From an uncultured Acetobacteraceae bacterium (lineage in GTDB: Bacteria > Pseudomonadota > Alphaproteobacteria > Acetobacterales > Acetobacteraceae), in contig CAIXEA010000133.1 of assembly GCA_903918315.1 (NCBI GenBank), forward strand, positions 1 to 64,000: 64,000 bases of DNA, given 5' to 3'. Made by a program: the position numbers and the translations under genes. The notes beneath the pieces are model-generated. The model was given only the letters and a program-made list of their open reading frames with translations. It ran no database searches and was not told the origin of the DNA. Positions within the stretch are counted from its first letter, which is position 1; the number at the start of each line of letters is the position of its first letter. This document shows positions 1 through 64,000 of the stretch, piece after piece.

Positions 1-1365
1 GCCCGCGCCGCCGCCCTGGTGCTGGCGGCCGCCCTCGGCTGGCACAGCCCGGCCGCGCGCGCCGAACCCGCGGCGCCGCCCGACGACCTCTGGCACCGCG
101 ACACCATGACGGGCGATTGGGGTGGGCTGCGGGAGTCGCTGGTCAAGCAAGGCATCACTTTGGGCCTGATGGAACAGACTGAGGCCTGGAGCACGCTGCG
201 CGACGGCATCCGCCGGGGCGCGGTCTATGATGGCCTGACCACGGCGACCCTGAAGCTCGACCTCGACACCATCGCCGGGATCCCCGGCCTGACCTTCAAT
301 GTCAGCGCCTACCAGATCCACGGCCGCGGCCCGACGCCCAATCTGGTGGGCAATCTGCAAACCGTCAGCAACCTCGAAGCCACGCGCGGCAACAAGCTGT
401 TCGATCTGTATCTGGAGGAGGAATTCCCCAACACCGGCCTCAATCTCCGCATCGGCCAGTCCGGCGCGAATGAGGAGTTCATGCTGGTGAAATCCGCCGC
501 CGTGCTGATCAATTCCAGCTTCGGCTTCCCGGCGCTGGCGGCCTTCGGGCTGCCATCCTCGGGCCCGAACTACCCGCTGGCCACACCGATGGTCCGCCTC
601 CGCTACAAAGCGACGGAGCAGCTGACCCTGATGGGCGGCCTTTACAATGGCGATCCGGCCGGGCCCGGTGCCACCGATCCGCAGCTGCGCGATTATACCG
701 GCACGGCCTTCCGCTTGCGCGACAGCGTCCTCGGCTTCGCGGAAATCGGCTACGACGTTGGCTCCGGCGACGCCGACGGGCGGCCGGGCACCTACAAGCT
801 GGGGGGCTGGTATCACGCCGGCGGGTTCAACGACCTGCTGCATGATGCGCAGGGCCTGTCGCTCGCCAACCCCGCCGGCTCGGGCGTGCCATACCGGCAC
901 CGGGGCGACTATGCCGTCTACGCGGTGATGGACCAGACGATCTGGCGCCCGGCCGGATCGAAGGATCGGGGGGTGAATGTCTTCGCCCTCGCGACCGCCG
1001 CCCCGGCGGACCGCAACCTCAGCAGCCTCTTCATCGAAGCCGGTCTCGTCTGGGTCGGCCCCTGCGAGTCGCGGGACACCGACATCGTCAGCCTGGGCGT
1101 GGCCTACACCAACCTGAGCCATGCCGCGCAGTCGCTGGGATCGGACCTGGTGCGGTTCGGCGCCGCCAGCACCCCGTTCAAAGCGAGCGAGACGGTGATC
1201 GAGCTGACCTACCAGGCGGCGGTGACGAAATGGCTGCTGCTGCAGCCGGATGTGCAATACATCATCAACCCCGGTGCCGGGGTGCCGGGCATCGCTTCGA
1301 ACGGCAAGATCCTGCCCCTGAAGGATGCCGTCGCGGCGGGCATGCGCGCGACGATCACGTTCTGA
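1..1365 (+). CDS. Carbohydrate-selective porin, OprB family (5' end cut off)
   Basis: The reading frame is open from base 1, so the true start and the first residues of the signal peptide lie outside the window. The visible N-terminus is a hydrophobic Ala/Leu stretch ending in an Ala-rich cleavage region, followed by a mature start with DLWHRDTMTGDWGGLR, the typical opening of OprB porins. The body of about 430 residues alternates polar and hydrophobic residues as in an outer-membrane beta barrel and ends in a Phe (ITF), as expected for BAM-assembled proteins. The family forms substrate-selective sugar channels; the substrate here is unknown. A strong hairpin follows the stop codon. Confidence 0.85.
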   Translation, partial: ARAAALVLAAALGWHSPAARAEPAAPPDDLWHRDTMTGDWGGLRESLVKQGITLGLMEQTEAWSTLRDGIRRGAVYDGLTTATLKLDLDTIAGIPGLTFNVSAYQIHGRGPTPNLVGNLQTVSNLEATRGNKLFDLYLEEEFPNTGLNLRIGQSGANEEFMLVKSAAVLINSSFGFPALAAFGLPSSGPNYPLATPMVRLRYKATEQLTLMGGLYNGDPAGPGATDPQLRDYTGTAFRLRDSVLGFAEIGYDVGSGDADGRPGTYKLGGWYHAGGFNDLLHDAQGLSLANPAGSGVPYRHRGDYAVYAVMDQTIWRPAGSKDRGVNVFALATAAPADRNLSSLFIEAGLVWVGPCESRDTDIVSLGVAYTNLSHAAQSLGSDLVRFGAASTPFKASETVIELTYQAAVTKWLLLQPDVQYIINPGAGVPGIASNGKILPLKDAVAAGMRATITF

Positions 1366-1372
1366 GGAATGT

Positions 1373-1406
1373 AACCGAGGCCATCGCGGGCGCGATAGCC
1401 TCGGTT
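1373..1406. terminator. Bidirectional hairpin terminator between the porin and the peroxiredoxin
   Basis: Arms AACCGAGGC and GCCTCGGTT (9 bp) enclose a second complementary stretch ATCGC/GCGAT, and a short T/A run follows on both sides. It lies between two convergent genes, so it can serve both. Confidence 0.7.
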
Positions 1407-1413
1407 TAATCCA

Positions 1414-1896
1414 TCAGACCGCGGCGAGAATCGCTTCGGCCTTGCTGACTTCGAACCCGCCAGGCGCTTCGACGCCCAGATGGGTGACGACGCCGTTCTC
1501 GGCGACCAGGGCGTAGCGCTGGCTGCGCCAGCCCATGCCGCGGGCGTTCAGGTCGAGTTCCAGGCCAATGGCCTTGGCGAAGGCGGCGGCGCCGTCGGCC
1601 AGCATCTCAACCTTGCCCTCGGTGCCCTGATCCTTGCCCCAGGCGCCCATCACGAAGGCGTCGTTGACCGAGATGCAGGCGACGGTATCGACGCCCTTGG
1701 CCTTGAAGGCGTCGGCGTTCTGCACGAAGCCCGGCAGGTGCTTGGCGCTGCAGGTCGGGGTGAAGGCACCCGGCACCGCGAACAGCACGACCTTCTTGCC
1801 CTTGAAGATGTCGTCGGTGGAGGTCTCTTTCGGGCCCTCCGCCGTCGCTGCCATCAGTTTCATCGACGGGATGGTGTCGCCAACTTTGATCGTCAT
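1414..1896 (-). CDS. Peroxiredoxin, Prx5 type
   Basis: The 160-residue product is a full-length Prx5/AhpE-like thiol peroxidase, which reduces hydrogen peroxide and alkyl hydroperoxides in the cytosol. The peroxidatic Cys is C49 in PGAFTPTCS, with the upstream Pro and Thr of the PxxxTxxC signature in place. The C-terminal half carries the conserved GMGWRSQRYA segment of the family. The gene stands alone: the porin converges on it and a 220-bp spacer separates it from the next gene upstream. The physiological reductant (glutaredoxin or thioredoxin) cannot be told from the sequence. Confidence 0.93.
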   Translation of the reverse strand: MTIKVGDTIPSMKLMAATAEGPKETSTDDIFKGKKVVLFAVPGAFTPTCSAKHLPGFVQNADAFKAKGVDTVACISVNDAFVMGAWGKDQGTEGKVEMLADGAAAFAKAIGLELDLNARGMGWRSQRYALVAENGVVTHLGVEAPGGFEVSKAEAILAAV

Positions 1897-2116
1897 GATT
1901 TCCTGCTCCCCATTTGGGATGATCGTTAGAGTTGCCGTGTTGAACCAGCGGGCGGAGTCCTACCGCCCCGCGCGTCCAGAGTCACGCATCCGCTGGGGCA
2001 TGGAGCAAGACCGGTCTGGGCTTGATCGCGCAGCGGCCAATGGGCACGGTTCGCAGGCGATCCTGAAAGCAGGCCATCCGACGGCCGCGGGCTGGATCGC
2101 CCGCGGCCCTGAACAC

Positions 2117-2677
2117 TCAGCGCGCGCCGCGGTCGGGCGAACCATGCATCATGCCGTCATGCTTCTCCCCGCCGTGCCAGCCGCCGTGTATGGCGAGGCC
2201 CGGCAGCCGCGACAAAGCGGTCACCTTCTGGGTATCATCCAACGACGCCAGCAGGGTTTTGGCCGCGCCCTTGACCGCTGCCTGCGACCGGTCCCGCAGT
2301 TCCATGCGATTCACCAGAAACGCGGCCCGATCGTGCGGGGACATGGCCTGCATGGCCGCCTTATCTGGACCAGTATGGGCCGCATGCCGCTCCGCCTGCC
2401 TTTGGGCGTGGGCGTCCAGCACCGCCTTGGCATAGGCGTCCCAGACGGCGGCCTGGTCCGCCCGGATCCCGACCTCTGCCTTGAGCGTACCGAGATAGGC
2501 GGCGGGATCAGCATGGCGATGCTCATGATGCCAGCGATGCATGCCCGTCTGGCCATCCTGCTTCGTGTCCGGTGCCACGCTCCCCGGTCCGGCCGGTTGC
2601 GCCATCGCCCCCACACTCACGCCGCCCAGGGCCGCCGCGAAGGCGGCAACCATGAAGTGCTTGTTGAACTGTCTCAT
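2117..2677 (-). CDS. Periplasmic Spy/CpxP-like (LTXXQ-type) protein
   Basis: The product has 186 residues with a clear signal peptide ending at AMAQ, so it is exported. The mature part is helical and charged, with Gln/Arg/His-rich segments. The first half has a His-rich patch (HRWHHEHRHAD) and the C-terminus is rich in His, Gly and Met, which hints at metal binding. The overall pattern fits Spy/CpxP chaperone-like stress proteins, though the LTXXQ motif itself is degenerate. It is divergent from a two-component system 183 bp away, an arrangement that suggests it is a target or accessory sensor of that system, as CpxP is for CpxA. Confidence 0.6.
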   Translation of the reverse strand: MRQFNKHFMVAAFAAALGGVSVGAMAQPAGPGSVAPDTKQDGQTGMHRWHHEHRHADPAAYLGTLKAEVGIRADQAAVWDAYAKAVLDAHAQRQAERHAAHTGPDKAAMQAMSPHDRAAFLVNRMELRDRSQAAVKGAAKTLLASLDDTQKVTALSRLPGLAIHGGWHGGEKHDGMMHGSPDRGAR

Positions 2678-2860
2678 CGCGATGCTCCTGTCATTCCACG
2701 GCTGGGTGTTCGCCGTCAGCGGATATCTGGGCCCATTGCGTCACCAGGGTTTGTCAACAACACCGGACTCTGTGGCAAGATGTGTCAGGGCGGCGTTCGG
2801 CAACATACCGCGACATTTTTTGCTGCGGCCCCGGCGGCGCGCGTGACTTAAGCTGGCGCC

Positions 2861-3580
2861 ATGAACACCACCCCCCATATTCTGATCGTCGACGACAACC
2901 GGGAAATGCGCGAACTTGTCGCCCGCATCCTGACCCGCGAGGATTTCCGGGTCAGCGGCGCCGCGGACGGAAAATCGATGCGGAAAATCCTGGCCGATGC
3001 CCGAGTCGACCTGATTTTGCTGGATCTGATGTTGCCGGGCGAAGATGGCCTGTCGTTATGCCGCGCCCTTCGGGCAGACAGCCAGGTACCCATCATCATG
3101 ATCACCGCCAAGGGAGAGGAGGTGGATCGGGTCATCGGGCTGGAGATGGGGGCGGACGATTACCTGGCCAAACCATTCGGCAGCCGCGAACTGATAGCCC
3201 GGATTCGGGCGGTCTTGCGCCGGAGCCATATGGAGCCCGTGCCCTCCACCCGCCAGACATCACCGAAGGTCTATCGGTTCGATCGCTGGACGCTGGATAC
3301 CGAGCGCCGCGACCTGTTGCGCGACGATGGGGTGAGCGTCCCGCTCAGCTCCGGCGAATATGAGTTGCTGCGCGTCTTGGTCGAACGGCCGCAGCGCGTA
3401 CTGAGCCGGGAACAGTTGCTGGACCTCACGCGCGGGCGGGCGGCCATCAGTTTTGATCGCAGTATCGACACACAGGTGAGCCGCCTGCGTAAGAAATTGG
3501 AGCATGACCCGGCTGATCCGCGGCTGATCAAGACCATCTGGGGCGGCGGCTACCTGTTCACACCGCCGGTCAGTGCGTGA
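2861..3580 (+). CDS. Two-component response regulator, OmpR family
   Basis: A receiver domain (about residues 5-118) has the acidic pair D11/D12, phosphoacceptor D55, T82 and K104 in DDYLAKPF. A winged-helix OmpR/PhoB output domain follows (about 140-235). It is therefore a DNA-binding regulator controlled by phosphorylation. Its stop overlaps the start of the histidine kinase by 4 bp (ATGA), so the two are co-transcribed. The closest functional analogues by architecture are OmpR and CpxR. The signal and target genes are unknown; the divergent CpxP-like gene is the obvious candidate target. Confidence 0.95.
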   Translation: MNTTPHILIVDDNREMRELVARILTREDFRVSGAADGKSMRKILADARVDLILLDLMLPGEDGLSLCRALRADSQVPIIMITAKGEEVDRVIGLEMGADDYLAKPFGSRELIARIRAVLRRSHMEPVPSTRQTSPKVYRFDRWTLDTERRDLLRDDGVSVPLSSGEYELLRVLVERPQRVLSREQLLDLTRGRAAISFDRSIDTQVSRLRKKLEHDPADPRLIKTIWGGGYLFTPPVSA

Positions 3581-4974
3581 TGCACGCCCGTTTTTTTCGC
3601 TCCTTGGTCCCTCGCACCCTGATGGGTCAGATGATTCTGATCCTGCTGACGGGCCTCGCCGCCTCTCATCTGGTTGCGAACTGGATTTACGCATCGGACC
3701 GGGGGCAGGCCTTGCGTGCTGTCGGTGGCTACGCGGTGGCGCAACGGATCGCCCATCTGGCCCGCCTGGTTGACGAAGCACCCGAGGATTGGCGCAGCCG
3801 CATCGTCACCGCGGCCAGCGATCCGACCCTTCGGGTCACGCTGTCCCTAAAGCCCCCCGAGACCGCGGCCAAATCGTTCGACGCCACGGAGATCCCAATC
3901 GGCACCTACCTCGCCGAGCAACTGCCTGACGCGCTGTCCGCCCGGTTCCACATTTATGTCGCGGGCCCATCGGGGGCACGGACCAGCAACGCGGTCAACC
4001 CCAATGCGAAGACCGGACCATGGAGACATCGTGTCGGCCAATGGCGCGGTCTGCACGCGGTGATTCAACTGACGAATGGCCAATACTTATCCTTTGTCGC
4101 GGCACTGCCGGAAACCGGACCATCCATCTCATGGCGGTTTATCGGGGCCTTGGGGGTCATGTCGATCCTGGTCGTATTGACCTCCATCTGGGCCGTGCGC
4201 CGGGTGACGGCCCCGCTTGGCATCGTCGTCCAGGCCGCGCAACGCCTGGGGCGCGACGTCGACGCACCGCCGATCGCCGGAAGCGGCAGCAGAGAGATGC
4301 AGGAAGTGGCGCAGGCCTTCAATGAGATGCAACTGCGCCTCCAGCGCCTGCTGCAGGGCCGGACCACCATGCTGGCGGCGTTGTCGCATGACTTGCGGAC
4401 CCCGCTGACCCTTTTGCGATTGCGCATCGAAGGCCTGCCCGAGGGCGAGGAACGCGATCGGATGCTGGCCAGCGTCGGTGACCTGGATGCGATGATCGAG
4501 ACGACGTTGCAATTCGCGCGCGGAGAGGCCGCGGCCGAAGGCCATCGCCGTACCGATTTGGGCGCATTGTTGTCATCGATCGTCGATGACATGGCCGATG
4601 CCGGATTACCGGTCACGATGGAACCATCGCCAGCGGTCGTGCTGGCCTGTCAGCCGATCACGCTGCGCCGGGCGATCATCAATCTGATCGACAATGCCAT
4701 CAAATACGGGAACACCGCCCATGTGACTTTGCTGGTATCGGAATCGGCGGTCAGCATTGTCGTGGAAGACGAAGGCCCCGGCATTCCCGAAAGCGAACGA
4801 CAAAGCGTATTCGAACCGTTCCATCGTCTGGAACAATCCCGCAATCGGGAAACGGGGGGCACCGGTCTGGGTCTCGCAATCGCGTTGTCGATCGCGCGCG
4901 CCCATGGCGGGCAGATCGTGCTCCGCAATCGGGCAACAGCAGGCCTATGCGCGACCCTCATACTTCCGCGCTAA
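3577..4974 (+). CDS. Sensor histidine kinase, EnvZ/CpxA type
   Basis: The 465-residue inner-membrane kinase pairs with the upstream regulator (4-bp overlap). It has a transmembrane helix at about residues 16-38, a periplasmic sensor domain of about 150 residues, a second helix (about 188-208), a HAMP linker and a HisKA domain with phospho-acceptor H271 in LSHDLRTPL. The ATPase domain has an N box (NLIDNAIKYG), a G1 box (EDEGPGIP) and a G2 box (GGTGLGLAIA), so it looks catalytically intact. The periplasmic domain matches no sensor I recognise. Confidence 0.93.
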   Translation: MMHARFFRSLVPRTLMGQMILILLTGLAASHLVANWIYASDRGQALRAVGGYAVAQRIAHLARLVDEAPEDWRSRIVTAASDPTLRVTLSLKPPETAAKSFDATEIPIGTYLAEQLPDALSARFHIYVAGPSGARTSNAVNPNAKTGPWRHRVGQWRGLHAVIQLTNGQYLSFVAALPETGPSISWRFIGALGVMSILVVLTSIWAVRRVTAPLGIVVQAAQRLGRDVDAPPIAGSGSREMQEVAQAFNEMQLRLQRLLQGRTTMLAALSHDLRTPLTLLRLRIEGLPEGEERDRMLASVGDLDAMIETTLQFARGEAAAEGHRRTDLGALLSSIVDDMADAGLPVTMEPSPAVVLACQPITLRRAIINLIDNAIKYGNTAHVTLLVSESAVSIVVEDEGPGIPESERQSVFEPFHRLEQSRNRETGGTGLGLAIALSIARAHGGQIVLRNRATAGLCATLILPR

Positions 4975-5053
4975 AAATTCCGCGCCCATGACCTCGATCA
5001 ATGCGCCGCGTCGGGCATTGCCGCACAGAGCGGTTCCGGGCTAACCTTGCAAC

Positions 5054-5070
5054 ATACTGATCGGTAGTAT
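5054..5070. promoter_or_regulatory. Candidate TetR-type operator upstream of the monooxygenase
   Basis: The imperfect palindrome ATACTGATCGGTAGTAT has 5-bp arms around a GATC centre, similar in form to operators of TetR-family repressors. A second inverted repeat, ATGTCCG...CGGACAT, follows at 5077-5099. Both lie in the 193-bp gap before the monooxygenase start. No TetR gene is adjacent, so the assignment is only a pattern match. Confidence 0.35.
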
Positions 5071-5167
5071 TTGAATATGTCCGGTTCGCACGCGGACATC
5101 AGGACACGCTACCGGCCGGATGGTAACGCGGCCCGATTTCGACACCCGATACAGGAGCGACAAGACG

Positions 5168-6808
5168 ATGGTTGCCTCAAGCAACACCCAGGCCCAGGCC
5201 GATGTGACGCCGGTTCTCGACTATGACGCCATCATCATCGGCGCCGGCATGTCGGGCATGTACCAGCTGTACCGACTGCGCGCGCTCGGCCTGCGCGTGT
5301 TGGTGCTCGAAGCCGGTACCGGCGTCGGCGGCACCTGGTATTGGAACCGTTACCCGGGCGCACGCTTCGACTCCGAGAGCTATTCCTACGCCTTCTCGTT
5401 TTCCAAGGCGTTGCTGGATGAGTGGGACTGGGGTGAGCATTTCTCTGGCCAGCCGGAGACGCTGCGTTATCTCAATCACGTCGCCGACAAATTCGATCTG
5501 CGCAAGGACATGCAGTTCCGCAGCCGTGTCGCCTCCGCCTATTTTCAGGAAGCGAGCCGTAGCTGGGACATCACCTTGGAGGATGGGCGCCACTACACCA
5601 GCCGCCTGATGATCACCGCCGTCGGTCCGCTTTCGGCGCCGACGATGCCCAACATCCCGGGCGTGGACAGCTTCAAGGGCGAATCCTGCCACACCGCCCG
5701 CTGGCCGCACGAGCCCGTCAGCTTCGAGGGCAAGCGGGTCGCCGTTATCGGCACCGGCGCCACCGGGGTGCAGACCATCCAGGAAGTCGCCAAGACCGCC
5801 AAATCCCTGACCGTCTTCCAGCGCACCCCGAACTGGTGCGCCCCTTTGCTGAACAGCAAGATCAGCAAGGAGGAGATGGAGCAACTCCGCGCCGGCTATC
5901 CCGCGATGTTCCAGCGCTGCCTTGAAACCTATTCCTGCTTCCTGCACACGCCCGACACCCGCGGCACCTTCGAGGTGACCCCGGAAGAACGCACGGCGTT
6001 CTGGGAGAAACTCTATGCCTCCCCGGGGTTCGGCATCTGGTTGGGCAACTTCAAGGACATCCTGACCGATCGCGCCGCCAACGCCGAACTCAGCGCGTTC
6101 GTCGCCAACAAGATCCGCCAGCGGGTCAAGAACCAGGCGGTGGCGGAGAAGCTGATCCCCAGGAACCACGGCTTCGGCACCCGCCGCGTGCCGATGGAGA
6201 CCAAATATTACGAGGTCTACAACCAGGATAACGTGCAACTGGTCGATATCTCGGAGACCCCGATCGAGCGGATCACCGAGACCGGCATCAAGACCAGCAC
6301 CGCCGCATTTGACTTCGACATGATCATCTACGCCACCGGCTTCGATGCGATCACCGGCAGCTTCGACCGCATCGATATCCGCGGCACCAATGGCCAGAAG
6401 CTGAAGGACCGCTGGAAATTCGGCCCCGAGACCTATCTCGGCGTCATGGTCGATGGCTTCCCGAACATGATGATGGTCATCGGGCCGCATATGGCGCTGG
6501 GCAATATTCCCCGCAGCATCGAGCACAACGTGGATTGGGTGACCGATCTGGTGCGCTACCTGCGCGACCACAACATCACCCGCGTCGAAGCCACCGCCGG
6601 GGAGGTCCAGACCTGGACCGATCACGTGAAGTCACTGGGCGAAGGCCTGCTGCTCAACGAGGTCAACTCGTGGATGACCGGCGTGAACACGAATGTGGAG
6701 GGCAAACAGGTCCGCATCGTCAACCGCTACAGCGGCAGCGCCCCGGACTACCGCGCCAAGTGCGACGCGGTTGCCGCGAGCCAATACAAAGACATGGCGC
6801 TGGCGTAG
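5168..6808 (+). CDS. Flavin-binding monooxygenase, Baeyer-Villiger type
   Basis: The 546-residue enzyme resembles cyclohexanone- and phenylacetone-type monooxygenases, which use FAD and NADPH to insert oxygen next to a ketone carbonyl. It shows the FAD-binding GAGMSG motif (residues 25-30), the BVMO fingerprint F169-x-G171-x3-H175-x3-W179-P180, and a second Rossmann motif GTGATG (195-200). The ATG at 5168 is preferred over the upstream in-frame ATG at 5120 because AGGAG sits 10 bases before it. It is monocistronic, with a strong terminator after the stop. The natural substrate cannot be inferred. Confidence 0.93.
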   Translation: MVASSNTQAQADVTPVLDYDAIIIGAGMSGMYQLYRLRALGLRVLVLEAGTGVGGTWYWNRYPGARFDSESYSYAFSFSKALLDEWDWGEHFSGQPETLRYLNHVADKFDLRKDMQFRSRVASAYFQEASRSWDITLEDGRHYTSRLMITAVGPLSAPTMPNIPGVDSFKGESCHTARWPHEPVSFEGKRVAVIGTGATGVQTIQEVAKTAKSLTVFQRTPNWCAPLLNSKISKEEMEQLRAGYPAMFQRCLETYSCFLHTPDTRGTFEVTPEERTAFWEKLYASPGFGIWLGNFKDILTDRAANAELSAFVANKIRQRVKNQAVAEKLIPRNHGFGTRRVPMETKYYEVYNQDNVQLVDISETPIERITETGIKTSTAAFDFDMIIYATGFDAITGSFDRIDIRGTNGQKLKDRWKFGPETYLGVMVDGFPNMMMVIGPHMALGNIPRSIEHNVDWVTDLVRYLRDHNITRVEATAGEVQTWTDHVKSLGEGLLLNEVNSWMTGVNTNVEGKQVRIVNRYSGSAPDYRAKCDAVAASQYKDMALA

Positions 6809-6815
6809 CCGCACC

Positions 6816-6848
6816 ATTCTCCCCCTCCCCTCGCGGGAGGGGGAGAAT
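6816..6848. terminator. Long perfect inverted repeat, bidirectional terminator
   Basis: Perfect 14-bp arms ATTCTCCCCCTCCC and GGGAGGGGGAGAAT flank a 5-base loop. It lies between the convergent monooxygenase and LLM oxidoreductase genes. The A/T ends give a short U-run in both directions. Such sequences can also be dispersed repeats in GC-rich genomes. Confidence 0.7.
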
Positions 6849-6864
6849 TGGAAAGTCCTGCCTC

Positions 6865-8046
6865 TTACTCCGCCGCCTTCAAGGTCACGTTCTTGAACGC
6901 CGGCATCACTTCCTTGGCGAAGCGGTCCAGCTGCTCCAGCGCGACCGCCAGCGGCGTGCCGAGCGGCAGGCTGCAGCTGATGCGGTCCAGGCCGGGGTAG
7001 CGCTTCTCGATCGCCTTCAGCTGCTCGGTGATGTCAGCCGCCGTGCCGGCCAGGAAGCCGCCCGCCGCCACCGCATCCTCGATCCGCGGCAGCTTGGTCA
7101 CCGCGGCCAGGGCCGGGTTACGCATCGCCGCGATCTGGTCTTCGCTCAATGCCCGCACGAGGCGCAGCTCGCCGAACATCTTCATGTTCTCTTCGTAGTA
7201 TTTCCCCGCCGCCTTGCACGCCGCTTCGCGGCTTTCGGCGATGTGGAACTGGAAGCCCAGCGACAGGCGTTCGCCGATTTCGATGTGCTTGCCGGCGCGG
7301 GCATAGGCCGCCTGGAATTCGGTCATGTGGCGATCAACCGCGCCGCCTTCGGCCGAACCGCCACCGATGACGCCGCAGATGCCATGCTTGGCCATGAAGT
7401 CGAAGGCGCGGGCCGAACCACTCTGAATCGGCTGCCAGCATTCGACCGGCAGGGTCATCGGGCGCGGCACCAAGGTGATGTCCTTCAGGGTGTAGCCGCG
7501 ATACGGCACCTCCGGCGGGATCGTGTAGAAGCGGCCCTTGTGGGAGAACTTCTCTTCATTGAACGCCTTGAAGACGACATCGACGCCTTCTTCGAACATC
7601 TCACGATTGGCGTCCTGGTCGGTCAGCGGCGCGCCGAAGCTTTCGATCTCACGCGTGTGGTAACCACGGGCGACGCCGAAGATCACGCGGCCGCCGCTGA
7701 GGATATCGGCCATCGCATAGTCTTCCGCCAGGCGCAGCGGATGCCACATCGGCACGACATTGAAGCCGCAGCCGATTTTGAGGTTCTTGGTGACGTTGAC
7801 CAGGTGCATGGCCATCATCAGCAGGTTCGGGATGCATTCGGTCCCTTCCGGCTGGAAGTGATGCTCGGCCATCCAGAAGGCGTTGTAGCCGAGGCCGTCC
7901 ATCGTCTTGGCATAGGCCACGGCCTTATGCAGCGCGCCGGCCAGTTGCTCGTTGGTATAAAGCCGATCGTTGATGGGGGTACCGGTGTAGCCGAGATTCT
8001 CCATATCGACGGTGCCGACATAGGAACTGTCAAATTTCGTGATCAT
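6865..8046 (-). CDS. LLM-class flavin-dependent oxidoreductase (luciferase-like)
   Basis: The 393-residue product belongs to the bacterial luciferase-like (F420/FMN) TIM-barrel family. Visible hallmarks are the WMAEHHFQPEG segment near residue 60, the GFNVVPMWHPLRLAED segment and GRVIFGVARGYH. Members oxidise organic substrates with reduced flavin supplied by a partner reductase, and none is adjacent here. It converges with the Baeyer-Villiger monooxygenase and is divergent from the PEPC-like gene (152-bp gap). A shared degradative role with the monooxygenase is possible but not shown. Confidence 0.88.
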   Translation of the reverse strand: MITKFDSSYVGTVDMENLGYTGTPINDRLYTNEQLAGALHKAVAYAKTMDGLGYNAFWMAEHHFQPEGTECIPNLLMMAMHLVNVTKNLKIGCGFNVVPMWHPLRLAEDYAMADILSGGRVIFGVARGYHTREIESFGAPLTDQDANREMFEEGVDVVFKAFNEEKFSHKGRFYTIPPEVPYRGYTLKDITLVPRPMTLPVECWQPIQSGSARAFDFMAKHGICGVIGGGSAEGGAVDRHMTEFQAAYARAGKHIEIGERLSLGFQFHIAESREAACKAAGKYYEENMKMFGELRLVRALSEDQIAAMRNPALAAVTKLPRIEDAVAAGGFLAGTAADITEQLKAIEKRYPGLDRISCSLPLGTPLAVALEQLDRFAKEVMPAFKNVTLKAAE

Positions 8047-8198
8047 TTGGGGGGGCGCCTCCTTGGGGTCTTTTTTGTCCTATCAGCGATGACCCGGAGG
8101 ATCAACTTTCCGGGCCCGCCAGAAGCTGAGGGCGATCGGTCTGCCGGACGGATCAAACAATCCTTGCTGCGCCGCACAATCGCAAGCAACATCCCCAC

Positions 8199-10994
8199 AT
8201 GACCGACGCATCCGCCCCCATCCCGGCTGCAACCCTGGCGCAGGCGCTGCTGGCGCTGACCGCGCGCCTCGGGGAACGAACGGCGGAGGATCCGTTCGGC
8301 AATCCCGTCATGATGGTCGCCCTCGCGATCACCCGGCGGATCGACAACGCCACCCTGACCTTCGATGAGATCACGGACCTGATCCGGGAACTGCGCGATG
8401 ACGCCGCCCGGGCCCGCGCCGTGCGACTGGCGGATTATGTCGGCGGCCTCGACCCTGACACCAACGATGCGGTGCTGGAGAGGCTGGCGCGGCAAATCCT
8501 CCGCCCCGATCCCAATGACAGCCCGGTGCGCTGGGCCGAATACCGGGCGCAGGTCGAGCGTCCCCGCTTCGCCGCCGTCTTTACCGCCCATCCCACCTTC
8601 GCCTTGCCGGAACCCGTCTGTCTGGCCCTCGCCAAAGCGGCCTCTGGCGCGCCCTTCCCCGTCTTCAACTCCCACCGCCCGCCGAAAATCACGTTGGCCG
8701 AGGAATTCGCCCGCGCCACCGCCGCCATGCTCAATGGCCGTGACGCCATCGACCGCTTCAACGCCGCCTTGCTGACCGTGGCGCGCGAAACCTGGCCCGA
8801 CCGCTGGACCGAGCTCACCCCCCGCCCCGTCATCCTCTCCAGCTGGGTCGGCTACGACACCGATGGGCGCACCGATATCGGCTGGTGGGACACGCTGCGG
8901 CTGCGGCTGGAAATGAAGCAGCTGCAGCTGACGCGGCTGCATGCCGAAATGGTCTCCCTGCCCTCCGGCGGCGCGCTGGCCGAACGCATCCAGGCCGCGA
9001 TGGACGCTGTCGCCACCCAGATCACGACCTGCCCGACGCAGCCCGACCCGGCCGCCGTGGCCAGCTTCGCGCAAGCCTTGGTCACCCAACGCGACACCGC
9101 CCTGACTACGCCCGCGCCGCTGCTGCCCCTGTTCACCGACGCCATCGCGCAGGCGGAAGCCGACGAACAGCTGCTGCTCTGCGTCGCCCGCGCCGGGCTG
9201 GTCTCGCACGGCCTCGCTCTGGCGCATACGCATGTGCGGTTGAACGCGGCGCAAGTGCATAATGTGGTGCGCCAGCGCCTGGGTCTGACCGACCCGCCGG
9301 AGGATCCGGCCCGCCGCCGGGCTTTGTTCGCCTCCATCAACGCCGCTTTGGATACGGTTGAGCCGGTGCCGGTCGACTTTGGCGGCATGCTGGCCGAACA
9401 GGCCTCGGCGGCGAAGTTGATGATGACAGTGGCGCAGATCGTCAAACACATCGACGGCTCCGCCCCCGTCCGGTTCCTGATCGCGGAGACCGAGACCGGC
9501 TACACCCTGCTGGCCGCGCTCTGGCTGGCGAAGCTGTTCGGCATCGCCGACAGGATCGAAATCAGCCCCTTGTTCGAAACCGCCGAGGCCCTGGAACGCG
9601 GCGCCGGCGTGCTGGAGGAGGCGCTGCGCAGCCCGCATTACCGCGCCTACCTCAAATCCACCGGCAAGCTGGCGCTGCAATTCGGCTACTCCGACTCCGG
9701 ACGCTATGTCGGCCAGCTCGCCGCCAGCTATCTGATCGAGCGGCTGCGCCTGAAAATCGGCCAGACCCTGGCGAACCACGGAATCACCGGGGTCGAGGTC
9801 ATCCTGTTCGACACCCACGGCGAGAGTATCGGCCGCGGCGCCCATCCCGGCTCCCTGGCGGATCGTCTGAAATACCTGTCGCCGACGGCGTCGCGTCAGG
9901 CGCTGCATCGCGCCGGACTGACGGTGCGGGAGGAAGCGGCCTGGCAGGGCAGCGACGGCTATCTGCTGTTCGGCACCCCCGATCTGGCGCTGGCGACGAT
10001 CGCGCGCATCGCTGAACAGACCTACCACCCGGCGGCGGGGCCGATCGAGGATCCAGTCTACGCGGACCCGGATTTCGCGGCGGATTTCTTTGCCACCGTG
10101 CGCTCGGGGATGGAGGGGCTGGTGGAGGATGCCGGCTACGGCGCCATCCTTGGCGCGTTTGGCCCGTCCTTGGTAGATTCCACCGGATCGCGCCCGGCGG
10201 CGCGGCAGGCGGATGGGATGGGCGCGGCGCGGGTGCGCCATCCGCGCGACCTGCGGGCGATCCCGAACAATGCGATCCTGCAGCAGCTCGGCTGGTGCGC
10301 GAACACGCTGCAAGGCCTGGGCGCGGCGGCCTCCCGCCATCCCGAGACCTTCACCGACATGCGGATCAACAGCCGCCGCTTCCACCGGGCACTGGATTTT
10401 GCCGCCCATGCCATGGCGCATTCGGATATCGAGGTATTGCGCGCGGTGGTGACGACCTTGGACCCCGGCAGCTGGCTCGACCGCGCCGCCCATACCCAAC
10501 GCCCTGGTCGGAGGGAGGCGCTGGTGGCGGTCGCGCGGGCATTGGAGCGGCTGGATATCTGGGCCGCGGCGCAGTCGATGTTCCGGCGGATTTCAGCCGA
10601 TCATCTGGCGTTGCGCGTGGCGTGGCCGGATGCGCCGCGCATGGCGACGCGGGAGGTGCTGCTGCATGCGCTGCGGCTGGCGTTGATCCATCGGATCTGG
10701 CTGCTTTCGACCGACATTTCAGACTTCGCGCCGCGCTATGGCGTGACCCGCCCGACGCTGGAGGCGGCGATCCTGCGGCTGGACATCGACGCCTCCTTAC
10801 GCATCCTGGCCGAGATCTTTCCGGCGGCGGCCGATCCGGCGGGGGGCGCGGATTATGCGGAGCCGGCGGCACCGCGGGGCAGCGGCAGCTATGAACGCGA
10901 ACACCGGGAGATTTTCGACCCGATGCGCCGGTTGTTCGGTTTGGTGCGGGAGATCGCGACGGCGATCACCCATGATGTCGGGGCTTTTGGGTAG
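8199..10994 (+). CDS. Phosphoenolpyruvate carboxylase homologue with altered active site
   Basis: At 931 residues it has the length and fold signature of PEP carboxylase, which adds bicarbonate to PEP to make oxaloacetate. The N-terminal catalytic His is present (FTAHPT, H131), as is the GYSDS block (496-500). However the next residues are GRY where active enzymes have xKD, so the catalytic Lys is replaced by Arg (R502). The FHGRGG loop reads FDTHGESIGRG (537-547), losing the His and the first Arg. The conserved C-terminal NTG is absent; the protein ends in AFG. It stands alone. Either it is a divergent carboxylase or it has another function, so I withhold the symbol ppc. Confidence 0.75.
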   Translation: MTDASAPIPAATLAQALLALTARLGERTAEDPFGNPVMMVALAITRRIDNATLTFDEITDLIRELRDDAARARAVRLADYVGGLDPDTNDAVLERLARQILRPDPNDSPVRWAEYRAQVERPRFAAVFTAHPTFALPEPVCLALAKAASGAPFPVFNSHRPPKITLAEEFARATAAMLNGRDAIDRFNAALLTVARETWPDRWTELTPRPVILSSWVGYDTDGRTDIGWWDTLRLRLEMKQLQLTRLHAEMVSLPSGGALAERIQAAMDAVATQITTCPTQPDPAAVASFAQALVTQRDTALTTPAPLLPLFTDAIAQAEADEQLLLCVARAGLVSHGLALAHTHVRLNAAQVHNVVRQRLGLTDPPEDPARRRALFASINAALDTVEPVPVDFGGMLAEQASAAKLMMTVAQIVKHIDGSAPVRFLIAETETGYTLLAALWLAKLFGIADRIEISPLFETAEALERGAGVLEEALRSPHYRAYLKSTGKLALQFGYSDSGRYVGQLAASYLIERLRLKIGQTLANHGITGVEVILFDTHGESIGRGAHPGSLADRLKYLSPTASRQALHRAGLTVREEAAWQGSDGYLLFGTPDLALATIARIAEQTYHPAAGPIEDPVYADPDFAADFFATVRSGMEGLVEDAGYGAILGAFGPSLVDSTGSRPAARQADGMGAARVRHPRDLRAIPNNAILQQLGWCANTLQGLGAAASRHPETFTDMRINSRRFHRALDFAAHAMAHSDIEVLRAVVTTLDPGSWLDRAAHTQRPGRREALVAVARALERLDIWAAAQSMFRRISADHLALRVAWPDAPRMATREVLLHALRLALIHRIWLLSTDISDFAPRYGVTRPTLEAAILRLDIDASLRILAEIFPAAADPAGGADYAEPAAPRGSGSYEREHREIFDPMRRLFGLVREIATAITHDVGAFG

Positions 10995-11108
10995 CGCCGC
11001 GGGCATTGGTACATTCCGATTCTATGACAGCATTCGGTGAGGGCGCACATCGGGGCATTGACGTCCTGGTTCGCGTCGGATCGGGGTCTCATTCAGGAGT
11101 GCCTTCCC

Positions 11109-11444
11109 ATGAAAAACCCGTTGTTTACGATCGCGGCCGCGGCCGTGCTCATGATGAGCGCCGGACTTGCGGTGGCCCAGACCACAACGACCACGACGAC
11201 GGAATGGACGAACGATCAAGGCAAGACGTTCACCGAATATTCCACGTCGAAGAAGTATAACTCCATCGCCGATCCGGCGATGAAGCCCACCGTCGGCATG
11301 GTGTTGCCGGGCAGCGTTACCGTCTACACGCTGCCGGATACGATGCACATCACGTCACCGGATCGTTACCGGTATGCGATCATCAATGATCATGCGGTCG
11401 TCGTCGATACAACGACCCGCAAGGTCGTTCATACCTGGGATTGA
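11109..11444 (+). CDS. Exported DUF1236-like protein
   Basis: The 111-residue product has a signal peptide (to about AVAQ) followed by a Thr-rich stretch of seven Thr. The C-terminal core ends in YRYAIINDHAVVVDTTTRKVVHTW, split here as YRYAIINDHAVV and DTTTRKVVHTW, which matches the DUF1236 pattern seen in many alphaproteobacteria. The ATG at 11109 follows a CAGGAG ribosome site. An in-frame start at 11037 would put a non-signal sequence ahead of the signal peptide. Function is unknown and the location is probably periplasmic. Confidence 0.7.
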   Translation: MKNPLFTIAAAAVLMMSAGLAVAQTTTTTTTEWTNDQGKTFTEYSTSKKYNSIADPAMKPTVGMVLPGSVTVYTLPDTMHITSPDRYRYAIINDHAVVVDTTTRKVVHTWD

Positions 11445-11475
11445 TCGTTCCGGGCTGAGCACTGACGGGTCTGCT

Positions 11476-11519
11476 GGACGCCATGACAGGTCCCTGGTTT
11501 GGGGCCGGTCATGGCGTCC
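11476..11519. terminator. Strong hairpin between the convergent DUF1236 and selO genes
   Basis: Perfect 12-bp arms GGACGCCATGAC/GTCATGGCGTCC continue into GGTCCC/GGGGCC. The following T-run is weak (TTCGTT), so it may be a terminator or an mRNA-stabilising hairpin. Confidence 0.55.
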
Positions 11520-11570
11520 TTCGTTGGGCGAGGGATGATAAGCGGCGTGGGACAGTTACCCGACCTGCGG

Positions 11571-13040
11571 TTACGTTCCGCAGAACGTCTGGCGCACCCG
11601 TTCGGACTCCGCCGGCGGTTCGGCATCGCGTTCCATACCCGGCTGGTCATCATAAGGCCGGGACAGCACCGCCAGCAATTCCTCGAAGGGCCCGAAATCA
11701 TCGCGCTCGATCGCCGCGTTCAGGGCCGCTTCCACCCGGTGGTTGCGCGGAATGAAGGCCGGGTTGATCGCCCGCATCGCGGTCCGGCGCGCCTCGGGGG
11801 AGGCGTCTTCTGACGCCAGCCGCGCCAGCCAGCGCCCGTGCCATGCGTCGAACGCGGTGACATCCAGGAACAGGTCGCGGGCGGCGGCGCCATCGCCCTC
11901 CCCCAACCGGCGGAAGGTCAGGGTGAAATCGGCGTTGTTGGCCATCATCCGTTTCAGCAGGTCCTGCGCCAGTTCGTCATCGTCCGCCTGCGTTTGCGCC
12001 AGGCCGATCTTGCGGCGCAGGAGCGCGGCATATTCGCCGTGGAAGCGGGGGCCGAACACGCCGAGCACTTCCTTCGCCGCCTCCAGCGCCTTGTCCTGAT
12101 CCGGGTCGATCAGCGGCAGCAGCGTCTCCGCCAGCCGGCTGACATTCCAGAGTCCGATGCTCGGCTGATTGCCGTAGGCGTAGCGGGCGTTCTGGTCGAT
12201 CGAACTGAACACCGTCCCCGGATGGTATTCGTCCATGAACGCGCAAGGGCCGTAATCGATCGTTTCACCGGCCACGGAGCAATTGTCGGTGTTCATGACC
12301 CCATGGATAAAGCCGATGGACAGCCAGCGCGCGATCAGGCTGGCCTGACGCTCCGCCACCATGCGCAGGAATGCCAGATAGGGCTTCGCTTCCCGCGCAG
12401 CCTCCGGATAGTGCCGGGCGATCGCATGGTCCGCCAGCAGCGTCACGGCCTCATTATCCCCGCGCGCCGCGAAATACTGGAACGTGCCGACGCGGATATG
12501 GCTGGACGCGACGCGGGTCAGCACGCCACCGGGGAGCATGGTTTCCCGCACCACATCCTCGCCCGTCGTCACCGCCGCCAAGGCCCGGGTGGTGGGCAGG
12601 CCGAGCGCGGCCATCGCCTCACTGACCAGATATTCCCGCAGCACGGGTCCTAGCGCCGCCCGCCCATCGCCGCGGCGGGAGAACGGGGTTGGCCCCGCGC
12701 CCTTGAGCTGGATGTCGCGACGCAGGCCGTCCTTGCCGACGACCTCCCCCAGCAGGATGGCGCGGCCATCTCCGAGTTGCGGGTTGAAATGGCCGAATTG
12801 GTGCCCGGCATAGGCCAGGGCGACCGAGGCGGCGCCCTCTGGCACGCGATTGCCGGACAGGACCGCGATGCCATCCGCACTGGCCAGGAAGGCGGGATCG
12901 ATCCCCAGCTGCTCCGCCAAAGCACTATTGACCCGGATCAGCTTCGGTTCCGCCACGGGCGTCGGGGCAAGCTGGGCGAAGAAGCGCTCCGGCAGGCGGG
13001 CATAGCTGTTGTCGAAGGCGAACTGGACGGTCATGCGCAT
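11571..13040 (-). CDS. selO: SelO/YdiU-family protein adenylyltransferase
   Basis: The 489-residue product is a full-length SelO pseudokinase, a family that transfers AMP from ATP to Ser, Thr or Tyr of target proteins in redox stress. Signatures visible are YAGHQFGHFNPQLGDGRA, the QLKGAGPTPFSRRGDGRA glycine-rich region, LREYLVSEAM and the IHGVMNTDN catalytic-loop segment with DYGPCAFMD after it. The C-terminus ends in TFCGT, keeping the conserved Cys that replaces the selenocysteine of animal SelO. Translation may begin at 13040 or at the next ATG, 13034. It is convergent with the DUF1236 gene and followed upstream by the DMT exporter on the same strand. Confidence 0.93.
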   Translation of the reverse strand: MRMTVQFAFDNSYARLPERFFAQLAPTPVAEPKLIRVNSALAEQLGIDPAFLASADGIAVLSGNRVPEGAASVALAYAGHQFGHFNPQLGDGRAILLGEVVGKDGLRRDIQLKGAGPTPFSRRGDGRAALGPVLREYLVSEAMAALGLPTTRALAAVTTGEDVVRETMLPGGVLTRVASSHIRVGTFQYFAARGDNEAVTLLADHAIARHYPEAAREAKPYLAFLRMVAERQASLIARWLSIGFIHGVMNTDNCSVAGETIDYGPCAFMDEYHPGTVFSSIDQNARYAYGNQPSIGLWNVSRLAETLLPLIDPDQDKALEAAKEVLGVFGPRFHGEYAALLRRKIGLAQTQADDDELAQDLLKRMMANNADFTLTFRRLGEGDGAAARDLFLDVTAFDAWHGRWLARLASEDASPEARRTAMRAINPAFIPRNHRVEAALNAAIERDDFGPFEELLAVLSRPYDDQPGMERDAEPPAESERVRQTFCGT

Positions 13041-13064
13041 GGTTCCTGTCGCGTCGGGGCGCGG

Positions 13065-13949
13065 TCAGCGGCGGCGGGTACGAGACCACCCCATATAGAG
13101 GCCCGCCGACACGATTACACCCGCCCCCAGGAAAGTCGGCGCGTCCGGCAGTTGGCCGAACATCAGGTAGCCAACCCCCACCGACCCCAGGAGCTGGAAA
13201 TACTGGAACGGGGCGATGATATTGGCCGGCGCGTAGCTCAAGGCCCGCACCACGCAGTAATGCCCCAGCCCGCCGATGGCGCCGAGCGAGCAGAACAGCA
13301 GGAAATCCATGAAGCTGACCGGAAATTTGCCCACGAAGGGCAGCACCACCAGCATGGCCACCGCCCCGAAGGCGGAGCTGTAGAACGTGGTGGTGGCGAT
13401 CGAGTCCACATTCGCGCCCATCCGGGTGAGGATCTGATACAGCGCGAAGCAGGTGGCGCTCCCGATGAGAAACAGCGAGGACGGGTGAAACACGGCGGTG
13501 CCGGGCCGGATCACGATCAGCACCCCGATGAAGCCCACCGCGATGGCGATGCCATGGCCAAGGGTGGTTTTCTCCCCCAGCATCGGCCAGGCCAAAATCG
13601 CCACGAACAGCGGCCCCATCATGCCGATCGCCGCCGCGTCGGCGATCGGCTGATACACGATCGCGGCCACGAAAAAGCAATTCGACACGCATTGGATGAT
13701 GGATCGCGCCAACTGGATCTTCGGCTGGCGGGTGATGAACATGCTGATGCCCCGGCTTGGCAGGAAGGCCATGACCGAGAACACGACATGGCCGAAAAAC
13801 CGGGCCCAGGAGACCTCCAGCGTGCTGTAGGTCCCGCCAAGGATTTTCGCGAAGGCGTTCATGAAGGGGAACATCGTGCCCGCCAGGCACATCAGCCCGA
13901 TGCCCATGAGGATGCGCACCCGCTCACTGGCGGCCGGGCGGGTCAGCAT
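13065..13949 (-). CDS. DMT-family (EamA) transporter
   Basis: The 294-residue inner-membrane protein has ten predicted helices arranged as two EamA repeats, typical of drug/metabolite exporters. The start was set at the ATG at 13949 because upstream sequence in the same frame is polar and low-complexity and the family is about 290-300 residues long. Its stop is 24 bp upstream of the selO start on the same strand, so the two may be co-transcribed. It is divergent from the hydroxy-acid oxidase gene. The substrate is unknown. Confidence 0.85.
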   Translation of the reverse strand: MLTRPAASERVRILMGIGLMCLAGTMFPFMNAFAKILGGTYSTLEVSWARFFGHVVFSVMAFLPSRGISMFITRQPKIQLARSIIQCVSNCFFVAAIVYQPIADAAAIGMMGPLFVAILAWPMLGEKTTLGHGIAIAVGFIGVLIVIRPGTAVFHPSSLFLIGSATCFALYQILTRMGANVDSIATTTFYSSAFGAVAMLVVLPFVGKFPVSFMDFLLFCSLGAIGGLGHYCVVRALSYAPANIIAPFQYFQLLGSVGVGYLMFGQLPDAPTFLGAGVIVSAGLYMGWSRTRRR

Positions 13950-14108
13950 AAGGGGACGCGACAGCTCAACATGGCGCCGCGTGTAGCGCCATTCGGGGCC
14001 GCGCGTCGGCTGCCATTTGGCGCATGGCTGCCCCTGCGGCCCGTCGCCCTTTTCCGCCGCCGTCCGCCCCGGCAATATGGGCGGCACAGCAGAGGGAACA
14101 ACCCGTTC

Positions 14109-15314
14109 ATGAGCGGCATCGACAGCGCCATCAATATCGACGACCTCAAGCGCATGGCGAAGCGCCGCCTGCCGAAGATCATGTACGATTTCATCGAAGG
14201 CGGCGTCGAGGACGAGGTTGGCCTGCGAACCAATGCCAAGGCCTTCAGCGATCTGCGCCTGGTGCCGCGCTATTACATCGACACCGCCAAACGCGAGCAG
14301 AAAGCCACCCTGTTCGGGCGCACCTATGCCAGCCCCTTCGGCATCGCCCCCACTGGCATGGCCGGCGCGTTCCGCAAGGACGCGGAATTGTTCCTGGCGC
14401 AGGCGGCGAACGATGCCGACATTCCTTACCTGATGTCCGGCGCGGCCAATGCGTCGATGGAGCAGGCCGCCAGGTTGGCGCCCAGAAACATGTGGTACCA
14501 AATCTATGGTGCCAAAGAGCGCCGCTTCCAGCTCGATCTGGTCAAGCGCGCCATCGACTCAGGCATGACCGTGCTGGCGTTGACCTGCGACGTGCCGGTG
14601 TCGTCCAACCGGGAGCGCAATCGCCGCAACGGCTTCGTCCGCCCGCTGCGCATGACCCTGCCGACAATCCTGGAAGCGATGCTGCACCCGGCCTGGGTGA
14701 TCAACTACTACCGCCAGGGCGGCCTGCCGATGCTGGGCAACTGGCAGCCTTACGCGGCGTCCGGCTCGTCCCCCGATCAGGTCGCGGATTTGTTCGCCAG
14801 CCAGACCCCCGACCCCAGCCAGACCTGGCGGGATGTGGAGGCCATCCGCTCGATCTGGAACGGGCCGTTGATCCTGAAGGGGATCATGCACCCCGAGGAT
14901 GCGCGCATCGCCATTGGTCAGGGGGTGGATGGGATGATCGTGTCCAACCATGGCGCGCGGCAGTTGGACATGATGCCGTCACCGCTGGACATGCTGCCGA
15001 TGATCCGCAACGCGGTGGGGCCGGATGTGCCGCTGCTGCTCGATAGCGGCGTGCGGCGCGGGTCGGATATCGTCTCGGCCTTGTGCCTCGGGGCGGATTT
15101 CGTGCTGACCGGGCGGGCGACTTTGTATGGCGCGACGGCGGGCGGCCTGGCCGGGGTGAAGAAGGCGGTGTCGATCCTCCAGCGCGAGATTGATCTGGTG
15201 ATGGGCCAGATCGGGGCGCTGAATCTGGATGCGCTCGGGCCGCATTATTTCCTGGAGACGGTGCGGGCGGAGGAAGAGCGGCGCAACACCGGGGCGATGG
15301 GGGGGCGGCGCTGA
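14109..15314 (+). CDS. FMN-dependent alpha-hydroxy-acid oxidase/dehydrogenase (LldD-like)
   Basis: The 401-residue product belongs to the L-lactate dehydrogenase/glycolate oxidase/mandelate dehydrogenase family, which oxidises 2-hydroxy acids to 2-keto acids. The FMN barrel signatures are present: PFGIAPTGMAG, the WYQIYG segment, the LILKG lysine and the active-site SNHGARQLD with its His and Arg, then LLDSGVRRGSD and LGADFVLTGR. The ATG at 14109 follows a GAGGGA ribosome site; the frame is open upstream for over 1 kb, but that part is antisense to selO and the exporter. A lutA-like Fe-S protein lies at 44.7 kb, but no lactate permease is nearby, so the substrate is open. Confidence 0.9.
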   Translation: MSGIDSAINIDDLKRMAKRRLPKIMYDFIEGGVEDEVGLRTNAKAFSDLRLVPRYYIDTAKREQKATLFGRTYASPFGIAPTGMAGAFRKDAELFLAQAANDADIPYLMSGAANASMEQAARLAPRNMWYQIYGAKERRFQLDLVKRAIDSGMTVLALTCDVPVSSNRERNRRNGFVRPLRMTLPTILEAMLHPAWVINYYRQGGLPMLGNWQPYAASGSSPDQVADLFASQTPDPSQTWRDVEAIRSIWNGPLILKGIMHPEDARIAIGQGVDGMIVSNHGARQLDMMPSPLDMLPMIRNAVGPDVPLLLDSGVRRGSDIVSALCLGADFVLTGRATLYGATAGGLAGVKKAVSILQREIDLVMGQIGALNLDALGPHYFLETVRAEEERRNTGAMGGRR

Positions 15315-15327
15315 CCCCAGCGCTCCC

Positions 15328-16653
15328 TCAGGCCATAAGCGTCGCCACCAGCGCGTCAATTTCCACCGTCAGGAAGCGAATATACAGGTCCGACACGCCG
15401 TAAGGCAGAACCAGCCACTTCCCATGGCGCATCGCCCCGCAGGAATAGACGACGTTCGGCACATAGCCCTCCCGCTCAGCCCCCAGGGACTGGATCAGTG
15501 GGGCCTTGGAGCGCGCGATGACCTTGCAGGGATCATCCTTGTCGAGCAGTGCCGCGCCGATGGTATAAGTGCGCATCGCACCCACGCCATGGGTCAGCAA
15601 GAGCCATCGATCGCCCAGATCGATCGGTGCCCCGCAATTCCCCAGTTGCACGAATTCCCAGGGATATTCCGGGCGGAGCAGGATCTGGCCATCATCCCAA
15701 GAGTATAAATTATCGGAAAGACTGAGATGGATGTTCTCATTGTCCTGCCGTCCGATCATCGCGTATTTCCCGCCAATCTTGCGGGGAAACAGAGCCATGC
15801 CCTTGTTGCGCGCGGCGGTGCCGTTCAACGGGCTTAGCCGGAACTCCTGAAAGTCGCGGGTTTCCAGCAACTCCGACCGGATTCCCAGGCCGCTATAGGC
15901 GGTATAGGTCGCGAAATAGGTCGTCACACCGTCATTGTCGAAGGCGACAAAGCGGGCGTCCTCGATGCCGTTCTTTTGGGCTTCGGTGATCGGATAAATA
16001 ACCCGTTCCGACAACGTGGCATCGCGGCCGAAAACAGCGTCGATTTCCTCACCTTGCGGCATCGGCGTCCGGCCCCGGACATAAGGCGTGCGGGCAAGCC
16101 GCGCCGCCGGGTCGAGGCTGAGGTCACCCGAGGCGGTCATCGTACCGGAACGGAACGTCAAAGACGAAATATGGCCCTCGCCGACCCCCCGCACGCTCAT
16201 GATAAAGCGTAAGCCACCCGTTGGCGCGTCGGACTGGTCTGGATGCGGGACAATACTGGGATTGAACAGCGCCGCCGCCTCGAACGAATATTCATTGAGG
16301 AAATAGGCGCCCACCAGCCGCCGGCGGGATACGCCCAGGACGGGATGCGGCTGCAACGCCACCTCCATCTCCGCGGCACGGGTATCGAGCAATTCGACAA
16401 AAGCCGGGTGACGGTGTTCAAATCCAAGCAGTACACCCGCCAGTTCGACCTCCACGACCTCCGGCGACAGGGCAACGATCCGGTCTACGATGTGGTTGAC
16501 CCGAGGCCGATCGATCGGGTTAAGATCGCGCGGCTCGACCGAGGGCCGAAATGGACGGGATATGACCCGCCGCGGGTCCGGCCGCAGACACAGGTCATGA
16601 TGAATAAACAAGGACGAACCGGGTTCAACAAGGGGCAATCGGGGGTCAGGCAT
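15328..16653 (-). CDS. GH130-family glycoside phosphorylase-like protein
   Basis: The 441-residue protein resembles GH130 beta-mannoside phosphorylases, five-bladed beta-propeller enzymes that cleave beta-mannosides with phosphate. The family signature is NGIEDARFV with the presumed proton donor D232, followed by a TYTAYSG segment. There is no signal peptide, so it is cytosolic. The ATG at 16653 overlaps the end of the GT4-fusion gene by 8 bp, making it the third gene of a manA-GT4-GH130 operon. It converges with the hydroxy-acid oxidase gene, with 13 bp between the stops. The exact linkage cleaved or made is unknown. Confidence 0.8.
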   Translation of the reverse strand: MPDPRLPLVEPGSSLFIHHDLCLRPDPRRVISRPFRPSVEPRDLNPIDRPRVNHIVDRIVALSPEVVEVELAGVLLGFEHRHPAFVELLDTRAAEMEVALQPHPVLGVSRRRLVGAYFLNEYSFEAAALFNPSIVPHPDQSDAPTGGLRFIMSVRGVGEGHISSLTFRSGTMTASGDLSLDPAARLARTPYVRGRTPMPQGEEIDAVFGRDATLSERVIYPITEAQKNGIEDARFVAFDNDGVTTYFATYTAYSGLGIRSELLETRDFQEFRLSPLNGTAARNKGMALFPRKIGGKYAMIGRQDNENIHLSLSDNLYSWDDGQILLRPEYPWEFVQLGNCGAPIDLGDRWLLLTHGVGAMRTYTIGAALLDKDDPCKVIARSKAPLIQSLGAEREGYVPNVVYSCGAMRHGKWLVLPYGVSDLYIRFLTVEIDALVATLMA

Positions 16654-18928
16654 GCGACACAAACCGCGCGGCCTGTTCCGGGATCGCTGATATTTTCTTC
16701 AACGCGTGCAATTCCGCGAGTCCCAAAAGATAGGACAATGTCGACTCGGCACCCATATTTTCATTACGTCCCCCCGGATGCAGCCCATCCCCACACCCCC
16801 CGTTTCTCTGATCGGCCAGTGGCGTTGCCAGGTCATTATGACCCAAGAACCACCTGAATGCGGTAATCGCGCGGGCCCGCCAGGCCATATCGCCGGTGGC
16901 CGACCAGGCCGCGAGGCAGGCGGAGATTGTTGCTGCGGCTTCCACGGGTTGCTGATCGAACGGTCGCGGCCTTTCGCGTATATTGCCGAAACTGTCGGTT
17001 CCGACCGGCCTGAAATAGCCGGATGGCGAGGTCTGGCACACCATCAGCCACTCCAGCGCACGCAAGCCCGCCTTGACGTAGCGCGGCTCATTCATGGCCA
17101 GCCCGGTCTGGATCAGCGCCTGCGGCAAGCGCGCATTGTCGTAGGAGAGGACGTCTTCGAACCAAACCCAGCCCTGGTATTCTGCGTCGCCCAGCCGGGT
17201 CATCAGGCGCTCCGCCAGCACGCGGCGGACATGGCGGGCACGGAGATCGCCCGGCGATACCTGGCACCAGGCGTCAAGCCCGAGCAGCGTAAACCCCCAG
17301 GCCCGCGGCGATCCGAAAGATTCGACCGGCGGCAAAGCCGCGAGGAACAAGGCCTCTGCCCAGGACAGGCGTTTATGGGCGATCCCGGTCAGAACATGAT
17401 CCCCCAAGGCCCAAAGCGCGCGCGCATGGCTGTCTTCCGAGCCGGTGCTTTCGAGCCATTGCCGATCGAAGCTCATGAAATTGCGGAACCTGGCGATATC
17501 GGGGTTCCAGGCATGCTGGATAAACGCACCAAGCCGCGCCGGCAGACCGTCGGGCAGCCGTGGACCACCGAGCCGCTCCAGCGCACTGGCGAAGAGCAGC
17601 GCGCGGGCGTTATCGTCCAGGCAGTAGCCGTGCAACCGATCGACCGTTCCATAACGAGCGTGTTGCAGCATGCCCGTGCTATCACAAAATGAAAGAAAGT
17701 GTTCGAGCCGCAGGGGCGGTAACGCGCCGGAGTCCGAAGGGGCATTCAGCCGCCGCGGCGGTTTCGGTTCCTGGATACGGCTTAGGCTCCGCGCTTCGTC
17801 GAAGACCGCCGCATACCGCGCCGCCGTGGCGGCCCATGTCATCGTTCGGCTACAGGTATAGGCGCGTTCCCGCATCATATTCCGGCGCGCGTCATTGGTC
17901 AGAAGAGCGCCGATCTCCTGGCTGAGTGCGGCGGCGTCGTTGAACGGGGTTAGGATTCCCAGGCCATCGGCCAGCAATTCCGCGGCATGCCAATATGGTG
18001 TCGATACGATTGCCGAACCCAGACCAAAGCTGTACGACAGTGTCCCGGAGGTCATCTGCGCTTCGGCCAGATAGGGCGTCACATAGACATCGCACGCGGC
18101 AATAAATTGCAGCAGCCGGGGCTGATCGACGAACTGATTGATGAACACGACATGCTGCTCAATCCCGAGCGCGCTGGCGCGCGCCGCGAGGCTGTCGCGA
18201 TAGGCTTCCCCGTGGTCCCGGATCAAATTGGGATGGGACGCTCCAAGCACGACATAAATCGCATCCGGACAGGCCTGAAGGATGCCAGGCATCGCATCCA
18301 GCATTGTCTCGATGCCCTTGTTCGGCGACAGCAGGCCAAAGGTCAAAATCACTTTTCGGTTAGAGAAACAAAGGGCTTCCTTGCCATCGTCCGGGTCAAG
18401 GAACGGAACATCCGGGATGCCGTGCGGGATGACCGCAATTTTACCGTCGGGCACGCCGTGAACCCGGCGGAGAATTTCGCGGCCACGCTCCGCCATCACG
18501 ACCAGCTTCGTTGACCGGTCGATGACCTGGTCCATCACCTGCCGTTGTGCCGGCGTCGGATCGGACAGCACGGTATGGAGGGTCGTGACGACGGGGACGG
18601 TGACGCGTGCGAGCAAGTCCAGGATGTGGCCGCCGGCCTCGCCGCCGAAGATGCCATATTCATGTTGCAGGCTGATCAGGTCGGTATCGCTCGCGGCGAG
18701 GAATGCCGCCGCCCGGGCGTAGTCCCCGAGCACGTCTTCGCGGACCTCGTACCGCACGCAGGACGGATAATCGTGATGTCGGCCGGTGTCGGTCATCACC
18801 ACCACACCGGTGTCCCAGTCGGGGCGCGCGGTAGCGACCGCATGATGCAAATCGTGGGTAAAGGTCGCGATGCCGCAATGGCGCGGCAGATGGTTCCCGA
18901 TAAAGGCCAGACGGCGGATCGGAGTCAT
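16646..18928 (-). CDS. Fused GT4 glycosyltransferase and (alpha/alpha)-barrel glycosidase-like protein
   Basis: The 760-residue protein has two parts. Residues 1 to about 385 form a GT4 (GT-B fold) glycosyltransferase, with the N-terminal GNHLPRHCGIATFT, a LTFGLLSPNKGIE donor-domain strand and the SGTLSYSFGLG segment. Residues about 400-750 form an all-helical domain with DDNARALLFASALERLG, reminiscent of alpha/alpha-barrel sugar-processing or epimerase-like domains. No signal peptide is seen. It overlaps the manA stop by 4 bp and the GH130 start by 8 bp. The context suggests a GDP-mannose-using enzyme that makes or remodels a mannoside, which is an inference. Confidence 0.82.
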   Translation of the reverse strand: MTPIRRLAFIGNHLPRHCGIATFTHDLHHAVATARPDWDTGVVVMTDTGRHHDYPSCVRYEVREDVLGDYARAAAFLAASDTDLISLQHEYGIFGGEAGGHILDLLARVTVPVVTTLHTVLSDPTPAQRQVMDQVIDRSTKLVVMAERGREILRRVHGVPDGKIAVIPHGIPDVPFLDPDDGKEALCFSNRKVILTFGLLSPNKGIETMLDAMPGILQACPDAIYVVLGASHPNLIRDHGEAYRDSLAARASALGIEQHVVFINQFVDQPRLLQFIAACDVYVTPYLAEAQMTSGTLSYSFGLGSAIVSTPYWHAAELLADGLGILTPFNDAAALSQEIGALLTNDARRNMMRERAYTCSRTMTWAATAARYAAVFDEARSLSRIQEPKPPRRLNAPSDSGALPPLRLEHFLSFCDSTGMLQHARYGTVDRLHGYCLDDNARALLFASALERLGGPRLPDGLPARLGAFIQHAWNPDIARFRNFMSFDRQWLESTGSEDSHARALWALGDHVLTGIAHKRLSWAEALFLAALPPVESFGSPRAWGFTLLGLDAWCQVSPGDLRARHVRRVLAERLMTRLGDAEYQGWVWFEDVLSYDNARLPQALIQTGLAMNEPRYVKAGLRALEWLMVCQTSPSGYFRPVGTDSFGNIRERPRPFDQQPVEAAATISACLAAWSATGDMAWRARAITAFRWFLGHNDLATPLADQRNGGCGDGLHPGGRNENMGAESTLSYLLGLAELHALKKISAIPEQAARFVSHA

Positions 18929-19890
18929 ACCACCCCCTCCCCGTGCGGCCGGGTGTAGGCGGTGACGGCACGTGCGAAACAGGCCATGACCTGGGCCTGA
19001 TGCGGGTCTTCTTCCATCTGCGCGCCGTCGGTGTTCAGCCGCCTTAATAAATTGCTGATCGGCCCGGGGCCGGCATAACCAACGACGGCAACGACGCCCA
19101 GGTCACCAGTGCTCAACCTGAGTATGTCGTCCCGGACGAAAATCGTGTCACCTGGGGACATCGTGAGGTCTCCGGCGGTCGCGCTGCCGGAAAGCGTCAG
19201 CAGCCAGGTTTCGCCCGTGGCATTCAGGCACCATTGGGACCCAGCGGGCAGGTCGAGCCGTTCGAAAACAAATTCGGGGCTGACTGCCAACAGATTGCGG
19301 ACTTCTGACAGGCGAAGCTGTTCAAACAAGCCCGGCGCTGGTTCGGCCTGCGCGACCGCCAGGCTCTCCTCGATATGCAGATCGCGGCCACGGCCAAAGT
19401 CGAACAGGCGGAACGTCACATCAACGCGCTGTTGCATTTCGGCGATGACAATCCCAGCGCCAATGGCATGAATGGTCCCGGCGGGGATGAAGCAACTATC
19501 ACCCGGGGACACGCTACGCCACAGGAGCAGGTCCGCGATCGTTCCGTCTTCAATGGCTTGGCGCAGTTGCGCGCGGCTCAGATGCTGGGTCAGGCCGACG
19601 CCGATCCGCGCACCAGCAGCGGCCTCAACGACATACCACGCTTCATTTTTGCCGCTTGGCAATCCGATTGTCAGCGCATAGGCGTTATTGGGGTGGACCT
19701 GAATGGATAAAGGTTGTTCGGCGAACAGAAGTTTCAAGGATAGCGACGCAGAGTCGGTTGATTCGGACTCCCGCTCGTAAATGATTTCGCCGATACGGGC
19801 ACCGTCATGAGACTTTAGGCTCCATGGGCTAATGTCTCGCATGCCCCATGGCTTTTCGTGCAGCACCTGGCGTGTTCGTTCGATGGGCAT
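18925..19890 (-). CDS. manA: Class I mannose-6-phosphate isomerase
   Basis: The 321-residue protein is a cupin-fold, zinc-dependent isomerase that interconverts mannose 6-phosphate and fructose 6-phosphate. Zinc ligands can be read in QVHP (Gln and His), in GKNEAWYV (Glu) and in GTIHAIG (His). It is on the short side for the class, similar to bacterial ManA forms that lack the helical insertion. It is the first gene of the manA-GT4-GH130 operon and would supply mannose phosphate for GDP-mannose. The C-terminal 25 residues are charged and look non-conserved. Confidence 0.9.
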   Translation of the reverse strand: MPIERTRQVLHEKPWGMRDISPWSLKSHDGARIGEIIYERESESTDSASLSLKLLFAEQPLSIQVHPNNAYALTIGLPSGKNEAWYVVEAAAGARIGVGLTQHLSRAQLRQAIEDGTIADLLLWRSVSPGDSCFIPAGTIHAIGAGIVIAEMQQRVDVTFRLFDFGRGRDLHIEESLAVAQAEPAPGLFEQLRLSEVRNLLAVSPEFVFERLDLPAGSQWCLNATGETWLLTLSGSATAGDLTMSPGDTIFVRDDILRLSTGDLGVVAVVGYAGPGPISNLLRRLNTDGAQMEEDPHQAQVMACFARAVTAYTRPHGEGVV

Positions 19891-19936
19891 GTTCGGTCCT
19901 TTATTGGGGCCGGAGCGTCTCGTGCTGGAACGTCAA

Positions 19937-19958
19937 CGGCCGGCATCACTGCCGGCCG
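19937..19958 (-). terminator. Hairpin after the small Tyr-rich gene, ahead of manA
   Basis: Perfect 9-bp arms CGGCCGGCA/TGCCGGCCG enclose a 4-base loop, in the 78-bp gap between two same-strand genes. There is no T-run, so it may act as an attenuator or stabiliser rather than a full terminator. Confidence 0.4.
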
Positions 19959-19968
19959 CCGTCAGCCG

Positions 19969-20241
19969 TTAGCGGAACATGAAATTCAGGCCGATACCGG
20001 GTCCGTAAACCACCGGCGGCGGGTAATAGTATGGGGACCCGTAGATCACCGGTGGCGAACGGTAATATCCACCGTTCCAGTTATGGTGATAGTTACGGTA
20101 GTCGCGTTGTTCGTACCGCCGAACCTGGGCGGAGGCCGGGCTGGCGAGAGCCCCGAGAGCAAAGGCCGCCGCCAGGATGGCGCCCGTTAAATGCCGGGCG
20201 GTCATCCGGCGTGTTGGTTGCGTGATCGTTATTCGCATCAT
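19969..20241 (-). CDS. Small exported Tyr/Pro-rich protein
   Basis: The 90-residue product (89 if it starts at the second ATG, 20238) has a signal peptide ending near SPASAQ. Its mature part is rich in Tyr, Pro, Asn and Arg, with repeats of the type YYRSPPVIYG and YYYPPPVVYG. A strong AGGAGGT ribosome site precedes the start. Such proteins are common in the periplasm of alphaproteobacteria and have no assigned function. The Tyr/Pro repeats resemble extended or surface-attached segments. Confidence 0.7.
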   Translation of the reverse strand: MMRITITQPTRRMTARHLTGAILAAAFALGALASPASAQVRRYEQRDYRNYHHNWNGGYYRSPPVIYGSPYYYPPPVVYGPGIGLNFMFR

Positions 20242-20299
20242 GGTGACCTCCTGTGGATTGGCTGATGGGTGCGGTCACATGATGCGACCGCCACCTTGG

Positions 20300-20818
20300 T
20301 TAGCCGCGTGCTGCGAGCGTATGGTGCTCCGACATTTCGAAGACAGTATCGGCGACTTTCTTCTGCGCATCGGGCATCGCCGAGTACAGCGTCTCAAACG
20401 ACGCCAGGATGTTCTTCAGTCCGTCGACATGCGCCTGGGCGAATTTCTGATATTTCTTCAGATCATCCACCGCCGTCATGGTGTTCGCGGGTATCGCTTT
20501 GTTTTCGGTCACCATCTTTTCCATGGCCACGGCATTCTCCCGCATCGCATGCGCGACCGCGGTCCATTTCGTCTCCTGCTCCGCCGTGATTTTCAGAGAC
20601 GTATGCAGGCTGGTGATCCGCTGTTCCACCGTATCGGGCCTGGCATCGGTCGCGGCGGCCGCGGCTGGCGTCTGCACCACGGGCGCATCGGCGGCGCGGG
20701 CTGGGGTCAGCGAACTGGCAAGAATGGTGGCGCCCATCAACGCGGCCATCCCCAAGGTCCGGGTGGCGGTCCGGGTGGCCGGCATGATCAGAGCGATGGA
20801 TTGGACGAACGATGTCAT
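20300..20818 (-). CDS. Exported Spy/CpxP-like (LTXXQ-type) protein
   Basis: The 172-residue product has a signal peptide with a long N-region, ending at ARAAD, then an Ala/Pro-rich linker and a helical core. The core motif LKITAEQETKW matches the LTXXQ-like segment of Spy/CpxP-family proteins, and helices with AMRENAVAMEKM and KKYQKFAQAHVD follow. The ATG at 20818 was chosen because the signal peptide starts there; a longer frame begins at 20896. Like Spy it may be a periplasmic chaperone. It is divergent from the FNR-box gene at 21041. Confidence 0.75.
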   Translation of the reverse strand: MTSFVQSIALIMPATRTATRTLGMAALMGATILASSLTPARAADAPVVQTPAAAAATDARPDTVEQRITSLHTSLKITAEQETKWTAVAHAMRENAVAMEKMVTENKAIPANTMTAVDDLKKYQKFAQAHVDGLKNILASFETLYSAMPDAQKKVADTVFEMSEHHTLAARG

Positions 20819-20970
20819 GGCTGTGTCCTCTTGCGTTTTGCGTTTGAGGCTCCGCGTCGCCGAGGGGCGGTCCGAAGCGAGTACGCTACCGGTCAAGGTG
20901 TGGATGCCGCCCCGGAATATCAGCCATCGGGAACTACCTATGGCGGACCGGCCGGGCCATTTATCCAGCG

Positions 20971-20984
20971 TTGATTTGGATCAA
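20971..20984. promoter_or_regulatory. Perfect FNR/FixK-type binding site
   Basis: TTGAT-TTGG-ATCAA matches the consensus TTGAT-N4-ATCAA of FNR/FixK/Anr regulators exactly. It is centred about 63 bases before the start codon at 21041, a plausible position for activation, and about 160 bases from the divergent CpxP-like gene. Confidence 0.7.
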
Positions 20985-21040
20985 AGACCGACATCCCCGC
21001 TTCGGCATGATGGGCCGAACTGGTATTGGAGGGGCGATCC

Positions 21041-22645
21041 ATGGCAATCATAAACGGGGCCGCGACGATTGATCGCCTGCGCGAAGAAATCGCCGGCGTC
21101 CGCTATCGAGAAGCGACCGATAGCTTCTGCCGTCTTGTGACCGAGGGCAATCGCCCTCTCAAATCCATGATCAAGGAGGCGATCGCCGCGGCCGCACCCT
21201 TCGTGCAGGTGCCGTCCCATATGATGCAACTTCCGAACGGTGAGATGCGCGGGGTCAATTACGATCACACCATCCTGGGCTGGCGCGGGGCGATTTCGTT
21301 GATGAACGAACTCGGCGGGACGCGCGGCATTCTGCCGAACATCCAGGCCATGTGGTATGTGCCGCAGGGCCTGAATGTCTGGGAGCAGGTGATCTGCGAA
21401 TTCCCAGGCCATTACGCCCGCGACGGCGAGCAATGTAACCGCCAGTTTCCTGGCCCGGATGAGCATGTGAACCGCTTTGACGGACCGGCCTGGAATCCGC
21501 CGAAAATCTATTTCCAGGACCATGCCCCGATCGAAGACGGACCGGTTACGGATCGCCTGGCGCGCATGAACTGGGCGATTGCCGAAGGTGACAAGGCGGA
21601 TGCGTATGGGTTGTTCCTCGGCCTCGCCAAGGACCCGGCGGCGCGGGAGCGGCTGAAGGACGCGATCCTGTTCGCCGGCATCACCGATTTGCAGGACACC
21701 ATTATCAATCGCGGCGGCTATCAGAATATCGGCCACAAGGCGTTGCGGGCACGGGCGCTGGTGGACATCGCCGACTACCTCGGCTGGGACAATGCGCATG
21801 AGCTGATCTACACCGTGGTGCCGGACCTCGGCTGCTCGCCACGGCTGTATGGGCTGTTCACCGAGATCGCCAATATCTGCCGGATGGAGCTGCCGAAAAG
21901 CGCATCGACCCCGAAGCGGTCTGACTCACCGCTGAATGAACGCGCACTCGATCAACTGACCGAAGCCTTGCTTTGGGGCGGCCCGTTTGAGGTCAACAGC
22001 GCCATCATGGGTTTCTTCAAGCGCGGCGCCGGGTTGCTGGACGTGGGTGACGCTGTGATCGCCTGCTTCCAGCGTTATCTGATGGATGTGCTGGAACATC
22101 CCAATGCCTTCCTGCATCCGACGCATGCGCTGGATTACATGAATGTGGTGATGTCCTGGGTTCGCAACCATGACAATCCGCATCAGGTGAAGGGCATTTT
22201 CATGGGGGCGCGGTTCATGAACGACGCGATCCGTTCAAACGCGATCTATCCCCGCGATCCCGCGACGGTGCTGGAACCACGCCAGCATTTCCGTGCCTGG
22301 GCCGATGGCATCGCCCTGGATCGGATGCTACCGATTCTGAAAGAGCATGTGCTGGCCCAGGATGCGCCCCGGTCATGCGCGTTGGTTGATTCGTATCTGG
22401 ATCGGACCCATGAACGCCACGACCTGCTCGACACCATCACCTATGCCGCCTGCCACTGGCAAAACGACCCCCATGTGATGCGCAATGGCGCGTCATCGCT
22501 GGAGGAATTCCGTTACAGCCGCAGCCCCCGGCGCGACGATATCGTGCGTGGCTACGTGAAGCACCAGTCGCGTTATGTGAAGCGGGCTCCGACCCATGAC
22601 TGTTTCGGTGTCTACGCTCATTATTTTCAACCCGGCCACGCCTGA
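21041..22645 (+). CDS. Conserved protein of unknown function, 534 aa, behind an FNR-type box
   Basis: I do not recognise this family. The soluble, mostly helical product is rich in His, Trp and Met, with segments such as MRGVNYDHTILGWRG, WYVPQGLNVWEQ, DIADYLGWDNAHELIYT and VMSWVRNHDNPHQ. Spaced His residues recall helical metal- or cofactor-binding oxidoreductases such as questin-oxidase-like proteins, but that is only a resemblance. GGAGGGG before the ATG at 21041 fixes the start. It forms a two-gene unit with the 118-residue gene 9 bp downstream. The perfect FNR-type box suggests oxygen-dependent expression. Confidence 0.8.
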   Translation: MAIINGAATIDRLREEIAGVRYREATDSFCRLVTEGNRPLKSMIKEAIAAAAPFVQVPSHMMQLPNGEMRGVNYDHTILGWRGAISLMNELGGTRGILPNIQAMWYVPQGLNVWEQVICEFPGHYARDGEQCNRQFPGPDEHVNRFDGPAWNPPKIYFQDHAPIEDGPVTDRLARMNWAIAEGDKADAYGLFLGLAKDPAARERLKDAILFAGITDLQDTIINRGGYQNIGHKALRARALVDIADYLGWDNAHELIYTVVPDLGCSPRLYGLFTEIANICRMELPKSASTPKRSDSPLNERALDQLTEALLWGGPFEVNSAIMGFFKRGAGLLDVGDAVIACFQRYLMDVLEHPNAFLHPTHALDYMNVVMSWVRNHDNPHQVKGIFMGARFMNDAIRSNAIYPRDPATVLEPRQHFRAWADGIALDRMLPILKEHVLAQDAPRSCALVDSYLDRTHERHDLLDTITYAACHWQNDPHVMRNGASSLEEFRYSRSPRRDDIVRGYVKHQSRYVKRAPTHDCFGVYAHYFQPGHA

Positions 22646-22654
22646 GGTCATCCC

Positions 22655-23011
22655 ATGAGCCAGGAACTCGATACAGTCTGGCGGCTGCGCAATGCCGCCG
22701 CCGTCACCCTCGGCCTGACCGAGGACCAGATGCGCCATGCCATCGAAGCGGCGAGCACCGACGATCTGGTGGCCCTGCTCGAGAGTTTCGCCCCCGGGCG
22801 ATCCAACGGCCCGGATTGGGCACGAACCTTCGAGCCGCTGATCGAACGGCTTTGGACTTGGCGCGATGCGGCCACGATGGCCGCATTGGCCGATGTTTTC
22901 CGCGGCCGCGGCATGCCGTGGATGGCGGTGACGCATGCTTTGACCGCGAACCAGCGGGCTGCCGCGCGCCATCCCGCCTGGGCGCGGCAGCCCGCATTCA
23001 CGGTCGTCTGA
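22655..23011 (+). CDS. Small unknown protein co-transcribed with the 534-aa protein
   Basis: The 118-residue product starts 9 bp after the upstream stop. It is an all-helical, cytosolic-looking protein with no signal peptide or membrane segment. The first half reads like a small helical adaptor (LGLTEDQMRHAIEAA, DDLVALLESFAPG). The C-terminal half is Trp/Ala/Arg-rich. I recognise no family. The tight spacing implies that it works with the 534-residue protein, perhaps as a subunit. Confidence 0.7.
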   Translation: MSQELDTVWRLRNAAAVTLGLTEDQMRHAIEAASTDDLVALLESFAPGRSNGPDWARTFEPLIERLWTWRDAATMAALADVFRGRGMPWMAVTHALTANQRAAARHPAWARQPAFTVV

Positions 23012-23047
23012 TCGCCTCCGGTTCGCGCCAGGCAGCGGTACGGGGGA

Positions 23048-23629
23048 TTACCGCGCTTCGGTCCAGCTTTCGCAGAACGCCAAAGCACAGGTGCTGAACG
23101 GCCGCTCTTCCCGCACGCGGGGGAACGGCACGCCCTTGGCCTGCACCCCGTTGCGCGTCACGCGCGCGCCCAACGAGGGAATCAGCACGGTGCAGACGCC
23201 GTAGGGGCGGGCATCGGGTCCCTGGTTCGGATAGGTGTGGATCAACAGCGGGTCGCCATTGTCGTACCAGGTCAGGTTGATGGTTTCGTCTTCCGTGACC
23301 ACGCTCTCCGTCCAGAAATCACGAGGATCGCCGGATGTGCTGAATTCCGCATCGATGACGGGGATCGAGAGGTCCTTCAGCTCCGCGTTCAGCATCCCCT
23401 GCACGGTGTTCTGCAGCCACCGCGCCATGGCGATGTTGTCGGAGTAGATGCGCCAACGGTCCTCGGTCAGCTCGCTCTTGATATAGAGGACATGGCCCGG
23501 GCCGGCACCGGAGGAAATGATCCGCCAGAAGCTGGCATTGGTGGAGAAGGGCGCTCCATCGGTCTCACTCAGGCGAATAAACGGGTTTTCACCGGTCAGG
23601 ATCACGCGGTTGGGGTCTGCGGCTGTCAT
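23048..23629 (-). CDS. Conserved protein of unknown function, 193 aa
   Basis: The start at 23629 is set by AGGAGG upstream. The frame stays open further, but that part is antisense to the RraA-like gene. The protein is soluble, with beta-rich segments such as GHVLYIKSELTEDRWRIYSD, NLTWYDNGDPLLIHTYPNQ and GVCTVLIPSLGARVTRNG. I know no family for it. It is divergent from the RraA-like gene 120 bp away, so a shared regulatory region and a linked metabolic role are plausible. Confidence 0.7.
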   Translation of the reverse strand: MTAADPNRVILTGENPFIRLSETDGAPFSTNASFWRIISSGAGPGHVLYIKSELTEDRWRIYSDNIAMARWLQNTVQGMLNAELKDLSIPVIDAEFSTSGDPRDFWTESVVTEDETINLTWYDNGDPLLIHTYPNQGPDARPYGVCTVLIPSLGARVTRNGVQAKGVPFPRVREERPFSTCALAFCESWTEAR

Positions 23630-23749
23630 GCTGGGTTCCTCCTGCGGGCACTCTGCCCAGCAGCGATCGGGGCGCGCAAGGGGCGGGACTTGCCAGCCCC
23701 CCGCGCCAGGGACGATGACTGGGGTCTGAAAACGCCGAAAGGACCCACC

Positions 23750-24481
23750 ATGACTGACAGCCCATCCCAGGACGTGCTTGCCGAACTGCGCACCATCGAC
23801 ACACCGACGATCACCAACGTGGTCGCGACCTATCCCAAGAACCCGCTCTGCCTGGGGCTCTATAACCCCTGGACCGAGAACTGGTACACCGACACCTCCA
23901 TCCGCTGCATCTACCCGGAGATGGGCGCGATCGTCGGCCATGCCGTGACCTGCGTCTTCGGCCTGCCGGATCCGAACTACACCGGGCGCCTGAGCTTCAT
24001 GGACGTGATCGACGCGCTCGATGCGATGAAAAAGCCGACCATCCTGATCATTCAGCAGAAATGGCCGGAACATCTGATGAGCAAGGCGGGCCTGGCCGGG
24101 GAGATCATGGTGACCTCGATGAAGGCGGTTGGCTGCATCGGCATGCTCTCGAACGGCCCGTCGCGCGATGTGGACGCGGTGCGGCGGCTGAACTTCCAGA
24201 TGCTGCTGGGCGGCGTGACCGCGGGCCATGGGGAAATGGCGGTGCAGGCGGTGAACGTGCCGGTATCCGTCGGCGGCATGGATGTGGCGCCGGGCGATCT
24301 GATCCATATGGATGAGAACGGGGCGGTGAAATTCCCGGCCAATAAAGCCGAACAGGTGCTGCACAACGCCAAAAAGATGCTGGAGGGCGAAGCCGAACAC
24401 CTCGCCCGCCTGCGCGCCGCCACCAACGCCGCCGAAGTCCGCGCCGCCGGCGGGTCGTATGCGGCGAAGAAGGCACCGTAA
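23750..24481 (+). CDS. RraA-like protein / 4-hydroxy-4-methyl-2-oxoglutarate aldolase family
   Basis: The 243-residue product has the RraA/HMG-aldolase fold: an opening LRTIDTPTITNVV, the central GAIVGHAVTCVF, and the active-site-like region KAVGCIGMLSNGPSRDVDAVRR followed by FQMLLGGVTAGHGEM. Family members are either aldolases or decarboxylases of pyruvate-type substrates, or RNase E regulators. The conserved G-x20-R-D pattern (SRD here) supports an enzyme. The start at 23750 follows a GAAAGGA ribosome site. The stop codon directly abuts a two-hairpin repeat element that could end the transcript. Confidence 0.85.
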   Translation: MTDSPSQDVLAELRTIDTPTITNVVATYPKNPLCLGLYNPWTENWYTDTSIRCIYPEMGAIVGHAVTCVFGLPDPNYTGRLSFMDVIDALDAMKKPTILIIQQKWPEHLMSKAGLAGEIMVTSMKAVGCIGMLSNGPSRDVDAVRRLNFQMLLGGVTAGHGEMAVQAVNVPVSVGGMDVAPGDLIHMDENGAVKFPANKAEQVLHNAKKMLEGEAEHLARLRAATNAAEVRAAGGSYAAKKAP

Positions 24482-24582
24482 AGTGTGTGCGTCTAAAGAC
24501 GGACACGCTTTACTTATGTTTGATCGGGCAATTTAACCGGTTTGTTGATCGCTGCGCGATTCAACCTAAACCGGCATTGCCC
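24481..24582 (+). repeat. Two-hairpin dispersed repeat, copy 1
   Basis: Module A (24481-24510) pairs AAGTGTGTGCGTCT with AGACGGACACGCTT. Module B (24526-24582) is a long hairpin opening GGGCAAT, CCGGTTT, GTTGA and closing TCAAC, AAACCGG, ATTGCCC. The element begins in the last base of the rraA-like stop codon. Copies 2 and 3 are at 26287-26387 (inverted) and 39115-39219. Confidence 0.85.
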
Positions 24583-24706
24583 TGGCACCGCGTGGCAGCC
24601 CCCCATCATCCCATGGGGTGGTGGGGGCGACTCCGGCGGCTCATTCGTGCGATGATCGCTCTCGACCGGTGAACAATCGCCGGCTGGAAATCGTCCGGAG
24701 ACACGC

Positions 24707-26287
24707 ATGCGCCGCCGCCACTTCATGGCCGGAGCCGCCACACTGGCAGCCCGCCCCTCCCTCGCCGCCCCCGCTATCGGCGGCGCGACGAAGACTCTGA
24801 TATTCGTGCCCACCACCAATCCGCCGAGCTTCGATCCCGTCTGGAACCCGGCCCAGGCGACGCGCACCCTCGGGCTGATGCTGTATGAAACGCTCTACAC
24901 CCGCGACATCGCGCTGAACCCGCATCCGCATATGCTCGACGGGCATGTCGTGGAGGACAACGGCAAGCGCTGGACCATGACGCTGCGCCGCGACCAGTGG
25001 TTCCATGACGGCACGCCCGTGCTGGCGCGCGACTGCGTCGCCTCCCTCAAGCGCTGGATGGTGCGCGACCCCATCGGCGCCTACATCAATGATCGGCTTG
25101 ACGCGCTGGAAGCACCCGACGACCGCACCATCGTCTGGCGGTTGAAGAAGCCCTTCCCGTTCCTGCCCAATGCGCTGGCCAAGACCCAGCCCACCTGCGC
25201 CATGATGCCCGAGCGGCTGGCCCAGGATCCCTATAAACAGATCCCGGAATGCGTCGGCTCCGGCCCGTTCCGCTGGATCGCCGATGAGTTCGTCAGCGGC
25301 AGCCGCGCCATGATGGCGAAGTTCGACAAATACGTGCCCCGCCCGGAGAAGGTCGAATATGGCTGGGGCGGCTATCACGTGAAGGTCGATCGGGTGGAAT
25401 GGCGCGTCATCCCCGACCCCGCCACCGCCGCCAGCGCGCTGACCACGGGGGAGGTCGACTGGATCGAAATGCCCCTCCCGGATCTGCTGCCCATGCTGCG
25501 CAAGGCGCCGGGCGTCACCGTCGGGCGCATCGACACCCATGGCGTGTTCCCCGTCCTTCGCCCCAACTTCATCGTCGGGCCGACAGCCAATGTCGTCGTC
25601 CGCCGCGCCATGCTCGCGGCCATCGACCAAGCAGAGGAAATGACCGCCGTCATGGGTGACGAACGCGACGGCTGGCGCGCACCCGCTGGCTTTTTCCTGC
25701 CCGGCAGTGAAAGCGACAGCGATGTCGGGATGGAGGCCCTGACCAGGCGCCCCAGCCCCGAAGCGGTGAAGAAAATGCTCAAGGACGGCGGCTATAATGG
25801 GGAGCGGATCGTGTTCATGCACCCGACCGATCCCTCCGCCTACGATGCCCTGTGCCAGGTCGCGGAAGGCGCCTTCCGCAAGGTTGGGCTGAATATCGAA
25901 ATCCAGACCACCGACTGGGGCACCGTCACCCAGCGCCGCACCAGCAAAGCCGAGTTGGACAAAGGCGGCTGGTCGATCTTCCCGTCGGGCTTCCCGTCGG
26001 TCGATTACGGCAACCCCGTCCTCGGCGGCGGCCTGCGCACCAACGGCAAGGACGCCTGGGTCGGCTGGCCGGAAAACGCGAAAATCGAAGCCCTGCGCGA
26101 CGCCTGGATCGACGGTGCGGACCCGGCCGAGCAGAAGCGGATCGCGATGGATATCCAGCGGGAATGCTTTGACTTCGTGCCCTATATCCCGCTCGGCCAA
26201 TATCTGACGTCTGGCGCGTGGCGCAGCAATATCACCGGCCAGTTGCGCGGCCCCGCGCCGGTTTTTTGGAACGTCGAGAAGGGTTAG
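24707..26287 (+). CDS. ABC transporter solute-binding protein, family 5 (peptide/opine type)
   Basis: The 526-residue protein is a full-length extracellular solute-binding protein of the DppA/OppA class. The N-terminus MRRRHFMAGAATLAARP is a Tat-like signal with an Arg-rich start. The family core is visible as NPPSFDPVWNPAQATRTLGLMLYETLYTRD, then WTMTLRRDQWFHDGTPVLARDC and GSGPFRW. No permease or ATPase gene is adjacent, so it is an orphan binding protein. The gene is bracketed by copies 1 and 2 of the two-hairpin repeat in opposite orientation, and its stop codon touches copy 2. Confidence 0.92.
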   Translation: MRRRHFMAGAATLAARPSLAAPAIGGATKTLIFVPTTNPPSFDPVWNPAQATRTLGLMLYETLYTRDIALNPHPHMLDGHVVEDNGKRWTMTLRRDQWFHDGTPVLARDCVASLKRWMVRDPIGAYINDRLDALEAPDDRTIVWRLKKPFPFLPNALAKTQPTCAMMPERLAQDPYKQIPECVGSGPFRWIADEFVSGSRAMMAKFDKYVPRPEKVEYGWGGYHVKVDRVEWRVIPDPATAASALTTGEVDWIEMPLPDLLPMLRKAPGVTVGRIDTHGVFPVLRPNFIVGPTANVVVRRAMLAAIDQAEEMTAVMGDERDGWRAPAGFFLPGSESDSDVGMEALTRRPSPEAVKKMLKDGGYNGERIVFMHPTDPSAYDALCQVAEGAFRKVGLNIEIQTTDWGTVTQRRTSKAELDKGGWSIFPSGFPSVDYGNPVLGGGLRTNGKDAWVGWPENAKIEALRDAWIDGADPAEQKRIAMDIQRECFDFVPYIPLGQYLTSGAWRSNITGQLRGPAPVFWNVEKG

Positions 26288-26387
26288 AGCAATACCGGTT
26301 TCGGTTGAATCGCGCAGCGATCAACAAACCGGTGAAATTGCTCGATCAAATATGCCTGCAGCGGGACCGTCCTCAGACGGGCCCGCT
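26287..26387 (-). repeat. Two-hairpin dispersed repeat, copy 2 (inverted)
   Basis: Module B comes first here (26287-26343, GAGCAAT...ATTGCTC with CCGGTTT/AAACCGG inside). Module A follows (about 26360-26387, arms AGCGGGACCGTC and GACGGGCCCGCT). The orientation is opposite to copies 1 and 3. It starts in the last base of the stop codon of the solute-binding protein gene. Confidence 0.85.
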
Positions 26388-26445
26388 CTAGACGCTTCTC
26401 CGCGGCTTGCTAATCTCCCCCGGTCATTCGGGGGAGAAACACAGC

Positions 26446-27321
26446 ATGCGACAGATCAAAATCGGCGACGCCACGATCGACGCCGTCATCGAACGTGAAG
26501 GGCCCTGGCGCCGACCGGAGCAGTTCTTTCCCATGTATGACGCGGCGGTATGGAACAAGCACCTGCCATCGCTGGAGCCGGAGGTGTTCGACCCCGCTTT
26601 GGGCATGATGGTCGTCACCTACCAGACCTTCGTGGTGCGCACCCCGCACCACACCATCCTGGTCGATACCTGCACCGGTGAGGACAAGGGCCATCCGCCG
26701 CCGTTCGATTTTCCGGGCAAGGAGCGCTGGCGGAAGGAGTTGTTCGCCCTCGGGGTGACGTATGACAGCATCGACTACGTGTTCTGCACGCATCTGCACA
26801 TCGACCATACAGGCTGGAACACGACCCTGCGCGACGGGCGCTGGGTCCCCACCTTCCCGAATGCCAAATACGTCTTCCACAAGCGCGAATACGCCGTCTG
26901 GGAAGCGGAGCATGCCAAGGGCAACAACCCGCCGGGTACGGTGTTCCGCGACAATTGCCTGCCGATCGTAGAGGCGGGGCAAGCGCTGCTGGTGGATGAT
27001 GATTATGCGCTGGACGACATCATCACCCTGACACCGACGCCGGGCCACTCGCCCTGTCACTGTTGCGTGAACATTCATTCGCGCGGCCAGAAGGCGATTG
27101 TGACCGGCGACATGATGCATCACGCCATTCAGTGCCGGGAGCCGGATTGGTGCCCGGGCGTGGATTGGGATCCGGCGCAGGCGATCGTGTCACGGCGCAA
27201 TTTCCTGTCCTCGGTCGCGGATACGGGCACGCTGCTGATGCCCATCCATTTTCCATCGCCGACGGCGGGGCTGGTGACCGCGGACGGCGACCGGTTCCTG
27301 TATCGCTATAAGCGGGACTGA
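26446..27321 (+). CDS. MBL-fold metallo-hydrolase (lactonase-like)
   Basis: The 291-residue enzyme has the metallo-beta-lactamase fold. The dinuclear metal motif is complete: H116-L-H118-I-D120-H121 in CTHLHIDHTGWN, a later His in TPTPGHSPCH, an Asp in GDMMHHAIQ, and a final His in MPIHFPSPTAG. The layout resembles AttM/AiiB-type quorum-quenching lactonases and similar esterases. The start at 26446 follows a GGGGGAG ribosome site. A strong terminator follows the gene. The substrate is not known. Confidence 0.88.
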   Translation: MRQIKIGDATIDAVIEREGPWRRPEQFFPMYDAAVWNKHLPSLEPEVFDPALGMMVVTYQTFVVRTPHHTILVDTCTGEDKGHPPPFDFPGKERWRKELFALGVTYDSIDYVFCTHLHIDHTGWNTTLRDGRWVPTFPNAKYVFHKREYAVWEAEHAKGNNPPGTVFRDNCLPIVEAGQALLVDDDYALDDIITLTPTPGHSPCHCCVNIHSRGQKAIVTGDMMHHAIQCREPDWCPGVDWDPAQAIVSRRNFLSSVADTGTLLMPIHFPSPTAGLVTADGDRFLYRYKRD

Positions 27322-27344
27322 CACGCCTCAACCATCCGGACAGG

Positions 27345-27382
27345 CTCTGATGGCACGCATCGCGGGCCATCAGAGTTTCTTT
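27345..27382 (+). terminator. Intrinsic terminator of the MBL hydrolase gene
   Basis: Perfect 10-bp arms CTCTGATGGC/GCCATCAGAG enclose an 11-base loop and are followed by TTTCTTT. Confidence 0.85.
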
Positions 27383-27488
27383 GTCATCGCCCCGCCGCGG
27401 GATCGTGGGACGCGAATTGTTTACTTGCGCGTTGTGACGGGGCTGATATCCCTGTCCCTCAATCCGCCACCACGAGAGTCCGGTTTCA

Positions 27489-27908
27489 ATGGCACCCGAA
27501 CGCAAGCACGACGAAAGCGGCTTCACGCTGCTCGAACTTCTCGTCGTCATCGTGATTCTTGGGTTGTTGATCGGTCTGGTGGCGCCGGCCGCCTTACGTC
27601 AGCTGGGTGGGGCGCGGGTCTCGGTCGCCAAGCAGTCGATCGAGCGTATCGGCGCGGTGCTCGACATGTACAAGCTGGACGTTGGAACCTACCCAACGGC
27701 GGATCAGGGTTTGAAGGCATTGGTGGAAAAGCCCACCGGCGTCGCGGCCTGGAATGGCCCGTATATCAAGGGCGTGGAACCGGTGGACGCCTGGAATCAT
27801 CCCTACATCTACCGAAACCCCTCATCGCGAAGCGGGCATGATTACGACCTCTGCTCGGCCGGGCCATCGGGCAATGCGTCCAGCAATGATGCGATCTGCA
27901 ATCCGTAA
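27489..27908 (+). CDS. gspG: Type II secretion major pseudopilin GspG
   Basis: The 139-residue product has the prepilin signature: a short basic leader, G11 as the cleavage site, then FTLLELLVVIVILGLLIGLVAP with Glu at mature position +5. The C-terminal part keeps the GspG core (YPTADQGLKALVEKP, GPYIKG, PVDAWNHPYIY) that coordinates calcium in this family. It forms the main pseudopilus rod of the T2SS. It is transcribed convergently with the prepilin peptidase gene and is separate from the main gsp operon, which runs on the other strand. Confidence 0.95.
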   Translation: MAPERKHDESGFTLLELLVVIVILGLLIGLVAPAALRQLGGARVSVAKQSIERIGAVLDMYKLDVGTYPTADQGLKALVEKPTGVAAWNGPYIKGVEPVDAWNHPYIYRNPSSRSGHDYDLCSAGPSGNASSNDAICNP

Positions 27909-27950
27909 CCGGCCGCAACGCGACATCGGAACCGGCTGACATAATCGAGA

Positions 27951-28712
27951 TTAGCTGAGCAGCGGCCCGTACAGGCGCACCACCCATATGGCCAATGCCA
28001 GCCAGGGACCAAACGGCTGCGGCTCGGTCAAAACATCGCCGCCTTGCCGGCGCCCGCGCCGCAGAACCGTCAGGAGCCCGATCCCGGCCAGGGCACTGAT
28101 GGCCGCGAGCAGCACGACCGAGGGCAGCGCCTCCCACCCCAGCCATGCGCCGCCAGCCGCCAGCAGACGGGCGTCGCCGCCGCCCAGTCCATCGCGTTGA
28201 CGGTACCAGCGGTACCCGATGGACACGGCCGTGAAGCTCAACCAGCCCGCCACGGCGCCGAACAACCGCTCGCCGACAAGGTCAGGCGCCTCGACCACTG
28301 CCAAAAGCAGGCCGAACGCCAAGAGGGGGAGTGTCAGGACATCGGGCAGGATCATGTGTTCGGCGTCGATCCAGGCCAAGGCCAGCAGTCCCCACCCCAG
28401 CACGCAGTCCGGACCAGCGTCGGCCCCGTCCACGGCCACCGCCCAAAGAGCGATGAGGAAGGCCGCCATTTCAATTTGAAAATGGAATGGATCAATGCGC
28501 GCGCCGCAATGCCGGCAACGGCCTTTCAGCCAAAGAAAAGAGAGGATGGGGACCAGATCGCGCGCGCCCAACGCGGCGTCACAGGCCTCGCAGTGCGATC
28601 GCCCGCGCACGACGCTCATGCCAGCGGGTAAGCGCCGCACGAGCACGCCCAGGAAGCTGCCGATGAAAGGCGCGACCAGCAGCAGGATCACGGGATGAAC
28701 GGTCAACGGCAA
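27951..28712 (-). CDS. Prepilin peptidase (GspO/PilD type)
   Basis: The 253-residue membrane protease cleaves and usually N-methylates type II secretion pseudopilins. The N-terminal cytosolic loop has the paired Cys motif CEACD...CRHC for zinc. The catalytic aspartates are in WIDAEHMILPD and in the GGGDARLLAAGG motif, equivalent to GxGD. About seven or eight hydrophobic helices follow. It ends the minus-strand gsp cluster, 75 bp after gspD, and would process gspG next to it. Confidence 0.9.
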   Translation of the reverse strand: MPLTVHPVILLLVAPFIGSFLGVLVRRLPAGMSVVRGRSHCEACDAALGARDLVPILSFLWLKGRCRHCGARIDPFHFQIEMAAFLIALWAVAVDGADAGPDCVLGWGLLALAWIDAEHMILPDVLTLPLLAFGLLLAVVEAPDLVGERLFGAVAGWLSFTAVSIGYRWYRQRDGLGGGDARLLAAGGAWLGWEALPSVVLLAAISALAGIGLLTVLRRGRRQGGDVLTEPQPFGPWLALAIWVVRLYGPLLS

Positions 28713-28787
28713 GGCTGACGGCGGTTGTGCCCGCTGGCAGTCAAACGCGCGCGGGCGGGGTCACGCCGCGCCGTCAGCATCGGATCA

Positions 28788-31100
28788 TCATGGTGCGCTG
28801 AGGCGGCGTACGGCGCGTTGCACGGCACCTCGGATCGCTCTGTTCGGGTCAGAGGAGCCGGATGGCGGCTCCGAACGGGTCAAAGACGTCGAGGCATCAG
28901 CATGCCGAAGCGCGTCCCTGAGATCCGCCGTCAAGGCCCGCGCATCCGCCTGATCCCGGATCACATGCGGTGTAATCAGCACCAGAAGTTCGGTCCGCTG
29001 GCGAGAATTGTTCTGGGTGCTGCCGATGAGGCCGAGCAGGGGAACATCCTTAAGCCAGGGAATACCGTCATTGCCCCGGCTGATGGAGTCGCGAATGAGA
29101 CCGGCCAGGCCGATGGTCTGCCCATCCTGCACGACAACGCGGGACGATACCGTCCGGGTCTGAAAAGTCGGGCTATCGATGCCCGAGGCCTTGGCACTGG
29201 TCGTGTCGAGATCGCTGACCTCCTGCGAGATATCGAGCGTCACCTGACCACCGCCATTGACCCGCGGCGTCACCTCCATGATCACACCCGTCGGCTGATA
29301 GCCCACGGAGTTTACCACCGGTGCGCCCGTTGTCAGGGTGCTCACCGCGCTGGCCGTGAGATAGGGCACGAGCGAACCGACCTGCAGTCGCGCGGTGTGG
29401 TTATCAACCACGGTGATCTGCGGCGAGGACAGCACGTTGACCGTGGTCACCGATTGCAGCGCTGACAGGGCCAGCGGGGCGCCGCCCGGGCCAGACCCGC
29501 TCAACAGAAAGCCGGGGAATGTGGTGCCTAGCACCGTGGCCGCCGGTGAACCGACCGCCGCGGTCGCGGCGTTGAAGATCCCATTCACGTTCTTCCCTTG
29601 GAAGAAGAACTGCGTTCCAAATTTGAGGCTATCGTTCAGCGTGACCTCCGCGATCATCGCATCGATTCTAACCTGCATTGGAATGATATCAATTTTGCGC
29701 AGCATCCCTTCGATGGTTTCTTCCTCGCGTGGTGTCGCATAGGCGAGAATCGCATTGTTCTGCGTATTCGGCAGGATCCGCATCAGGTCGGCGCCGTCCT
29801 CCCCGGCGCTTTGGTCCAGCCCACCCGACAAAGGGTTGCTGGCCACGGCGCCCAAGGGGGCCGCGGAGGCATTGGCGTTCGATTTGCCCAGCGAACCCAA
29901 TCCGCTGCTGGCGCCCCCCGAGGCGAGCCCGCCAGACGAACCCAAACCGCCGGACGCCAATCCGCCGCCTTGTCCCAGACCTCCGCCCCCGGCACCGCCG
30001 CCGGATCCCAGGCCGCCCGATCCAATGCCGCCGCCCATTTGCCCGGTGCGGCCGGCACCGCCCTGGGCAGCCGTCAATCCGGTTTCCTCCTGAGCGGTGA
30101 CGTTGTTAGGCGTGAAGGCCATCTGCAACGTATGAGCGATGCTTTGGGCGCTGCTGTTTTGCAGATACAGCACGTGCCAGCTGCGCACGGTATTGCGGCG
30201 CTCACGCTCGATCAACGCATGCACTCTGCGGGCGGCTTCGATGTATTTGGGTTGCGAGGAGATCACGAGCACGGCGTTCAGCCGGCTCAATGGCACAACC
30301 CGCACGAGGCCCGATAACGCCGCCCCGCCCTTGCCCTTGAACGATTCCTGCATCGCCTCGGCCAGGTCCCGCGCGCTGCCAGAGGTTGTCGGCAGCACCG
30401 CATAGGATTGGTTTGCCAGAGTGTCGACATCGAAGCTGTTCACCAACTCCGTCAGGGCCTGGACCTGGCCTGGATCGCCGCTGATCAGCAAGGCATTCAA
30501 GCCCATTTCCGCCGCGACCTTGGCATTATTGCCAGCCAAAGGCTGCATGACCTTGGCCAATTCTTCAGCCGACACAAAGCGCAGCGGAACAACCGCACTG
30601 CCGGCCGCACCAGCCGAGGCTTCCGGGACGACACGGTACAGTCCGTCCACCTGCGCCAAGGTCGCGCCGGCGCCGGCCAGCATCGTCTGCAACGTTGGCA
30701 AAACCTGCGCGGCGGTCAAAGGTTTGGCCGTATGCAAGGACACCGAACCGTGAACCGCCGGATCGATGGTATAATTCACGCCCAGCATGCCACCCAGCAC
30801 CTGCGAAACGACCTCGCGGATATCGGTATCGGCGAAATCGAGCGAGAACGTCCCGTTGGCACCCGGAATTATGGTGTGGTTCGGGCCATTCTTCGGCGCC
30901 GCGCCAAATGACACTTCCGCGGGAAGCGGCTGATTGGGCGTGCCAACCTTGCCACTGACCCGCGGGTTGGACATGAGTTCGTTCACCGAGCCCACCACGG
31001 GTGGGACGTCCCGATCACGGCGTGTCTCGCAACCCACCAAAAGCATCAAAGACGCCAACAGAATGCATCCCGGTCCGGCGAACGGCGGCGTGCGTGTCAT
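28788..31100 (-). CDS. gspD: Type II secretion secretin GspD
   Basis: The 770-residue outer-membrane channel protein begins with a lipoprotein signal with lipobox LVGC (Cys24), so it may be lipidated and self-targeting. N0-N3 domains follow, then an unusual Gly/Ser/Leu-rich linker (about residues 345-425) inside the N3 region, and the secretin core with VNVLSSPQITVVDN, VVVQDGQTIGLAGL and LLVLITPHVI. The start overlaps the upstream gspN/C-like gene by 4 bp. The glycine-rich insert is longer than in standard GspD proteins. Confidence 0.93.
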   Translation of the reverse strand: MTRTPPFAGPGCILLASLMLLVGCETRRDRDVPPVVGSVNELMSNPRVSGKVGTPNQPLPAEVSFGAAPKNGPNHTIIPGANGTFSLDFADTDIREVVSQVLGGMLGVNYTIDPAVHGSVSLHTAKPLTAAQVLPTLQTMLAGAGATLAQVDGLYRVVPEASAGAAGSAVVPLRFVSAEELAKVMQPLAGNNAKVAAEMGLNALLISGDPGQVQALTELVNSFDVDTLANQSYAVLPTTSGSARDLAEAMQESFKGKGGAALSGLVRVVPLSRLNAVLVISSQPKYIEAARRVHALIERERRNTVRSWHVLYLQNSSAQSIAHTLQMAFTPNNVTAQEETGLTAAQGGAGRTGQMGGGIGSGGLGSGGGAGGGGLGQGGGLASGGLGSSGGLASGGASSGLGSLGKSNANASAAPLGAVASNPLSGGLDQSAGEDGADLMRILPNTQNNAILAYATPREEETIEGMLRKIDIIPMQVRIDAMIAEVTLNDSLKFGTQFFFQGKNVNGIFNAATAAVGSPAATVLGTTFPGFLLSGSGPGGAPLALSALQSVTTVNVLSSPQITVVDNHTARLQVGSLVPYLTASAVSTLTTGAPVVNSVGYQPTGVIMEVTPRVNGGGQVTLDISQEVSDLDTTSAKASGIDSPTFQTRTVSSRVVVQDGQTIGLAGLIRDSISRGNDGIPWLKDVPLLGLIGSTQNNSRQRTELLVLITPHVIRDQADARALTADLRDALRHADASTSLTRSEPPSGSSDPNRAIRGAVQRAVRRLSAP

Positions 31101-31651
31101 TGCCCAAACCTCGGCGCGGCAATCGGAGCCCGCTGCTCCGTCGTTTTGGCGAATGTGGGGTGCAAAACCTGCTCTCCTTCGGTTCCGATGACGGTGACCT
31201 GTCCTGGTTCAATAGCGCGGACCGTGAAGCGGCCAATCGCCGCCCCGATCGAGACGCGCACCGGCTTGCCATTCGGGTCGGTGAAGATGGCATGACGCGC
31301 GGCCGGTCCGACGACAATGCCAGACAACCGCGGGAGCCCATCGAACACGACGCCAGCGGCCGCGCCTGGTTCCGGCCCTTCCTTGGCCGCCGGCATCCGC
31401 CGATCGGCGCTAAATAAAGGACGTTCCAATAACCGTTCCGCGCGGTCGGCCAAAGCCCCCGGAGAAAACGCGCCCCGGGCACCCGCCACGGGCGGCATGG
31501 CCGGCATCGGAGGCACGGGTGATCGAGCCGCGGTCATGTCGTCCGCCGTCAGAATCTCCGCGCCGAGGAGCGCGGCGAAAACCATCCCCAACGCCAAACA
31601 CGTCAGGACGCCCGTGCCGACGAAGGCGCCGGAATACGTTGCGGGCTTCAT
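31097..31651 (-). CDS. GspN/GspC-like inner-membrane T2SS protein
   Basis: The 184-residue protein has one N-terminal transmembrane helix (TGVLTCLALGMVFAALLGAEIL), a Pro-rich linker and a C-terminal beta domain (GLPRLSGIVVGPAARHAIFTDPNGKPVRV...) as in the homology region of GspC/GspN-type proteins. In the T2SS such proteins link the inner-membrane platform to the secretin. Start 31651 overlaps the gspM stop by 4 bp and its stop overlaps the gspD start. Which of C or N it corresponds to is not resolvable by eye. Confidence 0.7.
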   Translation of the reverse strand: MKPATYSGAFVGTGVLTCLALGMVFAALLGAEILTADDMTAARSPVPPMPAMPPVAGARGAFSPGALADRAERLLERPLFSADRRMPAAKEGPEPGAAAGVVFDGLPRLSGIVVGPAARHAIFTDPNGKPVRVSIGAAIGRFTVRAIEPGQVTVIGTEGEQVLHPTFAKTTEQRAPIAAPRFGQ

Positions 31652-32226
31652 GACGCCTCCGCCTTGGCCAGCCTGTAGCCAGTCACGGTCAGGCCGACAT
31701 CGACCGGCAACGCCGGATCGCGGGTATTGCCGGGCGGCGCTCGGAGCTGCAAGTCGTCGGTTACGAGCGGTACCTCGGATTCCGCCAACGCGACGAGCAG
31801 CCCAACAATGGCACGCCAAGGCGCATTGACCGTGATCCGCACGGCGACCGAGCGGAAGGCCCCAACGGGCTGGGAAGGGAGAATTTCCGCGCTGCCGATA
31901 CGCAGGCCCGCCGCCGCCGCCATGGCGTCGATTTGTTGCTGCAAGGCCGCGGCGGCCAGCGCATCCGTCGCCCCCGGCAGGACCGCGGAGGCGGGGATGG
32001 ACTCCCCGGCCGATGCCGCCGCGATCTTGCGCAGCGCCGGCAGCGTCTCAATCAGTCCGGCCATCCGTGCGGCCAGGGCATTTTGCCGCCGAAGCGTTTC
32101 AGCGCGGTCGTCGTACCAATCCCACAGCGACGCAACGGCACCCAGCCATATCACGATCACCGCGATCACGGTCATCCCCAGGGCGAGCGCGCGCCCACGA
32201 GGGCCATCGGGGAGAGAACTGGCCAT
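31648..32226 (-). CDS. gspM: GspM-like T2SS platform protein
   Basis: The 192-residue protein has one N-terminal transmembrane helix (about residues 14-34), a coiled-coil-prone stretch (YDDRAETLRRQNALAARM) and a C-terminal ferredoxin-like domain. This is the layout of GspM, which stabilises GspL and GspE in the inner membrane. It starts 2 bp after gspL. Sequence conservation in this family is low, so the call rests on topology and position. Confidence 0.75.
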   Translation of the reverse strand: MASSLPDGPRGRALALGMTVIAVIVIWLGAVASLWDWYDDRAETLRRQNALAARMAGLIETLPALRKIAAASAGESIPASAVLPGATDALAAAALQQQIDAMAAAAGLRIGSAEILPSQPVGAFRSVAVRITVNAPWRAIVGLLVALAESEVPLVTDDLQLRAPPGNTRDPALPVDVGLTVTGYRLAKAEAS

Positions 32227-32228
32227 GC

Positions 32229-33254
32229 TCAGGACCCAAATCCGGCTTGAATGGTGAAAATATCAGTTCCATTCTCGGCCCTGACCACGGGCGCCGCGAA
32301 AGCCGGGTCCTTGAGCCGTGGTTCGGCCGCCAGCACGGCGATGAGCTTGGAGGCCGCGGCCGCGCGTCCTTCCAACACCAGCCGGGTCTGATGCAGGCTA
32401 AGGCTGGTCAGCCATGTGTCGTCCGGCAGGGCGTCGGTCAGCGTGCCCAGCACCTGAACCGCGAGCATCGCCTTTTCCCGGAGCACCGCGATTTGCCCGG
32501 CGCCCGCTGCCCCGGACAGAACGCGGCGTCGCAGCGCTTCAACCTCCTGCACCCGCGGACGATAGGCCGCGATGCGGGTTTCCACCTCATTGAGTGCGAG
32601 GGATTGACGAACCAGCGGGAAAACAAGGACCGCCGCGGCCATGACCAGGCAAAAAGCCGCGCTCATCCGGGCCGCGCGCCTGGCACGGGCGAGGCGTTTG
32701 GGATCGGGGGCCACCAGCGAGATCTGCCGCTGGTGGCGATCCGGCCCCACGCCCTCCAGCGTATCAGGGGCGGCGCCGGCGGCGCGCAGGGCTTCCAACC
32801 AGGGCGATACCTGTGCCCGTATCGCCAGTGCCATCTCCACCCGCACCAGCCCCTGCGCGCGATCATGCGCCAGCACGCGGTGGGAGAAAAACACCTGATC
32901 GGGGGTGAACGGCGTCAGGCGATCCATTTCATAGCGCAGCACCTGATCGAGGTTCGCTTCCGCTGCCAACGGCAAAACGACCTCCCGGACCAGCAGGGGG
33001 TCGGGCAGGACCATCACCAATCCCTCGCGCGACTTCCGGTCCGCCAGCACCCCTCGCAGTTCGTCTTCGCCGGCATGGCCCGCGGATGCAGGCTGCAACC
33101 GCCCTTTGACCCGCCGCATCAGACGGAACCCGTCGGCTTCAGGGGTCACCAAAATGGCATCCCGATCCCCAAAGGCCCGTCGCTGAAGCATCGGCGCCAT
33201 CAGCTCCGACATTTGCCGGGTCCACCATGCGATCAGATCAGCAAGCATATTCAT
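32229..33254 (-). CDS. gspL: GspL-like T2SS platform protein
   Basis: The 341-residue protein has an actin-like cytoplasmic part with LVREVVLPLAAEANLDQVLRYEMDRLTPF, a region shared by GspL and PilM-type proteins. A transmembrane helix (about 210-230) and a PilN-like periplasmic domain follow. GspL recruits the GspE ATPase to the membrane. I place the start at the ATG at 33254; a TTG at 33263 and another ATG at 33248 are also possible. About 230 bp of apparently non-coding sequence separates it from the gspH remnant. Confidence 0.8.
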   Translation of the reverse strand: MNMLADLIAWWTRQMSELMAPMLQRRAFGDRDAILVTPEADGFRLMRRVKGRLQPASAGHAGEDELRGVLADRKSREGLVMVLPDPLLVREVVLPLAAEANLDQVLRYEMDRLTPFTPDQVFFSHRVLAHDRAQGLVRVEMALAIRAQVSPWLEALRAAGAAPDTLEGVGPDRHQRQISLVAPDPKRLARARRAARMSAAFCLVMAAAVLVFPLVRQSLALNEVETRIAAYRPRVQEVEALRRRVLSGAAGAGQIAVLREKAMLAVQVLGTLTDALPDDTWLTSLSLHQTRLVLEGRAAAASKLIAVLAAEPRLKDPAFAAPVVRAENGTDIFTIQAGFGS

Positions 33255-33263
33255 CAAGACCAA

Positions 33264-33492
33264 GGCGTTTCAGGGGGCGGGACCACAGGGAACGGAAGCT
33301 ATAAGCAAGACACCGCGCGACTGGTATAGAGTTTGTCATAATAAAGAACACCCCACTCGCACCCCACACCTGCCTTCCACTTGGCGCCCCCAGCCAAGGT
33401 TCCACCGTCAGCGTCTCAAGACCATCTGGAAAACGGGGTTGAGCGGTCAAGATATCGAGAGCGGCCGGTGATCATAACCGGCAGCGGCCCGT
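33264..33492. other. Gap in the gsp operon where gspI/J/K would be expected
   Basis: This 229-bp stretch between the gspH remnant and gspL holds no recognisable pseudopilin in any frame. Short open stretches on the minus strand show no prepilin signature. It may be the scar of a deletion that removed gspI, gspJ and gspK. Confidence 0.4.
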
Positions 33493-33878
33493 TCACGCGG
33501 CATCGCCGACCCATACCCGCCCGGTCAACCAGTCGACGCGAACGATCCGCACGCGGCCGCCCGCGATCAGGCGAATGACGCCGCCTGAACTGCTGCCATC
33601 CGGCATGAACCGGACCGATGCGGCGGCATCGATTGTGACCCCACCCTTGGCCGACAGCCGCCTGACCACCCCATCCAACAAAAAACCAAGCCCATCCGCG
33701 GTCGCGGTGAATCGTACCGGCCGATCCTGCGCGATCGCTAGGGCCCGGGCGCGGCGGAGCGTTTCGGCTGAAATCCTGCGACCACGGATAACGACAGAGC
33801 GATGATCAACACGACCACCAGCATCTCAATCAGTGTGAAACCCGGCCGTCCCGACAGAGATTTACTGCGCGAGGTCAT
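33493..33878 (-). pseudogene. gspH: Frameshifted gspH-type pseudopilin
   Basis: The ATG at 33878 overlaps the end of gspF by 17 bp and opens a normal prepilin start, with GFTLIEMLVV at about residues 13-22 and a hydrophobic helix. That frame then reads VVAGFQPKRSAAPGP and stops after about 50 residues. The remainder of a GspH-like protein (ETLRRARALAIAQDRPVRF, then SVRFMPDGSSSGG and VDWLTGRVWVG) continues in the -1 frame down to 33493. The join is also about 10-15 residues shorter than usual. A small out-of-frame deletion, a sequencing error or programmed slippage could explain it; I favour a deletion. Confidence 0.75.
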
Positions 33879-35079
33879 TCAGACTCAGCATGGCCAGCAA
33901 CAGGGAGGACACGATGCCAGCAATCACCAGGCCCATGCCGATCGTGATCGCCGGCGTCAACAAGGACACCAGCCGCTGCGTGGACATGCGGACGCTTTCC
34001 TCATGGATCGCAGCCGCGCGCAGCGCCATCGGGCCGAGTTGGGCGGTTTCCTCCCCCAGTCGCAGAAGGTGGACGAGGCGCGCCGGAAACAAGCCGGAAC
34101 TGGCCAGTGACGCGGACAATCCGTCCCCGCCCCGGGCGCTGGTGGTGGCACGGTCGATGGCTTCCGTCCCCGCGGCATTGCCCAGAACCTCCCGCGTGAT
34201 GGTCAGGGCGGTGATCAAGGAAACCCGGTTATCGAGCAGGGTGCCGAGCGTGCGGGACAAACGAGCGGCCAGGATCTCCCGCGACAATCCACCAATCACG
34301 GGCAGTCGCAGTTTCAGCCGATCAAACGACAGGCGAACAGGCGGGCGGCGCAGGAGGGCCCGGCCGGCAAGGATCGCACACAGCACGCCCGTCAGACCCC
34401 ACAGACCATATTGACTGACGGCATCGCCCGTCGAAATCAGGAACTGCGTCGATGCCGGCAAGGCCGCGCCACTTTGTTCGAACAGAGGTACGAACTGCGG
34501 CAGCACCTGCACCAGCAAGAGCACGATCGCGCCAATCGCGGCCAGAACGAGGAGAACCGGATAGATCAAGGCGGAGGTCACGGTCGCGGTCAAAGCCCGC
34601 TCCCGTTCGAGCAGATCGGCCAGACGTTCCAGCGTCGGTGCCAGGTTCCCACCCGCCTCACCGGCGCGCACGAGGCCGACATAGAGCTGGGAGAAACTGC
34701 GCTTTTGGTTCCCTAACGCGACGGCGAAGGCCGAACCGTTGCGCACCTCCTCCCGCAGGGTGTCCAGCACGCGCCGCGCCCGGCGGTTTGGGGCGGTCTC
34801 CACCAGAAAGCGAAGCGCGCGATCCAGGTCCTGCCCCGCACCCAGCATTGTCGCCAATTCCCGGGTCAGGTCAGAGACCTCCTGACGGGTCAGCGCCTCC
34901 CCCCTGCCGATGAACGCGGGAACCAGCCCCCGGATCCCGGCATTTGTCTGCACCACCGACAGGGGCAAGGCACCGTCCCGGCGAAGCCGCTGCAGGATCA
35001 CGGTTTCGTCGGCGCCTTCCAGAACGCCATTGATCGGCCGGCCGGCGCGGTCGATGGCTTCGAAGCGCCATTCAACCAT
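33862..35079 (-). CDS. gspF: Type II secretion inner-membrane platform protein GspF
   Basis: The 405-residue protein has the two cytoplasmic GspF domains (LTRELATMLGAGQDLDRALRFLVE and LSRTLGTLLDNRVSLITALTITREV) separated by transmembrane helices, with a last helix near the C-terminus. Length and pattern are normal for the family. It couples the ATPase GspE to pseudopilus growth. Its start overlaps the gspE stop by 1 bp and its end overlaps the gspH start. Confidence 0.95.
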   Translation of the reverse strand: MVEWRFEAIDRAGRPINGVLEGADETVILQRLRRDGALPLSVVQTNAGIRGLVPAFIGRGEALTRQEVSDLTRELATMLGAGQDLDRALRFLVETAPNRRARRVLDTLREEVRNGSAFAVALGNQKRSFSQLYVGLVRAGEAGGNLAPTLERLADLLERERALTATVTSALIYPVLLVLAAIGAIVLLLVQVLPQFVPLFEQSGAALPASTQFLISTGDAVSQYGLWGLTGVLCAILAGRALLRRPPVRLSFDRLKLRLPVIGGLSREILAARLSRTLGTLLDNRVSLITALTITREVLGNAAGTEAIDRATTSARGGDGLSASLASSGLFPARLVHLLRLGEETAQLGPMALRAAAIHEESVRMSTQRLVSLLTPAITIGMGLVIAGIVSSLLLAMLSLNDLAQ

Positions 35080-36770
35080 CAGATATCCGCCTGTATGCTG
35101 CGCAGGACTTCCTCGATCGTGGTGGTGCCGTCCAAAGCAGCCGCGATCCCCGCGCGAAACATCGTGGTCATCCCCCCCGCGACCGCCGCTCGTTCAATCT
35201 CCCCATGATCCGCCCGCGAGAAGATCAGCCGCTCGACCGCTTCATCGGGTTGCAGGAATTCAGCGATCGCCTGACGCCCGCGATAGCCGGTGCCGCGGCA
35301 GGCGGGGCAGCCAACGGGATGCCACAGCGTGATCCGTTCGCCAGGAGACGTGAGACCGAAGCGGGCGACCACTTCGGGCGCCGCCTCCGCCGGGCGGCGG
35401 CATGTCTGACACAGCCGGCGGACCAGCCTCTGGGCCAGGACCCCGCGCAGCACGGCGGTGATGAGGTAGTCTTCCAGCCCCATGTCGCGCAGGCGGGTGA
35501 TCGTGGCGGCCGCGGAGTTCGTATGCAGCGTCGACAGCACCAGATGCCCGGTCAGTGCCGCCTGCACCGCGATCTGCGCGGTCTCGATATCGCGAATTTC
35601 ACCGACCATGATCACGTCGGGGTCCTGACGCAGAATGGCACGCAGCTGGGCGGCGAAGTTCAACCCGATCTGCGGGCGAACCTGAAGCTGGTTGATCCCC
35701 CGCAGCTGGTATTCGATCGGGTCCTCGATGGTGATGACTTTGCGGGTGACCGCATTCAGGGCCAGCAATCCAGTATAGAGTGTTGTCGTCTTGCCCGACC
35801 CGGTCGGGCCCGTGACCAGCACGATGCCATTCGGCAGGCTGAGCGCGTGCGACATGCGCTCCACGACCGCCGGCGCCAAACCCAGCTTTGCCCAGTCGAA
35901 TGCCACCGCGCCGCGATCAAGCACGCGCAGCACGACACTTTCACCATGCATGGAGGCAACGGTGGACACCCGAAAATCCACGTCCTGCCCGCGCACCGCC
36001 AGCCGGATGCGCCCATCCTGAGGTAACCGGCGCTCGGCGATGTCGAGTTTGGCCATGATTTTCACGCGGGAGACGATCGCGGCGGCCAGTCTGGATGGCG
36101 GGGTTTCCACTTCCTGTAACACGCCATCAAAGCGGTAGCGGACCCGCAATGCGTCCTCGAATGGCTCGATATGAATATCTGATGCGCCGGCTTCAACAGC
36201 GCGGGCTATGATCTGGTTGACCATGCGGATGACCGGCGCCTCACTGGCAAGGTCCTTCAGGCGTTCGGCATCGGCCTCGACCGGGCCTTCATCCGCCCCG
36301 TCCGGCTGCGGTTCGGCGGTCTCCGGCAGCAAGCGGGTCAGGGCGGCCTCCAACTCCACCGGAACAGCGGCACGCACAACGATACGTCCCCGCGTGGCGC
36401 TCTGGATCGCGACCGGGGCAAATCCATCCAACGGGTCCGCCACCGCGATGGGCAAGACACCGTCAGAATCGGGTTCCAATGGCACAACACGCGCACCACG
36501 CAGAAAGCGGGGGGTCAGGGCAGCAGCCCAGCCGGGGACGCGGGGGGGATAATCCTCTGGTGTCACGACAGCGGTATCCAGCAGGACCGCCGCGGCTTCG
36601 GCCAGTTGCCGCTCACTGACGAGGCCGAGTTGCAACAGCACGGCGTCGAGCCGTTGACCCGACTCGCCGGCCACACGGCGTCCCCGTTCCAACGCGCGAA
36701 CATCGCAGCCCCGGTCGACGAGGACGGTCGCGAGATCATCAACGGATGGTGGGATAAGGGGGTTGCTCAT
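35079..36770 (-). CDS. gspE: Type II secretion ATPase GspE
   Basis: The 563-residue cytosolic ATPase powers pseudopilus assembly. It has an N-terminal GspE/PilB domain, Walker A GPTGSGKTTT (K327), the Asp box, Walker B with DPDVIMVGEIRD, and the His box HLVLSTLHTNSA. The tetracysteine zinc module is CQTC...CPAC near residue 465-490. It is the first gene of the minus-strand operon gspE-F-H-(gap)-L-M-N/C-D, and is divergent from aroE with 234 bp between them. Confidence 0.96.
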   Translation of the reverse strand: MSNPLIPPSVDDLATVLVDRGCDVRALERGRRVAGESGQRLDAVLLQLGLVSERQLAEAAAVLLDTAVVTPEDYPPRVPGWAAALTPRFLRGARVVPLEPDSDGVLPIAVADPLDGFAPVAIQSATRGRIVVRAAVPVELEAALTRLLPETAEPQPDGADEGPVEADAERLKDLASEAPVIRMVNQIIARAVEAGASDIHIEPFEDALRVRYRFDGVLQEVETPPSRLAAAIVSRVKIMAKLDIAERRLPQDGRIRLAVRGQDVDFRVSTVASMHGESVVLRVLDRGAVAFDWAKLGLAPAVVERMSHALSLPNGIVLVTGPTGSGKTTTLYTGLLALNAVTRKVITIEDPIEYQLRGINQLQVRPQIGLNFAAQLRAILRQDPDVIMVGEIRDIETAQIAVQAALTGHLVLSTLHTNSAAATITRLRDMGLEDYLITAVLRGVLAQRLVRRLCQTCRRPAEAAPEVVARFGLTSPGERITLWHPVGCPACRGTGYRGRQAIAEFLQPDEAVERLIFSRADHGEIERAAVAGGMTTMFRAGIAAALDGTTTIEEVLRSIQADI

Positions 36771-37004
36771 GAACAGTTCCTATGACCCGCCCAAGCTGAT
36801 GACTTCAATGACCATCTGAGGCATTTAATCGTGATCGACCAAGAGCACTGTGAGCGGCCCGCGAGTGATGGCATCGTGCCAACGCCTTGGCAATCACCGC
36901 CCTGCGGGGGGAACCGGCCTCCGCCGGGGTCGCGATCAATGGGCCAGCCACAAATTGTCCGGGTCAAGGTTGATCTTCCCCCTCGTCCAGGGAATGCTGC
37001 CCCC

Positions 37005-37844
37005 ATGCCCATACTCACAGGATCGGCCCGACTCGCGGGCATCATCGGTTGGCCCGTCAGCCACTCTCGCTCGCCCCGGCTGCACGGGTTCTGGCTGGAG
37101 CGGCATCAGATCGACGGCGCCTATGTTCCACTGGCAATCCGCCCGGACGACTTTCCGGCCGCGATCCGTGGGCTCATGCACGCGGGGTTTTCTGGCGGCA
37201 ATGTGACAATCCCGCACAAGCTCGCGGCTTTTGAGGTATGCGATACGGTCGACGAATCCGCGCGGCGCGCCGGCGCGGTCAATCTGCTGGTGTTCAAGAA
37301 CGGAAAAATCTCCGGCTCTAACACCGACGGTTGGGGCTTCATCGCGCATCTGCGCGCCAGCGGCGTTGATCCGGCGGCCGGGCCGGCCCTGATCCTTGGC
37401 GCCGGCGGCAGTACGCGGGCGATCGTGCCGGTCCTGATGGACCTCGGAATCACCGTGACCGTGGCGAACCGCACGCGCGCGCGCGCGGATGCGCTGGCCA
37501 AGGATTTCCCTGGTCTCAGGATCATCGACTGGGCGAACAAATCGGACGCGGTTCGCGATCACGCGCTCGTGGTCAATACGACCTCGCTGGGCATGCACAA
37601 TCAAAACCCGATGGAGATCGATCTCAGCCACGCGGCACCTGGTACGGCCGTGGTCGATATCGTCTACGTGCCTTTGCAAACACCCCTCCTCGCCCAGGCC
37701 GCGGCATGCGGACTGCGGACGGTGGATGGGCTGGGCATGTTGCTGCACCAGGCCGTCCCCAGCTTCGAGGCCTGGTTCGGTATCCGCCCCACCGTGGACG
37801 ACGCATTGCGCCGTTTCGTTGCAGCGGATCTGTTGGGATCATGA
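37005..37844 (+). CDS. aroE: Shikimate dehydrogenase
   Basis: The 279-residue enzyme reduces 3-dehydroshikimate to shikimate with NADPH in aromatic amino-acid synthesis. The substrate-binding SHSRSPRLH motif, the catalytic Lys (K72 in NVTIPHK) and Asp (D108 in SNTDG), and the NADP-binding GAGGSTRAIV with NRTRARAD are all present. The start at 37005 gives the normal family length; the open frame upstream shows no AroE homology. It overlaps coaE by 4 bp (ATGA). Confidence 0.96.
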   Translation: MPILTGSARLAGIIGWPVSHSRSPRLHGFWLERHQIDGAYVPLAIRPDDFPAAIRGLMHAGFSGGNVTIPHKLAAFEVCDTVDESARRAGAVNLLVFKNGKISGSNTDGWGFIAHLRASGVDPAAGPALILGAGGSTRAIVPVLMDLGITVTVANRTRARADALAKDFPGLRIIDWANKSDAVRDHALVVNTTSLGMHNQNPMEIDLSHAAPGTAVVDIVYVPLQTPLLAQAAACGLRTVDGLGMLLHQAVPSFEAWFGIRPTVDDALRRFVAADLLGS

Positions 37845-38425
37845 AAGTCATCGGCCTGACCGGCGGCATCGGCATGGGAAAATCCACCGCCGCCCTGGCC
37901 TTCAAGCGCGCGCGCATCCCGGTCTTCGACGCCGACGCGACGGTTCATAAGCTGCAAGCCCCAGGGGGCCGGGCGCTGAAGCCCATCGCGGCCTTGTTCC
38001 CCGGCACCGTGAAGAACGGGGTTCTCGACCGTGGCGCACTTCGAGCGGCCGTGCTGGCGAACAAACCGGCCTTGACCCAGCTTGAACATATCCTGCATCC
38101 GATGGTCCGCCAGGAAGAACGCGCGTTTCTGGCACGAGCACGCCGCGCGGCCGCGCCCGCGGCCGTCCTTGATATTCCGCTGCTGTTCGAAACCGGCGGC
38201 CGGACGCTCAGCTTCTCGATGGTCGTCTCAGCGCCGAAGTCGGTCCAAATCCATCGCGTCCGCCTGCGCAAGAAAATGAGTCAGGCTGACATCGAAAACG
38301 TGATCGCCCGCCAAATGCCGGATGCCGAGAAGCGCCGCCGGGCGGACATCGTCGTGCGCACCGGGTTGTCGCGCTTTCACACACAACGCCAGCTGCGCCG
38401 CATTATTCAAGGGCTGCGGCCATGA
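37841..38425 (+). CDS. coaE: Dephospho-CoA kinase
   Basis: The 194-residue enzyme catalyses the last step of coenzyme A synthesis. It has the P-loop GGIGMGKST (residues 8-16), the VFDADATVHKL substrate segment, LTQLEHILHP and VLDIPLLFETG. It overlaps aroE and dnaQ by 4 bp each, giving a tightly coupled aroE-coaE-dnaQ operon that is common in alphaproteobacteria. Confidence 0.96.
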   Translation: MKVIGLTGGIGMGKSTAALAFKRARIPVFDADATVHKLQAPGGRALKPIAALFPGTVKNGVLDRGALRAAVLANKPALTQLEHILHPMVRQEERAFLARARRAAAPAAVLDIPLLFETGGRTLSFSMVVSAPKSVQIHRVRLRKKMSQADIENVIARQMPDAEKRRRADIVVRTGLSRFHTQRQLRRIIQGLRP

Positions 38426-39099
38426 TCCGATCGGTGCTGTTCGACACGGAGACGACGGGGCTGGATCCCCTCACCGGGGACCGGATGATCGAAGTCGCGG
38501 CTCTGGAACTCCTCAACGATCTCCCAACGGGCGCGTATTTTCACGCGTTGGTCGATCCGCAACGCGATATCCCCGCCGACGCCACGCGCGTCCATGGCAT
38601 CACGGCGGCGCAACTCGCCGGCAAACCCTTGTTCGGTGATATCGCGGACGCGCTGCTGGCATTTTTTGGCGACGGTAAGCTGATCGCCCACAACGCGCCA
38701 TTCGATTTCGGCTTCATCAATGCCGAGCTCGCCCGGGTCAACCGTCCGTCCCTGGACAAGGCGCGGATGGTCGACACCTTGGTCATGGCCAAACAGCGCT
38801 TCCCGGGCATGCCCGCAAGCCTGGATGCGCTGTGCCGGCGGTTCTCGATCGATTTATCGGCTCGCACCAGCCACAATGCGCTGTTGGACTGCAAGCTGCT
38901 TGCCGAGGTCTATATCGAGCTGACCGGCGGACGCCAAAGAGGCCTGTCCCTGGCAAGCAACAAGGGACCGACCGCGATCACCGTCTACACCCATACCGGC
39001 GAACGGACTCCGCGCCTGATTCAGCCATCGGACGCTGAACTGGCCGCCCATGACGCCTTTGTCGGCAAACTGAAAGAACCGTTGTGGCGGGCTGCCTGA
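38422..39099 (+). CDS. dnaQ: DNA polymerase III epsilon subunit (3'-5' proofreading exonuclease)
   Basis: The 225-residue protein is a DEDDh exonuclease that proofreads the replicative polymerase. Exo I is DTETTGLDP (D8, E10), Exo II is AHNAPFDFGF and Exo III is HNALLDCKLLAEVYIEL with its His and Asp. The length and C-terminal tail fit DnaQ, where the tail binds the alpha subunit. Its stop is followed at once by copy 3 of the two-hairpin repeat, which may end the operon transcript. Confidence 0.95.
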   Translation: MIRSVLFDTETTGLDPLTGDRMIEVAALELLNDLPTGAYFHALVDPQRDIPADATRVHGITAAQLAGKPLFGDIADALLAFFGDGKLIAHNAPFDFGFINAELARVNRPSLDKARMVDTLVMAKQRFPGMPASLDALCRRFSIDLSARTSHNALLDCKLLAEVYIELTGGRQRGLSLASNKGPTAITVYTHTGERTPRLIQPSDAELAAHDAFVGKLKEPLWRAA

Positions 39100-39114
39100 C
39101 CCGGTAACCCGCCA

Positions 39115-39219
39115 CTGGAGCGTGTCCGTCTCAAGACGGATACGCTCCAGCCATATTTTATCGAGCAATTTCACCGGATTGTTGATCTCTGCGCGATTCA
39201 ACCTAAACCGGTATTGCTC
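39115..39219 (+). repeat. Two-hairpin dispersed repeat, copy 3
   Basis: Module A (39115-39150) has long arms CTGGAGCGTGTCCGTCT and AGACGGATACGCTCCAG. Module B (39163-39219) opens GAGCAAT, CCGGATT, GTTGA and closes TCAAC, AAACCGG, ATTGCTC. It sits between the dnaQ and secB stop codons and is in the same orientation as copy 1. Confidence 0.87.
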
Positions 39220-39225
39220 TCAGTA

Positions 39226-39750
39226 TCAGGCGACGATGCCGGCCTGACCAGCCGCGGCCCGGCGCGACTGCCACAACGCCACGAAATCGATCGGCTGCAG
39301 CAAAACCGGCGGGAAACCGCCGTCACGCGTCACGTCGGACAGGATGTTGCGGGCGAACGGGAACAGGATCCGCGGGCACTCGACGAGCAGAACCGGCTCG
39401 ACCGCGTTGTCGGGCAAACCATTCAAGGTGAAGACGCCAGCATAGGTCAGTTCTGCCACGAAGACCGTCGGCTGGACCGCCGGGGCGGATTGGCCATTGG
39501 CGGGGGCGGACGTGTCATGCGCTTCCGCCCGGATCACCAGCGCGACTTCGAACACAGGTTGGCCGTCCTGAATGCGGCGGGCCTGAACATCCAGGTTAAT
39601 GGCGACCTGCGGCTGCGAACGCAGCTGGGTAAAGACCGCCGGCGCACCCGGCACCTCGAAGGAAAGGTCTTTTACGTACTGAATATTGACCACCAGCGGT
39701 GGTACCTGGGCCGCATCGCCGGCCGGGGGAGTTTGGGGAGTATCGGACAT
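39226..39750 (-). CDS. secB: Protein-export chaperone SecB
   Basis: The 174-residue product is a complete SecB, which keeps precursor proteins unfolded and hands them to SecA. Typical segments are NIQYVKDLSFEVPGAP near the N-terminus, VFEVALVIRAEA, AELTYAGVFTL and LLVECPRILFPFARNILSDVTRDGGFPPVLL. It converges on dnaQ, as in many Acetobacteraceae and rhizobia. Confidence 0.96.
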   Translation of the reverse strand: MSDTPQTPPAGDAAQVPPLVVNIQYVKDLSFEVPGAPAVFTQLRSQPQVAINLDVQARRIQDGQPVFEVALVIRAEAHDTSAPANGQSAPAVQPTVFVAELTYAGVFTLNGLPDNAVEPVLLVECPRILFPFARNILSDVTRDGGFPPVLLQPIDFVALWQSRRAAAGQAGIVA

Positions 39751-39861
39751 CGGGGTCTCCGTTAGGATAAGGTGCCTTGAACCGGCACCGACGTGGCGGG
39801 GCGGGTTAGCATGCCCGCTGCCATCGCGCCATGCGTAACCAGGATGATGCGTCCCTCGAAA

Positions 39862-40416
39862 TCAAGGCTGCCAGATGACCTCCGGTGGAGCAGGCGCGGT
39901 GGGATCACAGCGCAGCCACTGCCCGTTCATGACGCTCTGACCGGTCATACACAGTATAAAGCCCCAATGGCTGACAACGACCGTATCGCGCCAATCGGCC
40001 AAGGCCGCCATCTCGGCGCGAAATCGCCCGGCGCGATCAATCACCGAGTCCGCGGGTTCGTGATCCGACGGCCACCAGATATCATCGATCGCCGAGAAAT
40101 CATGATCGGGCCAACGCTGGTCGAGTTCCGCCCGGGGCGTGCCGATATCGCAGGCATAGCCAAACCGCTCCCTGACCAAAGGCGTGACGCGCACGGGCAC
40201 ATTCAGCAAGCGGGCCATGGGTTCGGCGGTCTGCAACGCCCGGGAGTAGGGCGAGCATACGATGCGGGCAATGCGCTCATGCCTTAACGCAAACGCCGCC
40301 TGATCTGCTTGCGCATGCCCATATTCCGTCAGCCTGGGATCAGCGATCCCTGGGTCCCGCCGTGTTGCGGTCATGTGAACATTGAACTCACTTTGGCCAT
40401 GCCGCAGCAGGATCAC
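39862..40416 (-). CDS. Histidine phosphatase family protein (phosphoglycerate-mutase-like)
   Basis: The 184-residue product begins with a GTG start and the catalytic RHG motif (MILLRHGQSEFN). The second catalytic His is in VVVSHWGFI, and CSPYSRALQTAEP is conserved. Members are small phosphatases or phosphoglycerate mutases; the substrate is unknown. It lies between secB on the same strand and the divergent tim44-like gene. Confidence 0.88.
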   Translation of the reverse strand: MILLRHGQSEFNVHMTATRRDPGIADPRLTEYGHAQADQAAFALRHERIARIVCSPYSRALQTAEPMARLLNVPVRVTPLVRERFGYACDIGTPRAELDQRWPDHDFSAIDDIWWPSDHEPADSVIDRAGRFRAEMAALADWRDTVVVSHWGFILCMTGQSVMNGQWLRCDPTAPAPPEVIWQP

Positions 40417-40483
40417 GGTATCAATCCAGTAAATATTTGTCAGCAGCCAGTTACATGTCTATGTGTTGCTCGCAAGGAGATAA

Positions 40484-41155
40484 ATGATGGGTTCTACTGG
40501 CAGCTTCCCGGTCGATCTGGTGCTGTTCGGGATGGTTGCGGCCTTCCTTGTACTCCGTTTGCGCGGCATTCTTGGACGACGTACGGGTTTTGAACGGCCG
40601 ACAATGCCACAATCCCCGCTCGCGGCCCAGCCCTCTCCCGCGCCGATGAACCCGCGTCTGGAACCCGTCCCCGCGGCCACGGCCAAGGACGTGCCCGATC
40701 CGGCAAGCCAGGTCGGTCAGACTTTGACCAGAATGCACGCGATCGACGCCACGTTCTCACCCGCCGGATTTTTGGCCGGTGCTGAAAAAGCCTTTCGCAT
40801 CATCGTCGCTGCATTCGCGGCAGGCGACCGGCAGACGTTACGACTGTTGTTGTCCGATGACACCTACAATGCGTTCGAGGGCGCCATCACCGCCCGTGCC
40901 GCTCTGGGGCACGTCCAAACAAGCGAGATTCGTTCCATCGAACGCATGGTCATCGAAAGCGCTGAACTTCATGGCACGGTCGCCGCCGTCACGGTGCGCA
41001 TCGTGTCCGATCAAATCAGCATGACCCGGGATCAGTCCGGTCACATTGTCGTGAGCGCCGAAGCTATCACCGAAATTTCTGATATCTGGACATTCGAGCG
41101 TGATTTACGCCAACCAGACCCGACCTGGCGACTGATTGCCGCCCACAGCGCATAG
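40484..41155 (+). CDS. Tim44-like domain protein
   Basis: The 223-residue product (or one residue less from the second ATG at 40487, better spaced from AAGGAGA) has an N-terminal hydrophobic helix (VDLVLFGMVAAFLVLRLRGILG). A Pro-rich linker and a Tim44-like domain (FLAGAEKAFRIIVAAFAAGDRQTLRLLLSDDTYNAFEGAI) follow. The C-terminus WTFERDLRQPDPTWRLIA is characteristic of bacterial Tim44/TimA proteins, inner-membrane relatives of the mitochondrial import component. It is normally followed by mltA in this neighbourhood; here two large membrane proteins follow, 5 bp away. Confidence 0.88.
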   Translation: MMGSTGSFPVDLVLFGMVAAFLVLRLRGILGRRTGFERPTMPQSPLAAQPSPAPMNPRLEPVPAATAKDVPDPASQVGQTLTRMHAIDATFSPAGFLAGAEKAFRIIVAAFAAGDRQTLRLLLSDDTYNAFEGAITARAALGHVQTSEIRSIERMVIESAELHGTVAAVTVRIVSDQISMTRDQSGHIVVSAEAITEISDIWTFERDLRQPDPTWRLIAAHSA

Positions 41156-41160
41156 AAGCG

Positions 41161-43140
41161 ATGAGACCGTTGCAAACAAAAATAACAACCGCTCCGGATC
41201 AGGAAAACCAAGACCCGCTGGCCGGCCTGCGTCCACCCGCGCGCCGCTTCCGGCGGTCGCTGGAAGACATGGGCGATCAACTGCCTGAGCCTGAGATCAA
41301 GCAACACAAGTCAGAACCCCGGCGCCCTTCGCCTGAAGGCCAGTCCCTACCGGCGCGCCCCACTCTGGCGGCCAACCTACGCCGCTGGATCGGCGGTCCG
41401 GCGCGTGCAAAGGCCGCGAAAGCCGGCGCCGTTACACCCATTCAGGGCCTGACGATCGATGACACACTGTCGGTTCAGCCGCCCGCCCCCCCGCCCCATT
41501 TAAAGCCGGAACCGGAGGCGGTGGCCCCAAGGTCGATGGCACCTGACGCCATGCCAGTCGGGGTAACGGAACCCGGCCCCCGCCCCCTGGCCACGGCATC
41601 CGCATTCTCGCGCCGGATGAAACCCTGCCTGGACGCGACCCTGGACGCGATCGACTCCCTCAACCCGCTCATCCTGCTGGGGTTGTTTGTCACAGCCGTG
41701 GTCATGGTCATGAGCAACACGCCGTGGCAGCAAAATGCTGACGACCTGTTGCCCGCGATCATCTCCATGCAAAAACTCACACTGTACTACTGGGAGCAAA
41801 ATAGATTCGGTAATTTGCTGCCGCTGCTGACGGCCTGGATTTCCAATCCATCCGATAATGCCTACGCACAGATCATTCTGCGGGTCGCCGCCGGCCTCGC
41901 GGCGCCGATCTTCTTCACCGCATTGGTCTTCCGTCGCCTGACTGACATCTGGCGCGCGACCCTCGCCGCCGATGCTTTACTGCTGCTCGCCGGCAGTCCG
42001 GCTTTGATTCACGAGACATTGATTGTCGCGACCCCCTACGGCACGTCACTGTCCTGCCTGGGCCTGGCTGTTTTGGCCATCCGGCAGGCATGGACCATGC
42101 CCGGCGGATGGCAGCGTCAGGTTCTCGTGGTTTGCGGCGTCATCGGATTGCTGCTGGCGCACATCGTCAATTACGGCGTGTCGATGATCGCGGTCCCGGT
42201 GCTGGGCGTCTTCGCCGTCGCATCGCCATCAGCCGAACGCATGCGGCTGCTGTTGTTGACCGTGGGCACGGCCATGATTGCGCTGTTGTTGCCGTCGATG
42301 TTCGCACCGCAATATCCGACCGCGCTCGGGTTGAGCATCTCCGGCACTTCTCTGTACCTGTTTATGACGGAGGTCATCGTTTGCGCGGGCTGGTGGCTTC
42401 TGCCGGCGATCCTGATACCCGTGGGCCTCAGTCTCCTCGCGAGCCGGCAGGGGGCGATCCCACGCTCGCCGGCGCCGCTGAACTTGCTGATGATCGCCTG
42501 CCTCACGGGTTGCGGTGTGCTGTTTCTGCTGGCTGCGTCATCGGAACACGTGATGCAGAATTCCTATAGCGCCCGCTATTTTGTGCCGGCTTTCGTCATG
42601 CTGGTGTCGCTGGGCGGTGTGGGACTTTGGCAGGCACTCCGCCAATCGTTACCGACCCGTTCGGTACGGGACGCGCTGTTCGCGACGATCGCCGCGTTGA
42701 TGATATTGGGATCGCGGGGCCATCTGGCAGCGGCGGGGGAAGCCCCGACCGACATCATTGGATCGGGCAAGGCGCCCCTGGCTCATTTGGTCGCTGGACG
42801 CTACGTCGCGATGTCCTTGGACGGAATTGCGGGCACGTATTGGGACACCTGGCCCGCTGTGTTCGCGACCGAACAATACCATCATGAAATCGCCTGGAAG
42901 GGCGCGGACGTACTGGGCATCGCCAAACGAGGCGGCGCCCGCAGAGACGCGTTTTTGGCGCGGCTGATGGCCCGTGGCAAACTGCACATCGGTTGCATTG
43001 ATCTCACACCGAAAAACTGCCTGGAAACCGTGACGAGTGTCATGTCGGTCGACGATCTCCGCGTCCAGACCTTCGCAACGTCGGATCCCATCGGCGACGG
43101 CCATATATTGAGCTACGCCGAGATCCTGCCCCCCAGGTGA
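41161..43140 (+). CDS. Polytopic membrane protein, GT-C-like, with disordered N-terminal extension
   Basis: The 659-residue protein is not one I can name. Residues 1-160 are polar, Pro/Arg-rich and probably disordered and cytosolic. About ten or more helices follow from residue 164. The first periplasmic loop holds QNADDLLPAI (D194, D195), like the acidic pair of GT-C glycosyltransferases. The C-terminal soluble tail is conserved with the next gene (GADVLGIA, FLARL, GCIDLT). It follows the tim44-like gene by 5 bp and overlaps its paralogue by 4 bp. A role in transferring lipid-linked sugars is a guess from the fold. Confidence 0.8.
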   Translation: MRPLQTKITTAPDQENQDPLAGLRPPARRFRRSLEDMGDQLPEPEIKQHKSEPRRPSPEGQSLPARPTLAANLRRWIGGPARAKAAKAGAVTPIQGLTIDDTLSVQPPAPPPHLKPEPEAVAPRSMAPDAMPVGVTEPGPRPLATASAFSRRMKPCLDATLDAIDSLNPLILLGLFVTAVVMVMSNTPWQQNADDLLPAIISMQKLTLYYWEQNRFGNLLPLLTAWISNPSDNAYAQIILRVAAGLAAPIFFTALVFRRLTDIWRATLAADALLLLAGSPALIHETLIVATPYGTSLSCLGLAVLAIRQAWTMPGGWQRQVLVVCGVIGLLLAHIVNYGVSMIAVPVLGVFAVASPSAERMRLLLLTVGTAMIALLLPSMFAPQYPTALGLSISGTSLYLFMTEVIVCAGWWLLPAILIPVGLSLLASRQGAIPRSPAPLNLLMIACLTGCGVLFLLAASSEHVMQNSYSARYFVPAFVMLVSLGGVGLWQALRQSLPTRSVRDALFATIAALMILGSRGHLAAAGEAPTDIIGSGKAPLAHLVAGRYVAMSLDGIAGTYWDTWPAVFATEQYHHEIAWKGADVLGIAKRGGARRDAFLARLMARGKLHIGCIDLTPKNCLETVTSVMSVDDLRVQTFATSDPIGDGHILSYAEILPPR

Positions 43141-44696
43141 ACGAGCAGCCAGGGCGCCTGGTGCGCCGGGTCGAAGCTGGCCTGGCGGCGCTGCATGCGA
43201 CCACACCCATCGTGTTGGTCAGCCTCTTCAGTACATGTGCCTTATTCATTCTGTATTTTGTGCCGTGGGAGCAGAACGGGGATGACCTACTGCCCACGCT
43301 TATCGCCCTGCAAAAGCTGACCCCGTATTTTTGGGCCCAAAATCGCTTCGCAAACCTGCTGCCAGCGATCACAGTCTGGATTTCGGACCCAACCAGCAAT
43401 GCGTTCACGCAGATCGTGCTTCGCGTGGTCAGCGGTTTGATCGCACCCGCCTTCTTCGCTGCTGCCGTATTCCGGCGGAGTATTGATGTCTGGCGGGCAA
43501 CCTTAGCCGCGAATATCCTGTTTTTGGCCTCCGGTAGCGCGGCGCTGCTGCATGAAACGTTTGTCACCGCGAATCCCTACGGCACGTCGTTCGGCTGCGC
43601 TGCACTCTCTTTATTGGCGTTCCGGCGCGCCTGGGCCTGGCCTTACCGAGACATGCAGCCGCTTTGGGGGATGGCAGGGGGCGTGATGCTGCTCGCCGCC
43701 TATGCCGTCAATATCGGGTGTATTCTGATTTGCCTCCCCTTTCTGGGGATGACCGCAATCCTGTTGCCGTCAGCCGAGCGGATGAGGCTGGTGGTGCTGC
43801 ACGCCGCTGCCGCCTGTATTGGGCTCTTGCTGCCGGCTGTCTTCGCGCCGGGTTACGCGACCGCATCAGGTTTCGATCCTTCGTTCGCGGCGACCAGCCA
43901 ATTCGCCCGCGCGATCTGGGAAAGCTCCGGTTGGCCGGTGCTCATGGCCTTGGTCGTTCCGGCCGTTGCGGTGGTCCTCGGATATCGCTTCAGCCGGATC
44001 AGGCGGCCTCCTCCGCCCTTTGGCGCGGTTTGGCTGGCTGCGGCCGCCACGGCACTCCTGGCATGGCTGGTGTTATCCGCATCCGAGCATGTGCGGGACA
44101 ATGCATTTCTGCCGCGGTACGCCGTTCCCTGTTTCATCATGCTCATGGCTCTCAGTGGAAGCAGCCTCTGGCTGGCCTTGCGGCTGCTGGTACCCGCCCG
44201 TGTGTCCCGTGACGCCTTATTTATCCTCCTGACCATCCCGCTGCTTCTTGGGGTACGCACCCATCTGCTGGTCACGGGTGAGCCAACGACGGACCTGATT
44301 GGCCTTGGCAAAGCGGAGATGGCCCGGACCGTCGCCGCGCGCTACAGCGCCTGGTCGTTGGACGGCATAGCCGGGCAATTCTGGGACGTATGGCCAAGCG
44401 TCTTCGCCACCGAGCAATTGCATCATGATGTCGGCTGGGTCGGGGCGGATGTGCTGGGTATCGCGCATCGCGGTGCCGCCAGACGCAATACCTTCCTGGC
44501 CCGCATGACCGTCCGTGGGGGGCTGCGTGTCGGCTGCATCGACCAAACGCTGGAAATCTGCCTGGCAACGGCGATGGACATGATGCAAACGCCCGGGCTG
44601 CGTGCGCGCCCGTTAGCGACCCCGGAGCGCCTGGGTGGGGAGCACAGCCTGACACTGATCGAGATACTGCCGCCGACGCTAAGCCCGGCCCCATAA
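43137..44696 (+). CDS. Polytopic membrane protein, GT-C-like, paralogue of the preceding gene
   Basis: The 519-residue protein starts at a GTG overlapping the upstream stop. It aligns with the previous protein over nearly its whole length but lacks the 160-residue disordered N-terminus. Shared landmarks are the first-loop NGDDLLP (D49, D50), QNRFANLLP, the ATEQLHHDVGW segment, GADVLGIAHRGAARR and GCIDQT. The pair therefore arose by tandem duplication, and divergence is moderate. Its function is unknown; helices and acidic loop pair fit a GT-C type glycosyltransferase. Confidence 0.8.
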   Translation: MNEQPGRLVRRVEAGLAALHATTPIVLVSLFSTCALFILYFVPWEQNGDDLLPTLIALQKLTPYFWAQNRFANLLPAITVWISDPTSNAFTQIVLRVVSGLIAPAFFAAAVFRRSIDVWRATLAANILFLASGSAALLHETFVTANPYGTSFGCAALSLLAFRRAWAWPYRDMQPLWGMAGGVMLLAAYAVNIGCILICLPFLGMTAILLPSAERMRLVVLHAAAACIGLLLPAVFAPGYATASGFDPSFAATSQFARAIWESSGWPVLMALVVPAVAVVLGYRFSRIRRPPPPFGAVWLAAAATALLAWLVLSASEHVRDNAFLPRYAVPCFIMLMALSGSSLWLALRLLVPARVSRDALFILLTIPLLLGVRTHLLVTGEPTTDLIGLGKAEMARTVAARYSAWSLDGIAGQFWDVWPSVFATEQLHHDVGWVGADVLGIAHRGAARRNTFLARMTVRGGLRVGCIDQTLEICLATAMDMMQTPGLRARPLATPERLGGEHSLTLIEILPPTLSPAP

Positions 44697-44746
44697 AGCA
44701 CCGTCCTCCCCCTTGACGAAACCGATGGATTCATCAGTTTGCATCC

Positions 44747-45517
44747 ATGTTGACAGCCAAACCACGCGTTGCCCTGTTCGTCACCTGCCTGGTCGATCTC
44801 CACCGGCCCACGGTCGGATTCGCCGCCCTCAAGCTTCTGGAAGATGCCGGCTGCCGGGTCGAGGTGCCGCGCGCCCAGACCTGCTGTGGGCAACCGGCCT
44901 ATAATTCCGGTGACCGCCGCACAGCGCGCGACCTCGCTGTCGGCATTCTGACGGCCTTTGGCGGCTATGATTATGTTGTCGTCCCATCAGGTTCCTGCGG
45001 CGGCATGATCCGGCATCATTTGCCACATCTGTTCGATGACGATCCAAACATGCGTGCCCGCGCCGACGCCCTGGCGGCCCGAACCTATGAGATCGTCTCG
45101 TTCCTGACCGATGTCATGGGTGTCAACGCGCTGCCGCCCGTGCGGCAGGACGGGACCGTGACCTACCACGACAGCTGCTCCGGACTGCGGGAACTCGGCA
45201 TCAAGCAACAGCCCCGGACATTGCTCGAATCGGTCGGCTGCCAGATCGTCGAGATGGCCGAACCGGAAATATGCTGCGGGTTCGGCGGTACATTCTGTGT
45301 GAAATACCCCGATATTTCGGTGCGTATGGTTTCGGACAAGACGGCTGACATCACCGGGACTGGCGCAACCACGGTCCTGGCCGGCGACCTCGGCTGTCTG
45401 CTGAATATCGCGGGGCGGCTGCGGCGGGAAAACAGCCCGATCCACGCCCGCCATATCGTCGAGGTATTGGCGGACATGACGGCGCGGGTGCCGGCTATCG
45501 GCGAAACCGATCACTGA
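44747..45517 (+). CDS. LutA/LldE-type (Fe-S) oxidoreductase subunit
   Basis: The 256-residue protein has the two CCG domains of LutA/LldE/GlpC-type proteins: TCCGQPAYNSG near residue 47 and CCGFGGTFCVKYPDIS near residue 185, which hold an unusual iron-sulfur cluster. In the LutABC complex it oxidises L-lactate together with LutB and LutC. Neither partner is next to it here. It is followed 1 bp later by an MDR reductase, so the usual operon has been rearranged. Confidence 0.88.
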   Translation: MLTAKPRVALFVTCLVDLHRPTVGFAALKLLEDAGCRVEVPRAQTCCGQPAYNSGDRRTARDLAVGILTAFGGYDYVVVPSGSCGGMIRHHLPHLFDDDPNMRARADALAARTYEIVSFLTDVMGVNALPPVRQDGTVTYHDSCSGLRELGIKQQPRTLLESVGCQIVEMAEPEICCGFGGTFCVKYPDISVRMVSDKTADITGTGATTVLAGDLGCLLNIAGRLRRENSPIHARHIVEVLADMTARVPAIGETDH

Positions 45518-45518
45518 T

Positions 45519-46538
45519 ATGCGCGCCGTTCGCTGCCATGAATGGATGCCCTACCGCGATTTAATGGTGGAAGATATTCCCTCCCCAGATCTGGGCCCCG
45601 GTCAGGTCCGCATCGGCGTGCATTATGCGGGCGTGTCGTTTGCAACGGACCTGGTGACCCGCGGGCAGTACCAGCGCAAACCGCCGCGGCCATTTACCCC
45701 CGGCACCGAAGTCGCCGGCGAAATCCTCGAAATTGCCCCCGGCATGACACGCTTTGCCGTCGGTGATCGCGTGTGCGCCTGTATCGACTGGGGCGGGCAC
45801 GCGGAAGAGGCGGTCACCCATCCGGCGACCGTATATAAGCTGCCGGACTCCATGCCCTTCGATATCTCACCACAGATACCGACATCCTACGCCACGTCGC
45901 ACGCAGCGCTGACCTGGCGGGCCGCATTGCAGCCGGGCGAAACGTTGCTCGTGCATGGCGCGGCCGGGGCGGTGGGCCTCGCGGCTGTCGAGCTGGGCAA
46001 GGCGCTTGGGGCGAAGGTCATCGCCACCGCCTCCACCCCGGAAAAACTTGCCGTGGCGCGGGCGCATGGCGCCGATGACACGGTGCTCTTTCCGTCTCCG
46101 CACGCCTTGGCAGCCATAAAAGATCGCGCGCCCCATGGCGTGAACGTCGTCTATGACCCGATTGGGGGTGATGCGTTTGACCTGTCCCTGCGCTGCACCA
46201 GCCATGAGGGGCGCATCCTGGTCATCGGCTTTGCCGCGGGCCGGATCCAACAAATCCCGGGCAATATTCTCCTGGTGAAGAACATCTCGGTGATGGGCTT
46301 CAACTACGGGCTGTATGTCGGCTGGGGTTTGAAGGATGAACGGATCGAGCACGAAAGCCGTGTGCGCGGCTCGATCGAGTCTATGTTTTCACTCTATGAG
46401 GCCGGCAAGCTACGGCCGACGACCTCCCATATCTATGAACTCGGGCAATTTTCAGACGCCATGGCGACCGTTCAAGCCCGGCAGGGGATTGGAAAAGTGC
46501 TGCTGCGTATGCCTCGGGCCAGTCGGTCTGGATTATAA
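45519..46538 (+). CDS. Medium-chain reductase, NADPH:quinone oxidoreductase-like
   Basis: The 339-residue enzyme is a zinc-free MDR protein. The N-terminal GroES-like domain has FTPGTEVAGEILEIAPGMTRFAVGDRV. The Rossmann domain has HGAAGAVGLAAVELGKALGAKVIATAST, then VNVVYDPIGGDAFD. It reduces quinones or enones with NADPH. It begins 1 bp after the lutA-like stop, so the two are surely co-transcribed. An AT-rich stretch unlike the surroundings follows the stop. Confidence 0.9.
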   Translation: MRAVRCHEWMPYRDLMVEDIPSPDLGPGQVRIGVHYAGVSFATDLVTRGQYQRKPPRPFTPGTEVAGEILEIAPGMTRFAVGDRVCACIDWGGHAEEAVTHPATVYKLPDSMPFDISPQIPTSYATSHAALTWRAALQPGETLLVHGAAGAVGLAAVELGKALGAKVIATASTPEKLAVARAHGADDTVLFPSPHALAAIKDRAPHGVNVVYDPIGGDAFDLSLRCTSHEGRILVIGFAAGRIQQIPGNILLVKNISVMGFNYGLYVGWGLKDERIEHESRVRGSIESMFSLYEAGKLRPTTSHIYELGQFSDAMATVQARQGIGKVLLRMPRASRSGL

Positions 46539-46625
46539 ATACATACAATAGTAACTAATTTTTATTTTTACCTCTGAACCCGACGTTTTTCTCACTCCAT
46601 CAACGATTTGTTAATATTTTAATGC

Positions 46626-46654
46626 GATGACCTCTGCTCGGAACGGAGATCATC
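46626..46654 (+). promoter_or_regulatory. Leader hairpin that pairs the ribosome site of the cache gene
   Basis: GATGACCTC (46626-46634) pairs with GAGATCATC (46646-46654), with one mismatch and an 11-base loop. The 3' arm contains the GGAG ribosome site and ends at the base before the ATG at 46655. Translation may depend on opening this stem. The 80 bases before it are AT-rich (TTGTTAATATTTTAATG) and probably hold the promoter. Confidence 0.45.
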
Positions 46655-47113
46655 ATGCTTCACCGCGTCTGCGCATCGTGCGTCATATTTATTGCGAATT
46701 TATATATCGCATGCGCCGCCCGCGCGACACCGGCGCAAGAGGCGCAAGCCCTGGCCGAACGTGCGATCGCCTTCGCCCAGGAATTCGGCCATGAACGCGC
46801 ATTTGCTGCCTTCGGGCGTCCCGACGGTGGCTTCGTTAAAGGTGAGCTTTACATCTTCTGTCTGGACGCCGACGGCACGGTCGTCGCTCACGGCGGTAAC
46901 CCGGCCATCGTTGGCCGCAACTTACGCGAAGTCCGCGATCCCGACGGCCGGTATCCGAACATAGAGGCGAACCGTATGGGGCTCGATCATGGTTCCGGCT
47001 GGGTCCGATATCGGTGGCCCAATCCCTTGAGCAAACGGATTGAACTCAAATCGGTCTATGTCATGAAACTCGACGCCCACACGGTCTGTGGTTCTGGATT
47101 TTACGAGCCATGA
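46655..47113 (+). CDS. Periplasmic single-cache-domain protein
   Basis: The 152-residue product has a signal peptide (to about ARA) and a small cache domain: a helix (AQALAERAIAFAQEFG), then FVKGELYIFCLDADGTVVAHGGNPAIVGRNLREVRDPDG, then YRWPNPLSKRIELKSVYVMKLD and a terminal CGSGFYEP. Such domains bind small ligands such as organic acids in the periplasm. The stop overlaps the start of the GGDEF-EAL gene by 4 bp, suggesting that it feeds a signal to that enzyme. Confidence 0.85.
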   Translation: MLHRVCASCVIFIANLYIACAARATPAQEAQALAERAIAFAQEFGHERAFAAFGRPDGGFVKGELYIFCLDADGTVVAHGGNPAIVGRNLREVRDPDGRYPNIEANRMGLDHGSGWVRYRWPNPLSKRIELKSVYVMKLDAHTVCGSGFYEP

Positions 47114-49623
47114 GCCGCCAATCCGCCCGCTGGTTCCGGGACCTGCCGCTCGCCCGGAAGGTTTTGCTCATCCCCGGCCTGACGCTGTGCCTGATGGGCT
47201 GCATCCTGGGCACCGCCATATTCAATGCCCGTTCCAATATCCAGGCCCTGGAGCACCTGGAACGCGACGCCATCCTTCCCGCGCGAAACGCGGCCTATAT
47301 GAGTGACCGCATCACCCTGATACACGGTCGCCTCTTCGCGCTTTTGTCCAAGCGGGTCAACGAAAGCGATCCGGATGGGTGGGCAAGGGATGCCGACGGG
47401 GTTCTGCGGATGCTGGCAGATCAATGGAAGACCTTGAAAGGACTGGAAGCCGAACTCCGGGGCAAGGCGAGTGACGCCCAGCTGGATCAACTGGTCAGCA
47501 ACTACCAGGATTATGCCGTGCAGGCGAGTGCGACCATTGACGCCGCGTCCACCGACCGAAGCTATGGTGCATTGGAAATGATCGGCGCTGACGACCGCTT
47601 CAGTGCCCTCCGTTCCGTTTTTGATCAACTGGTTACACAACTCCGCAACCACCGGTCTGCTGTGTCGGAGACCATGATTGTACGGGGCCGCTACACGGAA
47701 TCGGTCATGATCATTCTGGGACTTGCCGCTGCGTTCCTGGCTCTGTTTGGGTCCGTCGCTGTCGGGCACGGTATCACGCAGCCGATCCTGAATTTGACTG
47801 CCGCTATCAAAAGTCTGGTCGCTGGCGATACATCCATGTGTGCCCCAGGCACGGGCCGCAAAGACGAAGTCGGGGCGATCGCACGCGCCATCGAAGTCTT
47901 TCGCATCAACGCTATCGCACAGGCCGAAGCCAATGCGGCCCTGCGGCGCACGCATTGGCATTTGGATGTGGCCCTGAATAACATGTCACAGGGGCTCTGC
48001 CTGTTCGGAGAAGACGGCGCACTCCTGCTCTGGAACCGGCGTTTTCATGAAGTGTTGGGCATTCCACCCGATGTGATCCGAGAAGGACTGTCCTATCGGA
48101 CCCTCCTGGTGGCCGGTGTCGCAGCGGGCCTGCAACTCGACGATACCGTCGACGGGACGATCAATCGTCAGTTTATGGCGGTCAGCCAAGGCCAATCGAC
48201 CCGGCTCGACACAGCCTTGGCGAACGGCAGACATGTCCGGATTTGCCGCGAGACCCTGCCCGAAGGGGGATGGGTTGCAACCATCGAGGACACGACCGAC
48301 AAGCACCGCGACGAAGAACGCATCATATACATGGCGCGGCACGACAGCCTGACCGGTCTGCCGAACCGGCGCTTGTTCCAGGAACGCCTGGAGTCGGCAT
48401 TGGCCCGAGCAGCACGCGGGGCCCATTTCGCGGTGCTCTGCCTGGATCTGGACCATTTCAAGAAGGTCAACGACACCCTGGGTCATGATACCGGTGACGC
48501 ATTGTTACGGTTGATCGCGGAGCGGCTGCAGGCCTGTGTCAGGGACATCGACACCGTTGCGCGGCTCGGTGGGGACGAATTCGCGATCCTTCAGGAAAAC
48601 ATCAGCGGCCCCGAAAACGCGTCACTCCTGGCGGCACGCATTTTGGATGTCGCGTGCGGTGTCGTCGAAGTCAACGGACACCAAATCACCACCGGCACCA
48701 GCATCGGCATTGCCTTGGCCCCGAGCCAAGGAACCTCCGTCGGTGCGCTGCTGAAGAACGCCGATGTCGCACTGTATGCCGCCAAAGCCGAGCGCGGCCG
48801 ATACATGTACTTCGATCCCGGCATGGCCGCGCACCTGCATGATCGGCGGGCGATGGAAATGGACCTCCGCCACGCGATCTCACGCGATGAACTTGAACTC
48901 TACTACCAACCCTTATTGGCGCTCGACCGTGAGGGGGAGCATGTCGTGGCATTTGAAGCGCTGATCCGCTGGAATCATCCGGAACGCGGCATGGTCTCTC
49001 CAGGAGAGTTCATCCCACTCGCCGAAGAGACCGGCATGATTCTGCCTATCGGCGAATGGGTCTTGAATACCGCCTGCAATGAAGCGACCAGATGGCCGGC
49101 CGACGTCAAAGTCGCTGTCAACCTGTCGCCGGTCCAGTTTCGTGGCAACCGCCTCGAACGGATCATCGAGCAAGCCCTAGAGCGCAGCGGCTTGCGGCCG
49201 GGGCGGCTGGAACTGGAAATCACCGAATCGATTCTGCTCAGCGACGATGAAGCGACACTCGATACCTTGCATCGTGTCCGAGACCTGGGCGTGGGAATCT
49301 CGATGGACGATTTTGGCACGGGATACTCATCGCTGAGCTACCTCCACAAATTCCCGTTCGACAAGATCAAAATCGACCGATCCTTCATCATCGACATCAC
49401 CCGCAAGGAAGCGGGCCGGGAAGTCGTGCGCGCCATCACGGCTCTCAGCAAAGGCCTGGGCATGACCACTGTCGCCGAAGGCGTCGAAACCAACGAACAA
49501 CTCCGGCTATTGCGGCTGGAAGGATGCACGGAGGTCCAGGGCTACCTCTTCAGTCCGCCCGTCCCAGGCTCCCGCATTGCCGCCATGTTGGAGCTTATGA
49601 ACGGTGTGCCGGAAAAGGTATGA
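47110..49623 (+). CDS. Membrane-bound GGDEF-EAL protein (c-di-GMP turnover)
   Basis: The 837-residue protein has a transmembrane helix at about residues 17-38, a periplasmic helical sensor region of about 150 residues, a second helix (about 196-216), a HAMP domain, a PAS domain (NNMSQGLCLFGEDGALLLWN), GGDEF and EAL. The GGDEF motif is intact (residues 487-491), with an RxxD inhibitory site (RDID) just upstream. The EAL motif is intact (E616-A-L618), as are DDFGTGYSS and KIDRSF. Both synthesis and hydrolysis of c-di-GMP are possible. The upstream cache protein is the likely periplasmic input. Confidence 0.95.
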   Translation: MSRQSARWFRDLPLARKVLLIPGLTLCLMGCILGTAIFNARSNIQALEHLERDAILPARNAAYMSDRITLIHGRLFALLSKRVNESDPDGWARDADGVLRMLADQWKTLKGLEAELRGKASDAQLDQLVSNYQDYAVQASATIDAASTDRSYGALEMIGADDRFSALRSVFDQLVTQLRNHRSAVSETMIVRGRYTESVMIILGLAAAFLALFGSVAVGHGITQPILNLTAAIKSLVAGDTSMCAPGTGRKDEVGAIARAIEVFRINAIAQAEANAALRRTHWHLDVALNNMSQGLCLFGEDGALLLWNRRFHEVLGIPPDVIREGLSYRTLLVAGVAAGLQLDDTVDGTINRQFMAVSQGQSTRLDTALANGRHVRICRETLPEGGWVATIEDTTDKHRDEERIIYMARHDSLTGLPNRRLFQERLESALARAARGAHFAVLCLDLDHFKKVNDTLGHDTGDALLRLIAERLQACVRDIDTVARLGGDEFAILQENISGPENASLLAARILDVACGVVEVNGHQITTGTSIGIALAPSQGTSVGALLKNADVALYAAKAERGRYMYFDPGMAAHLHDRRAMEMDLRHAISRDELELYYQPLLALDREGEHVVAFEALIRWNHPERGMVSPGEFIPLAEETGMILPIGEWVLNTACNEATRWPADVKVAVNLSPVQFRGNRLERIIEQALERSGLRPGRLELEITESILLSDDEATLDTLHRVRDLGVGISMDDFGTGYSSLSYLHKFPFDKIKIDRSFIIDITRKEAGREVVRAITALSKGLGMTTVAEGVETNEQLRLLRLEGCTEVQGYLFSPPVPGSRIAAMLELMNGVPEKV

Positions 49624-49631
49624 TTGACGGA

Positions 49632-50381
49632 TCAGTGCCCCCGCAAAATCTGTCCCAGGAACAGCTTGAGGCGATCCGTCTCGGGCGCTTCAAACATACG
49701 CAACGGAGGTCCACTCTCGACGATTTCGCCACGATCCATGAATACGACGCGGTCGGCGACCTGACGAGCGAAGCCCATTTCATGGGTCACGCACACCATC
49801 GTCATGCCGGATTCCGCGAGCGAAATCATCGTATCGAGCACTTCCTTGATCATTTCCGGATCCAGGGCCGACGTTGGCTCATCGAACAACATAATCTTTG
49901 GGCGCATGCACAAGGCTCTGGCGATCGCCACGCGTTGCTGCTGCCCACCCGACAACTGTCCAGGGTATTTCTTGGCTTGTTCCGGAATTTTCACGCGTTC
50001 GAGGTAGCTCATCGCCAAAGCTTCAGCTTCGGCCTTCGGCATCTTCCGCACCCAGATCGGGGCCAGTGTGCAATTTTCCAGAATGGTCAGATGCGGGAAC
50101 AGATTGAACGACTGAAACACCATACCGACCTCACGGCGAATGGTGTCCAGCGCCCGCAGATCATCGGTCAATTCGGTGCCGTCGACGACAATTCGGCCTT
50201 CCTGATGGGTCTCAAGCCGATTGATACACCGTATCATCGTCGACTTACCGGACCCGGATGGCCCACACACCACGACTTTCTCGCCCTGACCGACGGTCAG
50301 GCTGACATCGCGCAGCACGTGCAAGGCGCCGAACCATTTATTGACTTTATCCAATACGATCGCAGGTGCGCCAGTGTTCAT
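49632..50381 (-). CDS. aapP: General amino-acid ABC transporter ATP-binding protein
   Basis: The 249-residue ATPase has Walker [10 protein letters not shown], the signature LSGGQQQR, Walker [14 protein letters not shown] and the His switch VCVTHEMGF. Similarity and gene order place it as AapP of the AapJQMP L-amino-acid importer. It is the last gene of the operon, 9 bp after the AapM-like permease. It converges with the GGDEF-EAL gene, with an 8-bp gap. Confidence 0.94.
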
Positions 50382-50390
50382 GATATCCCC

Positions 50391-51710
50391 TCAACGCCCG
50401 CGAGCGCTATTGAGTTCCCGTTCGAGCCCGCGACTATAGCGGGACATACCATAGCAAAACAAAATATAGACAACCGCCAGTGCGACGTAGATTTCTGTCG
50501 AAAAGCTCTGCCACGGGGGATCACTGAGAGCCACCTTGCCCATGGTCAGCAGGTCGAAAATCCCGATAATCAGCACCAGGCTGGTATCTTTGAAGAAGCC
50601 GATGAAGGTATTCACCAAAGGCGGAATCACGAGACGCAGCGCCTGTGGTAAAATAATGAAGGCCGTCTTCTGCCAATAGCTGAGCCCCATGGCATCGGCG
50701 GCTTCCGACTGCCCCTTTGGCAAGGCCTGGAGTCCGCCGCGCACGACCTCCGCCAGATAGGCGGCCGCGAACAGAATCACCGCGATCTGCGCGCGCAGCA
50801 GTTTATCGATGTTGATGCCGGGTGGCATGAACAGCGGGAACATCACGCTGGCCATGAACAATACGCTGATCAGCGGGACACCACGAATCAGCTCGACATA
50901 GACGACGCACAAGGTTTTGACGGCTGGCATCTCGGTCGAACGCCGGCCGAGTGCCACCAAAATGGCCAGAGGAAAGGCGAAGGCGAGGCCGAAGGTCGCC
51001 AAAATCAGGGTTATCGGCAACCCGCCCCAATAATCCACCGCGACCGGTGTCAATCCAAGCACACCGCCGAACATCAGCATCCCGATCACCGCGAGCGTGG
51101 CGACCCAAACCCCAATGGCAGGCCAAAGGAACAGCAGTCCCAGGGTCAGGACCCATTTGCCGATAAAATTCAGTGTGGCCAGAACGGAAAAGAGCAGCGA
51201 GAAGCTACGCAGCACGTCCAGACCGAACCCAATCTGGGCAATGAGCGCGAGGAAATCCGCCAGATTATCCAACACAATGAGCATCGCGCCAGCAATCGCG
51301 GCTCGCTGTATCAAGCGCGTTTGCAGGCCGCGGCGCCAGACGGCCCGCACGGTGGACAGGGCGAACAAAGCGACGAACAGCAGCACGACAATCGCCGGGC
51401 GCCATTGTTGGTCATAAGGGAACCGGCCAAACAGGATCAGCCGATACTTATCGGCGATGATCGCCCAACAGGCCCCGCTCCCCTTTGCGCTCTGGCAGCT
51501 TGCGGTATCGGCGATTCCGGTCGGCCCGTAGGGGACCTCCCAGACCGCCCGCACGACGCCCCATTCAACCGCTGCGATCCCTGCCCGCAGGATGACATAT
51601 CCCAGCGCCAAGGTGACCGCGGTGGACAGCCAGGTGTTGAACAGGTTCACACGCAGCCACATCCATGCGCCGATATGGACCTGTTTTCTGACACGCGTCG
51701 TATCACTCAC
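50391..51710 (-). CDS. aapM: General amino-acid ABC transporter permease, AapM type
   Basis: The 439-residue membrane protein has a long N-terminal region with several helices and a C-terminal HisM/GlnP-type permease domain. The ATPase-coupling loop reads EAADAMGLSYWQKTAFIILPQALRLVIPPL. It pairs with the AapQ-like permease 4 bp upstream to form the channel. At 439 residues it is longer than usual for AapM, with extra hydrophobic sequence in the middle. Confidence 0.92.
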   Translation of the reverse strand: MSDTTRVRKQVHIGAWMWLRVNLFNTWLSTAVTLALGYVILRAGIAAVEWGVVRAVWEVPYGPTGIADTASCQSAKGSGACWAIIADKYRLILFGRFPYDQQWRPAIVVLLFVALFALSTVRAVWRRGLQTRLIQRAAIAGAMLIVLDNLADFLALIAQIGFGLDVLRSFSLLFSVLATLNFIGKWVLTLGLLFLWPAIGVWVATLAVIGMLMFGGVLGLTPVAVDYWGGLPITLILATFGLAFAFPLAILVALGRRSTEMPAVKTLCVVYVELIRGVPLISVLFMASVMFPLFMPPGINIDKLLRAQIAVILFAAAYLAEVVRGGLQALPKGQSEAADAMGLSYWQKTAFIILPQALRLVIPPLVNTFIGFFKDTSLVLIIGIFDLLTMGKVALSDPPWQSFSTEIYVALAVVYILFCYGMSRYSRGLERELNSARGR

Positions 51711-51714
51711 GGCC

Positions 51715-52920
51715 TCATCGTCCCACCAGCGCGATTCGCGCGTTGTACCAGTTCATCGACAGGCTGATCGCCAGACTGATCGTCAGATAGACAGCCATGA
51801 TGACCGCGATGCCTTCAACCGCCTGCCCGGTTTGATTGAGCGTCGTATTGGCGATCGACACGACATCCTGGTAGCCGATCGCCACCGCGAGCGAGCTGTT
51901 TTTGGTCAGATTGAGGTACTGGCTGGTCATGGGTGGGATAATGACGCGCAATGCCTGGGGCAACACGATGTGCCGCAGAATCGCGCTGCGCCGTAACCCC
52001 AGCGCCCCGGCCGCCTCCCATTGGCCGATCGCGATGGCCTGAATCCCAGAGCGCACGATCTCCGCGATGTAGCCGGCCGTATAAAGGACCAACCCCATCA
52101 GAAGGGCGAAGTATTCCGGGCTGACGGTGCCGCCACCCTGAAAATTGAAGCCGCGCAGCACGGGCCGTTCGATCCCCGTTGGCGCCCCCATCGCAGCCCA
52201 GACGACACCTGGCACAATCACCATCAATGCCAGGGCCACAGGCCACAGTCGCGGGCGCAGGCCCGTTGCTTCCTGCTGCGCGCGCGCCCGGCGGTTCCAG
52301 ACCCATGTTCCGACCGCCCCGATCAGCAGCATAACAAAAGCCCAGCTATGCGCGGGCTCCCATATCAAGCTGGGGATTTTAATGCCGCGATTGGAAAGAA
52401 AAACGGCGTCGCCGATATGCCAGGCCTGTCGAGGCGCCGGCAATCCCTGGAGGAGCGTGTACCAGAACAGTAACTGTAGCAGCAGAGGGATGTCACGGAT
52501 GGTTTCGACGTAAAAGGCGGTCAGTTTCGCCAGCAGCCAATTGGACGACAGGCGGCCAATGCCGATCACGGTACCGAGCAAGGTGGCGAGTATGACGCCA
52601 ATCCCGGCCACCTTGAACGTATTCAGGACCCCGATCCAAAGGGCACGGCCATAGGTATCCTCAGCCGGGTTGTACGAAATCAGCGATTCACCGATGGGAA
52701 TGCCGGCGACCCGCTCCAGAAAGCCGAACCCTGTGGCGATCCGCCGCGCGGAGAGGTTCCGGTTGGTGTTGGCGACCAAGTACCAGCCGATCGCCAGTAC
52801 GATGCCGATGATGATCACCTGCCAGATGACGGCACGAAATCGCGGATCTGCCCAGGACAGCCGCAAAGGCCGCTTCGGCGCCTTACGGGCCCTAATGAGC
52901 CGAGGGTCCGGGGCGCTCAT
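51715..52920 (-). CDS. aapQ: General amino-acid ABC transporter permease, AapQ type
   Basis: The 401-residue permease has an N-terminal cytosolic tail, about eight helices and the coupling loop WEAAGALGLRRSAILRHIVLPQALRVIIPPM. The extended loop between the N-terminal helix group and the permease core is typical of AapQ/BztB. It is separated from aapJ by 163 bp that hold a strong terminator-like hairpin, which probably lowers permease expression relative to the binding protein. Confidence 0.92.
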   Translation of the reverse strand: MSAPDPRLIRARKAPKRPLRLSWADPRFRAVIWQVIIIGIVLAIGWYLVANTNRNLSARRIATGFGFLERVAGIPIGESLISYNPAEDTYGRALWIGVLNTFKVAGIGVILATLLGTVIGIGRLSSNWLLAKLTAFYVETIRDIPLLLQLLFWYTLLQGLPAPRQAWHIGDAVFLSNRGIKIPSLIWEPAHSWAFVMLLIGAVGTWVWNRRARAQQEATGLRPRLWPVALALMVIVPGVVWAAMGAPTGIERPVLRGFNFQGGGTVSPEYFALLMGLVLYTAGYIAEIVRSGIQAIAIGQWEAAGALGLRRSAILRHIVLPQALRVIIPPMTSQYLNLTKNSSLAVAIGYQDVVSIANTTLNQTGQAVEGIAVIMAVYLTISLAISLSMNWYNARIALVGR

Positions 52921-53028
52921 GTGTCCTCGGGGATTAGCAAAAATTGCACCAACGCGCTTGCACCACTTGCAGATCAGAATAGCTATATTGTGCTACAGGT
53001 CGCGCGGGTCGATCAATCGGTCGCGGCA

Positions 53029-53061
53029 AAAAAAAAGCCGCCGGTTGATCCCGGCGGCTCG
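53029..53061 (-). terminator. Intrinsic terminator/attenuator between aapJ and aapQ
   Basis: Perfect 9-bp arms AGCCGCCGG/CCGGCGGCT enclose a 6-base loop. On the minus strand they are followed by a run of eight or nine U, directly after the aapJ stop. Confidence 0.88.
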
Positions 53062-53083
53062 ATTTTGGTGGCTTATGGTCCGA

Positions 53084-54124
53084 TCACCGCATCGGAGGCG
53101 CGTATTGCAGCCCCCCTTTGGTCCAGATGTTGTTGATGCCCCGCGGCACCCCCATCGGGGTGATGTTGCGATCCCACATTTCGCCGAGATTACCGACGGC
53201 CTTAATCACATTGTAGGCAAATTTGGGATCAAGACCGAGCGCCTTGCCCATCTCGCCCTCAACACCCAAAAGGCGGCGAATGTCCGGATCCGTGCTGGTC
53301 AGAAACGTATCGACGTTTTCCTGCGTGATGCCTTTTTCTTCAGCGACGATCATCGCCGCGAAGGTCCAGCGGGCAATATCAAACCACTTGTCGTCGCCCT
53401 TGCGGACCATCACGCCCAACGGCTCCTTGCTGATGATATCCGGCAGGAGAATCAGGTCGTCGGCCTTGGCCCCCTGGCTGAAACGGAACGTCGCCAGCGC
53501 TGATGCATCCGTCGAATAGGCGTCGCAGCGGCCGGACAGGAACGCCCCCTGAACTTCCGCCAATTCCTGAATCAGGATCGGTGTGAATTTCATCTTATTA
53601 AGGCGATAGTAATCGGTGATCGCCAATTCCGTGCTGGTTCCAGGCTGAACGCAAATGGAAGCCCCATCCATCTCTTTGACAGATTTCACGCCGGACGCTT
53701 TTTTTACCAGGAAGCCGGTGCCGTCGTAGTAGTTGACCCAGGCAAACATCAAACCCAGATTGCCTTCCCGTGACAGAGTCCAGGTCGTGCTCCGGGACAG
53801 CAGATCGACCTCACCGGATTGTAAAGCGGTGAATCGATTTTGGGCCGTGGTCGGGACAAATTTGAGTTTGTTGGCGTCGCCGAGCGCTGCGGCGGTGATC
53901 GCCCGGCACGTGTCCGCGTCCAAACCGCGCATCACGCCCTGACTGTCTGGCAGCGAAAACCCGGCGACCTGGCCGGATATGCCACACACAACCTGACCGC
54001 GCGCCCGCGCCGCATCCAAGGTCGCCGATCCGCTGCCATCCGCGAGGGCCTGACCAGACGTCAGCCCGCCGAGTAAGAGTCCCGCGACGACCGCCGTTGC
54101 ACACATCGGCCAAAACCGCACCAT
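53084..54124 (-). CDS. aapJ: General amino-acid ABC transporter solute-binding protein
   Basis: The 346-residue periplasmic protein has a signal peptide ending near GQALAD. The AapJ/BztA core is present: LDAARARGQVVCGISGQVAGFSLPDSQG, MRGLDADTCRAI, and NRFTALQSGEVDLLSRSTTWTLSRE. It captures a broad range of L-amino acids for the AapQMP importer. It heads the operon; the 78 bp upstream, up to the SARP-like gene, should hold its promoter. Confidence 0.94.
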   Translation of the reverse strand: MVRFWPMCATAVVAGLLLGGLTSGQALADGSGSATLDAARARGQVVCGISGQVAGFSLPDSQGVMRGLDADTCRAITAAALGDANKLKFVPTTAQNRFTALQSGEVDLLSRSTTWTLSREGNLGLMFAWVNYYDGTGFLVKKASGVKSVKEMDGASICVQPGTSTELAITDYYRLNKMKFTPILIQELAEVQGAFLSGRCDAYSTDASALATFRFSQGAKADDLILLPDIISKEPLGVMVRKGDDKWFDIARWTFAAMIVAEEKGITQENVDTFLTSTDPDIRRLLGVEGEMGKALGLDPKFAYNVIKAVGNLGEMWDRNITPMGVPRGINNIWTKGGLQYAPPMR

Positions 54125-54202
54125 ATCCCTGCCTCCAAATCTCTGACTCGCGACTGATACCGCGTGTCAGTGAAGTCTGAAAGGTGAGCCATGCAAAATC
54201 AA

Positions 54203-56281
54203 TCAGGAACCTGCGGGGAACATCCCGCCGGTTTCCGGCAAGCCGGCGCGGCGGAGTCCCTCCGCATAATGGGATCGGTCCTCTTGCAGCATCAACGGCG
54301 CCCGGTCGAGGGCCGCGGCGATCGAAAAGCCCGCTTCCAGCCTCATGAGCCGTTCACGAACCTCGGCCGCCTCCTGCTCGCGGCCTAGATGCCCCAATGC
54401 AGCCAGATAGAGTTTGACCGACGACGAAAAGCCCGGATTGAGTTCGACTGAACGACGACCATATTCAACGACTTTCTCGTGATTTCCAGTCAGCAGATAC
54501 GGCACCATCATAGCCATATCGAAGAAAAACGAGTGCGGATCGGAGGGTGACATGCGGCTCGCTTGCCGGACCCGGATCAGCCCATCATCGTGCTGTCCCA
54601 GGTAGGACAATGACAGTCCGGAAAAACACCACGCCAAAGCCAGATTGGAATTCAGTGCGATCGCCCGGTCGTGCAAGGCGCAGGCCTCACGCGGCCGTTT
54701 ACCGAGATAGCCACGCACATGTCCGGCCAAGGTCAGCGCGCGGGCATCCCCCGGATCGAGTGTGACAGCCCGTTCGGCCAGAAAACTCCCTCGCCGCACC
54801 GAAGCGGCCGGGTCATCTGTCCATCCCTGTCCGACCAAAAACAGATGCCAATACGCGTACCAGGCGTAAGCGGACGAACAGGACGGGTCGAGCACGAGGG
54901 CCTCTTCGAGGATCGCGCCAGCAGCGTGAAACCCGCCACGATCGAGCCGGTAAATCGCCGGCACGGCCCTCAGCACCAGGTCCTGCGGCGACAGAGTGCC
55001 TCCGGCCGAGACCCTCATGGCCCCACGCTCTCCCTCCCGGACGAGCAGCTCCGGGTCGATCTGCGCGACGATCTCAGCGGCAAGATCGTCCTGTAGGGTC
55101 AATGTATCGGCGACCTCCCGATCGAATCGCCGCGCCCAAATCACCTCTCCTCCTGAACGCATGTCGACGATGCGAACCAGGATTCGCACCAACGAGCCAC
55201 CGCGCTGCAACGTGCCGTCCAACACAAAATCGACGCCCATACCATCCCATGGAACCAGTCGATCCGGCCCGTTCCCCGCTATCGCCGAGAGCGAACTGCC
55301 CGAGACGCAGGATATCCAGCGGAAACGCGCCAAGGAGGTCGTAATTTCTTCCGCCAACCCCAGCGCGAGTCCGTCCGGCTGGCCTGGGCGATCCGGATCC
55401 ATCGATCTGAGCGGCAGAATGCCCATGCGCACCCCGGAACGCGGGACCGGTACCGCGATGCTGGCCAACGGCAAGGATTGCGTTTCGGGTTCGGCGACAG
55501 GCAGCGGCGCGACACCTTCGATGCGTGCCAGGAGATCGGTGGTTTCCCTGGAAGGCCCTGACAGGCCGCGTTCGATCAAAGCAGAACGACACCGCTCATA
55601 GGCAACGCGTGCGGCCGGACGATCGCCATTATCGACATGGCAGCGAATGATTGCCCGCCAGGCCGCTTCATAGCCCCCATCGATCTCGAGCAGTTGTTCG
55701 GCCGCCGCCACCTTGCCCGGCAGAGTCAGTTCTGTTTCGAGGAACCCTTCGCCGATGGCCAGAACAGTGCGTTTCAAACGCGCCCTCTCATCGGTGAGCC
55801 AACGATCAAACGCGGGATCCAGCCCGTCCAGATCTTCCAGCAGCGTGCTGCGAAAGAGCGCCAGGGTCGCCAGGTCCGCCGACCCGGGCTGGGCCAGGCT
55901 CAGGGCGTCGACCACAAGGCCCTCGCCCTTTAACTGAATGTGATGCCGCTCCGCGTTCAGCAGATGCCCCCATTCCACACCCAATGCGTCCTGTAATTCG
56001 TGCACGGATTGCCGCAGGGAGGCACGCGCTTGTTCGTTTTGCCGTTGGCTCCACAGCAACGCGGTCAACGTTAAGCGCAAGACCGGCCGAGGCGACGCCA
56101 GGGCCAGAACAGCGAGAATGGCGCGGGTCTTACGGCCGCGGGGCAGGGAGACCTGGCCGAGAGGCTCATCGATGCCCATCGAGCCCAATAAGCGCAACTT
56201 CAGGATGGGATGCACAGTCCCATTTTGCTTCGTTCTGCCATTGAATACTGGTCGGACCAGAACCCAATTCCCGTCGTGCAT
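54203..56281 (-). CDS. SARP/BTAD-like transcriptional regulator with TolB-like and TPR domains
   Basis: The 692-residue protein starts at the ATG at 56281 (a TTG at 56296 is possible). It has an N-terminal winged-helix DNA-binding domain (LRLLGSMGI...RKTRAILAVLAL), a BTAD helical domain (about 100-250), a TolB-like alpha/beta domain (MGILPLRSMD...FVLDGTLQR) and C-terminal TPR repeats. This is the layout of HilA/CadC-adjacent SARP regulators and of some cyclase-linked regulators. No output enzyme domain is seen. It lies upstream of aapJ on the same strand and is divergent from the yeiH-like gene, which are its likeliest targets. Confidence 0.85.
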   Translation of the reverse strand: MHDGNWVLVRPVFNGRTKQNGTVHPILKLRLLGSMGIDEPLGQVSLPRGRKTRAILAVLALASPRPVLRLTLTALLWSQRQNEQARASLRQSVHELQDALGVEWGHLLNAERHHIQLKGEGLVVDALSLAQPGSADLATLALFRSTLLEDLDGLDPAFDRWLTDERARLKRTVLAIGEGFLETELTLPGKVAAAEQLLEIDGGYEAAWRAIIRCHVDNGDRPAARVAYERCRSALIERGLSGPSRETTDLLARIEGVAPLPVAEPETQSLPLASIAVPVPRSGVRMGILPLRSMDPDRPGQPDGLALGLAEEITTSLARFRWISCVSGSSLSAIAGNGPDRLVPWDGMGVDFVLDGTLQRGGSLVRILVRIVDMRSGGEVIWARRFDREVADTLTLQDDLAAEIVAQIDPELLVREGERGAMRVSAGGTLSPQDLVLRAVPAIYRLDRGGFHAAGAILEEALVLDPSCSSAYAWYAYWHLFLVGQGWTDDPAASVRRGSFLAERAVTLDPGDARALTLAGHVRGYLGKRPREACALHDRAIALNSNLALAWCFSGLSLSYLGQHDDGLIRVRQASRMSPSDPHSFFFDMAMMVPYLLTGNHEKVVEYGRRSVELNPGFSSSVKLYLAALGHLGREQEAAEVRERLMRLEAGFSIAAALDRAPLMLQEDRSHYAEGLRRAGLPETGGMFPAGS

Positions 56282-56530
56282 CCCGGGCGCCGCCAATCGT
56301 CGCCCGACTGAATCGCGAATGTTACCGAGGTTACATACTACTGTAGAGAAATCAACCCTTACGTATATATATTTATATCAAAAAATCAAAAAATATTTCT
56401 CCCTCCCGCCACGCGAGAACCCACGCGCGGCGCGCAAGCCCGCAGGGGAGGATTTTCTCATTCAACCGCAGGGTAGGGACAAATCATCCATTCCTGGGCA
56501 TACTCCGACGGATTCGAGGGGGAGGACAGC

Positions 56531-57586
56531 ATGGCAGCATCCGGAGAGGCAGGCACAACGGCACGCGCACCCGCGTCACAGTCCGCGGGACTGAGACTAG
56601 GGCTGGGCATTGGCCTGTGCGTTTTGATCGCTGTCACGGCCCTGGCCGCCGGCACGAAGGTGCCCCTGATTGGCGCACCGCTCATCGCCATTGCTCTGGG
56701 CGTCATTATCACCAATGGCCTGCGTGGCCCCCTGCGAATCAACACGTTACGGATCGGCGAGGTCAGTAAATACGCGTTGCGAGGCGGCATCATCGTCCTG
56801 GGTGCCAGCCTGGATATCAGCGATATCGTTGACACAGGGTGGCATTCTCTGCCGCTGCTGCTGATTACGATGGCGGCAGGGTTGGTGTGCGCCCTCGGGG
56901 TCGGGAAAGCGATGGGGATCGACTGGCGGATGCGATGCCTCATCGGCATGGGAACCACCATTTGCGGCGCCTCCGCTATCGCCGCCCTGGCACCGGTCAT
57001 CCGCGCGAAGGCAGAAGAGATCGCCTACGCGGTCACGGTCATCTTCTTTTTCAATATGGTCGCGGTATTCCTCTTCCCCGCTCTGGGCCACCTCATGGGG
57101 CTGAGTGACGCGGGATTCGGCCTATGGGCCGGCACGGCGGTGAATGATACGTCGGCGGTGGTTGCGGCGGGGTTTGCCTATAGTCAAGATGCTGGTACCG
57201 CCGCGACGATCGTCAAACTGACCCGGACAACCCTGATTATCCCGCTGGTCATTGGGTTCGGCCTGGCGATGCCGTGGCTTGACCCAAGTGACACCAGCAA
57301 AAGCGCATCACTCGGCAAGCGCGTTTATGACGCGACCCCCCTGTTCATCGTCGCGTTCCTGGCCGCAGCGGTCCTGAAATCCCTGGGCGTGTTCGGCTCA
57401 TACGGGGGAGACATTCAAATGGTCGGGCGTTGGATCCTTGTGATCGCTCTCGCCGCCGTGGGGTTGCAGGGACATTGGCGCGCATTCGTGGGCGCGGGCG
57501 CAAAACCGCTCGTTCTCGGCTTTCTGACATGGCTCGCGGTCGCCGGAACGAGCCTGTTCATCCAATCCTGGACACACATGCTGTAA
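56531..57586 (+). CDS. YeiH-family putative sulfate exporter
   Basis: The 351-residue polytopic protein belongs to the YeiH/YadS family of putative sulfate exporters, with about ten helices. Landmarks are APLIAIALGVIITN, IIVLGASLDISDI, the central GMGTTICGASAIAALAPVI and GLWAGTAVNDTSAVVAAGFAYS. In characterised relatives the family exports sulfate or related anions. A GGAGGA ribosome site precedes the start. The 234-bp divergent gap before it has an AT-rich core (TACGTATATATATTTATATC) where a regulator could bind. Confidence 0.9.
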   Translation: MAASGEAGTTARAPASQSAGLRLGLGIGLCVLIAVTALAAGTKVPLIGAPLIAIALGVIITNGLRGPLRINTLRIGEVSKYALRGGIIVLGASLDISDIVDTGWHSLPLLLITMAAGLVCALGVGKAMGIDWRMRCLIGMGTTICGASAIAALAPVIRAKAEEIAYAVTVIFFFNMVAVFLFPALGHLMGLSDAGFGLWAGTAVNDTSAVVAAGFAYSQDAGTAATIVKLTRTTLIIPLVIGFGLAMPWLDPSDTSKSASLGKRVYDATPLFIVAFLAAAVLKSLGVFGSYGGDIQMVGRWILVIALAAVGLQGHWRAFVGAGAKPLVLGFLTWLAVAGTSLFIQSWTHML

Positions 57587-57619
57587 GGAGTAATAAATCC
57601 TATTGAGGGTAGATTTTCC

Positions 57620-57649
57620 TTGACACACGATCCGCCCTCCGCCTAAAGC
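57620..57649 (+). promoter_or_regulatory. Candidate sigma-70-type promoter
   Basis: A consensus -35 box TTGACA (57620-57625) is separated by 18 bases from TAAAGC (57644-57649), a fair -10 box. It is well placed to drive the short terminated transcript that follows. Confidence 0.5.
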
Positions 57650-57650
57650 T

Positions 57651-57744
57651 GTTGTTGTCGACGGGATTGGTGCGTCTGAATTCCTCTTCGAACGCCAAAA
57701 TCCATAGAACAGGACGCTCCGGTATTCCGGGGCGTCCTTTTTTT
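57651..57744 (+). ncRNA. Candidate small RNA with an exposed UUCCUC loop and its own terminator
   Basis: About 90 bases lie between the candidate promoter and a strong intrinsic terminator, with no plausible ORF. The first hairpin pairs GCGT..GAA with TTC..ACGC and displays the loop TTCCTC, an anti-Shine-Dalgarno-like sequence common in alphaproteobacterial riboregulators. The second hairpin is the terminator. It could also be a leader or attenuator of the peptide gene 65 bp downstream. Confidence 0.45.
57712..57744 (+). terminator. Intrinsic terminator ahead of the peptide gene
   Basis: Arms GGACGCTCCGG and CCGGGGCGTCC (11 bp with one G-U pair) enclose the loop TATT and are followed by seven T. 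It is among the strongest terminators in the window. Confidence 0.9.
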
Positions 57745-57808
57745 GTGCGTATTTTTTGGCGCTCGGACACCGCTCGATGACACATACAGAACTCATCAGG
57801 AGATTTTC

Positions 57809-57952
57809 ATGAGCAAGACTTCGACCTACGACAGCGGCCGCGTGATCATCGGTGGTGGCATTCGCTTGCCGGCTGCCAAGCCCGTTGCCACGTCGGACGC
57901 CGGCACCGTGATCCTCGGCGGTGGCATCCGCCTGCCGGCCGTGCGCGGCTGA
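57809..57952 (+). CDS. Two-repeat small peptide, candidate precursor peptide
   Basis: The 47-residue product is made almost entirely of two copies of one unit: DSGRVIIGGGIRLPAAKP (residues 8-25) and DAGTVILGGGIRLPAVRG (30-47), with a period of 22. The ATG at 57809 has AGGAG 6 bases upstream; an earlier in-frame ATG (57743) falls inside the terminator and is unlikely. In the GGGIRLPA part the two DNA copies differ at four positions, all silent, so the peptide sequence itself is under selection. It has no signal peptide, no Cys and no hydrophobic helix. A 10-bp GC hairpin and a DUF6065-like gene follow. I recognise no described family; a modified peptide precursor is an inference. Confidence 0.75.
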   Translation: MSKTSTYDSGRVIIGGGIRLPAAKPVATSDAGTVILGGGIRLPAVRG

Positions 57953-57959
57953 ACCAGTA

Positions 57960-57984
57960 CCCGCGGGCCTCTTTGGCCCGCGGG
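57960..57984 (+). promoter_or_regulatory. Perfect GC hairpin between the peptide gene and its neighbour
   Basis: Ten-bp arms CCCGCGGGCC/GGCCCGCGGG enclose the loop TCTTT, 8 bases after the peptide stop codon. There is no T-run, so it probably stabilises the peptide mRNA or partly ends transcription. Such hairpins are common behind precursor-peptide genes. Confidence 0.7.
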
Positions 57985-58037
57985 ATCGCTGTCACCCACC
58001 TGGAAGGTCCATTATCGCAAGCTGAGGATACACAAGC

Positions 58038-58826
58038 ATGACGCTCGATGCCCGTCCCAGTGTCCGGTTCTTTCAACTGATCGATCAGGCAAGACCACCA
58101 CAAATCGCTGAGCGCTCGGCACTCGGCACCCTGCCCACGCGCGCCTTCCGATATTGTGAGGCCGTTACCAGCGCGACCGCCTTTGGCTGGTGGCTATTCC
58201 CCCCCATGGACTTACAGTTGATATGGGATGGCAGCGATATTTTCTGGCATTATGCCGGTGCCGAGGATTGGCTCAAGTTGATGCCATCCGCGCAATTTCC
58301 AGGTTTTGTTGATAGGTTCGACGCCCATGCGCCAACGCCCAACAAAGGGTTTTCGCCCCCTTTTCTAACCGCGCTCCCTGAGCCCGGCACCTTGCAAATC
58401 TGGACCGGTCTGATCGCGCGCACTGCGCCTGACTGGCATCTGCTGCTGCGCGCTCCGGCGAATTTACCGTCCCCGGGCGGGTTCGTTCACTATGAAGGGA
58501 TCGTGGCAACAGACCGCTGGTTTGGTCCATTATTCATCAACCTGCGCTTTACCCGCTCCCACACACCAATCCGGTTACGAGCGGATTATCCACTGATTCT
58601 GGCGCAGCCCGTCCGACGTCATCATTACGCCTCAGAGACGCTGGCTTCGATGACCGTCGCCGGCGGATTAAGCAGCATGGCCGATACCGATTGGGACGAC
58701 TATCGAACAACCATCGTTGAACCCAATCTGGATCATGACCGCCCTTACGGGGCCTACGCGGTTGCCGCACGCAAGCGGCGGCAGTGTCCGGTCCATGCTT
58801 TCAGCGAATCAACCCGGAATCAGTGA
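58038..58826 (+). CDS. DUF6065-like protein linked to the small peptide
   Basis: The 262-residue soluble protein has no signal peptide. It resembles DUF6065 proteins: an Arg/Phe-rich start (PSVRFFQLIDQARPP), an aromatic segment (TAFGWWLFPPMDLQLIWDG), KGFSPPFLTALPEPGTLQIWTG, and a RWFGPLFINLRFTRSHTPIRLRADYPL segment; a few His (RRHHY) and Trp/Asp residues near the C-terminus could bind a cofactor. The start has TGAGGA upstream. Its function is unknown. It is 85 bp behind the peptide gene and its stop overlaps the convergent receiver-like gene by 18 bp. Confidence 0.75.
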   Translation: MTLDARPSVRFFQLIDQARPPQIAERSALGTLPTRAFRYCEAVTSATAFGWWLFPPMDLQLIWDGSDIFWHYAGAEDWLKLMPSAQFPGFVDRFDAHAPTPNKGFSPPFLTALPEPGTLQIWTGLIARTAPDWHLLLRAPANLPSPGGFVHYEGIVATDRWFGPLFINLRFTRSHTPIRLRADYPLILAQPVRRHHYASETLASMTVAGGLSSMADTDWDDYRTTIVEPNLDHDRPYGAYAVAARKRRQCPVHAFSESTRNQ

Positions 58827-59288
58827 CAGGCAACGGCCGAGGCGGCCGGCATGGGCCAAAAACTCCACGATACCTCCTGGGTCTGGCAGACAGGCCGTCT
58901 TGGTGACCCTGGTAAGTCCCCATAACTCTTCCACCGCCTCCGCCGCGCCGATCTGCGCCTGGTCGTGTCCTGTTAACAACATGATGGGCAATCCGGGATC
59001 ATAGGCCGCCACGACCATCATCACATGGCATCCGTCCTGCCCCTCCCCATCCAGTTCCGCGACCACGGCCATCGGGCGATGGAGGTCCAGGATCGGGCCA
59101 AGATCGCCCGTCGTTGGCACTTGCAGGAAATCCACATCCAGAAAATCCGCGACGCACTTCATCGACGACCCGACGGAGAAATCATCACTGACCACGACAA
59201 TGGTCGGATAACAGCTGGCCATCGCGCTTTGCAGGGCATCGACCTGCGGCAACAATGATGGGATGTATACCGTGTTCATATGCGTCAT
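58809..59288 (-). CDS. Receiver-like domain protein with Glu at the phosphoacceptor position
   Basis: The 159-residue protein has the fold pattern of a stand-alone response-regulator receiver: VVVSDDFSVG (D35, D36), a beta strand ending AVVAELDGEGQDG, LPIMLLTGHD and a Lys in RVTKTACLPDP. By alignment with LLDLRMPGMDG-type sequences the phosphoacceptor site is E78 instead of Asp, although D80 lies nearby. It may therefore be locked in one state. No output domain is present. The gene converges on the DUF6065-like gene with an 18-bp overlap, so the two may affect each other's expression. Confidence 0.6.
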   Translation of the reverse strand: MTHMNTVYIPSLLPQVDALQSAMASCYPTIVVVSDDFSVGSSMKCVADFLDVDFLQVPTTGDLGPILDLHRPMAVVAELDGEGQDGCHVMMVVAAYDPGLPIMLLTGHDQAQIGAAEAVEELWGLTRVTKTACLPDPGGIVEFLAHAGRLGRCLSLIPG

Positions 59289-59499
59289 AATAACCTCTTA
59301 TGGCTTTGGTTTGTATCTGTGACAGGACTGATTGTGAACTCAACCACGTCACGGCCAAACCCCAGTTACTGTTAGTACATAAAGCGATTCCGTAATTATC
59401 GCGTGAATGTCCGTTAATTTCGGCGCTTCGGTTTAAGGTGAAGACTGGCCCCCCGTGGCCATGGCTGGCACACTGGCGATCAGCAGAAGGAAAATCCCC

Positions 59500-60246
59500 A
59501 TGGCCAGCCGCCCCATTCCAGCCGCCATCTCCATGCAAGATAAGCGCGTCCTCGTGACCGGCGCCGCCAGCGGAATCGGCCGCGCCACGGCGCTCGTCCT
59601 GGCGGAACTCGGCGCCGAACTGGTCCTGAGCGACCGATCCGACCTGACCGATACCGTGGATGAGGCCCAGGCACGCGGGGCGATCTGCACGGTCGCGCAA
59701 GGCGACCTGACCGATGACGCATTTCTGAACAGCCTGTTTACGGGGGAGCGCCTGCATGCCGTCGCCCACTGCGCCGGCATTTTGATCGGCCGCCCTTGGC
59801 AGGACGATACCGCCTGGCACGAACGGTTCCACCGCATGATGGATGTCAATGTCCGGGTGCCCCTACAAATCGCCCATGCAGCGACCGAACATATGGCCGC
59901 GCATGGCGGCGGCCATATCGTGCTGGTGGGATCGGTTGCCGGCAAGACCGGTGGCACGTCGCTGAGCACGCCACCCGACTATTCCGCCTCCAAGGGGGCC
60001 GTGCACGCGCTGGTGAAATGGATGTCGCGCAACGCCGTTGGCCGAGGCGTCATGGTCAACGCGGTCGCTCCCGGCCCGGTGCAAACCGCGATGACCCGAA
60101 ATTCAAACATGGGGCCAACCTTGCCACTCCGCCGTATGGGTCATGCGGAGGAACTCGCCTGGCCGATCGCGTTCCTGTGCTCATCGGCGGCCAGTTATAT
60201 GTCAGGGGCGATTCTCGATGTGAACGGCGGCGCGTTCGTCGGCTGA
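59500..60246 (+). CDS. Short-chain dehydrogenase/reductase (SDR)
   Basis: The 248-residue product is a classical SDR oxidoreductase. It shows the NAD(P)-binding TGAASGIG, the catalytic Ser in VGSVAGKTGG, YSASK with catalytic Tyr and Lys, and the APGPVQTAMT segment. The start at 59500 follows AGAAGGAAAA; an internal ATG at 59533 (MQDKRVLVTG) is an alternative that removes a possibly extra N-terminal segment. Its stop overlaps the DUF429 gene start by one base. The substrate is unknown. Confidence 0.93.
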   Translation: MASRPIPAAISMQDKRVLVTGAASGIGRATALVLAELGAELVLSDRSDLTDTVDEAQARGAICTVAQGDLTDDAFLNSLFTGERLHAVAHCAGILIGRPWQDDTAWHERFHRMMDVNVRVPLQIAHAATEHMAAHGGGHIVLVGSVAGKTGGTSLSTPPDYSASKGAVHALVKWMSRNAVGRGVMVNAVAPGPVQTAMTRNSNMGPTLPLRRMGHAEELAWPIAFLCSSAASYMSGAILDVNGGAFVG

Positions 60247-61199
60247 TGCTGGCCGCGCATGCGGATTGGAGCATTGATCCGCGCAAGCGCTGGATAGCCG
60301 TCGCGCGTCAGACCGGCACCCGTTGGAGTCTGGCCGCGCCGGGGCTTGTCGGCGATCCCGGCACGCTGCTCCAGCGCCTGCGATCGGAGGCCGGCGGCGG
60401 CCCCGTCGCACTGGGTGTCGATTTTCCTATCGGCGTGCCACGCGCCTACGCCGTTGGACAACCTGATCGTGATTTCCCGGATTTTCTTCGACGTACCGCC
60501 ACCCTCCCCGATTTTTTCCGCGTCTGCTCGACGCTGGATGAACTCAGCCGAGAGCGTCCGTTTTATCCAGCGCGCGGTGTCAAAGGCATGACCCGGTTGT
60601 CCCACGCCGCGGCACTGGGCCTGGACGATGCCAATGGTCTGTCCCGCCTGTGTGACCGCGCCACGGGGGAGCGTCCGGCCGGCGCGCCCTTATTCTGGAC
60701 CCTCGGCGCAAACCAAACCGGCAAAGCGGCAATCGCGGCTTGGCGGGATATGCTGCTACCCGCCTTGGCGGGTCGTCAGACGCTGTTGATGTGGCCCTTC
60801 GATGGACCGTTCCGGTCATTATTGGCTCCGGGCTCGATCGCTCTGGCTGAAACCTATCCGGCGGAGGCGATGCGGCACCTCGGGATCACCCTGCGTGGCA
60901 GCAAACGCCGGCAATCCGACCGAATGAGTGCCATTCCCATGCTGCACGCGGCCATGGCGCGGCTGGCCGTCGAACCCGACGCAGGCATGGACGCCGCGAT
61001 CACCGAGGGGTTCGGAGCCGATGCGGCGGGGGAAGACCGGTTTGATTGCATGCTCGGTGTTCTCTGCGTGATCAATGTTCTGGGCCGCAACCGTCCGGAC
61101 ACCGCGCCCGACGATTGGTGGGTTCAGCGTTGGGAGGGCTGGGTTCTGGGTCAAACCGCGCGCCCCGTCATGCGCGCGCCGCACATTGACCTTTTATGA
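60246..61199 (+). CDS. DUF429-like RNase H-fold protein
   Basis: The 317-residue protein starts at an ATG overlapping the SDR stop (TGATG). It has the DUF429 pattern: an N-terminal Asp in AHADWSIDPRKRWIAVA, GVDFPIGVPRAYA, then TLGANQTGKAA, AETYPAEAMRHLG and EDRFDCMLGVLCVIN. These acidic residues form an RNase H-like core, so nuclease or nucleotide-hydrolase activity is possible but unproved. It is translationally coupled to the SDR and followed 22 bp later by the ELM1-like gene. Confidence 0.8.
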   Translation: MLAAHADWSIDPRKRWIAVARQTGTRWSLAAPGLVGDPGTLLQRLRSEAGGGPVALGVDFPIGVPRAYAVGQPDRDFPDFLRRTATLPDFFRVCSTLDELSRERPFYPARGVKGMTRLSHAAALGLDDANGLSRLCDRATGERPAGAPLFWTLGANQTGKAAIAAWRDMLLPALAGRQTLLMWPFDGPFRSLLAPGSIALAETYPAEAMRHLGITLRGSKRRQSDRMSAIPMLHAAMARLAVEPDAGMDAAITEGFGADAAGEDRFDCMLGVLCVINVLGRNRPDTAPDDWWVQRWEGWVLGQTARPVMRAPHIDLL

Positions 61200-61221
61200 C
61201 GCGGCGCCGAAAAGCCCCGTC

Positions 61222-62160
61222 ATGTCGCACACTCCCGGAACCTGGATTCTGAGCGAGGGGCTGGCCGGGCTGCAGGCACAGGCGCTCGGCCTGGCTGAAG
61301 CAGCCGGGCTCAGCCCTGATATGCGCGTACTAACGCCGTCAGGTCTCTGGAAGCACATCCCCGCGAAGTTCTGGCCGCATCCCCTGAATTTTGTCGCACC
61401 GCCGTTTCCCGGGCTCGTCATTGCCTGCGGCGGCAAGGCGGGCGTCGTGGCCGCCGCCATGCGCACGCGCGACCGCCGCATCGTGCAGATACAGAACCCC
61501 CGCATCGATATTCGCCGCTTCGACATCATCGTCGCAAATCGGCATGACGAATTGACGGGCCCGAATGTCATCGTTTCCCGCACCGCGCTGCACCGCGTGA
61601 CAGCCGATCGCCTGACGCGGGAAGCGGAGATTTGGCGCGACCGCCTGGCGCCGTTGAAACGCCCGCTGGTCGCTGTCCTGCTGGGCGGCAACAATGGCCG
61701 CTATACATTGGACACCACCGTCGGGGGTCGTCTGGCCACCGATCTGGCCGCCATGGCGCAACGCGACGGGGTTGGAATCGCGGTCACCCCCTCCCGCCGG
61801 ACCGACCCCGCCGTCACGGCGTTGATGCGGGATGCGCTGGCGCCAGTGGGTGGTTGGGTCTGGGATTTTACCGGGGAGAACCCCTATTTCGGCATGCTGG
61901 CGCTGGCGGACATGATCGTGGTGACGCAGGACAGCGTTTCCATGATCTCGGAAGCGGCGGCAACGTCGGTGCCCGTGATGTTCGCACCCTTGCCTGGGAA
62001 GTCCCGCCGCCAGGGCCTCTTCATTGAGACGATGATGCAGGAAGGTCGTGTACGGCCATTCGATGGGCGATTTGCGCTCTGGCCCGTCACGCCACTCAAC
62101 GATACACCATGGGCCGCTGCCGAAATGTGCCGGCGGCTCGGACTCCAGGACCCCGGATAG
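61222..62160 (+). CDS. ELM1/GtrOC1-family putative nucleotide-sugar-binding protein
   Basis: The 312-residue product belongs to the mitochondrial-fission ELM1 family: LSEGLAGLQAQALGLAEAAG, PGLVIACGGKAGVVAAAMR, VQIQNPRIDIRRFDIIVANRHDE, VLLGGNNGRY and VVTQDSVSMISEAAATSVPVM. The last segment resembles a GT-B glycosyltransferase donor site. Bacterial members lie in cell-surface polysaccharide loci. No ribosome site is obvious. The next gene starts at the base after its stop. Confidence 0.87.
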   Translation: MSHTPGTWILSEGLAGLQAQALGLAEAAGLSPDMRVLTPSGLWKHIPAKFWPHPLNFVAPPFPGLVIACGGKAGVVAAAMRTRDRRIVQIQNPRIDIRRFDIIVANRHDELTGPNVIVSRTALHRVTADRLTREAEIWRDRLAPLKRPLVAVLLGGNNGRYTLDTTVGGRLATDLAAMAQRDGVGIAVTPSRRTDPAVTALMRDALAPVGGWVWDFTGENPYFGMLALADMIVVTQDSVSMISEAAATSVPVMFAPLPGKSRRQGLFIETMMQEGRVRPFDGRFALWPVTPLNDTPWAAAEMCRRLGLQDPG

Positions 62161-64000
62161 ATGCTGCAAATCCAGACCTTCGACGCCCGAGCGGGGGGCA
62201 ATGTCATCTATAAAGCGCTGGCGCATCCGCTGGCCGCGGAGGCGATCGCGCGGCTGTATGCTTCCTTATCGGGCTCGGTCGCGCTGTATGACCCTGACCA
62301 CATCGCCGAAGCATTGCTCGCCCTGCACCCGGCGCCAGCATGTGTTGGCTCCCTGTTCGTGCATGACGTGGCGGAGGTCGGGCAGGTGCGTGGCGGTATG
62401 ACCGCGCAACCTTTGACGGCGCTGGCGACCAGCGGCGTGAACACCGTGCTGATCGCGGCTTTTGATGCCGGCAAGATCGTCGACCGCATCCTCCATCTGC
62501 TGCCGCCAGATGCAGCCGTGGTCACGCTCGATCAGGCACGGCTACCGGCCGCGCTGATGTCGGTGCCTGGCCGCTATTTGGACAAGCTGAATTTCGCGAC
62601 CAACTTTGCCTTCTTCCGCGATGACGGCGCCCTCTCAACCCGGCTGATTTCGGCCAATTATTGGGCCAATTACGGCGCGAAGGCGATCCGTCTGTGGCTG
62701 CGGCTGTTCGCCGAGAATGGCATGCCGCTGGCCACCTGGGAGCAGGCGTTGCCATCGGGTCCAGGTGGTTTCGCGATCGACAGCGCCGAGGTGCGGGCAC
62801 GCTTCGGCCTTGGACCTTTCACCGGGCAGCTCTTCATCCATGCCATCGGCGCCGCGGGGCATGATGTGGTGAAATATGCACTCGATACCTATGCCGCCGA
62901 CAACGGCATGTCGCTGTCATGCACCCATGACGCCAATGCCTGGCCGTCGGACCGGTTCGCGGGCTTGCCCGCCCCGGCAGCGGGGGAACGCGTGCTCCTC
63001 TGGCTGCAAAACAGCCACGCAGTCGCTATTCCCGCTGGTACCGTCGCGCTGGACCGCATGGGTGCGGAACAGCCGGTGCATCTGATGCAGGATGTGGGCC
63101 CCTATGCGACCGTCGCCTTGGATGTCGGGGCGATTCTCCCAGGATTGCGCTGGCCGGCGCAGATTGAGCTCCGGGCCGGTCGGCATGTCGTCCGCCCGCG
63201 TTATGAGGTCACCCGCGGAGACCGCACCCGCATCGCGCATGTGAACGTCGAGCGGGATAATCTGCGGGCGGACCCCGGCATCCCGGCATTGCCGGCGACT
63301 TTGGGACGCGGCTACCTCCTGCCTTTCCCGATCCTCCCCCGCGCGCGGTTCCGGACCATCTTCCAGCCAACGCCGATGGCGACAACGCAAGGCAATCTGC
63401 CGCTGCGGCTGGATGTGTTTGGGCGGGACGGCGGGAAGGTGACGGAACGCTTCCTCGGCTGCCTGCCGCGTGATCTTGATCTGGCCCTGGATTTTGACGA
63501 TATCGCGATCGAATCCGGACATGCGGAACTGGTTTACGACTTCCGCGATGGCGGTGAGGCTGACGGCTGGCTGCACGCGTTATTCCGCTATGAGGATCGC
63601 GCCTCCGGCCATGTCGCGGAATCCAGCTTCGGCGGCCATATCTTCAACACCGCGATGACGTATCGGGACGAGCCTCAATCCTACTCAGGACCACCGCCGG
63701 GCTTGTCCACACGCCTGTTCCTGAAGCTGGGGGATGGGCGGCGGAACAGTTTCGCGGCGCTGATCTACCCGGCCTCCGCCGCCTGGCATCCGGTTTCCTC
63801 CACGGTGCTGCAATTGCATGACGCTGATGGTCTGCTGATCGCGGAAGCACCCGTGGCGATCCCCTGCTCGGGCTCCACCATCGTCTGGCCGCATGAGGCT
63901 TTCGACGCGGCGACGTTACAGGCGGCTGGCACCTCGGGTTATGTGCTCGTGCGGGACCCAACCTGCCGCTTGTTCGGGTATCACGGTCTGATGGATAACG
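62161..64000 (+). CDS. Large protein of unknown function (3' end cut off)
   Basis: The frame is open from the ATG at 62161, the base after the ELM1 stop, to the window end (613 codons), so it is translationally coupled. I know no family. The N-terminal third (to about residue 235) is alpha/beta. The remainder is rich in beta strands with aromatic and charged residues (LLWLQNSHAVAIPAGTVALDRM, RLDVFGRDGGKVTERFLGC, SSFGGHIFNTAMTYRDEPQS, SAAWHPVSSTVLQLHDADGLL), suggesting tandem beta-sandwich modules. No signal peptide is seen. The partner ELM1 gene suggests a role with cell-surface glycans. Confidence 0.75.
   Translation, partial: MLQIQTFDARAGGNVIYKALAHPLAAEAIARLYASLSGSVALYDPDHIAEALLALHPAPACVGSLFVHDVAEVGQVRGGMTAQPLTALATSGVNTVLIAAFDAGKIVDRILHLLPPDAAVVTLDQARLPAALMSVPGRYLDKLNFATNFAFFRDDGALSTRLISANYWANYGAKAIRLWLRLFAENGMPLATWEQALPSGPGGFAIDSAEVRARFGLGPFTGQLFIHAIGAAGHDVVKYALDTYAADNGMSLSCTHDANAWPSDRFAGLPAPAAGERVLLWLQNSHAVAIPAGTVALDRMGAEQPVHLMQDVGPYATVALDVGAILPGLRWPAQIELRAGRHVVRPRYEVTRGDRTRIAHVNVERDNLRADPGIPALPATLGRGYLLPFPILPRARFRTIFQPTPMATTQGNLPLRLDVFGRDGGKVTERFLGCLPRDLDLALDFDDIAIESGHAELVYDFRDGGEADGWLHALFRYEDRASGHVAESSFGGHIFNTAMTYRDEPQSYSGPPPGLSTRLFLKLGDGRRNSFAALIYPASAAWHPVSSTVLQLHDADGLLIAEAPVAIPCSGSTIVWPHEAFDAATLQAAGTSGYVLVRDPTCRLFGYHGLMDN

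Follow-up and report, generated by a model that had tools for sequence, protein, structure and literature searches.

A repeat-bearing peptide gene and a DUF6065-family gene form a recurrent module in Acetobacteraceae and other Pseudomonadota

A short gene encoding a peptide of repeated units, followed on the same strand by a gene for a DUF6065-family protein, is, by genome comparison, a real, recurrent and widespread module and, within the searches made, apparently an undescribed one. We examined the pair in a window of 64,000 nucleotides from an uncultured Acetobacteraceae bacterium, in which the following features were located:

54206..56296, minus strand: BTAD/TPR regulator, divergent from the pair and a probable third member (BTAD, 38.8 bits)
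56531..57586, plus strand: YeiH-type transporter, encoded between the regulator and peptide genes (PF03601, 4.1e-65)
57711..57738, plus strand: intrinsic-terminator-like site, 12 pairs (9 of them G-C), then TTTTTTG; identified by consensus only
57798..57802, plus strand: AGGAG, Shine-Dalgarno-like, 6 nt before the ATG of the peptide ORF; read from the sequence
57809..57952, plus strand: repeat-peptide gene, 47 aa with two repeats, translation MSKTSTYDSGRVIIGGGIRLPAAKPVATSDAGTVILGGGIRLPAVRG
57830..57874, plus strand: repeat copy 1, DSGRVIIGGGIRLPA; read from the sequence
57896..57940, plus strand: repeat copy 2, DAGTVILGGGIRLPA; read from the sequence
57960..57984, plus strand: perfect 10-bp GC hairpin in the gap between peptide and DUF6065 genes, CCCGCGGGCC-TCTTT-GGCCCGCGGG
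58038..58826, plus strand: DUF6065-family protein, 262 aa, with a predicted dUTPase-like fold (PF19541, 43.9 bits)

The 47-residue ORF, its ribosome site, the two 15-residue repeats with a period of 22 aa, the hairpin and the DUF6065 gene all lie where an earlier note on this DNA had placed them. That note contained neither the divergent regulator nor the range of repeat copy number (1–18) nor the co-inheritance of repeat tail and DUF6065 described below.

Recurrence of the pair across genomes

A DUF6065 query of one-per-species genomes returned 30 loci, from which we built a profile that was then run on 200 genomes of the window's family and 289 of its class. Window-type DUF6065 was found in 67 of the 200 sampled family genomes, nearly always behind a repeat peptide, and in 6 of the 289 class genomes, with the window's own genome counted in both sets and one of the six (G644) being a weak match. 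In total, 123 loci were assembled (30 initial, 35 from the family and class profile output and 58 fetched, with 7 of the 95 family rows left out), and removal of 5 duplicates and of 2 loci with less than 180 nt upstream left 116 distinct loci.

The earlier note had staked its proposal on motif and DUF6065 occurring together in other genomes, and they do so, with controls near zero. Scoring as positive any locus with a same-strand ORF that carries the repeat motif and ends ≤450 nt upstream of DUF6065, a regular expression identified 101 of the 116 loci (window included), which is an in-sample count because these loci, many of them related to each other, had also served to define the motif. The same scan was positive in 0 of 116 reverse complements, 0–2 of 116 loci across ten codon-shuffled sets and 12 of 1,000 random 1.5-kb pieces of the window; upstream of canonical DUF6065 genes it gave 1 match in 27, a chance-like one inside a long gene. 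Inspection by eye lowered and then raised the count: the matches in L037 and L196 look like chance, leaving 99 positive loci, and 7 of the 15 loci negative by regular expression show a repeat or motif (L034, L051, L053, L054, L118, L159 and L194), giving 106. In L032, L060, L110, L124, L129, L139 (a weak match), L173 and L183, the repeat was not, or not clearly, seen. Upstream of DUF6065 in L196 (G156 C64), a Cys-containing repeat, GDGGCIYRFG, was seen by eye in place of the usual motif, and the chance-like regular-expression match lies in a different frame from it.

Searching from the peptide side gave a concordant picture. The 47 residues alone matched 27 of the 200 family genomes at E ≤ 0.01 (own genome included), and in 20 of these a window-type DUF6065 ORF lies within 1.5 kb of the match. 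Counted per genome, window-type DUF6065 is present in 22 of the 27 peptide-matched genomes (one of which, G064, has its match at a chance-like place) versus 45 of the 173 others (Fisher 4.8e-8). Two genomes of one genus, G083 (L009) and G191 (L008), carry clear repeats with the contig ending right behind them, and no DUF6065 was found in either genome. G014 has the peptide beside a BTAD gene (L005) and DUF6065 on another contig with no peptide upstream (L108); with 7% contamination in this genome, a split module is no more than hinted at. For G064, G132, G175 and G183, the fetched locus held no repeat motif or a very long ORF. That peptide and DUF6065 act together is well supported by these genomic associations.

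The repeats also extend beyond the family. They were found in f16 (L138), f123 (L135–L137), Bradyrhizobium (L054) and the Betaproteobacteria (L051, L053, L056 and L057). In family f8, one of two loci has them: three repeats (KVRIGTMSPAF), missed by the regular expression, were read by eye in L204 and none was seen in L203. On a plasmid of Rhizobium sp. SRDI969 (L198:5571–7877), an annotated hypothetical protein with three repeats (DxGxVHIANKSPxF) is encoded 16 nt before a DUF6065 family protein, whose gene overlaps one for an MFS transporter. This transporter could move the product of the pair. We rejected it as a member of the module, as among the loci compared it was seen in Rhizobium alone, with a homologue in no other locus.

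A full-text literature search for DUF6065, its coverage leaving most subscription journals outside, found no paper, and among the papers listed by further searches there was no description of the peptide/DUF6065 pair.

Repeats, hairpin and joint inheritance

The repeat unit follows the consensus D-[AST]-G-[KR]-[VI]-R-[LIF]-G-[GA]-x-x-[RP]-x-[LP]. In a set of 102 entries, which counts four duplicates and the chance-like L196, G8 is present in 102, G3 in 88 and R6 in 87; D is present by construction and the regular expression allowed G or A at G8 and left R6 free. Both window copies carry Ile at position 6. By regular expression, which misses degenerate copies, the 101 positive loci hold one copy in 24 cases, two in 28, three in 15, four in 8 and 5–18 in 26; four of the 24 single-repeat loci are undercounted or masked and two are chance-like, so that about 18 look truly single. 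N-termini of the peptides are short and vary between groups, with no conserved leader and no signal sequence seen by eye. The peptide has no match in Pfam and a single NCBIfam match far below the cut-off, and is yet to have a family in either.

Selection on the peptide had been proposed from the GGGIRLPA stretch, in which the four DNA differences between the window copies (GGT/GGC, ATT/ATC, TTG/CTG and GCT/GCC) are indeed all silent. Over the 14-residue unit counted from its Asp, the same two copies differ by 3 silent and 5 replacement changes, so by themselves they are weak evidence of selection. Consecutive repeats at 71 loci, by contrast, differ by 629 silent and 436 replacement changes against an expected 311 and 754 (ratio 0.29), in a count that takes four loci twice as duplicates, uses related copies within a locus and does not model mutation bias. 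Judged by this ratio, the repeats are under coding selection, that is, selected at the protein level; the strength of the evidence comes from the other loci and not from the window's two copies. A further argument of the earlier note, built on the absence of Cys, Ser and Thr, holds for GGGIRLPA only, as tails at other loci contain Ser, Thr or Cys (for example, GGMSPSLPT and GAGCRTPK).

The variable tail of the repeat follows the phylogeny of its DUF6065 partner in these alignments. With tail type defined as P, R/K or other at position 12, a quick DUF6065 tree of 94 labelled rows (39 of 110 inner branches unresolved) required 13 changes of type, compared with a mean of 42.5 and a minimum of 37 in 200 shuffles. 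Where one genome holds paralogous pairs (L117 and L142 in G099; L114 and L151 in G199), different tails go with different DUF6065 clades, and by this pattern each pair keeps its own partner. Joint inheritance is enough to explain the match between tail and tree. We also considered a direct contact between repeat Arg6 and Glu157 of DUF6065, as the window has lost both, and dropped it: covariation is not general, with nine other loci having V, H, L or S at position 6 keeping Glu157 and two with Asp157 keeping Arg6.

The 91-nt gap that holds the window's hairpin folds with a z-score of −2.44 (6 of 200 shuffles fold as well), and no T run follows the stem. Perfect stems scoring above the second-highest of 30 mononucleotide shuffles, a threshold that about 3–7% pass by chance, were found in the corresponding gap of 54 of 101 entries (window and four duplicates included), while 47 failed. 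Those that pass are mostly 8–16 bp, and their sequences differ between groups. The terminator-like site at 57711–57738, one of 2 in a scan for which 1.3 were expected, separates the pair from the transporter gene upstream; from its position, the peptide and DUF6065 genes may be transcribed as a unit of their own, though this is no more than a suggestion. Rfam returned nothing useful over 56200–59500.

The DUF6065 protein and its neighbourhood

The window's DUF6065 protein lies above the PF19541 cut-off (26.6 bits), its only family match in Pfam and NCBIfam, and matches no known RiPP enzyme family there. Window-type and canonical DUF6065 align with an hhalign probability of 98.3. A structure predicted from 27 sequences (pLDDT 83.8, pTM 0.77; residues 38–46, including the invariant Cys40, below 50) gave 45 Foldseek matches in the PDB at E ≤ 1e-3, nearly all titled dUTPase; for this predicted model, the best was the dUTPase 3ecy_A (E 2.7e-5; TM-score 0.75 by target and 0.36 by query). 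Against viral models, uncharacterised phage proteins came first (best E 3.3e-9), followed by dUTPases.

Sequence comparison with dUTPases stayed below significance. Using hhalign, DUF6065 against the family's own dUTPases gave a probability under 1% (E 0.08) and canonical DUF6065 gave no alignment, and the DUF6065 profile against PDB sequences gave no dUTPase and only two chance-level matches. The non-significant alignment puts in register the positions that we take to be dUTPase motifs 2 to 4, and in it the motif 2 Ser is replaced by Ala141 and the motif 3 catalytic Asp by Glu157 in 97% of 113 sequences (Ala in the window). The Gly-rich C-terminal motif 5 (GGFGSTG) was not seen in 27 aligned DUF6065 sequences. 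In the predicted structure, DUF6065 has a dUTPase fold from which the residues key to dUTPase are missing. From its sequence, dUTPase activity appears unlikely, because these residues are not kept and the same genome encodes a separate dUTPase (L096).

A different set of residues is conserved. Across 113 window-type and 19 canonical DUF6065 sequences, C40, A46, G50, G65 and W219 are invariant, and W63, N142, E157 and N168 nearly so. The window protein departs at six positions conserved in ≥90%: R13Q, R23I (codon 58104–58106), D25E (58110–58112), E157A (58506–58508), T174S and Q188L (58599–58601). The relative L031 keeps all four residues changed in the window by R23I, D25E, E157A and Q188L. 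Given E157A and the repeat Arg replaced by Ile, the window copy is atypical in sequence, and it may have changed specificity or lost function.

Upstream of the pair, a divergently oriented homologue of the regulator was found in 14 of 17 related loci with ≥2.4 kb of upstream sequence (15 of 18 counting the window). Seven of the 17 form one tight clade, and excluding them the figure is 7 of 10. Among the 95 loci with ≥1.2 kb upstream, the regulator was found in 48 and not found in 47, and as these flanks are short the 48 are a lower bound. Its TPR half stays while its N-terminal half varies, matching BTAD in L033 and L039; in L056 (above the cut-off) and L051 (slightly below it) the match is to a guanylate cyclase domain. 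Matches to TolB/FlgO-like domains are weak. PADLOC gave only a weak TPR match for the regulator (E 0.0017) and none for the peptide or DUF6065, and PHROGs and phage records yielded nothing useful for the locus.

The YeiH-type transporter gene is probably a passenger. It is absent from the gene clusters listed as common to many loci; a frame related to it lies upstream of the peptide in L034. Downstream, a receiver-domain-like protein is encoded at 58809–59288 on the minus strand, convergent with the DUF6065 gene and overlapping its 3′ end by 18 bases, with weak FleQ and Response_reg matches below the cut-off. No exporter or protease conserved beside the pair was found in the loci compared.

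Canonical DUF6065 genes (L061–L082 and L099–L104) have varied neighbours, including thioredoxin-like and LON-type genes (by eye) and an L,D-transpeptidase-like protein, and no repeat peptide. One canonical protein (L077/L098) is extended C-terminally by a PqqD domain (E 1.5e-8). In L098 (7199–13399), this fusion stands beside a second PqqD protein, an ABC exporter that has a membrane domain, a sub-cut-off HPr-kinase-like match and three short paralogous peptides starting, or nearly so, with MKKPYVPPMV; in gene content the cluster is RiPP-like. The PqqD-type extension was absent by eye from 12 plus two other canonical loci, the domain scan covering the fusion locus alone, and none of six window proteins scanned, peptide and DUF6065 included, has a PqqD match.

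Candidate functions and known systems

We infer a small, self-contained module consisting of a repeat peptide, a DUF6065 protein that would recognise each repeat and, often, a divergent sensor-regulator. DUF6065, as a repurposed dUTPase-fold protein, would bind the conserved D-x-G-x-V-x-L-G part of each repeat, which is predicted, with very low confidence, to be a β-hairpin, and would process or modify the variable tail. Each repeat would then combine its own recognition site with a core, as in a multi-core RiPP precursor that has no separate leader. The role proposed for the hairpin is to maintain more peptide than DUF6065, and either the peptide or the product may be what the regulator senses through its TPR half.

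Modification of the repeats by DUF6065 is the leading reading, to which we assign a probability of roughly 0.45, with an unmodified ligand as its main rival. The DUF6065–PqqD fusion, a single case, favours modification. The earlier note had proposed a RiPP-like layout, of which the pairing of the two genes is strongly supported. For its modifying enzyme, this fusion counts in favour; no conserved exporter or protease was found in the loci compared, no conserved leader was seen by eye, and the predicted fold is that of a dUTPase without its catalytic residues. The window's own departures, E157A and Ile in place of the repeat Arg, also tell against modification. In its fullest form, the proposal is that the dUTPase fold here carries a new class of peptide-modifying enzyme: DUF6065 would act through the conserved Cys40, Glu157 and Asn168 on every D-x-G-x-V-R-L-G unit of a multi-repeat precursor that has no leader, and would found an undescribed RiPP class across Acetobacteraceae and other Pseudomonadota. 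We advance this form tentatively.

A serious, if somewhat doubtful, alternative is that the peptide acts unmodified as a multivalent ligand, its repeats docking on a catalytically dead, possibly trimeric, DUF6065 scaffold, whereby the pair would build an assembly or DUF6065 would be controlled by occupancy. dUTPases are trimers, and the predicted fold without dUTPase motif residues, the spread from 1 to 18 copies, the lack of conserved processing genes in the loci compared and the loss of E157 in the window would all suit such a scaffold. So would the repeat itself, which keeps residues suited to turns and strands (D1, G3, V/I5 and G8): when a read-through chain of four repeats and DUF6065 was folded (mean pLDDT 63), the repeats appeared as β-hairpins at about 43. 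However, the loci that look single-repeat are not multivalent, Cys40, Glu157 and Asn168 are near-invariant, and one relative is fused to PqqD.

It is unlikely that the repeats are the precursor of an RRNPP-like pheromone that matures with DUF6065 and has the divergent regulator, through its TPR half, as its receptor. The frequency of that regulator in long-flank loci and the constancy of its TPR half, next to a variable BTAD or cyclase-like half, fit this idea. Against it, no signal peptide was seen by eye and no conserved exporter was found, the tight clade makes up much of the long-flank sample, many short-flank loci yielded no regulator, and TPR regulators of this type are common in these bacteria. 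Finally, chance or artefact, in which the ORF would be no gene at all or shared ancestry alone would account for its adjacency to DUF6065, might be entertained from the window's mere two copies, the relatedness of many loci and a regular expression made from them, but is very improbable given near-zero scan controls, coding selection on the repeats, recurrence across several families and classes and the annotated three-repeat protein of Rhizobium.

If DUF6065 does modify the peptide, it would bring, as far as we are aware, a new enzyme fold to peptide chemistry; if it does not, the peptide would be a new kind of ligand for a dUTPase-like protein.

Compared with known systems, the RRNPP-type pairs (Rgg/SHP and RaS-RiPPs) likewise place a small peptide gene near a TPR-repeat regulator, whereas here the regulator has a BTAD or cyclase-like N-terminal half, the hosts are Gram-negative and the peptide has no signal sequence by eye. 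The trimeric dUTPases, with their β-clip fold, share the predicted fold of DUF6065 and the register of motifs 2 to 4, but DUF6065 is without the motif 2 Ser, the motif 3 Asp and the C-terminal GGFGSTG, and sequence similarity is not significant. We know of no RiPP enzyme with a dUTPase-type fold. The window pair differs from RiPP systems in that neither Pfam nor NCBIfam matched it to a known family of RiPP enzymes or precursors, and in having no conserved leader (by eye), protease or exporter found. It resembles multi-core RiPP systems in placing a small gene with repeats ahead of a single protein gene, in the hairpin in the gap and the regulator nearby, in repeats that are similar within a genome with tails that vary between genomes, and in the fusion of one canonical DUF6065 to the RiPP-recognition domain PqqD. 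Canonical PF19541 proteins (for example, the Caulobacter match) are, like the window type, over the family cut-off and share Cys40, Gly50, Trp63, Asn142, Glu157, Asn168 and Trp219 with it, while window-type proteins make up a subfamily of their own, preceded by a repeat peptide.
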